In this document: positions 1-39,728 of the stretch, piece after piece | Numbering within the stretch: the first letter of the stretch is position 1 | Layout of the letters: each line of letters begins with the position of its first letter | Source of the DNA: Sandaracinaceae bacterium | Lineage (GTDB): Bacteria > Myxococcota_A > Polyangia > Polyangiales > Sandaracinaceae | Reading direction: 5' to 3' | Length of the DNA: 39,728 nucleotides | Assembly (NCBI GenBank): GCA_019637095.1 | Contig: JAHBWG010000085.1 | Location: 1-39,728 of the forward strand | Notes under the pieces: model-generated | The model's database searches: none | What the model was told of the DNA's origin: nothing | Seen by the model: only the letters and a program-made list of their open reading frames with translations | Made by a program: the position numbers and the translations under genes

Positions 1-1785
1 CGGCGGCGCGGGCGGCATCGGCGGCGGCGGTGGCGCCGACTGCCAGCCGCCGCCCGCGTCCGGGTGGGGCACGGGGAGATCGAGGTTCGCGAACGGGTCG
101 TCGAGCGCGGCGTCGGGCGGCGCCGAGTCGAGCGCGAGACGCTGCGTGCCCGGCAGCGTCGTCGTCTTGCGGCCCGCCTGCGGCGCGACGAACGGATCGA
201 GCTCCGCGGCGAAGGGGCTCGAGAGGTCGGGCCCCGCCGGCTCGGGCGCGAGGCGATCGAGGTCGCCGTCGAGCGTGGTCTTCGGCGTGCTGACCGAGAT
301 GACGGGCGCGGGGCGGATCGACTTCACGTCGACGACGTTCGTCGGGATCGCGTCGAGGTCGGTGACGTGGGTCGTGATCTGGTCGGCGCCGATCTCGGCC
401 ACGCGCGTCGGCGCGTCGGGCAGCGGCGGGAGCGGCCCGGGCGCGACGCTGCGGCGCGCGGGCTGCGGCGGCGGGACGTTCGAGGCGGGGCGCTCCTCCG
501 GCGCGAACGCGGGCTGCTGCGGCACGCCGAGCATCGTCTTGCGCCGCGCGCGCGTCTGGCGGCGCGCCTCGACCTCCTCGCGGCTCATCTTGGTGAGGGC
601 GACCTTGCCGAGCGCGCGCGGGCGCGGGACGGCGACCTCGCCGCCGATCGTGTAGCCGTGGATCGCCGCGCCCTGCGCGACGACGAGATCGGGGTCGATG
701 TCGGCCCGCGGGCGCCGCCCGAAGTAGCCCTCGACCATCCGCTGGATGATCGGCATGCGCGTCATGCCGCCGACGAGCACGACGTTGCCGATCTCGCTCG
801 CGCGCAGCCCGGCGTTGCGCATCACCTCGTCGCAGACCTGGAACGTGCGCTGGATGTACGGCCGCGCGAGCGCCTCGAGCTCGTCGCGCGTCATCGAGAA
901 GTGCAGATCGAGCGCGCGCCCGCCCTCGCCGTGCGTGAGCTCCTGCACCGTGAGCTCGGTGGCGAGCTCGCTGGAGAGCTGGCACTTGGCCCACTCGCCG
1001 GCCGCCTTGAGGCGCTCGAAGGCCTGCGGATCGGTGCGCGGATCCCAGCCGTGTTGGCGCAGGAACGCGTCGCACATCGCGTTGGCGACCTCGCCGTCGA
1101 CGTCCTCGCCGCCGAGGAACGTGTCGCCCGCGGTGCCGAGCACCTCGAACACGTCGTCGTCGAGCTCGAGGACGGTCATGTCGAACGTGCCGCCGCCGAG
1201 GTCGTAGACGGCGATGCGCTCGCGCGCCCCCTTGCCGAACCCGTACGCGAGCGCGGCCGCGGTGGGCTCGTTGATGATCCGCAGCACGTCGAGGCCCGCG
1301 ACCTTGCCCGCCGCCTTGGTCGCGCTGCGCTGGAGCTCGTTGAAGTTCGCGGGGACCGTGATGACGGCGCGCTCGCAGCTCACCCCGAGCTCCGCCTCCG
1401 CGTTGCGGCGGAGCTGGCGCAGCACCATCGCGCTGATCTCGGCGAGCGCGTACTTGCCGCGGCGCACCTCGACGACGGCGGCGCCGTGCTTGCTCTTGCC
1501 GATCGTGAAGGCGAAGCGCTCGCGCGCCCGCTTCACCTCGGAGCTGTCGAACGGGCGGCCGATCAGCCGCTTGATCGCGTAGACGGTGTTCGCCGCGTCC
1601 ACGAGGCGGCGCTCGCGCGCGTCGTAGCCGATCAGCGTCTCGCCGTTCGGGTGGAACGAGACGACGGACGGCAACAGGCGGCGGCCCTCCGCGTCGGTCA
1701 GGACGCGCGCCTGGCCGCCGTCGGCCACGGCGACCACCGAGTTCGTCGTCCCGAGATCGATCCCGAGGACCGGTCCCTGGCTCAC
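1..1785 (-). CDS. Hsp70/DnaK-like protein, ATPase domain plus disordered tail (3' end beyond window)
   Basis: Reads leftward from GTG 1785 with no stop before the window edge (595 codons seen). The Hsp70 nucleotide-binding domain covers about residues 5-376. It has the phosphate-1 loop IDLGTTNS (residues 9-16), [11 protein letters not shown], the phosphate-2 motif YDLGGGTFD and the adenosine motif [10 protein letters not shown]. The domain ends at [13 protein letters not shown], where DnaK normally passes through a hydrophobic linker into the beta-sandwich substrate-binding domain. Here the sequence turns into a basic stretch (about 380-410, with RRKTMLGVP) and then a Pro/Ala/Asp-rich, probably disordered tail to at least residue 595. 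It is therefore an atypical Hsp70 and not housekeeping DnaK. GTG 1800 and 1815 are alternative in-frame starts. It lies 63 bp behind the lipoprotein gene on the same strand and could be co-transcribed with it. Function is inferred: an ATP-driven switch with an unconventional client or anchor region. Confidence 0.9.
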
Positions 1786-1848
1786 CAGCTCACCATGCAC
1801 TCGGGATTGCCGCACCGAGCGCCGCCGGAGTCAAGCGCGGCGGGCGCC

Positions 1849-2826
1849 TCAGAGCGAGCCCGGGGCGGACTGCAGCGGGCAGTCGATGAGGACGGAGGTG
1901 ATCTCGTGGTCGACGATCCGGCCTTCGCGCGGGGTGATCGTGTAGTCGGGGGCCACGTCGAACATGTCGGTGGCCGCGGTGTAGGCCGGGCTCGCCTCGA
2001 TGGAGGGGAGGCCGGCGGGGACGGTCACGGGCACCATCGCCCACAGCGGCGTGTAGTCGTCGTCCTCGAGGCCGACGCCGAAGACGTTGTTCGAGCTGCG
2101 CAGCTCGCCGTCGCCGTCCAGGTCCGCGCCGCGCGCCGCCTCGACCAGCGGGAGCGCCTCGTCCTCGCGCCGCAGCACGTAGACGTGCCGCACGAACAGC
2201 TCGCCGCTCGGCAGGACGGAGCGGTTCGGCGTCCCCGCCGAGAAGTCGAAGCAGCGCGCCTCGCGCCCGCCGACGAACACGCGCCGCGCGGGCGCGACCG
2301 TCACGCCCGGCGCGACCTCGACGCCGGCCTCGAGCGCGGCGATCGGGCAGTGCCACAGCTCGCTCCGCGCCCGCGCCGGGGGGACGCCGAGCTCGTCCGC
2401 GAGCGTGAGCGCCTCCTCCACGCTGCCGACCTGGCCGTCCCACCCCTCGGGCACCGCGACGTCGTGGATCTGTCCGTAGTGCGCGTAGCCCTCGTCGCCG
2501 GGGAGGTGGCCCGCGACGATCGGGTGATCGATGGGCGCGCACGTCGCGGCGTCGTGGCGGCAGAGCCGGTAGACGGGCATGGCGCGGCGGGTCGCGCCCT
2601 CGATCGTCCAGTAGCTCGTCCGCCGGCCGTGCACCCACGCGTGGAAGAGGGTCGCGACGCCGTCGATGCCGTCGTGCTCCGCGATGCGCGCGGCGAGGCC
2701 GGGATCGTCGTACACCGACGGGAGCGGGGCGTGAGGGCTGGCGCACGCGGCGAGGCTTGCTACGCCGATCGCGATGAGGGCGATGCCCGAGTGGACCAAG
2801 GACGCGGGGTTGCTGCTGCTTCGCAT
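1849..2826 (-). CDS. Putative lipoprotein of unknown function
   Basis: Encodes 325 aa from ATG 2826. The N-terminus is a lipoprotein signal: Arg near the start, hydrophobic core ALIAIGVASLAAC, then Cys about residue 28. The mature part has several Cys (CRHDAATC, WHCPI, ARCFDF, LIDCPL) and a short acidic DLDGDGELRSSNN stretch resembling a calcium-binding or dockerin-like loop. I recognise no family. Longer in-frame upstream sequence exists to 3186, but it is antisense to the DoxX gene and lacks a signal peptide, so I reject it. Even with the shorter start its first 53 bases overlap the divergent DoxX gene. A TTG at 2799 would shorten the overlap but gives a signal with no basic residue. It probably sits in the periplasm or outer membrane. 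Confidence 0.75.
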   Translation of the reverse strand: MRSSSNPASLVHSGIALIAIGVASLAACASPHAPLPSVYDDPGLAARIAEHDGIDGVATLFHAWVHGRRTSYWTIEGATRRAMPVYRLCRHDAATCAPIDHPIVAGHLPGDEGYAHYGQIHDVAVPEGWDGQVGSVEEALTLADELGVPPARARSELWHCPIAALEAGVEVAPGVTVAPARRVFVGGREARCFDFSAGTPNRSVLPSGELFVRHVYVLRREDEALPLVEAARGADLDGDGELRSSNNVFGVGLEDDDYTPLWAMVPVTVPAGLPSIEASPAYTAATDMFDVAPDYTITPREGRIVDHEITSVLIDCPLQSAPGSL

Positions 2827-3190
2827 GTCGTTGGGCTCCATGATGCTGGTCGCGCACGGGTGGCCGAAGCTCTCGGGTTTCGCGGAGCGGATGGATCGGT
2901 TCCCCGACCCGCTCGGCGTCGGCAGCCCCGCCAGCCTCACCCTCGCGGTGCTCGGCGAGGTGGTCGCTTCGGCGCTGATCGTGCTCGGGCTCGGGACGCG
3001 CGCCGCGGCGGTGCCGTTCATGATCACCATGGTGGTCGCTGCGCTCGTGGTCCACGCGGGAGACCCGTTCGCGGACCGCGAGCTCGCGCTGGTGTACGCT
3101 GCGGGCGCCGCGACGTTACTGCTCACCGGCCCGGGTCGGTTCTCGCTCGACGAGCTCGTCGTGCGCAGGCGCAAGCGGCGGTCCAAATGA
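2774..3190 (+). CDS. DoxX family membrane protein
   Basis: Encodes 138 aa (135 if ATG 2783 is used). The N-terminal pattern GLLLLRMSLGSMMLVAHGWPKL is the family signature: a first membrane helix holding an Arg and ending in HGxxKL. About three further hydrophobic helices follow (LTLAVLGEVVASALIVLGLG, AVPFMITMVVAALVVH, ALVYAAGAATLLLTG), and the tail is basic (VVRRRKRRSK). DoxX/YphA-like proteins are small inner-membrane proteins. Some are linked to quinone or thiosulfate oxidation or to redox balance, but the substrate cannot be read here. The gene is divergent from, and overlaps, the 5' end of the neighbouring lipoprotein gene. An inverted repeat starts 10 bp after its stop. Confidence 0.85.
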   Translation: MRAMPEWTKDAGLLLLRMSLGSMMLVAHGWPKLSGFAERMDRFPDPLGVGSPASLTLAVLGEVVASALIVLGLGTRAAAVPFMITMVVAALVVHAGDPFADRELALVYAAGAATLLLTGPGRFSLDELVVRRRKRRSK

Positions 3191-3200
3191 GAGTGATCGA

Positions 3201-3271
3201 GGGGACGATCCTCGTCATTTCGTCATTCGCGGCTCGCGGAGGAGAATGACGAGATGACGAGGATCGTCCCC
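3201..3271. repeat. 28-bp near-perfect inverted repeat, 15-nt loop, member of a dispersed repeat
   Basis: Left arm 3201-3228 and right arm 3244-3271 are reverse complements with one mismatch in 28 positions. The loop is 3229-3243. The left arm occurs again, base for base, at 31210-31237. The arms are built from CGTCATT-type units. It starts 10 bp after the DoxX stop and could form a strong transcript hairpin. The right arm contains the start codon (3254-3256) of the downstream lipoprotein gene. Confidence 0.9.
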
Positions 3272-3934
3272 GCGGTGCTTTCGGCGCTCGCGCTGAGCGG
3301 GTGCTTCTTGTTCCCGGTGCGCGCGGAGCCGGACGCGGGGCCGCGCGTGGACGCGGGCGTCGACGCGGGCCGCGACGCGGGGGAGCCGCCGGACGCGGGG
3401 CCGTTCGACGCGGGGGAGCCGCCCGACGCAGGGCCGTTCGACGCGGGCGAGCCGCCGGACGCAGGCGAGCTGCCGGACGCGGGCTTCGACGCGGGCTCCG
3501 ACGCGGGCCCGACGGACTTCGCGCCGCCGCTCGAGCAGCCGGGCTCGGCGAGCTGCCGCTTCGGCAACTGCGCGACCGATGGCTGGAGCGGGAGCTACGA
3601 GGCGAGCTGCTCGTTCTCGAACTGCCCGCGCGACGGCTGGTCCGGGCGCCTCCCGGACGGCTCCTCCTTCGACGTGAGCTGCAGCTTCTCCGACTGCGCC
3701 GCGAACGGCTGGCGGACGCGCGCCTCCGACGGCACCCACGAGACGAGCTGCCGCTTCGGGCGCTGCTTCCGCGAGGGCTGGGTCACGCGCCGCCCGGACG
3801 GCTCGAGCGTCGAGGTGAGCTGCCGCTTCGGGAACTGCGTCACCGACGGATGGTCGGTGCGCGCGCCCGAGGGCAACTACGATTGCACTTGTCGGTTCGG
3901 CCGCTGCGCGACCGACGGCGTCGAGTGCCGCTGA
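3254..3934 (+). CDS. Lipoprotein with Asp-Ala-Gly linker and six Cys-rich SCxFxxC repeats
   Basis: Encodes 226 aa. The signal peptide ends in a lipobox, ALSGC (Cys 17). Residues about 25-85 are a low-complexity linker of repeated DAG and EPPDAG units, common in myxobacterial surface lipoproteins. From about residue 97 to the end come six repeats of 18-24 aa with the pattern (S/T)-C-x-F-(G/S)-x-C-x3-G-W/V followed by a polar, DG-rich loop. Each has two Cys spaced CX4C, and the last adds extra Cys (DCTC, VECR). I do not recognise the repeat as a named domain. The even Cys content suggests one disulfide per repeat in an extracytoplasmic stalk or binding surface; that is inference. The first six codons lie inside the 28-bp repeat arm. 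A purine-rich GGAGGAG at 3238-3244 is a plausible ribosome binding site. It ends 2 bp from the convergent NAD+ synthetase stop. Confidence 0.85.
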   Translation: MTRIVPAVLSALALSGCFLFPVRAEPDAGPRVDAGVDAGRDAGEPPDAGPFDAGEPPDAGPFDAGEPPDAGELPDAGFDAGSDAGPTDFAPPLEQPGSASCRFGNCATDGWSGSYEASCSFSNCPRDGWSGRLPDGSSFDVSCSFSDCAANGWRTRASDGTHETSCRFGRCFREGWVTRRPDGSSVEVSCRFGNCVTDGWSVRAPEGNYDCTCRFGRCATDGVECR

Positions 3935-3936
3935 GC

Positions 3937-5949
3937 TCACTCCGCTTCGTAGCTCTCGACCGCGCCGAGCCACGACGCGACCTGCGCGTCCGACGGCATG
4001 CGCCAGTCCCCGCGCGGCGAGAGCGCGACCATGCCGACCTTGGGCCCGTCCGCGGTGCAGCTCCGCTTGAACTGGTTGGCGAAGAACCGCGCGTAGAACA
4101 CGCCGAGCCACCGCTTGAGCTCCGCGAGCGGGTAGGCGTCGCCGAACGCGACGCGCGCGAGGTCGAGCACGCGCCCCGGCCGCGCGCCGTGGCGGACCAC
4201 GTGGTAGAGGAAGAAGTCGTGCAGCTCGTACGGCCCGATCGCCGACTCCGTGAGCTGCGCGATCCGCCCCGACTCGTCCGCGGGCAGGAGCTCCGGCGAG
4301 ATCGGCGTCTCCAGGATGGCGAAGAGGACCTCCCGCAGCGCCTCGGGCGCCGCCGCGAAGGCGCGCGCGCGCTCGTTCGCGACCCACCGGATGACGAAGC
4401 GGATCAGCGTCTTGGGGACGCCCGCGTTCACGTCGTACATCGAGATGTGATCGCCCGAGTACGTCGACCACCCGAGCGCCTTCTCGGAGAGATCGCCCGT
4501 CCCGACGACGATCCCGCGCTCCTTGTTGGCGAGCGTCATCAAGACGAGCGTGCGCAAGCGAGCTTGCACGTTCTCGAGCGTCGGGTCGCCGAGCGTCGGG
4601 TCCGCGCGCACGCGCGCGAGGAGCGCCTCGACGCTCGCCGTCCCGGCGGCGGCGCCGTGCCCGACCGCGCCGAGCACCAGGTGGCTCGCCTCCGACACGC
4701 CGACGGTCGAGAAGCTCGCGCCGAGCTCCGCGGCGAGCCGCGCCGCGTTGTCCCGCGTGCCATCCGTCGTCCCGAGGCCCGGCATCGTCACCGTGAAGAG
4801 ATCGCTGCGCGGCTGCCCGGTGAGGTCGAGCGCCGCCGCGCACACGAGCGCGGCCATCGTCGAGTCGAGCCCGCCGCTCAGCCCGAGCACGAGCTTGGGC
4901 TCGCCGATCGCCTTCATGCGCGTCGCGAGCGCGTTCGCCTGGATCTCGAAGATCTCCCAGCAGCGCGTGGCGAGCGTGGCCGGATCCGAGGGCAGGAACG
5001 GGTGCGCGGGCACGTCGCGGCGGAGCGCGCCGGGCGCGGCGCCGGCGCGGAAGCTCACGTGGCGGAACGGCCGGCGGTGCTCCCGCGCGCAGTCGCCGAA
5101 CGTGTTGGTCGCGATGCGCTCGCGCGCGAGCAGCTCGAGGTCCACGTCCGCGGTGACGAGCTGGTCCTGCCGCGCGAAGCGCGTCGACTCGGCGAGGACG
5201 CGCCCGTTCTCGGTGATGAACGCGTCGGCGTCGAACGCGAGGTCCGTCGACGACTCGCCGGGCCCGGCGGCGACGTAGAGATAGGCGCACTTGCCGCGGT
5301 CCGACGCGGAGCGCGCGAGCAGGCGCCTCAGCTCGGCCTTGCCGACCGTGAAGTTCGACGCGCTGAGGTTCGCGATCACCGTCGCGCCGGCGGAGACCTG
5401 GTAGACGCTCGGCGGCACGTGGACCCAGTAGTCCTCGCAGACCTCGAGGCCCACGACGAGGTCCGGCGCGTCCTCGGCCTCGAACAGCAGATCCATCCCG
5501 AACGGCGCCTCCTGATCGGCGAGCCGCACGCGGGATCCCGCGGGGACCTCGGTGCCCGGCCGGAACCAGCGCGCCTCCTCGAACTCGCGGTACGTGGGGA
5601 GGTACGCCTTGGGCACGACGCCGAGCACGCGCCCGCGCTGGATCGCGACCGCGGCGTTGTAGACGCCGCTCGCCGTGCGCACCGGCATGCCGACGACGGC
5701 GAGCGGCGCGCGCTCCGCGCTCGCGTCGAGCAGCTCGACGAGCGCGTCCTCGCACGCCTCGAGCAGGTGGTGGTCCAGGACGAGGTCGCGCACGGTGTAG
5801 CCGCACAGGCAGAGCTCGGGGAACACCACGAGCGCGTCGCCTTGCGCGTCGGCGCGCTCGAGCAACGACAGGACGTGCTCGAGGTTCGCCTCGAAGTCGG
5901 CGACCCGCACCTCGGGCACCGCCACGCTCACCCTCGCGAATCCGCGCAT
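3937..5949 (-). CDS. nadE: Glutamine-dependent NAD+ synthetase
   Basis: Encodes 670 aa, close to the usual length of two-domain bacterial/eukaryotic NAD+ synthetases (about 650-680). The N-terminal nitrilase-type glutaminase domain has the Glu-Lys-Cys triad at E45 (FPEL), K114 (PKAYLPTYREFEE) and C171 (GLEVCEDYW). It frees ammonia from glutamine. The C-terminal ATP-pyrophosphatase domain has the P-loop SGGLDS (358-363) and GTGDLSEKALGWSTY. It amidates deamido-NAD+ to NAD+ through an adenylate. ATG 5949 is chosen because MRGFARVSVAVPEV begins at the family's normal N-terminus; upstream in-frame sequence is not family-like. It is divergent from the cystathionine beta-synthase gene with 133 bp between and convergent with the Cys-repeat lipoprotein. 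Enzyme assignment is firm. Confidence 0.97.
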   Translation of the reverse strand: MRGFARVSVAVPEVRVADFEANLEHVLSLLERADAQGDALVVFPELCLCGYTVRDLVLDHHLLEACEDALVELLDASAERAPLAVVGMPVRTASGVYNAAVAIQRGRVLGVVPKAYLPTYREFEEARWFRPGTEVPAGSRVRLADQEAPFGMDLLFEAEDAPDLVVGLEVCEDYWVHVPPSVYQVSAGATVIANLSASNFTVGKAELRRLLARSASDRGKCAYLYVAAGPGESSTDLAFDADAFITENGRVLAESTRFARQDQLVTADVDLELLARERIATNTFGDCAREHRRPFRHVSFRAGAAPGALRRDVPAHPFLPSDPATLATRCWEIFEIQANALATRMKAIGEPKLVLGLSGGLDSTMAALVCAAALDLTGQPRSDLFTVTMPGLGTTDGTRDNAARLAAELGASFSTVGVSEASHLVLGAVGHGAAAGTASVEALLARVRADPTLGDPTLENVQARLRTLVLMTLANKERGIVVGTGDLSEKALGWSTYSGDHISMYDVNAGVPKTLIRFVIRWVANERARAFAAAPEALREVLFAILETPISPELLPADESGRIAQLTESAIGPYELHDFFLYHVVRHGARPGRVLDLARVAFGDAYPLAELKRWLGVFYARFFANQFKRSCTADGPKVGMVALSPRGDWRMPSDAQVASWLGAVESYEAE

Positions 5950-6067
5950 GCGCGTACGTGTGCCACACCTCGGCCCTCGGCGTCTCGCCTCTCCCGTCTC
6001 GGATCGCTGCGGCCCTCGCGCCCGCGGATTCTCACGGCGCGGGGTGGTCAAGCGCCGCGCGAACGGG

Positions 6068-6073
6068 TAGCTC
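6068..6073 (+). promoter_or_regulatory. -10-like hexamer of the cystathionine beta-synthase gene
   Basis: TAGCTC followed by 9 nt and then ATG 6083, the same spacing seen before many genes in this window. It implies a transcript starting within a few bases of the start codon. No clear -35 box. Confidence 0.4.
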
Positions 6074-6082
6074 CGCACCGCG

Positions 6083-7453
<1,371 letters not shown>

Positions 7454-7458
7454 CCGCG

Positions 7459-7926
7459 TCAGCCGAGGAGGCTGCGCAGCATCCACGCGGTCTTCTCGTG
7501 GACCTGCAGCCGCTGCGTCAGGAGGTCCGCCGTCGCCTCGTCGCCGCCCGCCTCGGCGGCGGGGAACACCGAGCGCGCCGTGCGCACCACCGTCTCGTGG
7601 TCCACGACGAGCGCGCGCACCATCGCGGTCGCCTCCGGCACCCCCTCGGCCTCGGGCACCTTCGAGAGCCTCGCGAACTCGCGGTAGCTCCCCGGCGCGG
7701 GCGCGCCGAGCGAGCGGATGCGCTCCGCGATCAGATCGACCGCGAGCGCGAGCTCCTCGTACTCCAGCTGGAACATCTGGTGGAGCGTGGTGAACATCGG
7801 ACCCGTCACGTTCCAGTGGAAGTTGTGGGTCTTGAGGTAGAGCGTGTAGGTGTCCGCGAGCAGGCGCGACAGGCCCTCGACGATCTCGAGGCGCCGCTCC
7901 TCGGGGATCCCGATGTCGATCTTCAT
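7459..7926 (-). CDS. dps: Dps/ferritin-like DNA-protection protein
   Basis: Encodes 155 aa, typical for Dps. The signature [14 protein letters not shown] is near residues 32-44. Ferroxidase-type residues follow the Dps spacing: H37, H49, D64 and E68. The position usually occupied by Asp/Glu four residues after the second His is Gln53, a variation also found in other Dps-like proteins. Dps forms dodecamers that oxidise and store iron with peroxide and can coat DNA. A purine-rich stretch ending GGGAG sits just before ATG 7926. The gene is 85 bp downstream of the branched-polyamine-synthase-like gene on the same strand; a small hairpin in that gap may end the upstream transcript or act at the dps promoter. 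Confidence 0.93.
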
Positions 7927-7982
7927 CTCCCGTCTCTCTTTCTCGGCCGTCTCTGGTGCTTCGGTCCGCGATCGCCAAGCTA

Positions 7983-7997
7983 CCCACGGATCGTGGG
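7983..7997. promoter_or_regulatory. Small palindrome between the polyamine-synthase-like gene and dps
   Basis: CCCACG (7983-7988), three bases, CGTGGG (7992-7997): a perfect 6-bp stem. Flanking bases extend it imperfectly towards GCGAT/ATCGC. It could be a terminator for the upstream gene or an operator for dps; the sequence does not decide. Confidence 0.4.
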
Positions 7998-8011
7998 CTG
8001 GCCAATCGCGG

Positions 8012-8803
8012 TCAGCGGGCGAGGCGGTACAGGTTGGACCACGCGCAGGTGTGGGTGACCAGCGCCTCGATCCACGCGCGCTCGACGCCGAGCGCCTCGA
8101 CGATGGCGCTCGGATCGAACGACGCGAGGCTCAGCGGGTACGCGTGCACGTCGAGGTGCGCCTCCACGACGTGCCAGCCCAGGCGCGCCATCGCCTCGCG
8201 CACCGCGCCGTGCTCGGGGTTCCAGAGGGGATCGTCGACCCAGTAGAGGGCGCCGCCCGGCGCGAGGCACGCGGCGGCGAAGCAGAGGAAGCCGAGGCCG
8301 CCGTCGAGGTCGCGGAACGGGTCGGTCACCGCGGCGGTGAAGCGACGCCGGAGCGCCGCCGGCACGGAGCCCTCGAGGAAGTCCGCGCGGTGGGTCTCGA
8401 CGCCCTCGGCCGCGAGGAACGCGAGCAGGCGCTCGTCGAGATCGAGCGCGCAGACCTCGCGGTGGCCGAGGAGGCGCAGGGCGAGCGTGACGCCGTCGTC
8501 GTCGCCGACCGCGACCACGCGCTCGTGCCCGCGCACGTGCGCCGCGCGGCGCAGGCACGAGGCCGCGTCGACGTGGAGCTGCCCGAGCTCCTCGTCGCGC
8601 GCGGGGCGGTCCGCGAGCTGCGCCTCGAGCGCGGCGAGCTGCGCCGGATCGACCTCGGCGGGCGCGGCGTCGCGCGTGCGCTCGGCCATGCGCAGCAGCC
8701 ACGCGAGGCTCACGCGCGGATCGTCGGGGTCGCCCGCGAGATCCACGTCGCCGACGCTCGCGCTCCGGGGCGCCGCGCGGAGCAGCGCGTCGAGGGCGCT
8801 CAC
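8012..8803 (-). CDS. Branched-chain polyamine synthase A-like (DUF43 family) aminopropyltransferase
   Basis: Encodes 263 aa from GTG 8803. The Rossmann-like core carries [15 protein letters not shown], with the Gly-Asp-Asp-Asp motif of BpsA/DUF43 enzymes, then [13 protein letters not shown] and [17 protein letters not shown], which match the family's second and third strand motifs. Archaeal and Thermus BpsA transfers aminopropyl groups from decarboxylated S-adenosylmethionine to spermidine, giving N4-branched polyamines. This copy is shorter than the archaeal enzymes (about 350 aa) and seems to lack most of the N-terminal winged-helix region. GTG 8803 overlaps the stop of the zinc-ribbon gene (GTGA), so the two are translationally coupled; the longer ATG start at 8899 lies inside the zinc-ribbon gene in another frame and is rejected. 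Substrate in this organism is inferred only. Confidence 0.75.
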
Positions 8804-9075
8804 GCGGGCGGCCGGCACCAGCGGAACCCTTTGACCTTCGACCAGTCGATCGCCTGCGGATCGCGCACGTACTCCTCGAAGTAGCCGCAGCTCGTGCACA
8901 CGAACGCCTCGACCTCACCGGCCGGTTGGTGGGCGACCACCCCGAAGACGTTTCCCACCTGCTCCATGGCGATCTTGCGGTCGACCGACGCCTTGCCGTA
9001 GGCGCCGTCCGGCAGCGACTCGAGGTAGCCGATCCGATCGCTCGCGCACTTGGGGCACTGCCACGTCCGCTTCAT
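8800..9075 (-). CDS. Small zinc-ribbon protein
   Basis: Encodes 91 aa. Two CxxC pairs, CPKC near the N-terminus and CTSCGY near residue 59, should form one zinc ribbon around a 50-residue middle section. The C-terminus is aromatic and basic ([12 protein letters not shown]). GGAGGAAG ends 4 nt before ATG 9075, a good ribosome binding site. Its TGA overlaps the GTG of the polyamine-synthase-like gene by 4 nt, so the two are co-translated. Such proteins often bind nucleic acid or act as adaptors, but no specific role can be read. It is divergent from the DUF4863 gene with 39 bp between. Confidence 0.8.
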   Translation of the reverse strand: MKRTWQCPKCASDRIGYLESLPDGAYGKASVDRKIAMEQVGNVFGVVAHQPAGEVEAFVCTSCGYFEEYVRDPQAIDWSKVKGFRWCRPPA

Positions 9076-9098
9076 CTCGCTTCCTCCGGCGTCGAGGG

Positions 9099-9104
9099 TA
9101 TCCT
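9099..9104 (+). promoter_or_regulatory. -10-like hexamer of the DUF4863 gene
   Basis: TATCCT followed by 10 nt and ATG 9115. The spacing implies a leaderless or nearly leaderless transcript. Confidence 0.45.
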
Positions 9105-9114
9105 CGCTCGCGAC

Positions 9115-9588
9115 ATGACGGAGCCCCTCGAACGACTCGACGCCGCGCTCGGCCCCGTGCTCGAGGTCGTGCGCACCATCGATCCCGCCGATCCGGGCGC
9201 GCGCGCCGCGCTCGAGGCGAGGCTCCCCCTCGGCTCGCCCCAGATCGCGCGGCTCGCCGCCGTCGTGCGCGAGGGCGTCGCCGCAGGCTGGCTCGCGAGC
9301 CGCGAGGCGGGGGGCGTGCGCTTCGGCCGCGTGCGCAAGGCCGCGGACGACGCGGACCTCTCGATCGACTGCGTGCACATGGACCGCCCGGGTCCCGGGC
9401 ACACGCACCCGAACGGCGAGATCGATCTCTCTTTCGCGGTCGACGGCGCGCCGACCTTCGACGGAAGGCCGCCCGGCTGGACGGTGTACCCGCCGGGCTC
9501 GTGGCACGTCCCGACGGTGGAGGGCGGCGTGATGGATATCCTCTACTTCCTCCCCGGCGGCGCGATCCGGTTCGAGCCGAAGCCGTAG
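9115..9588 (+). CDS. DUF4863 / 4-hydroxylaminobenzoate lyase-like protein
   Basis: Encodes 157 aa. The C-terminal half reads as a small cupin-like barrel with GHTHPNGEIDLSFAVDG, PPGWTVYPPGSWHVPTVEGG and ILYFLPGGAIRF, the conserved blocks of DUF4863. The characterised member PnbB converts 4-hydroxylaminobenzoate to protocatechuate and ammonia. HTHPNGE supplies likely metal or substrate ligands. No nitrobenzoate reductase or protocatechuate pathway gene is nearby, so the substrate here may differ. ATG 9115 is preferred because a TATCCT hexamer lies 10 nt upstream and residues encoded further upstream are antisense to the zinc-ribbon gene. Its TAG shares one base with the GTG of the next gene, so the two form an operon. 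Confidence 0.75.
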   Translation: MTEPLERLDAALGPVLEVVRTIDPADPGARAALEARLPLGSPQIARLAAVVREGVAAGWLASREAGGVRFGRVRKAADDADLSIDCVHMDRPGPGHTHPNGEIDLSFAVDGAPTFDGRPPGWTVYPPGSWHVPTVEGGVMDILYFLPGGAIRFEPKP

Positions 9589-10334
9589 TGCGCACGACGT
9601 CTTGCATCGCGCTCGCGCTCGCGCTCGCCGCCTGCGGCGATCGGGACGTCGGCCCGCTCGATCCGCTCCCGCCGCCGCGCCCGCCCGCGCCGGCGGCGCC
9701 GGAGGTCGTCGTCGAGCCGTCGTCGATCCCCGAGCCCACCGAGGCGCAGCGCGCGATGCACGACCGCTACGACGCGGTCGCCGCGATGCGGCGCGCCCTG
9801 GTGCGCGGCGAGCTCGACGTCGCGCAGGCCGTCGCGCGCTCGATCGGCCCGGTCGCCGCGGCGCTGCCGGCGGCGGCGGAGCCGCTGCGCGGGCTCGTGC
9901 CCGAGCGCGCCGCGCGCGTGGCCGCGGCGAGCGACATCGGCGCGGCGTCGCGCGCGTTCGGCGCGCTCCTCGAGGGCTGCGGCCGGTGCCACGCCGCGGC
10001 CGAGGCCCGCTGGACGTTCGACACGCCCGCGCGCCCCGGCGACGCCGAGGGCGAGCGCATGCGGCGGCACGAGTGGGCGGTCGAGCGCATGTGGGAGGCG
10101 CTGGTGGTGGAGGATCACGATCGCTACGACCTCGGCGCCGCGATGCTCGCGGACGCGCCGCTCGGCGAGGACGCCGCGCTCGCCGCGCTCGTCGCGGGGG
10201 TGCGCGCGAGCGCGGCGGCGGGGCGCGACGCGCCCTCGATGGGCGCGCGCGCCGAGGCGTACGGGGACGTCCTCGCGCGGTGCGCCGAGTGCCACCGGCA
10301 CTACGGCGCGCTCGAAGCCGCCGGCGTGCGCTGA
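9588..10334 (+). CDS. Two-CxxCH cytochrome c-like lipoprotein
   Basis: Encodes 248 aa from GTG 9588, which overlaps the upstream stop by one base. The short signal VRTTSCIALALALAACG gives a lipobox Cys at about residue 15. A Pro-rich linker follows. There are two c-type heme-binding motifs: CGRCH (about residue 131) and CAECH (about residue 231), each ending a roughly 100-residue alpha-helical half (AMRRALVRGELDVAQ... and VERMWEALVVEDHDRYD...). The halves look like an internal duplication. It is probably an outer-membrane- or periplasm-anchored diheme electron carrier; its partner is unknown. It ends 8 bp from the convergent PEGA gene. Confidence 0.8.
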   Translation: MRTTSCIALALALAACGDRDVGPLDPLPPPRPPAPAAPEVVVEPSSIPEPTEAQRAMHDRYDAVAAMRRALVRGELDVAQAVARSIGPVAAALPAAAEPLRGLVPERAARVAAASDIGAASRAFGALLEGCGRCHAAAEARWTFDTPARPGDAEGERMRRHEWAVERMWEALVVEDHDRYDLGAAMLADAPLGEDAALAALVAGVRASAAAGRDAPSMGARAEAYGDVLARCAECHRHYGALEAAGVR

Positions 10335-10342
10335 GAGGCGCG

Positions 10343-10789
10343 TCAATCGAGCGCGTCCGCGCCCTCGGCGCGACGCATCGCGAACACCCGCTCGCCGCCG
10401 ACGAAGAGCGCGACGGGCGCCTCGAGCACCAGGTCCTCGTAGCCCTCGTGGCGCAGCACGAGCTGCGACCCTCGCGGCACCGGGCCCCCGAGCCGGAACG
10501 GCGTCAAGCCGACCCACTCTCCGTCGTAGTAGACGTCGGCGCCCGGCGGGTCGGTGGAGATCGCGGTCGCGGCGGGCGGCGTCGGCGCGATGACGATGGG
10601 CGCCCGCGGCGCGGGCACGTACCGCGGGGGCCGCGCGTGCGCGCGCCCGACGACGTACACGGAGCCGATCACGAACCCGAGCGCGACGAGCGCGACGCCC
10701 GCGAACAGCGCGCCCCGCCAGCGGCGCGGGCGGGGCGGGGGGACGGGGAGCGCGAGGACGGTGACGGGAGGGCGCGGCGGGGAGGGCAC
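10343..10789 (-). CDS. Membrane-anchored PEGA domain protein
   Basis: Encodes 148 aa from GTG 10789. A Pro/Arg-rich cytoplasmic N-terminus is followed by one membrane helix (about residues 24-45, ALFAGVALVALGFVIGSVYVV). A proline linker leads to a PEGA domain with the usual ISTDPPGADVYYDGEWVGLTPFRL start and the GYED turn. PEGA domains are small extracytoplasmic beta-folds common in myxobacterial surface proteins and kinases. The start is uncertain: in-frame sequence continues upstream to 10903 but becomes unlike protein. It faces the AgmX-like lipoprotein gene across a divergent spacer with a strong hairpin. Confidence 0.75.
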   Translation of the reverse strand: MPSPPRPPVTVLALPVPPPRPRRWRGALFAGVALVALGFVIGSVYVVGRAHARPPRYVPAPRAPIVIAPTPPAATAISTDPPGADVYYDGEWVGLTPFRLGGPVPRGSQLVLRHEGYEDLVLEAPVALFVGGERVFAMRRAEGADALD

Positions 10790-10861
10790 GGACCACCGGT
10801 AAGTCGGCGCTCGCGCCGCCGCAAGGGCGCGCGCCGCACCTGGGGCTCCGCGACCCCCGCC

Positions 10862-10898
10862 CCGCGGGCGCCTCGTACCTTCGAGGCGACACCCGCGG
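10862..10898. promoter_or_regulatory. 14-bp stem hairpin in divergent spacer
   Basis: Left arm CCGCGGGCGCCTCG (10862-10875), loop TACCTT, right arm CGAGGCG + ACA + CCCGCGG (10882-10898). All 14 positions pair, with one 3-nt bulge. It lies between the divergent PEGA and AgmX-like genes, so an operator or 5'-leader structure is possible; role not known. Confidence 0.55.
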
Positions 10899-10950
10899 GC
10901 CACGGGCCCCGAGAACCGGCGAGGTTCGGTCCTTGCGGACGGGACACGGC

Positions 10951-11679
10951 ATGCTCCGACCGCTGATTGGGCTGCTCGCGCTGGCGTCCCTCCCGGGCTG
11001 CGGGGGTGCGTCCCCCCAGCTGGCGCCGGCGGCGCCGGCGAGCGCGCAGGCCCTGGGGGCGCGCGGGCCGACGCGCGCGCTCGGCGGCCGCGGCATGTCC
11101 GTCGAGGGCCTGCACGGCACGCTCGCCGCGAGCGACGTGCGCGAGGCGCTCGCGCCGCGGATGAGCGAGCTGACCGGCTGCTTCGCGCTGCGCTCGATGA
11201 GCTTCCACCACCTCGGCGGGCAGCTGCGCATGTCGATCCGCGTGTCCGGCGCCGGCGGGGTCGTCGCGGCGCACCCGGAGGACTCCACGGTCGGCGACCG
11301 CGAGGTCGAGCGCTGCGTGCGCCGCGTGCTCGCGACGGTCCGCTTCCCGCGCACGCAGGGCGGCGGCGAGGCGCTCGTCCACTGGGCGCTGAGCGTCGAG
11401 CCGGCGAGCGACGCGCGCGCGCCGCTCACGTGGGACCCGGACCGCGTCGCGCACGTGGTCCGCCGCCGCGGGACGCAGGCGCTCGCGGAGTGCAACGCGG
11501 CTTCCTCGGTGCAGGTCACCGCGTACGTCTCGCGCCGCGGCCGCGTGATCAACGTCGGCGCCGCGTCGAGCGAGGGGCAGGCCGACGAGGTGCTCGACTG
11601 CGTCGCGCGCCGCGTGCGCGCGTGGCGCATGCCCGCGCCGCGCGGGGTCACCAAGGTGACGTTCGATCTGAGGGCGTGA
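10951..11679 (+). CDS. AgmX/PglI C-terminal-like lipoprotein
   Basis: Encodes 242 aa. The signal MLRPLIGLLALASLPGC gives lipobox Cys at residue 17. Two copies of a TonB-C/AgmX-PglI-like domain are visible. In the first, a Cys follows LSELTG, then a strand-rich block and VERCVRRVLATVRFPRT. In the second, LAECN is followed by strands and VLDCVARRVRAWRMPAP. Each has the paired Cys typical of this myxobacterial group (GCF...RCV and ECN...DCV), which may form a disulfide. Proteins of this type occur with gliding and outer-membrane complexes, but many are orphans. A TTG at 10933 is a weaker start. It stands immediately before the persulfide dioxygenase gene but has a promoter-like element between. 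Confidence 0.75.
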   Translation: MLRPLIGLLALASLPGCGGASPQLAPAAPASAQALGARGPTRALGGRGMSVEGLHGTLAASDVREALAPRMSELTGCFALRSMSFHHLGGQLRMSIRVSGAGGVVAAHPEDSTVGDREVERCVRRVLATVRFPRTQGGGEALVHWALSVEPASDARAPLTWDPDRVAHVVRRRGTQALAECNAASSVQVTAYVSRRGRVINVGAASSEGQADEVLDCVARRVRAWRMPAPRGVTKVTFDLRA

Positions 11680-11691
11680 GGCGGGTTGGAC

Positions 11692-11697
11692 TAGACT
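11692..11697 (+). promoter_or_regulatory. -10-like hexamer of the persulfide dioxygenase gene
   Basis: TAGACT followed by 9 nt and ATG 11707. Identical hexamer and spacing precede ATG 13245. Confidence 0.5.
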
Positions 11698-11706
11698 CAC
11701 GGCGCG

Positions 11707-12765
11707 ATGCTCTTCCGCCAGCTCTTCGATCCGACGTCGTCCACGTACACGTACCTGCTCGCGAGCGATGGCCAGGCCGTGCTCGTCGATCCCGTCTTCG
11801 AGCAGCACGCGCGGGACGCGGCGCTGATCCGCGAGCTCGATCTGTCGCTCGGGATCACGCTCGACACGCACGTCCACGCCGATCACGTCACCGGCGCGTG
11901 GCGCATGAAGGAGGCGTTCGGGAGCCGCGTCGGGCTCGCGGCCGCGGCGGGCGCCGAGGGGGTCGACGAGCCGCTCGCGGACGGGATGCGGATCGCGTTC
12001 GGCGCGCGCTCGCTCCTGGTGCGCGCGACGCCGGGCCACACGTCGGGCTGCCTCACGTTCGTGCTCGACGACGAGACGATGGCGTTCACCGGCGACTGCC
12101 TCCTGATCCGCGGCGCGGGCCGCACGGACTTCCAGCAGGGCGACGCGCGGCGCATGTACCGCTCGATCCGCGAGGTGCTCTTCGCGCTCCCGGACGAGTG
12201 CGCGCTCTATCCCGCGCACGACTACGCGGGCCGCACGATGACGACCGTCGGCGAGGAGCGCCGCCACAACCCGCGCGTCGGGGGCGCGGCGAACGAGACG
12301 GACTTCGTCGGGTACATGGAGAACCTCGGGCTCGCGCACCCCAAGCAGATCGACGTCGCGGTGCCCGCCAACCTGCGCTGCGGCCGGCCGGACCACGACG
12401 CCCCGGCGCCGCCCGCGTGGGGCCCGGTCGTGTGGAGCTTCGCCGGCGTCCCGGAGATCGAGCCCGAGTGGGTCGCCGCGCACGCGCGCGAGCTGACGGT
12501 GCTCGACGTGCGGCAGCCCGACGAGCTCGCGGGCTCGGGCTCGCTCGGCGAGATCGAGGGCGCGCTGGCGATCCCGCTCGGTGAGCTCGCCGCGCGCGTC
12601 GAGGAGGTGCCGCGCGAGCGGCCCATCGTCACGGTGTGCCGGTCCGGCCGGCGCTCGGCGCAGGCGACGGTGATCCTGCGGCGCCACGGGATCGAGCGCG
12701 TCGCGAACCTGCCCGGCGGGATGCTGCGCTGGCGCGAGCTCGCGCTGCCGGTGGTGGCGCGATGA
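11707..12765 (+). CDS. Persulfide dioxygenase-rhodanese fusion
   Basis: Encodes 352 aa. Residues 1-240 are an ETHE1-type metallo-beta-lactamase fold with HVHADH (55-60), H111 in GHTSGC, D130 in FTGDCLLIRGAGRTDFQQGD and H171 in PAHDYAG. These supply the mononuclear iron site and the glutathione persulfide pocket. Residues about 250-352 are a rhodanese domain with the active-site loop CRSGRRS (Cys311). Known fusions of this kind oxidise glutathione persulfide to sulfite, with the rhodanese moving sulfane sulfur to or from thiosulfate. The order (dioxygenase, then rhodanese) and length match those fusions. It is cytoplasmic, with no signal peptide. The last four bases (ATGA) carry the start of the next gene. 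Confidence 0.93.
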   Translation: MLFRQLFDPTSSTYTYLLASDGQAVLVDPVFEQHARDAALIRELDLSLGITLDTHVHADHVTGAWRMKEAFGSRVGLAAAAGAEGVDEPLADGMRIAFGARSLLVRATPGHTSGCLTFVLDDETMAFTGDCLLIRGAGRTDFQQGDARRMYRSIREVLFALPDECALYPAHDYAGRTMTTVGEERRHNPRVGGAANETDFVGYMENLGLAHPKQIDVAVPANLRCGRPDHDAPAPPAWGPVVWSFAGVPEIEPEWVAAHARELTVLDVRQPDELAGSGSLGEIEGALAIPLGELAARVEEVPRERPIVTVCRSGRRSAQATVILRRHGIERVANLPGGMLRWRELALPVVAR

Positions 12766-13169
12766 CTCGCCGGGCGCTCGGCGCGGCGCTGGCCGCGGCG
12801 TGCCTGCTCGGGACCGCGGCGCCCGCGGACGCGCGCTGCGCGCCGCGCTCGCTCCCGCAAGAAGCGCGCACCGCCGTGGCCGTCGTCGAGGCGGTGCTCG
12901 AGCGCGCGTCGGAAGCGAGCGGCGCCTTCCGCACGGTCACCGTCTACAAGGGTGGGGCGGAGGCGCCCGCCCGCTTCACGCTCGACACGCGCCAGGGCCG
13001 CGCCCGCTGGCCCTGGGCCTCGGCCGAGAACGAGGGCCGGCGCTACCTCCTGTTCCTGCAGCGCGCGGGGGACGGCTGGACCGTCTACCGCTGCGGCGCG
13101 AGCGGCGAGGCGTCCGACGAAGCGCGCGCGGCGCTGCGCCGAGAGGGGCTGCGACCGCAGCGCCGCTGA
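12762..13169 (+). CDS. Small secreted protein of unknown function
   Basis: Encodes 135 aa. A classical signal peptide, MTRRALGAALAAACLLGTAAPADA, with a likely signal peptidase I site after ADA, is followed by a compact mature domain of about 110 aa with Cys residues RCAPRS and VYRCGASGE that could pair. VTVYKG...RYLLFLQR...GWTVYRCG looks beta-rich and resembles small TIMP/netrin-like or inhibitor-like secreted proteins, but I cannot assign a family. Its ATG overlaps the stop of the persulfide dioxygenase gene by 4 nt (ATGA), so the two are translationally coupled, which suggests a shared cue such as sulfide or sulfane-sulfur handling. That link is inference. Confidence 0.7.
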   Translation: MTRRALGAALAAACLLGTAAPADARCAPRSLPQEARTAVAVVEAVLERASEASGAFRTVTVYKGGAEAPARFTLDTRQGRARWPWASAENEGRRYLLFLQRAGDGWTVYRCGASGEASDEARAALRREGLRPQRR

Positions 13170-13229
13170 GGGGGCCTCGACCGGGTGCCTGCCGTGCAGT
13201 TCGCGCCCAGCGCCCCGCTCGGATCGGGA

Positions 13230-13235
13230 TAGACT
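13230..13235 (+). promoter_or_regulatory. -10-like hexamer of the diiron/DUF3419/GNAT operon
   Basis: TAGACT, then 9 nt, then ATG 13245. It lies in the 75-bp gap after the small secreted protein and marks a separate transcription unit. Confidence 0.5.
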
Positions 13236-13244
13236 GCGGCGTCG

Positions 13245-13955
13245 ATGTCGGCTGCCGTTCGAGCCCCCGCGCGCGTGACCGTCGAAGGGATCGCGGCGAG
13301 CCGCACGTTCGACGAGGCGGTCGCGCACGTCGCCGCGGCGTACGACTTCACCCGGCACCCTTACTTCGCGTGGGCGCGCGACCCGGCGACGAGCCGCGAG
13401 GCGTTCCGCGCGAGCCAGGCGCCGTTCCGGTTCGCCGTCGAGGGCTGGGCGCAGGCGCTCGCCGCGGTGCTCGCGCGCGTCGAGTCGGTGGAGCTCCGCC
13501 GCGGGCTCGTGAAGAACCTCGCCGACGAGGGCGGCGACTCGCCCGAGCGCGGCCACTCGGCGTCGTTCCTGCGCTACCTCGCGGCGCTCGGCGCGAGCGA
13601 GCCGGAGCGCAGCGCCCCGTGCACGATGGCCGTCCACGCGTTCCGGCACGGGACGACCGCGCACTGCCTGACCGCCTCCGCGCAGGCCGGCGCCGCCGCG
13701 CTCGGCATCGTGGAGCACGTCTACGTCGGGGTGAGCGCCGAGATCGCGCGCCTCGTCGTGGATCGCGGCTGGGTCGCGCCGGGCGCGCAGGACCACTACG
13801 AGATCCACGAGGTGCTCGACGTCGAGCACGCGCGCGACCTGTTCGCGATCGCGCGGCCCGGCTGGGACGTCCCGCGCGCCCGCGACGAGGTCGCGCTCGG
13901 GCTCGGGCTCGGCGCGCACGCGTTCTGGCAGCTCTACCTGGACCTCCTGCCGTGA
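13245..13955 (+). CDS. Iron-containing redox enzyme, heme-oxygenase-like diiron (HDO/TenA-fold) family
   Basis: Encodes 236 aa, all alpha-helical by appearance. Candidate iron ligands follow the HDO spacing: E101-x2-H104 (SPERGHSASF), E157 (GIVEHVYVG) and H188-x3-D192-x2-H195 (IHEVLDVEHARDL). Members of this superfamily (UndA, BesC, SznF-type, CADD) use a labile diiron site and O2 for fragmentation, decarboxylation or N-oxygenation in small-molecule pathways. The exact substrate cannot be told from sequence. It is the first gene of a tight operon: its stop overlaps the GTG of the DUF3419 transferase gene (GTGA), which in turn overlaps the GNAT gene. A TAGACT hexamer 9 nt upstream supports ATG 13245. 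Confidence 0.85.
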   Translation: MSAAVRAPARVTVEGIAASRTFDEAVAHVAAAYDFTRHPYFAWARDPATSREAFRASQAPFRFAVEGWAQALAAVLARVESVELRRGLVKNLADEGGDSPERGHSASFLRYLAALGASEPERSAPCTMAVHAFRHGTTAHCLTASAQAGAAALGIVEHVYVGVSAEIARLVVDRGWVAPGAQDHYEIHEVLDVEHARDLFAIARPGWDVPRARDEVALGLGLGAHAFWQLYLDLLP

Positions 13956-15019
13956 CCGAGCTCGCGTTCGCCCAGGTGCGCGAGGATCCGTGGCTCGACG
14001 CGTCGGTCGCGCGGGACGTCGCGCGGCGGCTCGGGCGCCCGGCGCGCGTGCTCATCGTCGCCTCGGGCGGCTGCACCGCGCTCGGGTTGCTCGCGCTCGA
14101 GGAGGTCGAGCGCGTCGTCGCGATCGACGCGAGCGCCGCGCAGCTCCACTGGGTCGAGCTGCGGCGCGAGGCGATGGCGCGGCTGCCGATCGAGGCGCAG
14201 CTCGTCTTGCTCGGTGCGGTCGAGGCGACGCCTCAGGCGCGGCGGGCCGCCTACGAGGCGCTGCGCCCGCACCTCTCGCCGCCGGTGCGCGCGCGCTACG
14301 ACGCGGCCGCCCCCGAGATCGAGGCGGGGCTGCTGCAGGCGGGGCGGTTCGAGGCGCTGTTCCGCGAGCTCGCGGCGGCGCTCGCCGGCGCGGGGCTGCG
14401 GCCGCTCGAGCAGCCGCGCGAGGCGATCGCCAGCCCGCGCTTCCGGGAGGTGTTCGAGCGCGTGTTCGAGCGCGGCGCGCTCGCGGAGCGCTTCGGCCCG
14501 GCCGCCGTCGACTACTCGATGGACCGCGACTTCGGCGAGCACTTCGCCGACGTGTTCGCGCGCGCGCTCGCGCGCTGGCCCGCCGGCGAGAACTACTTCC
14601 TGCACCAGGCGCTCGAGGGGCGCTACCTCGATCGGCCGGACGGCCTCCCGCCGGCGCTGACGCGCGAGGCGCAGGCGGCGGCCCGGGCGCGCGGGCTCGA
14701 CCGGCTCGAGCTCGTGCACGCCCGCTTCGACGAGGCGCTCGACGCGCTCGGCGGCCCGTTCGATCTCGTCCAGACCTCGAACATCTCCGACTGGATGCCC
14801 GTCGACGCGCTCGAGCGCCTGCTCGAGCGCGTGCGCGCGCGGCTCGCGCCGGGGGGCGCGGTGCTCGCGCGGCGGCTCAACGGGGACCATCGGCTCGCGG
14901 ACGTGGTCGGGCGCGTGCTCGAGGTGGACGCCGCGGCCTCCGCCGCGCTCCTCGCGAGCGATCGCTCGTTCTTCTACCGCGAGGTCGTCGTGGCCTACGC
15001 GCCGGGGGGTCGCCGATGA
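13952..15019 (+). CDS. DUF3419/BtaA-like S-adenosylmethionine aminocarboxypropyl transferase
   Basis: Encodes 355 aa from GTG 13952, overlapping the previous stop by 4 nt. The N-terminal Rossmann segment VLIVASGGCTALGLLALEEVERVVAIDASAAQLHWVELR matches DUF3419. So do MDRDFGEHF, NYFLHQALEGRYL and the C-terminal QTSNISDWMP...LAPGGAVLARRLNGD. BtaA in this family moves the 3-amino-3-carboxypropyl group of SAM to diacylglycerol, the first step in betaine lipids. The second step needs an N-methyltransferase (BtaB), which is absent here, so the acceptor may be something else. Length is slightly below BtaA (about 400 aa). The extreme N-terminus lacks a membrane helix, so the enzyme is likely cytoplasmic or peripheral. 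Confidence 0.85.
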   Translation: MTELAFAQVREDPWLDASVARDVARRLGRPARVLIVASGGCTALGLLALEEVERVVAIDASAAQLHWVELRREAMARLPIEAQLVLLGAVEATPQARRAAYEALRPHLSPPVRARYDAAAPEIEAGLLQAGRFEALFRELAAALAGAGLRPLEQPREAIASPRFREVFERVFERGALAERFGPAAVDYSMDRDFGEHFADVFARALARWPAGENYFLHQALEGRYLDRPDGLPPALTREAQAAARARGLDRLELVHARFDEALDALGGPFDLVQTSNISDWMPVDALERLLERVRARLAPGGAVLARRLNGDHRLADVVGRVLEVDAAASAALLASDRSFFYREVVVAYAPGGRR

Positions 15020-15819
15020 GGCTCGTCGAGATCACGCGCGCGGACCGGCCGGCGTTCCAGGGGCGCCTCGCCGCGTTCGACGCGCACGCGAGCTACCCGT
15101 TCGGCGAGGATCGGTTCCGGCTCGATCACGGCGCCGACTACTACGCGTTCTTCGATCGGCTCGGCGAGGTGAGCCCGCACGTGTTCCTCGACGGAGAGGA
15201 CATCGTCGGGATGGGGGTCGCGGTGCTGCGCGACGTCCCGTTCCGGCGCGGCGAGCGGGCGCGGCGCACGTGGTACCTCTGCGACGCGAAGGTCCACCCC
15301 GAGCGGCGCGGGCAGAAGCTCGCCTACCGCGCGGCGGGGCAACGTTTCTTGCGGCACTATCTGCGCGCGCAGCGGGCGTACGGGATCACGATGAACCCTG
15401 GTGACGGGAGCGACAACGGCGTGGTGCGGCACGCGATGCGCTACCGGCTCGCGCCGTTCCACCTCGGGGGCGTGCTCGGCATCTACTCGCTGGACGCCGA
15501 CGCGATGCGCCGGCTCGCGCCGCTCCTGACCGCGCACCGCGGGCCGCTCGAGTACCTGTCGCTCGAGGGCAAGAAGGACCTGATCATGCAGAGCTCGGGG
15601 GCGCGGCTCCCGCTCTTGCACGTGCAGTTCGGGCCGTGCGCGGAGCGCGGGCACGCGGCGCCGATGGAGGGCCACACGCACATGTTCTGTGCGCTCGAGG
15701 GCGACGCGCTCGCGGGCGCGCTCGCGGCCGAGGGCGTCGACCCCTCGGCCTCCGCGACGATCCTCGCGCACCGCATGCAGGACTGCGACTGGCAGTTCGT
15801 CCTCACCAGCGACATTTGA
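15016..15819 (+). CDS. GNAT-family N-acyltransferase, third gene of the operon
   Basis: Encodes 267 aa. ATG 15016 overlaps the DUF3419 stop by 4 nt (ATGA). The GNAT core is visible at about residues 55-140: strand VFLDGEDIVGMGVAVL, then WYLCDAKVHPERRGQKLAYRAAGQRFL with the acyl-CoA pyrophosphate loop RRGQKL, then GITMNPGDGSDNGVVRHAMRYRL. The C-terminal 100 residues are an extra domain with EGHTHMFC and DCDWQF that I do not recognise. The acyl acceptor is unknown; in this operon it could acylate an amino product of the upstream transferase. That is a proposal, not seen. The operon ends with a C-rich/G-rich hairpin. Confidence 0.8.
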   Translation: MRLVEITRADRPAFQGRLAAFDAHASYPFGEDRFRLDHGADYYAFFDRLGEVSPHVFLDGEDIVGMGVAVLRDVPFRRGERARRTWYLCDAKVHPERRGQKLAYRAAGQRFLRHYLRAQRAYGITMNPGDGSDNGVVRHAMRYRLAPFHLGGVLGIYSLDADAMRRLAPLLTAHRGPLEYLSLEGKKDLIMQSSGARLPLLHVQFGPCAERGHAAPMEGHTHMFCALEGDALAGALAAEGVDPSASATILAHRMQDCDWQFVLTSDI

Positions 15820-15840
15820 TCGTGGAGGAGCACGTTCCAA

Positions 15841-15878
15841 CCCTCCCCCCCCATCGCGGCGGGGAAGGGTCGGGTTTT
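15841..15878 (+). terminator. Candidate terminator after the GNAT gene
   Basis: CCCTCCCC-type run (15841-15852) can pair with GGGGAAGGG (15861-15869) with a one-base bulge. A TTTT follows at 15875-15878. It lies 21 bp after the GNAT stop. Confidence 0.4.
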
Positions 15879-16175
15879 GGCGCGGCTCGAGATTCGGTGG
15901 GTGAGCGCGCAGAACGCGGCGCCTTCGCGTCTTGGCGTCTTGGCGCGAGATCAACGGGGGCTCGCGCGAAGGCGCCAAGCCGCGAAGGGAAGGGTCGGGT
16001 CTTGGCCGGCTCCGCGGGCGATTCGGTGGGCGAGCGCGCAGAGCGCGGCGTCTTCGCGTCTTGGCGCGAGATCAACAGGGGCTCGCGCGAAGGCGCCAAG
16101 CCGCGAAGGGAAGGGTCGGAGGTCGGCGCGACTCCGCGCGAGATCCATCGGCGAGCGCGCAGAACGTGCGCAGGG
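15863..16175. repeat. About 2.5 direct copies of a 121-125-bp hairpin-bearing repeat
   Basis: Copies begin at 15863, 15988 and 16109, each with GAAGGGTCGG; the third is truncated. The first copy contains a 28-nt inverted repeat, 15922-15949 against 15961-15988, with 11-nt loop and 25 of 28 positions matched. The second copy keeps the right arm but has a shortened left arm (about 16050-16069). Shared blocks include GAGCGCGCAGA and TTGGCGCGAGATCAAC. This fills most of the 453-bp gap between the GNAT and radical SAM genes. I see no convincing gene in it; open frames through it are repeat-encoded. Confidence 0.85.
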
Positions 16176-16272
16176 TGACGCGGGGGCGCAATCGTGGCGC
16201 GGGGGCGGCGCACGGATGGCGTGCCGGCCGCGCGAGGAGGCTGCGGTGCGGCTCGTGCACTGTCGGCGCGCC

Positions 16273-17334
16273 ATGGGACTCTTCGACCGGGCTCCGTTCA
16301 TCCTCTTCTGGGAGACGACGCGCGCGTGCGACCTCGCGTGCCGCCACTGCCGCGCGAGCGCGCAGCCCGAGCGCGCCGACGACGAGCTGACGTTCCGCGA
16401 GGGGACGGCGCTCCTCGACGAGGCGCGGGCGATGGGCGTCCCGCTCGTCGTGCTCACCGGCGGGGACCCGGCCAAGCGCCCCGACCTCGTCGACCTCGTG
16501 CGGCACGGGAGCTCGATCGGCCTGCGCATGGCGCTCACGCCGAGCGCGACGCCGCTGGTCACGCCGGTGCTGCTCGCCGAGCTGAAGCACGCGGGGCTCG
16601 CGCGCCTCGCGATCAGCCTCGACGGCGCCGCGCCGCGGGCGCACGACGCCTTCCGCGGCGTGCTCGGCTCGTGGCAGCGCACGTTCGACATCCTGCTCGA
16701 CGCGCGCAAGCTCGGCCTCACGACGCAGGTGAACACGACCGTCACCAAGTTCAACGCCGCGCGCCTCGAGGCGATCGCGGAGGGCATCGCGAACTTCGAC
16801 ATCGAGCTCTGGGCCGTCTTCTTCATCGTCCCGACCGGCCGCGCGAGCGAGGCGGACCTCCTCGACCCGGCGGACGTGGAGGCGGTGATGCAGCGGCTCG
16901 CCGCGATCGCGGAGAAGGCGCCGTTCGACGTCAAGACGACCGCGGCCCCGCACTTCCGTCGCGTGCAGCTCGAGCGCAAGGTGCCGCGCGGCGACGTCAA
17001 GGGCCTCGCCGACGGGATCGGCCGCGCGCGCCGCGGCGTCAACGACGGACAGGGGGTCGCGTTCGTCTCGCACACGGGCGACGTCTACCCGAGCGGGTTC
17101 CTCCCGGTGGCCTGCGGGAACGTCCGGCGCGAAGGGCTGACCGCCGTCTACCGCGAGCACGAGCTGTTCGTGAAGCTGCGCGACCCCGAGGCGCTCGAAG
17201 GCAAGTGCGGCGCCTGCCCGTTCAAGTACGCGTGCGGCGGCTCGCGCGCCCGCGCCTTCGCGATGCGCGGGAGCCCGTTCGCCGAGGATCCGGCTTGCGC
17301 CTACGTCCCGCGCGGGTATCAGGTCGCCTCGTGA
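16273..17334 (+). CDS. Radical SAM enzyme with SPASM-like C-terminus (TIGR04053-like)
   Basis: Encodes 353 aa. The radical SAM cluster motif CDLACRHC gives C19, C23 and C26 (CxxxCxxC), preceded by PFILFWETTRA. VLTGGDP is the SAM-binding GGE-equivalent. SLDGAAPRAHDAFRGVLGSW fits the TIM-barrel core. The C-terminal Cys set (VACGNV, GKCGACPFKYACGGSRARAF, DPAC) resembles a SPASM/twitch auxiliary cluster domain. I recall the overall pattern as the TIGR04053 group, related to the heme/heme-d1 maturases (AhbC/NirJ); the substrate is unknown and no precursor peptide is evident. ATG 16273 begins at the conserved FDRAPF; GTG 16246 is an alternative. Its stop overlaps the GTG of the universal stress gene by 4 nt. 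Confidence 0.88.
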   Translation: MGLFDRAPFILFWETTRACDLACRHCRASAQPERADDELTFREGTALLDEARAMGVPLVVLTGGDPAKRPDLVDLVRHGSSIGLRMALTPSATPLVTPVLLAELKHAGLARLAISLDGAAPRAHDAFRGVLGSWQRTFDILLDARKLGLTTQVNTTVTKFNAARLEAIAEGIANFDIELWAVFFIVPTGRASEADLLDPADVEAVMQRLAAIAEKAPFDVKTTAAPHFRRVQLERKVPRGDVKGLADGIGRARRGVNDGQGVAFVSHTGDVYPSGFLPVACGNVRREGLTAVYREHELFVKLRDPEALEGKCGACPFKYACGGSRARAFAMRGSPFAEDPACAYVPRGYQVAS

Positions 17335-18212
17335 CCGTCCACGCGATCCTGTGCCCCATCGACGTGCTCGACCCTGGCGAGCGGCGCGTGCTCGAGTACG
17401 CCTCGCTCCTCGCCGCGGCGCTCGACGCGCGCTTCTACGCGCTCCACGTCTACGAGGTCCCCGGCTACGTGGACCCCGATCCCGACGCGCCGGCCGTGCG
17501 CAGCTACGCGGAGCGCGCGCTGACCGAGCAGCGCGAGCGCTTCGGCGCGCTCGTCGACCACCTGCCGGGCGCGTTCGCGCAGCCCGCGCTCCTGCCCGGG
17601 CTGCCGCACCGCCGGATCGGCGACGAGGTCGAGCGCCTCGGCGCCGGGCTCGTGGTGATGGGCACGCACGCGCGGCGCGGCCTCTCGCGCCTCGCCCTCG
17701 GCAGCATCGCGGAGCGCGTCGTGCGCAGCTCGCGCGTCCCCGTCCTGACCGTGCCGCGCGCGGGCGAGCCGCCCCCCTCGCCGCCGCGCTCGCTCCTGGT
17801 CCCGCACGACCTGTCGACCTCGTCGCGGCGCGCGCTCGCGCTCGCGCGCGACCTGCACGTGCCGCTGCGGGCCTCGGTGGCGGTCGTCCACGTCCTGCCG
17901 GACGAGCTGTCGGCGGCGGCCGAGGCGCCGGCGTGGCTCACCGCGCCCGAGCGCGAGCGCTACCGCGGGCTCCTCGCCGAGGCGCTCGAGCGCGACGTGA
18001 GCGAGGTGTTCGGGCCGGAGGACCAGGCGGTGAAGAAGCTGCTCGAGCACGGCGACGTCGTCGAGACGGTGCTCGCGCGTCAGGCGGCGCTCGGCGCGGC
18101 GCTGCTCGTCGTGGGCGCCTCCGGCAAGAGCGGGACGGAGCGCGCGCTCCTCGGGAGCGTCACGACGGAGCTCCTCCGGAGGAGCCCGGTGCCGGTCCTG
18201 ACGGTCCCGTGA
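17331..18212 (+). CDS. Tandem universal stress protein (two UspA domains)
   Basis: Encodes 293 aa from GTG 17331, coupled to the radical SAM gene by a GTGA overlap. Two Usp domains: residues about 1-143, ending in VVMGTHARRGLSRLALGSIAERVVRSSRVPVLTVP, and about 155-293, ending in VVGASGKSGTERALLGSVTTELLRRSPVPVLTVP. The Gly-x-x-Gly...(S/T) ATP-binding pattern (MGTHARRG...GS and VGASGKSG...GS) appears in both, so both may bind ATP. Tandem Usps often respond to hypoxia or redox stress; pairing with a radical SAM enzyme suggests an oxygen-limited regulon, as inference. Its last 53 bases overlap the convergent receiver-like gene. Confidence 0.9.
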   Translation: MTVHAILCPIDVLDPGERRVLEYASLLAAALDARFYALHVYEVPGYVDPDPDAPAVRSYAERALTEQRERFGALVDHLPGAFAQPALLPGLPHRRIGDEVERLGAGLVVMGTHARRGLSRLALGSIAERVVRSSRVPVLTVPRAGEPPPSPPRSLLVPHDLSTSSRRALALARDLHVPLRASVAVVHVLPDELSAAAEAPAWLTAPERERYRGLLAEALERDVSEVFGPEDQAVKKLLEHGDVVETVLARQAALGAALLVVGASGKSGTERALLGSVTTELLRRSPVPVLTVP

Positions 18213-18543
18213 TCCGGCCGCGGTCGATGATCTCGGCGAGCGTGCGCGCGGAGAGCGGCGCGGCGAGCCGGTCGTCGAACTGCGCCGCCGGCGCGTCATC
18301 GCACTCGGGGTAGACCGCGACGATCCGAGGCGCCGCGTCGCCGAGCCGCCCGCGGATCGCGTCGGCGAGGGGGGCGCTCTCTCGGCTCGTGATGACGATG
18401 ATGTCGGGGCGGCGCTCGTCGAGCGCTTCGAACGGGTCGTCGTCGCACAGCAAGAAGACGTGCTCACGACGATCGCGCAGCACCTGCTCGAGCGGCTTCA
18501 TGGGCGGCGAGCAAGGGTCGATGGCGATGGCGACGAGCGGCAT
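18160..18543 (-). CDS. Degenerate response-regulator receiver-like protein
   Basis: Encodes 127 aa. Alternating hydrophobic strands and helices (VAIAIDPCSPPMKPLEQVL, VFLLCDDDPFEAL, PDIIVITSRES, PRIVAVYPECDD, RTLAEIIDRG) fit a CheY-like fold. The end of strand 3 reads ITSRES where the phosphoacceptor Asp should be, and the strand-5 Lys is missing (RLAAPLS). It would thus be a phosphorylation-independent pseudo-receiver. A TATGTC hexamer and GGGAGGGA precede ATG 18543. The C-terminal Gly/Ser/Pro tail is antisense to the end of the universal stress gene (53-bp tail-to-tail overlap), so the two transcripts are complementary there. Confidence 0.65.
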   Translation of the reverse strand: MPLVAIAIDPCSPPMKPLEQVLRDRREHVFLLCDDDPFEALDERRPDIIVITSRESAPLADAIRGRLGDAAPRIVAVYPECDDAPAAQFDDRLAAPLSARTLAEIIDRGRITGPSGPAPGSSGGAPS

Positions 18544-18638
18544 GAGCGGGTCCCTCCCGCGGACGGACATAGGCGCCGGCCCCCGCGCGGCCAATCGGGG
18601 GTTCCCCTGCTCGGCTCCCGCGCCGGGGCGCCCTCTGC

Positions 18639-18644
18639 TATCTC
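18639..18644 (+). promoter_or_regulatory. -10-like hexamer of the lycopene cyclase gene
   Basis: TATCTC preceded by TGC (extended -10 form) and followed by 8 nt to GTG 18653. Confidence 0.4.
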
Positions 18645-18652
18645 CTCGCGCC

Positions 18653-19855
18653 GTGGCACCGCTTCCGCCGCTCGACGAGGCCCCCTACGACCACGCGCTC
18701 GTGGGCGCGGGGGTGGCCGGGCTCCACCTCGCGACGGAGCTCGCCGCGCGGTTCCCGGACGCGCGCATCGCGCTCGTCGATCCGGGCTTCGGCGATCTCG
18801 CGGCGCGGACGCTCGGGTTCTGGTGCGAGGGACGGCCCCCGCTCGAGGACGCCGTCGAGCGCTCGTGGTCGCGGATCCGGATCGCGAGCGAGGGCCGCAC
18901 GATCGAGCGCGCGCTCGACGCGCACCGCTACCACGTGATCAGGGGCGTCGGCTTGCGCGACGCGTGCCTCGCCCGGCTCGCCGCGCACGGCGGCGTGCAC
19001 CTGCACCTCGGGGCCGCGGCGCGCGTCGAGAGCCGCGAGGACGGCGCGCGCGTCGAAGGGCAGGGAGGGCTCGACCTGCGGGCGCGCTGGGTGTTCGACT
19101 CGCGCGTGGACCTCGAGGCCGTCCCCGCGGATCCGAGCCGGCACGTCGTCTTGTCGCAGCGCTTCCTCGGCTGGGAGATCGAGGCCGATCACGACGCGTT
19201 CGACGCGGAGGTCGCGACGCTCTTCGACTTCCGCACGCCCACCACGGAGCGCGACGTGCGCTTCGTGTACGTCCTGCCGTTCACGCCGCGGCGCGCGCTC
19301 GTCGAGCTCGTCACGCTGCGCCCCGGCGGCGAGAGGGAGGCGCTCGGCGGTTACCTGCGCGACGTGCTCGGGCTCGAGCGCTACGACGTCCTGCGCGTCG
19401 AGCACGGGACGAGCCCGCTGACGGACGCGGTGTTCCCACGCCGCGCCGGCGCGCGGCACCTGCGCATCGGGGTCGCGGGCGGCAGGCTCAAGCCGTCGAG
19501 CGGCTACGCGTTCACGCGCATCGTCGAGGACTCGGCGGCGATCGTGCGCTCGCTCGCCGCGCACGGGCACCCCTTCGACGGACTGCCCGAGACGCCCGAG
19601 GCGTTCCGCATGCTCGACGGCGTGTTCTTGCGCGTCATGCGCCGTGAGCCGGCGCGCATGCCGCACGTCTTCTTGCGCCTCTTCGAGCGCAACCCGCCTT
19701 CGCGCGTGCTCCGCTTCCTCGACGAGCGCGTCGGGCTCGACGACGTGCTCGCGCTCGGCAGCTCGCTCCCGCCGGGCCCGTTCGCGCGTGCGCTCGCCGG
19801 CGCGCAGAGGCTGCGGATCGCCGCCGCGTTCCGGCGGCTCGCCGCCGCCCCGTGA
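18653..19855 (+). CDS. Lycopene beta-cyclase (CrtY/CrtL type)
   Basis: Encodes 400 aa. The N-terminal dinucleotide motif VGAGVAGLHLA (about 17-27) binds FAD. The family blocks follow: VFDSR, the cyclase motif RFLGWEIEADHDAFD...TLFDFR, VYVLPFTPRRALVELVTL and the C-terminal IGVAGGRLKPSSGYAFTRI. These enzymes cyclise the ends of lycopene to beta-ionone rings without net redox change. No phytoene synthase, desaturase, ketolase or carotenoid regulator lies within the window, so this cyclase is isolated from a crt cluster. GTG 18653 is supported by a TATCTC hexamer 8 nt upstream and by the LDEAPYDHALVGAG start typical of the family. A perfect GC hairpin starts at the base after the stop. Confidence 0.88.
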   Translation: MAPLPPLDEAPYDHALVGAGVAGLHLATELAARFPDARIALVDPGFGDLAARTLGFWCEGRPPLEDAVERSWSRIRIASEGRTIERALDAHRYHVIRGVGLRDACLARLAAHGGVHLHLGAAARVESREDGARVEGQGGLDLRARWVFDSRVDLEAVPADPSRHVVLSQRFLGWEIEADHDAFDAEVATLFDFRTPTTERDVRFVYVLPFTPRRALVELVTLRPGGEREALGGYLRDVLGLERYDVLRVEHGTSPLTDAVFPRRAGARHLRIGVAGGRLKPSSGYAFTRIVEDSAAIVRSLAAHGHPFDGLPETPEAFRMLDGVFLRVMRREPARMPHVFLRLFERNPPSRVLRFLDERVGLDDVLALGSSLPPGPFARALAGAQRLRIAAAFRRLAAAP

Positions 19856-19874
19856 GCGCCTCCGCGCGAGGCGC
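19856..19874 (+). terminator. GC hairpin directly after the lycopene cyclase stop
   Basis: GCGCCTC (19856-19862), loop CGCGC, GAGGCGC (19868-19874): a perfect 7-bp stem. No T-run follows. Confidence 0.5.
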
Positions 19875-19918
19875 CGAGACGGGTGCGTTCGATCACACGG
19901 GGGCGCGCGGCCCCGGCC

Positions 19919-19924
19919 TAGGCT
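19919..19924 (+). promoter_or_regulatory. -10-like hexamer of the surface lipoprotein operon
   Basis: TAGGCT followed by 9 nt and ATG 19934. Confidence 0.45.
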
Positions 19925-19933
19925 GGCGCGGCC

Positions 19934-21511
19934 ATGCCTCGACCGCTGCGCTCCGTCCTCGGGCTCGCCCTCCTGCTCGTCGCGTGCGACGGCGGCGGCG
20001 CGACGCCTCCCACCGACGACCCCGCCGGCACGCTCCTGCGCCCGCGCTCGGCGCCGATCGAGTTCGTCGGGCTCTCCGTGTCGCGGCCGATCGTGGGCGA
20101 GGCCGACTTCCTCGAGGTCGCCTCGCCGCTCTTCGGCGACGACGCGCGCGCCGGCCGCTTCCACGCCGGCTTCGCGCTCGATCCGGGCCTGACGCTCCAC
20201 TCGGAGGCCGACCCGCGCACGACGGAGCAGGTCGTGCTGACGCTGCGGATGCAGCCCACGGCGGGCGGCGAGGCGCGCACGATCCTGCGCGTGCCGGCCT
20301 CGCTCGAGTACGGGCGGATCTTCGTCGAGACGGTCCGCGTCGCGCTCGCGCGCACGCGCGAGGCGGCGGCGCGCGGCGGCTCCACGCCGGACTGGCACCT
20401 CGAGTACCACACCGTGAGCGTCAACGGCGGCTACCTCCGGGTGCAGCTCGACCACCGCCGCGGCGAGGCGCGCCTGATCGTCACGACCGAGAACCCGCGC
20501 ACGTCGCTCCGCGCCGGGGCGATCAACACGGCGGCGTTCCAGGGGAGCCCGCACGAGATGATCGGCGGGACGGTCACGTTCCCGGACATCAGCCGCGACG
20601 AGTTCGAGTTCTTCACCTCGCGCGCGTACGGCGTGAGCGCGGCGAGCGATCAGAACTTCGACGACTTCGAGCTCCAGCCCTACGACTGGCTGCGCATCAC
20701 GGTGCGGCCCCAGCTCGAGCAGGGCATGGTCGACGTGGCGTTCGACGTCGTGTTCCTCGACGGCACGCGCGTGCCGTTCGCGCGCTCGCCGGCGTCGTAC
20801 GTCGCGGGCGAGCAGTTCCGCGAGAACGTCTTCCGCCTCGTCGACAACATGAACCGCGCCGAGGCGGAGGCGCCCGGCTCGTCGAGCGACTTCACCGCGC
20901 CCTTCCACTACGACGACCCCGCGGGCGGCGGCGTCGTGCGCGTGATCGCGACGGGCGAGCGCGGCCGCTTCTACATCGCGTACGCGGTCGACTCGCCGGT
21001 CCACGAGCTGCGCGACGTCGACTTCGTGCCCTACGTCGGCAACCCCCTCGCCGCGCTCGAGGTCACGCCTCCGCGCGGCCGCGCGAGCTGCGAGGAGCGC
21101 GGCAGCGTGGCGGCCGACGCCGGCCTCCTGTCCCTGCGCTTCGACGCCTCGGACGCCGTGCGCAACAGCGCGAGCCTGGCCGCGCCGCTCCGCGGGACGT
21201 TCCACGGCGACGTCTACCGCGCGGCGGACGTGACGATCAGCGGCCCGCGCGACGGCGCCGAGCCGGTCGCGTCGGTCTCGTTCGAAGGCGTCGACGTGAC
21301 CGAGGGCGTGTCGGCCGAGCGCTTCGCGCTGCCGGCCGCGCTCCCCTCCGGGCGCTACCAGGTGCTCGGCTTCCTCGACATCCGCGGGCACGGCGCGCGC
21401 GAGCCCGTCGCGGGCGATCCGGTGACGCTCCCGATCGGCGCGATCGCGCTCGAGTGCGCGGCGCAGGAGGCGGTCGTCGAGCTCGCGCTCCTGCTCCCGG
21501 AAGGCTACTGA
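19934..21511 (+). CDS. Large lipoprotein of unknown function
   Basis: Encodes 525 aa. The signal MPRPLRSVLGLALLLVAC gives lipobox Cys 18, followed by a short DGGGATPP linker. The mature protein looks beta-rich, with FVGLSVSRPIVGEADFLEV near its start. In the middle are FPDISRDEFEFFTSRAYG and YDWLRITVRPQLEQGMVDVAFDVVFLDGTRVPFARSPAS. The C-terminal part has immunoglobulin-like strands (LRGTFHGDVYRAADVTISGPRDGAEPVASVSFEGVDV and LPSGRYQVLGFLDIRGHG). I recognise no named family. It lies 14 bp upstream of the propeller-diheme gene and is surely co-transcribed with it, so it may be a surface partner of that protein. Confidence 0.8.
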   Translation: MPRPLRSVLGLALLLVACDGGGATPPTDDPAGTLLRPRSAPIEFVGLSVSRPIVGEADFLEVASPLFGDDARAGRFHAGFALDPGLTLHSEADPRTTEQVVLTLRMQPTAGGEARTILRVPASLEYGRIFVETVRVALARTREAAARGGSTPDWHLEYHTVSVNGGYLRVQLDHRRGEARLIVTTENPRTSLRAGAINTAAFQGSPHEMIGGTVTFPDISRDEFEFFTSRAYGVSAASDQNFDDFELQPYDWLRITVRPQLEQGMVDVAFDVVFLDGTRVPFARSPASYVAGEQFRENVFRLVDNMNRAEAEAPGSSSDFTAPFHYDDPAGGGVVRVIATGERGRFYIAYAVDSPVHELRDVDFVPYVGNPLAALEVTPPRGRASCEERGSVAADAGLLSLRFDASDAVRNSASLAAPLRGTFHGDVYRAADVTISGPRDGAEPVASVSFEGVDVTEGVSAERFALPAALPSGRYQVLGFLDIRGHGAREPVAGDPVTLPIGAIALECAAQEAVVELALLLPEGY

Positions 21512-21525
21512 CGCGGGCGCGCGCG

Positions 21526-23310
21526 ATGGCCGGTCCCTCGCGCCAGCGCCCCGCCGCGACGCGCCGGATGGGCGCGATCCTCGCGGCGCTCGCGCTCGCG
21601 AGCTGCGCGGGCGAGCCGCCCTACGCGACGTCGTCGAGCACGCTCGCGCGGAGCTCCGACGGAACGATCTGGCTCGCCTCGCCCGACGACGACGCGCTCG
21701 TCGGGATCGATCCCGACACGCTGAGCGAGCGCGCGCGGATCGCGATCGAGGGCGGCCCCGAGGGCGTCGCGGCCGTCGGGCAGGCGCTCGTCGTCACCCT
21801 CGGGCGCGCGGCGGAGGTCGCGTGGGTCGAGGGCGACGCCGTGACGCGCCTCGCCGTGCCCTGCGGCGGCACGCGCGCGGTCGTCGCCGACGGACGCGGC
21901 GGCGCGCTCGTGAGCTGCCCGTGGGACGATCTCGTCCTGGGCCTCGGGCCCGAGGGCGTGCGCTTCACCCTCGCCGCGCCGGGGCGGCCGACCGCGCTCG
22001 CGGTGCTCGGCGATCGGTTCGCGGTGAGCGCCTCGCGCACGGGCCGGCTGCGCGAGCACGCCCTCGACGACCTGCGCGTGCTCTCGGACGTCGCGCTCGC
22101 GGACCGGCGCGGCCACGCGGCGACGCTCGTCGACGCGATCGGCGCCGACCCGGAGCGCGGCGGGTTCGTGGCGCTCTACCAGCTCGTCGATCACGACAGC
22201 GACCGCGCGCGGCCTCCGTCGCGCGGCGGCTACGGCTCGGTCGACGACGGCGAGCCGCGCATCGAGCCGCGGCTGAGCGGGCCGTGCGGCGGGCGCTACG
22301 CGCGCTTCGACGGAGGCGCGCGCGTGTTCAGCGGGCCGAGCGCGATCGCGATCCGCGGCGGCGTGCGCTGGGTCGTGCACCGCGGGACCGACGACGTCGC
22401 CGCGCTCGGTTGCGACGAGGGCGCCGCGCTCGCGCCGCGGCTCGCGACGTTCCACGTCGGGCGCGGGCCGCGCGGCGTGCTCGCGAGCGAGGACGGGCGC
22501 GTCGCGTGGGTGGACGTCGGCTTCGCGCACGCGGTCGCGCGGCTCGAGCTCGATCGGGCGGCGCGCGGCCCGGAGGGGCCGGCCGGCGAGGCGAGCCTCG
22601 AGCGCACCCGCGCGCGCGGCGCGAGCGCGCTCTCCGAGGCGGCGCGGCGCGGCCGCGCGCTCTTCTTCGACGCGACGAACACGCACCTGACCCCGAGCGG
22701 GATCGTGTCGTGCGGCTCGTGCCACCCGGACGGGGGCGAGGACGGGCTCGCGTGGTTCCTCCACACCGCGAACGTCGGGCCCAAGCTGCGGCGCACGCCC
22801 GCCGCGTGGGGCGCGCGCGCCGCGCTCAGCCCGTTCCACTGGGACGGCGAGTTCGCCGACGCGGCCGAGCTCACGCGCGCCACGATCCGCGAGCTGATGG
22901 AGGGCGACGGGCTCTTCGTCGACACCGCCGCGATCGCGGCGTGGATGGCCGAGGCGCCGACCCCGCCCGGGCGGCCGGTCCGCGACGCGGAGGATCGCGC
23001 GCGCGTCGCGCGCGGCGAGGCGCTCTTCGCGGAGCGCGGGTGCGGCGAGTGCCACGCGGGCCCCCACCTCTCGGACGCGCGGCGCCACGAGGTGCTCGCG
23101 CCCTCCGAGGACGAGGCGGCGCGCCTTCCGGGGGCGATCACGCCCTCGCTGCGCGCCGTGCGCGCGCGGCCGCCGTACTTCCACGACGGGCGCGCGCCGA
23201 CGCTGCGCGCGCTCGTCGCGGAGCACCACGGCGGCGGGCGCCACGGGCGCACCGCCGACCTCGACGGCGCGGACCTCGACGCGCTCGTGGCGTACCTCGA
23301 GACGCTGTGA
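21526..23310 (+). CDS. Beta-propeller plus MauG/CcpA-like diheme lipoprotein
   Basis: Encodes 594 aa. The signal RRMGAILAALALASC gives a lipobox near residue 28. Residues about 35-360 carry repeated strand blocks of a YncE/WD-like propeller (GTIWLASPDDDALVGIDPDTL, VVTLGRAAEVAWVEGD, GPRGVLASEDGRVAWVDVG). Residues about 375-594 form a bacterial diheme cytochrome c peroxidase/MauG-like module with CGSCHPDGG (about 395) and CGECHAGP (about 506), plus TPSLRAVRARPPYFHDGRAPTLRALVAEH typical of its C-terminus. Similar propeller-diheme proteins occur at myxobacterial and planctomycete cell surfaces. Whether it is a peroxidase, an oxidase of a protein partner, or an electron carrier is not decided by sequence. 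It is the second gene of the operon with the 525-aa lipoprotein. Confidence 0.85.
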   Translation: MAGPSRQRPAATRRMGAILAALALASCAGEPPYATSSSTLARSSDGTIWLASPDDDALVGIDPDTLSERARIAIEGGPEGVAAVGQALVVTLGRAAEVAWVEGDAVTRLAVPCGGTRAVVADGRGGALVSCPWDDLVLGLGPEGVRFTLAAPGRPTALAVLGDRFAVSASRTGRLREHALDDLRVLSDVALADRRGHAATLVDAIGADPERGGFVALYQLVDHDSDRARPPSRGGYGSVDDGEPRIEPRLSGPCGGRYARFDGGARVFSGPSAIAIRGGVRWVVHRGTDDVAALGCDEGAALAPRLATFHVGRGPRGVLASEDGRVAWVDVGFAHAVARLELDRAARGPEGPAGEASLERTRARGASALSEAARRGRALFFDATNTHLTPSGIVSCGSCHPDGGEDGLAWFLHTANVGPKLRRTPAAWGARAALSPFHWDGEFADAAELTRATIRELMEGDGLFVDTAAIAAWMAEAPTPPGRPVRDAEDRARVARGEALFAERGCGECHAGPHLSDARRHEVLAPSEDEAARLPGAITPSLRAVRARPPYFHDGRAPTLRALVAEHHGGGRHGRTADLDGADLDALVAYLETL

Positions 23311-23314
23311 GGCG

Positions 23315-23332
23315 CGCGGGCCGTCGCCCGCG
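23315..23332 (+). terminator. GC hairpin after the propeller-diheme gene
   Basis: CGCGGGC (23315-23321), loop CGTC, GCCCGCG (23326-23332): a perfect 7-bp stem starting 5 nt after the stop. No T-run. Confidence 0.5.
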
Positions 23333-23412
23333 AGGGGAGCTCGAGGGCTCGGCGCGGCGGCTTGCGGCGTGCGCGGCCGGGGTGCACGGTCACGGCTCGG
23401 AGGGGACCTGCC

Positions 23413-24861
23413 ATGACGACCACGACGACCGAGACCACCGGGCGCGCCGCGCGCCCGAACGCGAACGATCCGCGGGCCGCGCTCGCGCGCCTGCGCGCCG
23501 GCTTCGAGCGCGACCCGAATCCGTCGATCGAGGCGCGCCGCCGCCACCTCGACGCGCTCGAGCGCATGGTCATGCGGCACAAGGACGCGATCACGCGGGC
23601 GATCACGGCCGACTTCGGCGGCCGCTCCGCGCACGAGACGCTCATCGCCGAGATCTTCCTGACCGTCGAGGGCGTGCGCTACGCGAAGGCGAACCTCGCG
23701 AAGTGGATGGCGCCCGAGCGGCGCAAGCCGGGCCTCGCGTACCAGCCCGCGAAGGTGTCGGTGCACTACCAGCCCAAGGGCGTGGTCGGGATCATCTCGC
23801 CGTGGAACTACCCGGTGCAGCTCGCGCTCGCCCCGCTCACCGGCGCGCTCGCGGCGGGCAACCGCGCGCTGCTCAAGCCCTCGGAGCTCACGCCCGAGAC
23901 CTCGGCGCTGCTGTCGCGGATCGTCGCCGACACGTTCTCGGACGATCTCGTCTCGGTGGTCACGGGCGGCGTGCAGCTCGCCGTCGACTTCAGCCACCTC
24001 TCGTTCGACCACCTCGTCTTCACGGGCTCGACGCACGTGGGGCGGCTCGTCATGAAGGCGGCGGCGGACAACCTCGTGCCGGTCACGCTCGAGCTCGGGG
24101 GCAAGTCGCCGACGATCCTCCACGACAGCTACCCGCTCGAGAAGGCGGCCGAGACGATCGCGCTCGGCAAGTGGTTCAACGCCGGGCAGACGTGCATCGC
24201 GCCGGACTACCTGCTCGTGCCGGAGGGCCGCGTCGAGCCGCTGATCCGCGCGCTCGAGGCGGCGATCAGGAAGAGCTACCCGACGCTGCGCGACAACCCC
24301 GACTACACGTCGATCGTCAACACGCGCCACCGCGAGCGGCTCGGCGCGCTCCTCGCGGACGCGGGGGACAAGGGCGCGCGCGTGATCGAGGTGAACCCCG
24401 CGGGGGAGCGGTTCGAGGGGACGAACAAGCTGCCGCCGACGCTCGTGACGCAGGTCGACGACGGGATGCTCCTGATGCAGGAGGAGATCTTCGGGCCGGT
24501 CCTGCCGATCGTGCCGTACGCGCGGCTCGAGGACGCGCTGCGCTACGTGGCCGAGCGGCCGCGGCCGCTCGCGCTCTACTACTTCGACGACGACGCGCGG
24601 CGCGTGGAGCGGGTGATCGAGCGCAGCCTCTCGGGCGGCGTGGCGATCAACGCGTGTCTCTTGCAGTGCTGCGTGGACGACGCGCCGTTCGGCGGGATCG
24701 GGCCGAGCGGCATGGGCGCCTACCACGGGCACGAGGGCTTCCTCACGTTCAGCCACGCCAAGACGGTGTTCCACCAGGCGAAGCTCAACGCCGCGCCGCT
24801 GCTCGCGCCGCCCTACGGCCGCGCGATCGAGGTGCTGATGAAGCTCTTGCTCCGCGGTTGA
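23413..24861 (+). CDS. Aldehyde dehydrogenase, coniferyl-aldehyde type
   Basis: Encodes 482 aa. NAD(P)-binding and catalytic elements: ISPWNYPVQLALAPLTGALAAGN, KPSELTP, FTGSTHVGRLVM, general base E227 in LELGGKSP, nucleophile C261 in NAGQTCIAPDY, and EEIFGPVLPI. NAGQTCIAPDY and GGIGPSGMGAYHGHEGFLTFSHAKTVF match the coniferyl-aldehyde/fatty-aldehyde (ALDH3-like) group. The enzyme oxidises an aromatic or long-chain aldehyde to the acid. GGAGGGG (23399-23405) before ATG 23413 is a standard ribosome binding site; the ATG follows the spacer after the propeller-diheme operon. The C-terminal helix (IEVLMKLLLRG) could associate with a membrane. Substrate is inferred from family only. Confidence 0.9.
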   Translation: MTTTTTETTGRAARPNANDPRAALARLRAGFERDPNPSIEARRRHLDALERMVMRHKDAITRAITADFGGRSAHETLIAEIFLTVEGVRYAKANLAKWMAPERRKPGLAYQPAKVSVHYQPKGVVGIISPWNYPVQLALAPLTGALAAGNRALLKPSELTPETSALLSRIVADTFSDDLVSVVTGGVQLAVDFSHLSFDHLVFTGSTHVGRLVMKAAADNLVPVTLELGGKSPTILHDSYPLEKAAETIALGKWFNAGQTCIAPDYLLVPEGRVEPLIRALEAAIRKSYPTLRDNPDYTSIVNTRHRERLGALLADAGDKGARVIEVNPAGERFEGTNKLPPTLVTQVDDGMLLMQEEIFGPVLPIVPYARLEDALRYVAERPRPLALYYFDDDARRVERVIERSLSGGVAINACLLQCCVDDAPFGGIGPSGMGAYHGHEGFLTFSHAKTVFHQAKLNAAPLLAPPYGRAIEVLMKLLLRG

Positions 24862-24886
24862 GCCTCGACCCTTCCGGCTCGTCATC

Positions 24887-24916
24887 GCGTCGCGCGAGGT
24901 CGGTCTCGCGCGACGC
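24887..24916 (+). terminator. 12-bp perfect hairpin after the aldehyde dehydrogenase gene
   Basis: GCGTCGCGCGAG (24887-24898), loop GTCGGT, CTCGCGCGACGC (24905-24916). It is the strongest hairpin in the window relative to its length and lies 25 bp after the stop. No T-run directly behind. Confidence 0.6.
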
Positions 24917-24920
24917 CGCA

Positions 24921-25130
24921 ACGCACTTTGCGTCTTCGCGTCCTTGCGCGAGATCCTCCGTCCTCGTTGGGTGCAGATCGGCTCATCTCCGTCACCTCGG
25001 CGGCACAGACGCCGTGAATTCATGGAGATTTCATCCGCGGAGGGCCGCAGAGGGCCGCAGAGAGATGGATATGGGCCGGATGTCGGAGCTCCCTCCGCGG
25101 CCCTCGGCGTCCTCGCGCCGGCAGGCGCGC
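24921..25130. repeat. Repeat debris in a 440-bp geneless stretch
   Basis: 24929-24953 (GCGTCTTCGCGTCCTTGCGC onward) matches the hairpin-arm block of the 15.8-16.2 kb repeat with only a few differences. From about 25034 a tandem GGGCCGCAGA unit occurs twice, and about 25092-25118 (CTCCGCGGCCCTCGG region) is roughly its reverse complement. The remaining bases up to 25301 show no gene that I can support; open frames there lack a start signal or codon pattern. Confidence 0.55.
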
Positions 25131-25301
25131 TCTGCTCGGCCGGCGCGTGCGACGAGAACGGCGGCTGCGCGCCGCCGCGCGGGCGCCCGCGGCAGCCGCG
25201 TCGCGGGGCCGCTCGCGTCGCAGGCCCGCGCGAGGGCGTGGAACACGCCTCCAGGGGGACGAGCATCTACATCGCCAACTACTACACCGGAGGGAGTACC
25301 C

Positions 25302-25721
25302 ATGAGCACTAGCCGCATGGTGGGTTTGCTGTTTCTTGCGTTACCAATGGCCTGTTCAGCGCCAGGGGAGCGACGGGATTCCGGTGGCGTGGAGGACGCT
25401 CGAGGTGAGGTCGATTGCAGTCCGAGGGTGGATTCCAGCGGGCCGTGTCCGGCGGGTTGCAGGGGATACTCTGGGCTGGAGGTCGACGTCGGGCTTCGGT
25501 GCGTCACAGACAGGTCTGTGCTCCTCGCATGCTACCCCGACATCGCATCTCTAGGAGTGAATGGTGAGGTGGGTTGCTTCGAGCGTGATGGTGTCATGGT
25601 AGTTACTGGATCGACGGGCGTGATGGTCGTAGACGGCTCACTAGTGCTGTCAGTCGACCTGTTGGCCGAGCATGGGTGGGTAGCGTGTCTTGGGGCACCG
25701 TCGATACCACCCTGCTCGTAG
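25302..25721 (+). CDS. Small Cys-rich lipoprotein with atypically low GC
   Basis: Encodes 139 aa. The signal MSTSRMVGLLFLALPMAC gives lipobox Cys 18. The mature part has eight Cys: VDCSP, GPCPAGC, LRCVTD, LACYP, VGCFE, VACLG and PPCS. The even number suggests disulfides. The strong ribosome binding site GGAGGGAG (25290-25297) is 4 nt before ATG 25302. Three rows counted by hand are 57-58% GC against 72% in a row of the aldehyde dehydrogenase gene, and codons such as TTA, CTA, GTA and AGT appear that neighbours avoid. I recall the CPxGC...C...C pattern from hypothetical myxobacterial lipoproteins, but no function. Recent acquisition or relaxed selection would explain the composition. Confidence 0.8.
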   Translation: MSTSRMVGLLFLALPMACSAPGERRDSGGVEDARGEVDCSPRVDSSGPCPAGCRGYSGLEVDVGLRCVTDRSVLLACYPDIASLGVNGEVGCFERDGVMVVTGSTGVMVVDGSLVLSVDLLAEHGWVACLGAPSIPPCS

Positions 25722-25768
25722 CATGGTGGTGGAGGCGGGTCCGGAGCGCGAAGAGAGTGCGCCCCTGT

Positions 25769-25786
25769 GTCGCGCCGAGGCGCGAC
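25769..25786. terminator. Hairpin between convergent genes
   Basis: GTCGCGCC (25769-25776) and GGCGCGAC (25779-25786) form a palindromic stem, effectively 7 bp with a CGAG tetraloop. It sits in the 89-bp gap between the small lipoprotein stop and the acyl-CoA dehydrogenase stop and could serve both. Confidence 0.5.
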
Positions 25787-25810
25787 GGTGCGAGGCGAGG
25801 AGGGCGCGGA

Positions 25811-27010
25811 TCAGCGGTGCACGCCGTAGTCGCGCAGGATCCGCTTCGCGACGGAGATCTTGTGGACCTCGTCGGGGCCGTCGTAGATGCGGGCGGCGCG
25901 CTCCTCGCGGTACCAGAAGGCGATCGGCGTGTCGTCGGTCATCCCGAGCGCGCCATGCACCTGCAGCGCGCGGTCGATCACCCGCTGCAGGACGCCCGCC
26001 GCGTGGAACTTGATCAGCGAGATCTCGTTCTTCGCGCCGAAGGGGCCGTGCCGATCGATCTGCTCCGCGGTGTGGAGCACGAAGAGGCGCGTGGAGTCGA
26101 TCTCGGCGCGGCTCTCCGCGATCATCGCCTGCACGAGCTGCTTGGTGCCGAGCACGGCGCCCGGCGCCTGCTCGCGCGAGGCGGCGCGGCGGCACATGAG
26201 GTCGAACACGCGGTCGCAGACGCCCATCCAGCGCATCGCGTGGTGGATCCGACCCGGGCCGAGGCGCGCCTGCGCGAGCATGAAGCCGCCGCCCTCGGGG
26301 CCGATGCGGTTCGTCTTGGGCACGCGCACGCCGTCGAAGCGCACCTCGGCGTGGCTCGCCCAGCCCCCGCCCGGGTGCCCCATCACCGAGACGTTGCGCA
26401 CCAGCGAGAAGCCCGGCGCGTCGAGCGGCACGAGGATCTGCGAGGCGCGCGCGTGCGGCTCGGCGTCGGGGTCGGTCACCGCCATCACGATCGTGAACGC
26501 CGCGCCGTCGGCGGCCGTCGTGAACCACTTGTGCCCGTCGATGACGTAGTCGTCGCCGTCCGATCGCGCGGTGGTGCCCAGCCACACCGGGTTCGAGCCC
26601 GCGTGCGCCGGCTCGGTCATCGCGAAGCAGCTGCGCACCTCGCCGCGCGCGAGCGGGTGCAGGAACCGCTCCTGCTGCTCGGGGCTCCCGTGCTCGTGGA
26701 GCAGCTCCATGTTGCCGACGTCGGGCGCCTGGCAGTGGAACGCGTAGTGGCCGATCGGGGTGCGCCCGAGCGCCTCGCTCACGTACGCGAAGTCCATCAG
26801 CCGCATGCCCATCCCGCCGAGCTTCTGCGGCAGGAACGGGGCCCACAGGCCGAGCGCGCGCACCTTCTCGCGCTTGGCGGCGAGCTCGGGCTCGACCGCG
26901 AGGAACCCCTCGTTCAAGAGCCGCGGCTCGAGGGGGATCAGCTCCTCGTCCACGAACTCCCGGATCCTCTCCAGCGTCTCGCGCAGCCCGTCGCTCGGCT
27001 CGAAGCCCAT
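25811..27010 (-). CDS. Acyl-CoA dehydrogenase, ACAD10/11-like
   Basis: Encodes 399 aa. Family blocks: CFAMTEPAHAGSNP (FAD/substrate), IDGHKWFTTAADGAAF, GFMLAQARLGPGRIHHAMRWMG, and C-terminal VHGALGMTDDTPIAFWYREERAARIYDGPDEVHK. At the place of the medium-chain enzyme's catalytic Glu (YEG) stands D377 (YDG), as in the ACAD10/11 branch, which acts on unusual chains such as 4-hydroxyacyl-CoA derivatives. It would pass electrons to ETF in fatty-acid oxidation. ATG 27010 follows TACCCT by 7 nt. It is divergent from the kinase gene with 105 bp between; no other beta-oxidation genes are adjacent. Confidence 0.92.
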   Translation of the reverse strand: MGFEPSDGLRETLERIREFVDEELIPLEPRLLNEGFLAVEPELAAKREKVRALGLWAPFLPQKLGGMGMRLMDFAYVSEALGRTPIGHYAFHCQAPDVGNMELLHEHGSPEQQERFLHPLARGEVRSCFAMTEPAHAGSNPVWLGTTARSDGDDYVIDGHKWFTTAADGAAFTIVMAVTDPDAEPHARASQILVPLDAPGFSLVRNVSVMGHPGGGWASHAEVRFDGVRVPKTNRIGPEGGGFMLAQARLGPGRIHHAMRWMGVCDRVFDLMCRRAASREQAPGAVLGTKQLVQAMIAESRAEIDSTRLFVLHTAEQIDRHGPFGAKNEISLIKFHAAGVLQRVIDRALQVHGALGMTDDTPIAFWYREERAARIYDGPDEVHKISVAKRILRDYGVHR

Positions 27011-27017
27011 GGGCGGC

Positions 27018-27023
27018 AGGGTA
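27018..27023 (-). promoter_or_regulatory. -10-like hexamer of the acyl-CoA dehydrogenase gene
   Basis: TACCCT on the minus strand, 7 nt before ATG 27010. Confidence 0.35.
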
Positions 27024-27115
27024 CCGCACGCGGGGCGGGCACGCGCTGGTTGGTTGCCCCGGGGCCCCGCGAGTCGGTACCTTCCGTCGGGGCGGAGTCT
27101 GGATACCCAGGGATC

Positions 27116-28954
27116 GTGTTCGAGGTCGGAGACGTCGTCGGGAGCTACACGATCCTCGCCCACTTGCGTTCGGGCGGGATGGCCGATCTGTTCCTCGCCC
27201 GCCGCGAGGGGGCGATGGGCTTCCGGCGCCTCGTCGCCGTCAAGGTCGTGCACCCGCGCCACGCGGAGGACGATCACCTCGTCCGGATGTTCCTCGACGA
27301 GGCGCTGATCTCGGCGCGGATCGACCACCCGAACGTGGTGCACGTCGAGGACCTCGGGCAGCTCGACGACACGTACTTCCTGGTGATGGAGTACGTGCAC
27401 GGCTGCTCGCTCGCGCAGCTCATGCGCGTCCTGGGCCGGATGCACCGGCGCCTGAGCCCGCTCGTCGCGGTCGCGATCGCGGCGCGGGTCGCCGAGGGCC
27501 TGCACGCCGCCCACGAGACGACCGACGACGGGGGCGAGCTCGTCAACCTCGTGCACCGCGACGTGAGCCCGCAGAACATCCTGCTGTCGCACAAGGGCCA
27601 CGTGAAGCTGATCGACTTCGGCGTCGCGAAGGCCGAGATGCGCTCCGAGAAGACGAACGTCGCGATGCTCAAGGGCAAGGTCCGCTACATGCCCCCGGAG
27701 CAGGCGACGACGGGCATCGTCGATCGGCGCAGCGACATCTACTCCCTCGGCATCGTGCTCTGGGAGATGCTCACCATGCGCCGGCTGTTCGCGGGCAAGA
27801 CCGAGTTCGAGGTCCTGCTCAAGGTGCGCAAGCCCGTCGTCGAGCCGCCCTCGAAGTACGTCTCCGATATCCCGCGCGAGCTCGACGAGGTCGTGTTGTC
27901 CGCGCTCGCCGTCGATCCCGACCAGCGCCCCAAGACGGCCAAGAGCTTCCGCCGCATGCTCGCGCGCGCGCTCCCGCGCTCGATGTCGCTCGACAGCGCG
28001 CACCTCGCCGATCTGATGCTCTCGATCGTCGGCGACGAGCTCGAGGAGGTGCGCCACGAGCTCCCGCAGGAGATCTCGCGCCTGCTCGAGGCCGAGCAGC
28101 TCCGCGTCGCGCTCGCGGAGCGCGAGGCGCGCGTCGGCGACGAGGAGACGACCGAGAGCGCGGTCGACGTGATGACCCTGCACTCGCAGGTGGTCGCGTT
28201 CGAGGAGGACGAGCTCGACCGCAGCCCCGAGGGCGCCGCCATCCCGTTCAAGCCGAGCTCCGAGCCGCCGTCGGCCGAGACGGCGAGCGACGTGACGGAG
28301 ACCACCTCCGACTCGGGTCTGCAGGAGGCGTTGACGAAGGTCGGGCGGCCGGCGCGCGGCGACGCGACGCGGCCGACGGTCGGGGAGCGGCCCGCGGTGA
28401 AGGTGGTCGTGCCCAGGCCGCGGCGCGCCGAGGCGCCGCCGCCGAGCGATCCCCCCGCGCCCGAGCTCGCGCCGGCGCAGAAGGCGCCGCGCGCGGCGAG
28501 CGTCCCGAGCGCGCCGGCCATCCCGGCGACGCCGAGCCAGGAGCTCGGGGTGATGGCGTCCTCCGACCTCGAGGCCGCGAACGCCGAGCGCGAGGAGGAC
28601 GCGGAGCCGACCCTCGTCGGCGAGGTCCCGGAGGACGTGGTCAAGGCGGTCAAGCGCAAGCGGGCGATCCGCGTCGTCGACGACACGCGCTCGGAGCCGC
28701 CGCCGCCGCCGTCCCCCTCGCCGGCGGCCACGCCCGCGATCACCGTGCCCGAGCCCGGCCCGCCGAGCCACATGGCCGTCGAGGCGGCGCCGCGCCGGGT
28801 CCGTCCGCCGCCCGCCGTCGCCTGGATCGCGGCGGTGATGGCGTCCGTGATCCTCGGCGTCCTGCTCGCGCTCCTCTGGCCCTCGAGCGACGAGCCGGAG
28901 GAGCCGGGCGACCGCGCCCCGGCGCAGGTCGATTCGAACCCCGGCGGCCGATGA
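27116..28954 (+). CDS. Membrane-anchored Ser/Thr protein kinase
   Basis: Encodes 612 aa from GTG 27116. The kinase domain is at about residues 8-285: glycine loop LRSGGMADLFLA, K43 in VAVKVV, catalytic HRDVSPQN (D149), DFG at D167-G169, and MPPEQ as the APE-equivalent. The HRDVSPQN form is typical of myxobacterial Pkn kinases. A long acidic, Pro/Ala-rich and probably disordered juxtamembrane region follows (about 340-570). Then comes a membrane helix (about 572-595, VAWIAAVMASVILGVLLALLW) with only a short extracytoplasmic tail, so there is no obvious sensor domain outside. The start is placed at FEVGDVVGSYTI, the usual N-terminus; longer in-frame sequence upstream is antisense to the acyl-CoA dehydrogenase gene. 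Confidence 0.93.
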   Translation: MFEVGDVVGSYTILAHLRSGGMADLFLARREGAMGFRRLVAVKVVHPRHAEDDHLVRMFLDEALISARIDHPNVVHVEDLGQLDDTYFLVMEYVHGCSLAQLMRVLGRMHRRLSPLVAVAIAARVAEGLHAAHETTDDGGELVNLVHRDVSPQNILLSHKGHVKLIDFGVAKAEMRSEKTNVAMLKGKVRYMPPEQATTGIVDRRSDIYSLGIVLWEMLTMRRLFAGKTEFEVLLKVRKPVVEPPSKYVSDIPRELDEVVLSALAVDPDQRPKTAKSFRRMLARALPRSMSLDSAHLADLMLSIVGDELEEVRHELPQEISRLLEAEQLRVALAEREARVGDEETTESAVDVMTLHSQVVAFEEDELDRSPEGAAIPFKPSSEPPSAETASDVTETTSDSGLQEALTKVGRPARGDATRPTVGERPAVKVVVPRPRRAEAPPPSDPPAPELAPAQKAPRAASVPSAPAIPATPSQELGVMASSDLEAANAEREEDAEPTLVGEVPEDVVKAVKRKRAIRVVDDTRSEPPPPPSPSPAATPAITVPEPGPPSHMAVEAAPRRVRPPPAVAWIAAVMASVILGVLLALLWPSSDEPEEPGDRAPAQVDSNPGGR

Positions 28955-29123
28955 AGAGTCCGCTATGATCCGCGGCCGAGTGACCTCGACGCACGAACGG
29001 CGAGCAGGCGCGGGGGAGGTCGTCCCCCGGCGCACGGCGCGCGCGGTGCTCCGCCGCGCGGGACGCCGACTCGAGCTGCGCGCGCGCGCGGCGGCTGGCA
29101 CGCGGATCGCTTTCGCTCCCGCC

Positions 29124-30008
29124 GTGATCGGCCTCCCGCGGGTCGGCGCGCGGGCGGCGCTCGCGGCGCTCGCGCTCGCGCTCGGCGCGGGGTGCCCCGG
29201 GCGCATCGAGGATCCGATCGCGTTCCGCGAGGAGGCGGCGCGCCGGTGCCCGACCAACTACGACGTCGAGCGCGACCTCTTCGCGCGGACCTGCGCGACG
29301 CTCGGCTGCCACACCGGCGGCGCGGCGCTCGCCGCCGCGGGGCTCGATCTGCAGACCGCGGGCATCGCCGAGCGCCTGCGCAGTCACGTCAGCGCGTCGA
29401 TGCAGTGCGGGGGGCGCGCCGCGATCGTCGCGGGAGACACCGAGAGCTCGCTCCTCTGGCAGAAGGTCGGCGAGCCGCCGCCGTGCGGGGACCGCATGCC
29501 GTCCGCGCAGCCGCCGCTGAACCCGACCGAGCTCGCGTGCCTGCGCCAGTACGTGGCGGCGCTCGCGGGCGACGCGTCGGACGGCGGCGCGCCGCCGCCG
29601 CCGCCGCCGCCGCCGCCGGACGCGGGGATGACGCCGACCGCGGTGACGATCGAGGCCGAGGAGATGACGCTCAGCGGCTACGTCGTCGATCCCCTCGACG
29701 CCGCGCTGATCCGGCTGCCCGAGGGAGTGCCGTCCGGCACCGCGACGGCGTCGTTCACGGGCGTCGCGGGCAGCTACCGGCTCTGGGTCTTCGTCGTGGC
29801 CGAGAGCGACGGACAGCCGAGGCTGACGATCCGCGTCGCGGGCGCCGAGGTCGCGGCGCAGACGTACCCGCTCGCCCTCACCGACATGGAGCCCGAGACG
29901 CTCGGCCCGTTCACCGTGACGCTCGCGCCCGGCGACGCGATCGAGCTCACCGGCGAGGCGGACGCGGGCGCGTGGGCGCGCGTCGATCGCCTGGAGATCC
30001 GCCCGTGA
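29124..30008 (+). CDS. Lipoprotein with CX4CH motif and CBM-like C-terminal domain
   Basis: Encodes 294 aa from GTG 29124; in-frame starts at 28980 and 28965 exist. The signal RVGARAALAALALALGAGC ends in a lipobox. The N-terminal domain has FARTCATLGCHTGG, a CX4CH variant of the cytochrome c motif common in myxobacterial and planctomycete surface proteins, and a second Cys cluster (MQCGG, PPPCGDRMPS). A polyproline linker leads to a beta-sandwich (VTIEAEEMTLSGYVV...GVAGSYRLWVFVVAESD...ARVDRLEIRP) resembling CBM6/CBM35 carbohydrate-binding modules. The stretch 28980-29123 has weaker third-position GC, so I prefer the shorter start, although TATGAT (28964-28969) lies 10 nt before GTG 28980. Its stop overlaps the next GTG. 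Confidence 0.75.
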   Translation: MIGLPRVGARAALAALALALGAGCPGRIEDPIAFREEAARRCPTNYDVERDLFARTCATLGCHTGGAALAAAGLDLQTAGIAERLRSHVSASMQCGGRAAIVAGDTESSLLWQKVGEPPPCGDRMPSAQPPLNPTELACLRQYVAALAGDASDGGAPPPPPPPPPDAGMTPTAVTIEAEEMTLSGYVVDPLDAALIRLPEGVPSGTATASFTGVAGSYRLWVFVVAESDGQPRLTIRVAGAEVAAQTYPLALTDMEPETLGPFTVTLAPGDAIELTGEADAGAWARVDRLEIRP

Positions 30009-31207
30009 TCCGCGCGAGCACGATCGCAGCGCTCGCGCTGGCGCTCCTCGCGCCCGCGCTCGCCCGCGCGCAGCGCGCGTCGGTCGAGTCGAGCGGCCCG
30101 CGCGCGTCCGTCGCCGAGCGCGAAGTGGTGCGCGCGCTCGAGGGCGCCGGGGTCACCGTCGCCGAGGGCGCGCAGAGCCGGGTCTCGGTGATCGTCTCGC
30201 GCCGCGGGCGGCGGTTCGAGGTCGCCGTGACGTTGCGCGACGCGAGCGGCGAGCGCGCGTCGGAGCGCTTCGCGAACCGACGGCTCGAGGCGATCGCGGG
30301 GCCCCTCGGGCGCTGGGTCCGCGACACCCTCGCGCCGGCGGTGCTCGGCGCGGGGTCCGCCGCGGCGCCCCCGCCCGAGCGGGCGAGCGCCCCGGCCCGC
30401 CAAGCCCGCGAGCCCGCGCGCGCCGCCGCGCGGCCCGCGCCTGCGCCCGAGCGCGCGTCCTCATCCTCCTCCGACGCGCCGGCGCGCGTCCCGCCGTTCG
30501 CGTTCCACGCGGGCATCGCCGTGACGCACCGCGCCTTCGGGTACACCGACGACATCTACGCGATGCTGCGCCCGTACCGGCTCGCCGCGGCGCCCTTCGC
30601 GCGGCTCGGGATCGAGTGGTTCCCCGGCGCGCACTTCGACTCCGGCGCCTTCGGCGGGTTCAGCGTCGGCGTCCACGGCGAGCTCGGCATCGCCATCGCC
30701 TCGCGCGACGCGCAGGGGATCGACTACCCGACGGAGGCGTGGGGGCTCGGCGTCGACCTGCGCTACCGCCTGCGCGTCGACGACGTCGTGCTCGGCGTCA
30801 CCGCGGGCTACCGCACCTCCACCTTCGCGCTCTCCGACGCCGACGAGCTCAGCCCGCGACCCGATCTGCCCAACGTGCAGTACCACTCGATCCGCGCCGG
30901 CGGCTCCTTCCGCTGGGATCTCGGGCTCGGGTTCTTCGTCGTCGCGGAGGCCGCGTACCTCCACCCCTTCGACGCCGGCGAGATCACCTCGGCCGCGTGG
31001 TTCCCGCGCGCGCAGGTCGGCGGGATCGACGTCACGCCCGCGGTCGGCCTGCGCGTCGACGACGTCGAGCTCGTGCTCGCCTTCGAGTACGTCCGCTTCT
31101 TCTACGACATGCGCTCGGAGCCCGGGGACCCGCGCGCCGCGGGCGGCGCCCTCGACGAGCGCGTGAGCGGCGTCTTCTCGCTCGTCTTCACCCCCTCCGG
31201 GCTCTGA
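30005..31207 (+). CDS. Putative outer-membrane beta-barrel protein
   Basis: Encodes 400 aa from GTG 30005 (GTGA overlap with the previous stop). The signal peptide VIRASTIAALALALLAPALARA is cleaved after ARA. Residues about 25-115 form a small domain (VREVVRALEGAGVTV type sequence, RVSVIVSRRGRRFEVAVTLRD). A Pro/Ala/Arg/Ser-rich linker follows (about 118-160). From about 165 to the end are alternating amphipathic strands with aromatic ends (FAFHAGIAVTHRAFGYT, GFSVGVHGELGIAIA, GLGVDLRYRLRV, GVTAGYRTSTFAL, VFSLVFTPSGL), as expected of an 8-12-strand barrel with a C-terminal aromatic-rich strand. It is probably a surface partner of the CBM-like lipoprotein encoded just before it. No specific function is evident. 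Confidence 0.78.
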   Translation: MIRASTIAALALALLAPALARAQRASVESSGPRASVAEREVVRALEGAGVTVAEGAQSRVSVIVSRRGRRFEVAVTLRDASGERASERFANRRLEAIAGPLGRWVRDTLAPAVLGAGSAAAPPPERASAPARQAREPARAAARPAPAPERASSSSSDAPARVPPFAFHAGIAVTHRAFGYTDDIYAMLRPYRLAAAPFARLGIEWFPGAHFDSGAFGGFSVGVHGELGIAIASRDAQGIDYPTEAWGLGVDLRYRLRVDDVVLGVTAGYRTSTFALSDADELSPRPDLPNVQYHSIRAGGSFRWDLGLGFFVVAEAAYLHPFDAGEITSAAWFPRAQVGGIDVTPAVGLRVDDVELVLAFEYVRFFYDMRSEPGDPRAAGGALDERVSGVFSLVFTPSGL

Positions 31208-31209
31208 GC

Positions 31210-31250
31210 GGGGACGATCCTCGTCATTTCGTCATTCGTCATTCCGTCGT
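31210..31250 (+). repeat. Second copy of the 28-bp dispersed repeat, followed by CGTCATT units
   Basis: 31210-31237 is identical to 3201-3228; further GTCATT-type units run on to about 31250. It starts 2 bp after the barrel gene stop, in the same orientation to the upstream gene as the first copy after DoxX. Confidence 0.9.
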
Positions 31251-31269
31251 AGCCCCGCGCGCTTCGCGC

Positions 31270-31275
31270 TAACGT
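31270..31275 (+). promoter_or_regulatory. -10-like hexamer of the Nramp-like gene
   Basis: TAACGT followed by 7 nt to GTG 31283. It favours that start over GTG 31274, which overlaps the hexamer. Confidence 0.35.
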
Positions 31276-31282
31276 GCGCGCC

Positions 31283-32542
31283 GTGCGCACCGCGCGGCGC
31301 GACGTGCTGCGAGCCCTCGGCCCCGGCGTCCTCTTCACGGGGGCCGCCGTCGGCGTCTCGCACCTCGTGCAGTCGACGCGCGCGGGCGCGGTGTACGGCC
31401 TCGCGCTGCTCGGCCTCGTGCTCGTCGCCAACCTGGTGAAGTACCCGGCCTTCCGCTTCGGGCCGCTGTACGCCGCGGCGACGGGCACGTCGCTGCTCGA
31501 GGGCTACCGCCGGCAAGGGCGCTGGGCGCTCGCGCTCTACGGCCTGCTCACGCTGGGCACGATGTTCACCGTGCAGGCGGCGGTCACCGTGGTCACCGCG
31601 GGGCTCGCCGGAGCGCTCTTCGGCCTCGAGGCCTCGCCGCTCGTGATCAGCGCGGTGATCCTCGTCGCGTGCGCGGGCCTCTGCGCGTCGGGCGGCTACC
31701 GCGCGCTCGACAAGGCGGGCAAGCTCGTCGTGACGTTGCTCGCGATCACGACGGTCGTCGCGACCGCGCTCGTGCTGCCGCGCGTGAGCTGGAGCACGCA
31801 AGCCTTCTGGCCCACGCGCTTCGAGCCGGCGGACCTCGCGTTCATGGCCGCGCTCGCGGGCTGGATGCCGTCGGCGATCGACGTGTCGGTCTGGCAGAGC
31901 CTGTGGACGCTCGCGCGCGGCGCGGAGACGGGCGGCCGCGCGGAGGTGCGCGCCTCCTCGCTCGACTTCCACCTCGGCTACGTGGGCACGGCGTTCCTCG
32001 CGGTGTGCTTCGTCCTGCTCGGCGCCGCGGTGCTCCACGGTGCCGAGGGCGAGCTGCCCGAGCAGGCGGTGCCGTTCGCGGCGCGCGTGATCTCCGTCTA
32101 CGTCGAGGTGCTCGGCGAGTGGAGCCGCCCGATCATCGGCGGCGCCGCGCTCGCCACGATGTTCTCGACCACGCTCACCGTCGTCGACGGCTTCCCGCGC
32201 GCGCTCTCGGGGCTCGCCGATCGCTTCCGCGGCGAGGAGGTCCCCGACGGCGCGCGCGCGAGCGACCGGACGCCCGCGTACTGGATCGCGCTCGGCGTCC
32301 TGTTCGCGGGCTCGCTCGCGATCCTCGGGCTCTTCATGGCGTCGATGAAGGCGCTGATCGATCTCGCGACGAGCCTCTCGTTCCTCTCGGCGCCGGTCCT
32401 CGCGTGGCTCAACCACCGCGCGGTCACGAGCGACGCCGTCCCCGCGGCGCACCGCCCCGCGCGCTGGCTGCGCGTCGCGAGCGTCGCCGCCATCGTCGTG
32501 CAGGCGGTGTTCGCCCTCGCGTTCCTCTGGCTGATATCCTGA
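31283..32542 (+). CDS. Nramp-related membrane transporter lacking the canonical metal motif
   Basis: Encodes 419 aa with about 11 hydrophobic helices. The N-terminal ALGPGVLFTGAAVGVSHLVQSTRAGAVYGL aligns with Nramp helix 1, but where canonical Nramp transporters have the metal-binding DPGN this protein has a GVSHLVQS stretch. The helix-6 metal motif (usually MPH) reads GWMPSAIDVSVW. The rest (NLVKYPAFRFGPLYAAATGTSLLEGY, LLEGY; ASGGYRALDKAGK) keeps the family layout. It therefore belongs to an Nramp-like clade with a different or unknown substrate; divalent-metal transport should not be assumed. GTG 31283 is preferred on promoter spacing. It is followed 23 bp on by the response regulator. Confidence 0.85.
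   Translation: MRTARRDVLRALGPGVLFTGAAVGVSHLVQSTRAGAVYGLALLGLVLVANLVKYPAFRFGPLYAAATGTSLLEGYRRQGRWALALYGLLTLGTMFTVQAAVTVVTAGLAGALFGLEASPLVISAVILVACAGLCASGGYRALDKAGKLVVTLLAITTVVATALVLPRVSWSTQAFWPTRFEPADLAFMAALAGWMPSAIDVSVWQSLWTLARGAETGGRAEVRASSLDFHLGYVGTAFLAVCFVLLGAAVLHGAEGELPEQAVPFAARVISVYVEVLGEWSRPIIGGAALATMFSTTLTVVDGFPRALSGLADRFRGEEVPDGARASDRTPAYWIALGVLFAGSLAILGLFMASMKALIDLATSLSFLSAPVLAWLNHRAVTSDAVPAAHRPARWLRVASVAAIVVQAVFALAFLWLIS
32534..32539 (+). promoter_or_regulatory. -10-like hexamer upstream of the response regulator
   Basis: TATCCT overlaps the last codons of the transporter gene. It is 26 nt before ATG 32566, and GAGGGGAGG (32552-32560) lies between, so this gene has a normal leader, unlike most others here. 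Confidence 0.35.
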
Positions 32543-32565
32543 GGTCCGGACGAGGGGAGGCGGCC

Positions 32566-33282
32566 ATGCGTGACGCGGGGGAGAGCCCGGACCAGCTCGA
32601 CGTCTTGGTGGTGGACGACACGCCGGAGATGCGCGAGCTGCTCGTCGCGATCATCCACCGCGAGGGGCACCAGGCGATCGCCGTCGACTCGGCGGAGAAG
32701 GCGCTCGAGCTGCTGCCGGTGTGGACGTTCCAGATCGCCTTCCTCGATCACAACCTGCCCGGCATGGAGGGGCTCTTGCTCGGCGAGTACCTGCGCCGCA
32801 GCAACCCGTCGATGCTCATCGCGCTCGTCACCGGCGAGGACGACCCGCGGCTCGTCAAGCGCACGCGCGAGCTCAGCGTGACGTTCATCGCCAAGCCGTT
32901 CGACAACGCGCAGATCCACCGCGTGCTCGAGACCTACCGCGCGCTCGCGCGGGAGCGCGCCGCGCTGCGCGAGAGCGCCAGCGACGGAGACTTCGAGCCG
33001 CCGATCGCGCGCTTCGCCGGCGAGCTGCCCGAGAGCTTCGGGATCCCCAAGGTGCCCGACCGCATCACCGATCGCCTCGTCGGCACGCTGAAGCGCAGCC
33101 TCGCGAACCTGCGGAGCGCGAGCCGCTACAACGAGCGCGACCGCGTCGTCGCGCTGAGCGGCCTGCTCGCGGCGCGCGTGCTCGACGTGGAGCTCCCGCG
33201 CACCTCGAGCGGGCTCACGCTCTTCGAGGAGTACGACCGGCTGATGCAGGCCCACGGCCGCCGCACCGAGTTCGGCGCATAG
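32566..33282 (+). CDS. Response regulator with receiver domain and unassigned output region
   Basis: Encodes 238 aa. The receiver covers about residues 10-125: acidic pair D17-D18 (VVDDTPEM), phosphoacceptor D61 (FLDHNLPG), T89 (LVTGEDD) and K110 (FIAKPFD), so it should be phosphorylatable. Residues about 130-238 are helical (GIPKVPDRITDRLVGTLKRSLANLRSASRYNERDRVVALSGLLAARVLDVELPR) and do not match a known DNA-binding output; a protein-protein role is likely. No kinase gene is adjacent (the nearest is 5.2 kb away, at 38454). Its C-terminal codons merge into a 14-bp tandem repeat. Confidence 0.9.
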   Translation: MRDAGESPDQLDVLVVDDTPEMRELLVAIIHREGHQAIAVDSAEKALELLPVWTFQIAFLDHNLPGMEGLLLGEYLRRSNPSMLIALVTGEDDPRLVKRTRELSVTFIAKPFDNAQIHRVLETYRALARERAALRESASDGDFEPPIARFAGELPESFGIPKVPDRITDRLVGTLKRSLANLRSASRYNERDRVVALSGLLAARVLDVELPRTSSGLTLFEEYDRLMQAHGRRTEFGA

Positions 33283-33348
33283 CGTCCGGCGCATGGCGTC
33301 CGGCGCATGGCGTTCGGCGCATGGCGTTCGGTGCGCAGCGCTCGGCGC
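33271..33348. repeat. 14-bp tandem repeat, five units plus a degenerate one
   Basis: Units TTCGGCGCATAGCG, TCCGGCGCATGGCG twice, TTCGGCGCATGGCG, then the diverged TTCGGTGCGCAGCG and a partial. They begin inside the last codons of the response regulator and fill the whole 66-bp gap to the convergent NlpC/P60 gene stop at 33349. Confidence 0.9.
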
Positions 33349-36300
33349 TCACCACACGGGGCGGCGGCGGGTGTGGAACCACTCGCGGTACTCGCCCATC
33401 AGCGCGCGCTGCGACGCGGGCGCGTGGCGGCGGCAGCTCCCGAGCTCGGCGCTGCCGTCCGGCGCGCCCCAGCGCAGCTCGACGCAGTCGTTCGGGTTGT
33501 AGGCCACCTCGAACGCGGCCGCGCGGGCGACGACGTCGGCGAGCGTGAGCGACTGCGACGCGCCGTCGCTGCGGGTGTAGGCGTAGCGCCGCGTCGCGAG
33601 CTCTTCGCGGGCGCGCGCGCGCACGCGGGCGATCGCCGCCTCGAGCGTCGCCTCGGTCAGGCCCCAGCGCGCGGGGTCGCGCCGCATCGCCTCCGGGAAG
33701 CCGACGACGGTGTCGATCGCGATCAAGAGGCGCATGTCGCGCGAGGGCGTCGCGTACTCCTCCCAGGGGCCGCCGGTCTGGAAGATGGCGCCGCCCTCGG
33801 GCATCTCCATCGTGCGGGAGGGGTTGCGCGCGACCCAGTCCTCGCCGTTCTGCACGCTCACCACGCGGCGCGCGGTCGACTCGCCGAGCGCGTCGATCAG
33901 CGAGAGCTGCACGGCGAGCGGGTCCAGGGCGCGCGGGTTGATGAGCGCCTCCATGGCGTCGTAGAAGTCGTCGGTCGAGCCGCGGTACTGCTGCATGGAG
34001 AACGGCACGTAGCCGGCGCGCTCGGTGATCTGCGCGTTGTCGAGCGAGCGGTACGCGCGATCGCGCCGCTCGTACACGACGGGGCGCCACGCCTTGAAGC
34101 CGGCGCCGACGCTCGTCGTGTCGGGGCTGAAGAGGAACGAGCCGCGCCAGAACCGGCGCCGCCCGACGGTCCCGTCCGGCTGCGCGTCGGCGCCGACCAG
34201 GATGCCGTAGCCGTCGATGCCCTGCGGGATCCAGCGCGCGACGACGAGCAGGTGCCCGTACGGATCGGCGTAGACGGTCCCGGGCCGCAGCGCCTCGCGC
34301 GTGAGCGGGACGGGGTAGAGCGCGGTCTCGGAGTCCTCCGGGTGCGTGCGCCCGCTCGCCGAGTGGACGCCGCGCTTGACCTGCGTGTTGATGAAGTCGC
34401 GGAACGCGTCCACCGGATCGGCGCGACCGTGCTCCCAGATCGGCGTGCGCAGCTCCTCGCAGACCGGGAGGTTCCCGCGCCGGCCGCGCGTGCAGCTGCG
34501 GTAGCCGAACGGCAGGCGCATCTTCCACGCGAAGTACGTGCGCAGGAAGTAGGGGAGGTCCGCGCAGTCGGGCCGCAGCGGGATGCGCGCCTCCTCGCCT
34601 TGCGCGAAGTGGTTGTGCAAGAGGTTTTGACGCGGATCGTCGAGCAACACGCTGAGGTTGGGCCAGGTGAGCTCCTGCTCGATCGGGAAGTCGAAGAGCG
34701 CCTCGACGAACGCCGCGAACAGCGCCTCGGTGTCGGCCTCCCAGCGGAAGCGGGGCTCCCACACCGCGTCGGGCGAGACGCGGTCCGCGCGGGGCGCGAA
34801 GCGCGAGACGTTGATGCGCTCGCACGCGGCGACGTTCGGCCCGTCGCCGAGCACGAACGTCCAGCGCCCCTCCGCGGGGCGCGGGAGCTCGGCGACGTAC
34901 GTGAAGGGCGGGCCGCCGAGCCGGCGGAGCGAGGGCGTGCGCCGCCGGCCCTCGGGATCGATCGCGGCGAGCTCGACGGGGCCGAGCTCGCGCGTCGCGG
35001 TGACGAACACGCGCAGCGGCTGCGTGGTGTTGGGGCGCTCGGGCGAGGAGAAGACGCGCGTCTCGAGGCTGTCGGTGCAGCGGTTGCCCGCCGGCACGTC
35101 GACCGGCGCCGCGGCGCGCGCGCTCGCCGTCCCGATCAGCTCGGGCCCCACGCGCTGCCCGAGCAGCACCAGGCGCTCGAGGCGCTCGAGGAACGAGCGG
35201 CGGCTCGTCCCCTGGCCGAGCGAGAGGTCGCTCACCGTCACGCGGTCCACGCGGCGCAGCGTCTCGTCGCCCTCGCCGCCGCCGGGGCACGCCTCGAGGT
35301 ACTCGCTGAACGCGTGGATCGCCATCGGCGCGCCGCTCGCGTCGCGCCCGAGGTAGAGCATGATGTGCCCGGGGAAGTGCAGCAGGACGATCGCGCGGCC
35401 GGCCGCCGCGTCGAGCAGGCGCAGCCGCTCGTCGAGGTCGGCGACGCCGCTCAGATCGATCGCGTACGTCCCGCTGCCCGCCTGGCGGCCCGAGTGGCGC
35501 GGGAGCTCGAGGCCGAACGTGCCGAGCACGTCCATCACGAAGCGCGAGCAGTCGACGCCGCCCTCGTGCCCGCCCCAGCCGTACGGCTGCCCGAGGCGCG
35601 CGAAGGCCTCGGTGAGCACCGCGCGCCGCGTGAGCGGGCGGGCCGTCGGATCGAGCCCACGCGCGTCGGCGCGGTGGACGCCCGAGGCGTCGGCGAAGAG
35701 CGCCTGCCCGGTGCGCGCGTCGGCGCCCAGGAGCGCCTCGCTCGCGAGCTCGACCCCGGCGCCGTCCGCGCCCGCGAGGCGGGCTCCTGCGCGCGCGCGG
35801 AGCGGCGCGGCGGCGAGCAGCGCGCTGCGCTCGGGCTCCGCGACCGGCGGCGAGAGCGCCGCGTCGGCGGCGAGCCACCCGAGCGCGTAGCGCGTGCGCG
35901 CGAGCCACATCCCGTTCGGCCAGCGCATGAGCACCTGCACGGGCTCTTGCGGGCGCACCGTCGAGCACGCGTTGCGATCGAACGCGGGATCGATCGGCGC
36001 CTTGAACAGCCCCTCGAGCCGCGGCCCGCAGCGCAGCGCGAGCGGCGCGAGCGCGACGCGCACCTCGGGCGCCGGCGCGAGCGCGATCGGGGAGAGCGCG
36101 CTCGACTGCGCGGCGTCGAGCCGCCGGCCGCTCGCGTCGACGTACTCGCCCGAGTCGACCTTCTCGCGCAGGTAGGTCAGCCGCGTGCGGACCTCCCGCG
36201 CGAGCCGCTCGGGGTCGGGCGCGCGCCCGAGCGAGGCGCGGTCCGTCGGCAGCCCGTTCTCGGGGTCGGTGGTGATCGCCCGGTTGTGCGCCGCGATCTC

Positions 36301-36546
36301 CGCGACCGTGAGCAGCGGGGCGTCGAGCTCGCCCACGCGCCCGAGCCAGTAGTCGAGCGTGAGGTGCGCCTCGCTCACCCCGGGCAGCGGGTGCGGCGCC
36401 GGCGCGGCGCTCGGACACGCCGCGGCCTCCTCGGAGCCCGCCCGCTCGCCGCTCGGGCGATCGGCGCCCTCGCCGGACGTCCCCCCGCACGAGAGCGCGA
36501 GCGCCGAGGCGAGCCAGAGCCACCACCGTGTCGAGCGAGATCCCAC
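33349..36546 (-). CDS. Large lipoprotein with SH3-like, NlpC/P60 and a second papain-like domain
   Basis: Encodes 1065 aa from GTG 36546 (GTG 36552 is in frame). The signal TRWWLWLASALALSCGG gives a lipobox. Residues about 190-310 hold SH3-like strands (PVQVLMRWPNGMWLARTRYALGWL). The NlpC/P60 peptidase core is at about 310-420: C333 in GGVDCSRFVMDVLG and H394 in FPGHIMLYLG; these domains cut gamma-D-glutamyl-diaminopimelate links in peptidoglycan. From about 590 a second thiol-protease-like pattern appears (RPDCADLPYFLRTYFAWKMRLPFGYRSC... and VYADPYGHLLVVARW), similar to transglutaminase/papain Cys and His segments. The last 250 residues are unrecognised. It probably acts in the periplasm or at the outer membrane. 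It is downstream of the PKD lipoprotein gene on the same strand. Confidence 0.85.
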   Translation of the reverse strand: MGSRSTRWWLWLASALALSCGGTSGEGADRPSGERAGSEEAAACPSAAPAPHPLPGVSEAHLTLDYWLGRVGELDAPLLTVAEIAAHNRAITTDPENGLPTDRASLGRAPDPERLAREVRTRLTYLREKVDSGEYVDASGRRLDAAQSSALSPIALAPAPEVRVALAPLALRCGPRLEGLFKAPIDPAFDRNACSTVRPQEPVQVLMRWPNGMWLARTRYALGWLAADAALSPPVAEPERSALLAAAPLRARAGARLAGADGAGVELASEALLGADARTGQALFADASGVHRADARGLDPTARPLTRRAVLTEAFARLGQPYGWGGHEGGVDCSRFVMDVLGTFGLELPRHSGRQAGSGTYAIDLSGVADLDERLRLLDAAAGRAIVLLHFPGHIMLYLGRDASGAPMAIHAFSEYLEACPGGGEGDETLRRVDRVTVSDLSLGQGTSRRSFLERLERLVLLGQRVGPELIGTASARAAAPVDVPAGNRCTDSLETRVFSSPERPNTTQPLRVFVTATRELGPVELAAIDPEGRRRTPSLRRLGGPPFTYVAELPRPAEGRWTFVLGDGPNVAACERINVSRFAPRADRVSPDAVWEPRFRWEADTEALFAAFVEALFDFPIEQELTWPNLSVLLDDPRQNLLHNHFAQGEEARIPLRPDCADLPYFLRTYFAWKMRLPFGYRSCTRGRRGNLPVCEELRTPIWEHGRADPVDAFRDFINTQVKRGVHSASGRTHPEDSETALYPVPLTREALRPGTVYADPYGHLLVVARWIPQGIDGYGILVGADAQPDGTVGRRRFWRGSFLFSPDTTSVGAGFKAWRPVVYERRDRAYRSLDNAQITERAGYVPFSMQQYRGSTDDFYDAMEALINPRALDPLAVQLSLIDALGESTARRVVSVQNGEDWVARNPSRTMEMPEGGAIFQTGGPWEEYATPSRDMRLLIAIDTVVGFPEAMRRDPARWGLTEATLEAAIARVRARAREELATRRYAYTRSDGASQSLTLADVVARAAAFEVAYNPNDCVELRWGAPDGSAELGSCRRHAPASQRALMGEYREWFHTRRRPVW

Positions 36547-36554
36547 TTGCACAA

Positions 36555-36560
36555 AGGATA
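36555..36560 (-). promoter_or_regulatory. -10-like hexamer of the NlpC/P60 gene
   Basis: TATCCT on the minus strand, 8 nt before GTG 36546 (only 2 nt before GTG 36552, so it decides the start). Confidence 0.45.
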
Positions 36561-36634
36561 GCCAGCGCCCCCAACGGCGGCAGGTTTGTCGCTGACAACG
36601 ACCTGTTCGATGCGCGCCATTCCCTCGCTCACCC

Positions 36635-38386
36635 TCACCGCATGTTCTCGGTCGAGCGGAGCGGCCGCACGTCCGGGCGGCCGTCCGCGGTGACGATCGG
36701 GGTGATCCGGCAGCCGCCCGGGGTGATCTCCACGTCCGCGACGCGCCAGAGGTCGTCGCTCGCCTCGCGCAGCGGCACCGGCCCGAGCGTCTCGCGCGGC
36801 GTCGTCGTCGAGCCGCCGCAGTAGATGCGCACGGTCGTGTTGTTCGGACCGGTCCCGCGCCAGTTGTGCACCGCGATGCGGTAGGAGCCCGGCTGCGGCC
36901 GCTCGATGTTGATGTTCTCGGGACCGAAGCCGCTCGTGTTGTCGATGTCGAGCCGCGGGTTGTCGTCCACGCCCGGCGCGCCCCACTCGAGGCGCGGGCC
37001 GCCCGTGCAGTTGCGGAAGTGGCAGTCGTCCATGCTCGTCCACCGCGTGCCGGTCGGGTTCATGAGGTGCAGGTCCATGTCGGTGCCGTTCGTGTCCCAG
37101 AACATCTCGACGCGCAGGCCGTCGACGTTGCCCGCCTCGACGCGCGTCGTGCAGCTCGCGGTCATGCCGTCGTCGTCCACGACCTCGACCGTGAGCTCGA
37201 AGACGCCGGCGATGTCCGGCGTGAAGCGCGTCGTCGGCGCGTTGCGCGGGGCCGGCTCGGCGGCGCGCGATCCGGGCGGGCGGCTCGTCGCGCTCCAGCG
37301 CCAGGTGACGATCATCCCGTCGTCGACCGCGCTCGCGGTGATCTCCACCGTACGCAGCGGTTCGGTCGTGACCACCTCGGGGCACGTCAGCGTCGGCGGC
37401 GTCGGCGTGCCGATCACGGTCACGTCGCAGCTCGCGCTCAGCCCCTCGACGTCGACCGCGGTGAAGCGCAGCTCGTAGCGGCCCTGCCGGTCGGGCACGA
37501 GGTTGGTCGGGTTGGCGTCGGGCGGGCGCAGCCGCGCGGCGCTCCCCGGGGGCGAGGCCAAGAGCTCCCAGCGCTCCGAGGCGATCCCCACGTCGTCCGT
37601 CGCGGTGGCGCGTAGGCGCAGGGACTGGCGCGTCGGCGCCATGATCGGGCTCGGCGGGCACTCGACCTCGGGCGGCCCCGTCACCGTGATCGCGACCTGG
37701 CACGTCCCGATGGCCATGTCGGGGTCGACCACCGTGAGCTCGAGGACGTACGCGCCGCGCGTCGGCGTGACGAACTCGGTGACCGGCGCCTCGGGGGCGC
37801 TGAGGCGCGCGCCCGAGCGCGGCGGCTCGGTGACGATCGCCCAGCGGTACGCGACCACCTCGTCGTCGTCGTAGCCGTCGCCGACGACGAGCACCGGCAC
37901 GCCGACCACGGTGGCGAGCGGCTCCTCGGGGCAGATCGCGATCGGCGGCCCGACGACCGAGCGCACGATCACCTCGCAGGACGCGCTCCGCATGCGGCCG
38001 TCGACCGCGGTGAAGCGCATCAGGAAGTCGCCCTCGACGTCGGGCGTGACGGTGACCTCGCCGGGGGCGCCGGGCTCGACGCGCGCGAACGATCCGGGCG
38101 GCGAGCCGACGAGCGCCCAGTCCTGCCGCGCGATGCCGGCCGGGCTCGTCGCCGTCGCGCTCAGCGCGCGGGGCCGCCGCGGGCTCGTGAACTGCACGCG
38201 GCGGCCGCAGTCCACGACCAGCTCGTCGGGCGGGCCGGCGTCGAAGCCCGCGTCGGTGCCCGCGTCGAGCCCGGCGTCGAAGCCTCCGTCGTGGAAGACC
38301 GGCGGGTCGACGGTGAGCGCGCTGCGCGAGCCGCAGCCCGCTCCGAGCGCGAGGGAGAGCACGTAAGTCAAGGTGCGGCGCCGCAT
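36635..38386 (-). CDS. Lipoprotein with PKD-like repeats and DUF2135/YfaP-like C-terminus
   Basis: Encodes 583 aa. The signal MRRRTLTYVLSLALGAGC gives lipobox Cys 18. A DAG-type linker follows (FDAGLDAGTDAGFDAG). Four PKD/Ig-like repeats (about 55-430) each show LSATATSPAG, a W in the middle, SPPGSFARV-type turns, a GDFLMRFTAVD-type strand and a conserved Cys (SASCEV, GTCQV, SASCDV, TASCTT). The C-terminal 150 residues (GLRVEMFWDTNGTDMDLHLMNPTGTRW, DDNPRLDIDNTSGFGPENINIERPQPGSYRIAVHNW) match the DUF2135/YfaP-like beta-sandwich. This points to a surface-exposed adhesive or binding protein. TATCCT lies 9 nt before ATG 38386. Confidence 0.85.
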   Translation of the reverse strand: MRRRTLTYVLSLALGAGCGSRSALTVDPPVFHDGGFDAGLDAGTDAGFDAGPPDELVVDCGRRVQFTSPRRPRALSATATSPAGIARQDWALVGSPPGSFARVEPGAPGEVTVTPDVEGDFLMRFTAVDGRMRSASCEVIVRSVVGPPIAICPEEPLATVVGVPVLVVGDGYDDDEVVAYRWAIVTEPPRSGARLSAPEAPVTEFVTPTRGAYVLELTVVDPDMAIGTCQVAITVTGPPEVECPPSPIMAPTRQSLRLRATATDDVGIASERWELLASPPGSAARLRPPDANPTNLVPDRQGRYELRFTAVDVEGLSASCDVTVIGTPTPPTLTCPEVVTTEPLRTVEITASAVDDGMIVTWRWSATSRPPGSRAAEPAPRNAPTTRFTPDIAGVFELTVEVVDDDGMTASCTTRVEAGNVDGLRVEMFWDTNGTDMDLHLMNPTGTRWTSMDDCHFRNCTGGPRLEWGAPGVDDNPRLDIDNTSGFGPENINIERPQPGSYRIAVHNWRGTGPNNTTVRIYCGGSTTTPRETLGPVPLREASDDLWRVADVEITPGGCRITPIVTADGRPDVRPLRSTENMR

Positions 38387-38395
38387 ACGCGTTCG

Positions 38396-38401
38396 AGGAT
38401 A
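38396..38401 (-). promoter_or_regulatory. -10-like hexamer of the PKD lipoprotein gene
   Basis: TATCCT on the minus strand, 9 nt before ATG 38386. Confidence 0.5.
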
Positions 38402-38437
38402 GCGCGCGCGTCCACCCAACGCCGTGCGGGGCTGCGA

Positions 38438-38443
38438 TATGCT
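38438..38443 (+). promoter_or_regulatory. -10-like hexamer of the histidine kinase gene
   Basis: TATGCT, 10 nt before ATG 38454. The alternative ATG 38439 lies inside the hexamer, which argues against it. Confidence 0.45.
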
Positions 38444-38453
38444 CTGCCACCGG

Positions 38454-39728
38454 ATGAGCTCGACCTCCAACTCGGCCGAGGCGACCCTCGACGCGCTGGC
38501 CGATCCCGTGCTGGTGTGCGGGGTCGATGGGCGGTTGAGCTTCGTCAACGCCGCGGCGGCCCGCCTGCTCGACGAGCCGGCGGAGGCGCTCGTCGGGCGG
38601 CCGGCGCAGAGCATCGTGCCCGCGCGCATCCACAGCATCGACGGCCGGCCCTTCGTCGACTGGCTCGTCGCCGCCTGCGAGGCGCACCACCGGCCGGTCC
38701 GCGTCCCCGTCCTTCGCCACGACGCGGTGGAGATCCACCAGGCCGTCCAGGTCACCACCACGACGATCGAGGGGCTCGGCACCGCGGTCGTGCTCGTCAT
38801 GCGGCCCCCCGACGAGGCGCACGAGCTCGACGAGGATCCGCTCGGCGTCGCGCCCGGCCACCCGAGCGCGGAGCGCAGCTACCGCGCGCTCTTCGAGGCC
38901 GTCCCCGTCGGCGTCCTGCACTTCGACGCCGGCGGTCGGATCACCGCGGTCAACGAGCTGCTCGCGGAGCAGCTCGGCTCGTCGCGGCAGCTCGTCGTCG
39001 GGCTCGACATGCGCACGCTGCCGAACGACGCGCTGCGCGCGGCGGTGACGGAGGCGCTCGCCGGCCGCGTCGGCGAGTACGACGGCGCGTACACCTCGGT
39101 CACCGGCGGGCGCACGCGGCTCTTCCGCGCGACGTTCTCGCCGATCGTCCGCGATGGCCGCGTCGAGGGTGGCGTCGGCATCGTCGACGACGTGACCGAG
39201 CGCCGCGAGATCGAGGCGCGCCTCGCGCAGGGCGAGCGGATGGCCTCGCTCGGCCGGCTCGCGGCAGGCGTCGCCCACGAGATCAACAACCCGCTCGCGT
39301 ACGTGCGCACCAACCTCGAGCTCGCGCGGCGCGAGCTCGCGCGGATCGAGGCGCCCGAGCTCGCGGAGGCGTTCGACCGCATCACGCAAGCGCTCTTGCG
39401 CGCGGACGACGGCGTCGAGCGCGTCCGCGTCATCGCGGGCGACCTCAAGACCTTCTCGCGCGGGGACGACGGGAGCTGGCAGCCGGTGCGCATGCAGCGC
39501 GTGATCGACGCCGCGATCAACCTCGCGTGGAACGAGATCCGCCACCGCGCGGAGCTCGTGCGGGAGATCGGGGCGGCGCCGCCGGTGATGGGCAGCGAGA
39601 CCCGCTTCGTGCAGGTGCTCGTGAACCTCCTCGTCAACGCGGCGCACGCGATCGAGCTCGAGGGTGATCCGGCGCGCCGCAAGATCACCGTGCGGCTCGG
39701 CGAGGCGAGCGACGAGCGGGTGTTCGTC
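38454..39728 (+). CDS. PAS-PAS sensor histidine kinase (3' end beyond window)
   Basis: 425 codons seen, open at the window edge. There are no membrane helices, so it is cytoplasmic. The first PAS domain is at about residues 8-110 (LDALADPVLVCGVDGRLSFVNAAAARLL). The second is at about 142-262 (YRALFEAVPVGVLHFDAGGRITAVNELLAEQL ... ATFSPIVRDGRVEGGVGIVDDVTERREIEARL). The dimerisation/phosphoacceptor helix has H275 in AAGVAHEINNPLAYVRTNLELA, the HisKA form with HEINNP. The N-box of the ATPase domain begins at VQVLVNLLVNAAHAIE. It is divergent from the PKD lipoprotein gene with 67 bp between. The partner regulator is unknown. Confidence 0.93.
   Translation, partial: MSSTSNSAEATLDALADPVLVCGVDGRLSFVNAAAARLLDEPAEALVGRPAQSIVPARIHSIDGRPFVDWLVAACEAHHRPVRVPVLRHDAVEIHQAVQVTTTTIEGLGTAVVLVMRPPDEAHELDEDPLGVAPGHPSAERSYRALFEAVPVGVLHFDAGGRITAVNELLAEQLGSSRQLVVGLDMRTLPNDALRAAVTEALAGRVGEYDGAYTSVTGGRTRLFRATFSPIVRDGRVEGGVGIVDDVTERREIEARLAQGERMASLGRLAAGVAHEINNPLAYVRTNLELARRELARIEAPELAEAFDRITQALLRADDGVERVRVIAGDLKTFSRGDDGSWQPVRMQRVIDAAINLAWNEIRHRAELVREIGAAPPVMGSETRFVQVLVNLLVNAAHAIELEGDPARRKITVRLGEASDERVFV

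Follow-up and report, generated by a model that had tools for sequence, protein, structure and literature searches.

Diacylglyceryl homoserine (DGHS) is the product of BtaA, which to our knowledge is the sole characterised enzyme of the DUF3419 family (PF11899). BtaA is a SAM:diacylglycerol 3-amino-3-carboxypropyltransferase, moving the 3-amino-3-carboxypropyl (ACP) group (PMC10491745). Heme-oxygenase-like dimetal oxidases (HDOs) of known function take amino acids or free fatty acids as substrates; for most characterised members of the 3H/3C type the reaction is C-C bond cleavage, desaturation or rearrangement, and HrmI is a 3H/3C N-oxygenase. HDOs that oxidise amino acids or their derivatives are found in the fluopsin C flc, mangotoxin mbo and polyoxin PolF clusters (PMC11363339, PMC13185094, PMC12614342), none of which is described with a DUF3419 protein in the open-licence literature. 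N-myristoyltransferase (NMT) employs its terminal carboxylate as catalytic base, and truncated human NMT1 can fall back on Glu244 for this role (PMC7048800); a GNAT review considers the catalytic use of a terminal carboxylate to be unique to NMT (PMC4964394).

The locus described here joins an HDO, a DUF3419 protein and a double-GNAT acyltransferase; in contrast to the flc, mbo and PolF clusters, three genes appear to suffice, and the trio spans several phyla. It lies in a window of 39,728 nucleotides, the whole stretch analysed, from a Sandaracinaceae bacterium (assembly GCA_019637095.1, contig JAHBWG010000085.1). The three genes occupy 13245-15819 on the plus strand and each overlaps the next by 4 nt, with GTGA at 13952 (genes 1/2) and ATGA at 15016 (genes 2/3); both overlaps are exact when checked against the ORF coordinates, as the initial annotation had them. 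The features are:

13230..13235, plus strand: TAGACT, candidate -10 element by consensus match only; a leaderless start would lie at or near the ATG at 13245
13245..13955, plus strand: gene 1, HDO of the 3H/3C type, 236 aa, ATG to TGA (PF14518)
13527, 13554, 13713, 13806, 13818 and 13827, plus strand: codons of the HDO ligands E95, H104, E157, H188, D192 and H195, respectively, placed by alignment
13952..15019, plus strand: gene 2, DUF3419 protein, 355 aa, GTG start (PF11899 and structure model)
15016..15819, plus strand: gene 3, double-GNAT N-acyltransferase ending in TSDI, 267 aa, ATG to TGA (structure model)
15805..15816, plus strand: codons of the conserved C-terminal TSDI of gene 3 (homologue ends and NMT superposition)

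The three families named in the initial annotation are borne out by Pfam: gene 1 matches Haem_oxygenas_2 (PF14518) above the cut-off at 4.7e-13, gene 2 matches DUF3419 at 1.8e-33 (116.7 bits, cut-off 28.2), and gene 3 matches GNAT at 7e-4 and 20.3 bits, just under the cut-off of 20.7, with the predicted GNAT fold in addition. The TAGACT element that had been noted upstream occurs in the window as often as expected by chance (2 copies, 1.95 expected), and over-representation is rejected; the signal is one of position. Both copies stand exactly 15 nt before an ATG (13230 before 13245, 11692 before 11707), the window holds more copies of TANNNT-N9-ATG than expected (4 against 0.39), and genome-wide the spacer of TAGACT-N(4-16)-ATG is 5-9 nt in 40 of 49 cases (p 8e-10). 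This spacing suggests that TAGACT is a candidate -10 element of leaderless transcripts.

Some DUF3419 protein is present in 44 of 284 Myxococcota genomes; DUF3419, GNAT and HDO genes lie within about 5 kb in 14 of the 17 Myxococcota neighbourhoods examined, and the remaining three, which lack the HDO/GNAT pair, hold other, longer DUF3419s. The HDO subfamily profile finds 15 of the 284 genomes at E<=1e-65, two further Myxococcota matches (1e-13 and 1e-16) being other HDOs, and the GNAT subfamily profile finds 15, the identical set. These are the 14 trio loci and the window, with one cluster each and a DUF3419 of one clade; a calculation that treats genomes as independent, an assumption that does not hold, puts the probability of two such sets coinciding at about 3e-25. 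A wider scan, in which the HDO alignment was run against 84,980 species (about 85,000), returned 80 HDO loci, and all three genes are present at 73; four of the incomplete loci lose a gene at a contig end and three lack a partner (L069, L123, L128). A chance neighbourhood confined to one genome is therefore rejected, and the view that they form a unit, for which a neighbourhood search across Myxococcota had been proposed as a check, is upheld in 15 of 15 Myxococcota genomes and in complete loci from several phyla: it is strongly shown that the three genes travel together as a conserved package.

Hosts of the trio include Myxococcota, Planctomycetota, Poribacteria, Acidobacteriota, Bdellovibrionota and Alpha-, Beta- and Gammaproteobacteria, and their lifestyles include free-living, predatory and intracellular ones. 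The trio is carried by isolates (Legionella anisa, bozemanae, steelei and steigerwaltii, Endozoicomonas, Kistimonas, Pyxidicoccus caerfyrddinensis and Hahella) as well as by the complete chromosome of UKL13-2, and is therefore no artefact of metagenome assembly. Linkage persists despite changes in gene order among lineages; with D for DUF3419, H for HDO and G for GNAT, the order is D-H-G in 46 and D-G-H in 24, one locus is divergent, and the window has H-D-G. The three proteins also agree in their pairwise distances (r 0.62-0.76, a level reached by 0 of 1000 permutations), but common ancestry is by itself enough to raise correlations of this kind. The tree of the trio DUF3419s is out of step with the phyla, Endozoicomonadaceae for example falling inside Myxococcota, which points to horizontal spread of the trio. 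Three hosts have genomes of 1.4-1.6 Mb (L092, Paracaedibacteraceae; L105, Rickettsiaceae; L084, Alphaproteobacteria), and the trio therefore survives genome reduction. The trio gene is the sole DUF3419 in 9 of 12 trio genomes checked, the other three being two Legionella with a second DUF3419 and Hahella with matches on two contigs; in the genome of the window, too, it is the only one.

An all-against-all comparison of flanking ORFs found no fourth gene that recurs across phyla, and flanking families are common only to closely related hosts (Poribacteria). A few Myxococcota trio loci have an ABC ATPase superfamily match beside them, and one small membrane protein lies beside the trio in four diverse loci. 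Exporter-type genes follow the trio in Endozoicomonadaceae only, as HlyD and MFS genes in Kistimonas and an MFS gene in Endozoicomonas. A search for plasmid carriage gave no PLSDB match at E<=1e-5.

Gene 1, as judged by its sequence, is an HDO of the 3H/3C type, a predicted dimetal oxidase that would use O2. The six ligands E95, H104, E157, H188, D192 and H195 are invariant in an alignment of 62 homologues; of the site first proposed, H104, E157, H188, D192 and H195 are retained, whereas E101 (Glu in just 7 of 62) gives way to E95. The spacing of 9-10 residues between E95 and H104 argues against the 3H/4C, SznF-type ligand set. The nearest solved proteins to the HDO profile are CADD/pABA synthase (1.7e-13) and BesC (4e-10), with HrmI at 8.5e-8. 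The window HDO is the most divergent of the trio HDOs: of 63 positions that are conserved among the others it retains 30, all ligands included, where the next lowest retains 54. It is a genuine member despite this divergence, but its substrate may differ, and it may therefore carry out a different oxidation. That the window copy is the deepest-branching and most divergent one was absent from the initial annotation.

CADD and NePabS pABA synthase share the HDO fold family and the same six ligands, and CADD is the best PDB sequence match of gene 1, which would be expected if gene 1 were a CADD-type pABA synthase. The sacrificial residues of that enzyme are Tyr27 and Lys152 (PMC11965152); both are missing from all 62 trio homologues, in which the Tyr27 site (position 41) is F/L/M/I/V and the Lys152 site (position 167) is I/L/V/H, and gene 1 scores 25.7 against a cut-off of 200 in the NCBIfam CADD model, so that this assignment is disfavoured to the point of being almost certainly wrong. 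BesC (4-chloro-allylglycine synthase) is also a 3H/3C HDO, and its NCBIfam model weakly matches 7 of 15 homologues (best 1.2e-7) but not the window protein; other Bes-type genes do not recur beside the trio HDO.

ACP transfer onto an amine is known from nicotianamine and staphylopine, and a metal chelator could arise if such a transfer were followed by N-oxygenation by the HDO and by an acylation that yields a hydroxamate. N-oxygenases do occur among HDOs, including the 3H/3C enzyme HrmI, which the profile matches; against this, with the E-to-H spacing of the trio HDOs there is hardly space for the additional Glu helix that SznF-type N-oxygenases have, and since no gene recurs beside the trio across phyla, neither does an uptake receptor or a synthetase. 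A chelator is considered distinctly improbable.

Gene 2 is a predicted ACP transferase, based on its family. Its model (pLDDT 93.2) shows a class I SAM fold broken by a large helical insert at residues ~80-247; the best fold matches are SAM enzymes with Z up to 15, and as methyltransferases and spermidine synthases lie within about 1-2 Z of each other, methyl and ACP transfer are not separated by the fold. A sequence search of the PDB found no solved DUF3419 structure. The trio DUF3419s form one clade (100/100), within which the window protein branches first, and 12 alphaproteobacterial BtaA-type proteins form another (100/99). Both groups share E11-D12, S38-x-G40, D59, N214, D280-W281, R307 and Y342, which are SAM-side or core residues; on the acceptor side the I-P-P-x-Q of BtaA is set against A-x-Q-H in most trio proteins. 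Most trio DUF3419s are also ~90 residues shorter than BtaA and lack a segment matching residues ~90-125 of the window protein, which is missing in 55 of the 57 others and kept by the window and L. worsleiensis copies.

Membership in the family of BtaA would allow ordinary BtaA/BtaB betaine-lipid synthesis beside two unrelated neighbours. The two clades are separate, the HDO and GNAT neighbours are linked in 73 of the 80 scanned loci, and BtaB, which adjoins BtaA in 7 of 7 alphaproteobacterial controls (one being the query itself, the other six at E 1e-17 to 1e-66), was not found in the neighbourhoods of the trio. No BtaB-level match was found elsewhere in the window genome; the top-scoring protein lies on another contig and aligns over 128 residues at 8.5e-14, near the level of other methyltransferases. 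The initial proposal that this is not the betaine-lipid route is in keeping with these results, and the ordinary route has next to no probability.

A further alternative is that the DUF3419 protein requires no acceptor and turns SAM alone into homoserine lactone, azetidine-2-carboxylate or ACC, followed by N-acylation by the GNAT and oxidation by the HDO; the product would possibly be a signal or an antimetabolite. There is precedent in AzeJ and VioH, which have a methyltransferase fold and form azetidine-2-carboxylate from SAM (PMC10491745), and a pathway that needs no second substrate fits the wide distribution and the absent fourth gene. The large conserved helical insert suggests a pocket for a second substrate, and the characterised relative BtaA transfers onto an acceptor; cyclisation is thus regarded as improbable.

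The fold of gene 3 is clearly that of a GNAT, as judged from the predicted model of ACYLTRANSFERASE (pLDDT 95.6), which has 175 PDB matches at E<=0.001; all 50 among the matches listed are GNAT/NMT-type acyltransferases. The top Foldseek matches are tandem-GNATs, namely histidine acetyltransferase, a clavulanate-cluster tandem GNAT and N-myristoyltransferases. VIA-align places NMT at Z ~14 with 217-223 of 267 residues aligned, a double-GNAT fold over the whole chain; this Z is tied within 1 with the tandem-GNATs glucosamine N-acetyltransferase and tabtoxin resistance protein, and what sets NMT apart from those is the aligned C-terminal residue. The last residue of gene 3, Ile267, aligns with NMT residue 496, 451, 410, 421 or 492 in five organisms, which we take to be the C-termini of those proteins. 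In contrast to NMT, gene 3 is bacterial and part of a metabolic operon, has 6-10% identity with NMT and gives no Pfam or sequence match to it; at E<=1 none of 56 homologues matches the NMT Pfam families, while 40 match PF00583 (best 7e-9). An RRG-x-x-L motif (acyl-CoA) lies at residues 97-102. A long acyl chain and a lipid would be equally compatible with an NMT-like fold.

Gene 3 homologues are just 20-54% identical to the window protein, and 72 of 73 complete ones end exactly at I/L in (T/S)-x-(D/E/Q/T)-(I/L), the exception (L062) being a broken gene; the C-termini of the HDO and DUF3419 proteins, unlike that of gene 3, vary freely. The terminal residue is predicted from the model to lie in the active site, and its fixed position, together with the coincidence with the NMT terminus, suggests by analogy that the C-terminal carboxylate is catalytic as in NMT. 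The initial annotation had neither the NMT-like double-GNAT character of this enzyme nor its conserved last residue.

A new aminolipid is the alternative in which the DUF3419 protein makes DGHS like BtaA and the head group, in place of methylation by BtaB, is N-acylated by the GNAT and oxidised by the HDO. This accords with the core residues common to BtaA and the trio, with the compatibility of the NMT-like fold with long-chain acyl-CoA, and with the BtaA segment kept by the window and L. worsleiensis copies. The differing acceptor-side positions and the known HDO substrates speak against it, and it is weakened by the loss of the BtaA segment from nearly all other trio DUF3419s and by the drug-efflux-type genes after the trio in Endozoicomonadaceae; it is considered unlikely, although a real possibility.

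From the observed genes, predicted folds, conserved residues, all-or-none linkage and distribution we infer the following reactions, order of steps, acceptor and product. The DUF3419 protein would transfer the ACP group from SAM to an acceptor, a reading limited by a family with one characterised function and a trio clade well separated from BtaA. The HDO, through its 3-His/3-carboxylate dimetal site, would oxidise the adduct, or the precursor of the adduct, with O2; judging from its nearest characterised relatives, it would more probably desaturate or cleave a C-C bond than hydroxylate. The NMT-like double GNAT would take an acyl group from acyl-CoA and place it on the free alpha-amine, its own C-terminal carboxylate serving as the base. 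As no fourth gene recurs, the pathway probably draws on common metabolites for its acceptor and acyl donor, and the HlyD/MFS genes after the Kistimonas trio and the MFS gene after that of Endozoicomonas are a hint of a small molecule; a soluble product is more likely than a membrane lipid. Co-occurrence of the trio genes is no proof of action on one molecule. The balance tips modestly towards the three genes being a self-contained pathway to one N-acylated, oxidised, amino-acid-derived metabolite.

Chemical analogy alone suggests a specific candidate for this metabolite, an N-acyl oxyvinylglycine: moving the ACP group onto a hydroxyl would give a homoserine ether, desaturation by the HDO would turn this into the enol ether of a PLP-enzyme inhibitor, and N-acylation would mask it. 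Rhizobitoxine, AVG and FVG may be compared; these are made by other enzymes.

Each part of the trio comes from a known superfamily. A search of the open-licence literature turned up no account of their combination, of the DUF3419 clade or of the NMT-like acyltransferase. A pathway with this set of enzymes was likewise not found in the open-licence PMC literature, in line with the initial annotation, and subscription papers may hold one; no joint paper on DUF3419 with heme oxygenase or on aminocarboxypropyl with HDO was found there. The terms "3-amino-3-carboxypropyl" and "diiron" co-occurred once in the literature, which was chance and irrelevant. The trio is best placed among the small biosynthetic operons that contain an HDO, a known kind, and there is a fair chance that its product class is new; the fuller proposal, in which three enzymes spread by horizontal transfer form an undescribed route to N-acylated oxidised homoserine-type metabolites as a new class, falls somewhat short of an even chance.

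The retention of the trio from Myxococcota to Legionella to alphaproteobacteria with genomes of 1.4-1.6 Mb indicates that the product is likely useful in very different lives, and with three enzymes and common substrates the pathway could be rebuilt in E. coli. If the proposal is true, the DUF3419 family would gain a second function and HDOs an additional reaction; gene 3 would be the first non-NMT GNAT with a catalytic C-terminal carboxylate, and the trio therefore bears on whether such a carboxylate arose outside NMT.

HlyD and MFS genes of the drug-efflux type lie directly 3' of the HDO-DUF3419-GNAT trio in Kistimonas (Kistimonas/Endozoicomonas regions: locus L061, 6880-9476; L071, 6710-9231), and in Endozoicomonas an MFS gene follows the trio with a 353 aa gene in between. 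Four diverse hosts carry a small membrane protein with no Pfam match beside the trio:

L115, 4301-4987: directly 5' of the DUF3419 gene
L099, 1473-2213: directly 5' of the DUF3419 gene
L108, 4307-4986: directly 5' of the DUF3419 gene
L092, 7362-7955: after the GNAT gene

At locus L057 (3-1600), two divergent genes adjoining the trio are candidates, judged by eye, for ergothioneine-type EgtD and EgtB.

Legionella loci have a fourth gene after the trio, which encodes a second DUF3419 protein with a PF11899 match:

L122, 7617-8711
L126, 7549-8664

The same arrangement is found at the Legionella loci L124 and L125. The fourth-gene protein matches PF11899 at 3.4e-38 and is very unlike the trio's own DUF3419 protein; in the tree it falls outside the trio clade and has a long branch. 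The trio module does decay, as the GNAT and HDO frames are broken at L062 (an Oceanospirillales MAG) despite an intact gene order.

Further features of the window include the following:

8012-8818, - strand: gene for a protein with a BpsA_C match (branched-chain polyamine synthase); the trio lies 4.4 kb away
9115-9585: matches 4-hydroxylaminobenzoate lyase PnbB strongly (6e-32)
11692-11709: TAGACT-to-ATG stretch, ATG exactly 15 nt after TAGACT
13230-13247: TAGACT-to-ATG stretch, ATG exactly 15 nt after TAGACT
15950-16100: repeated stretch gctcgcgcgaaggcgccaag, between the trio and the radical-SAM gene downstream

The BpsA_C-matching protein is possibly another SAM-derived alkyl-transfer enzyme. 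Genome-wide, spacers of 5-9 nt are enriched between TAGACT and ATG, which suggests that the TAGACT elements are promoters of leaderless transcripts in this Sandaracinaceae bacterium.
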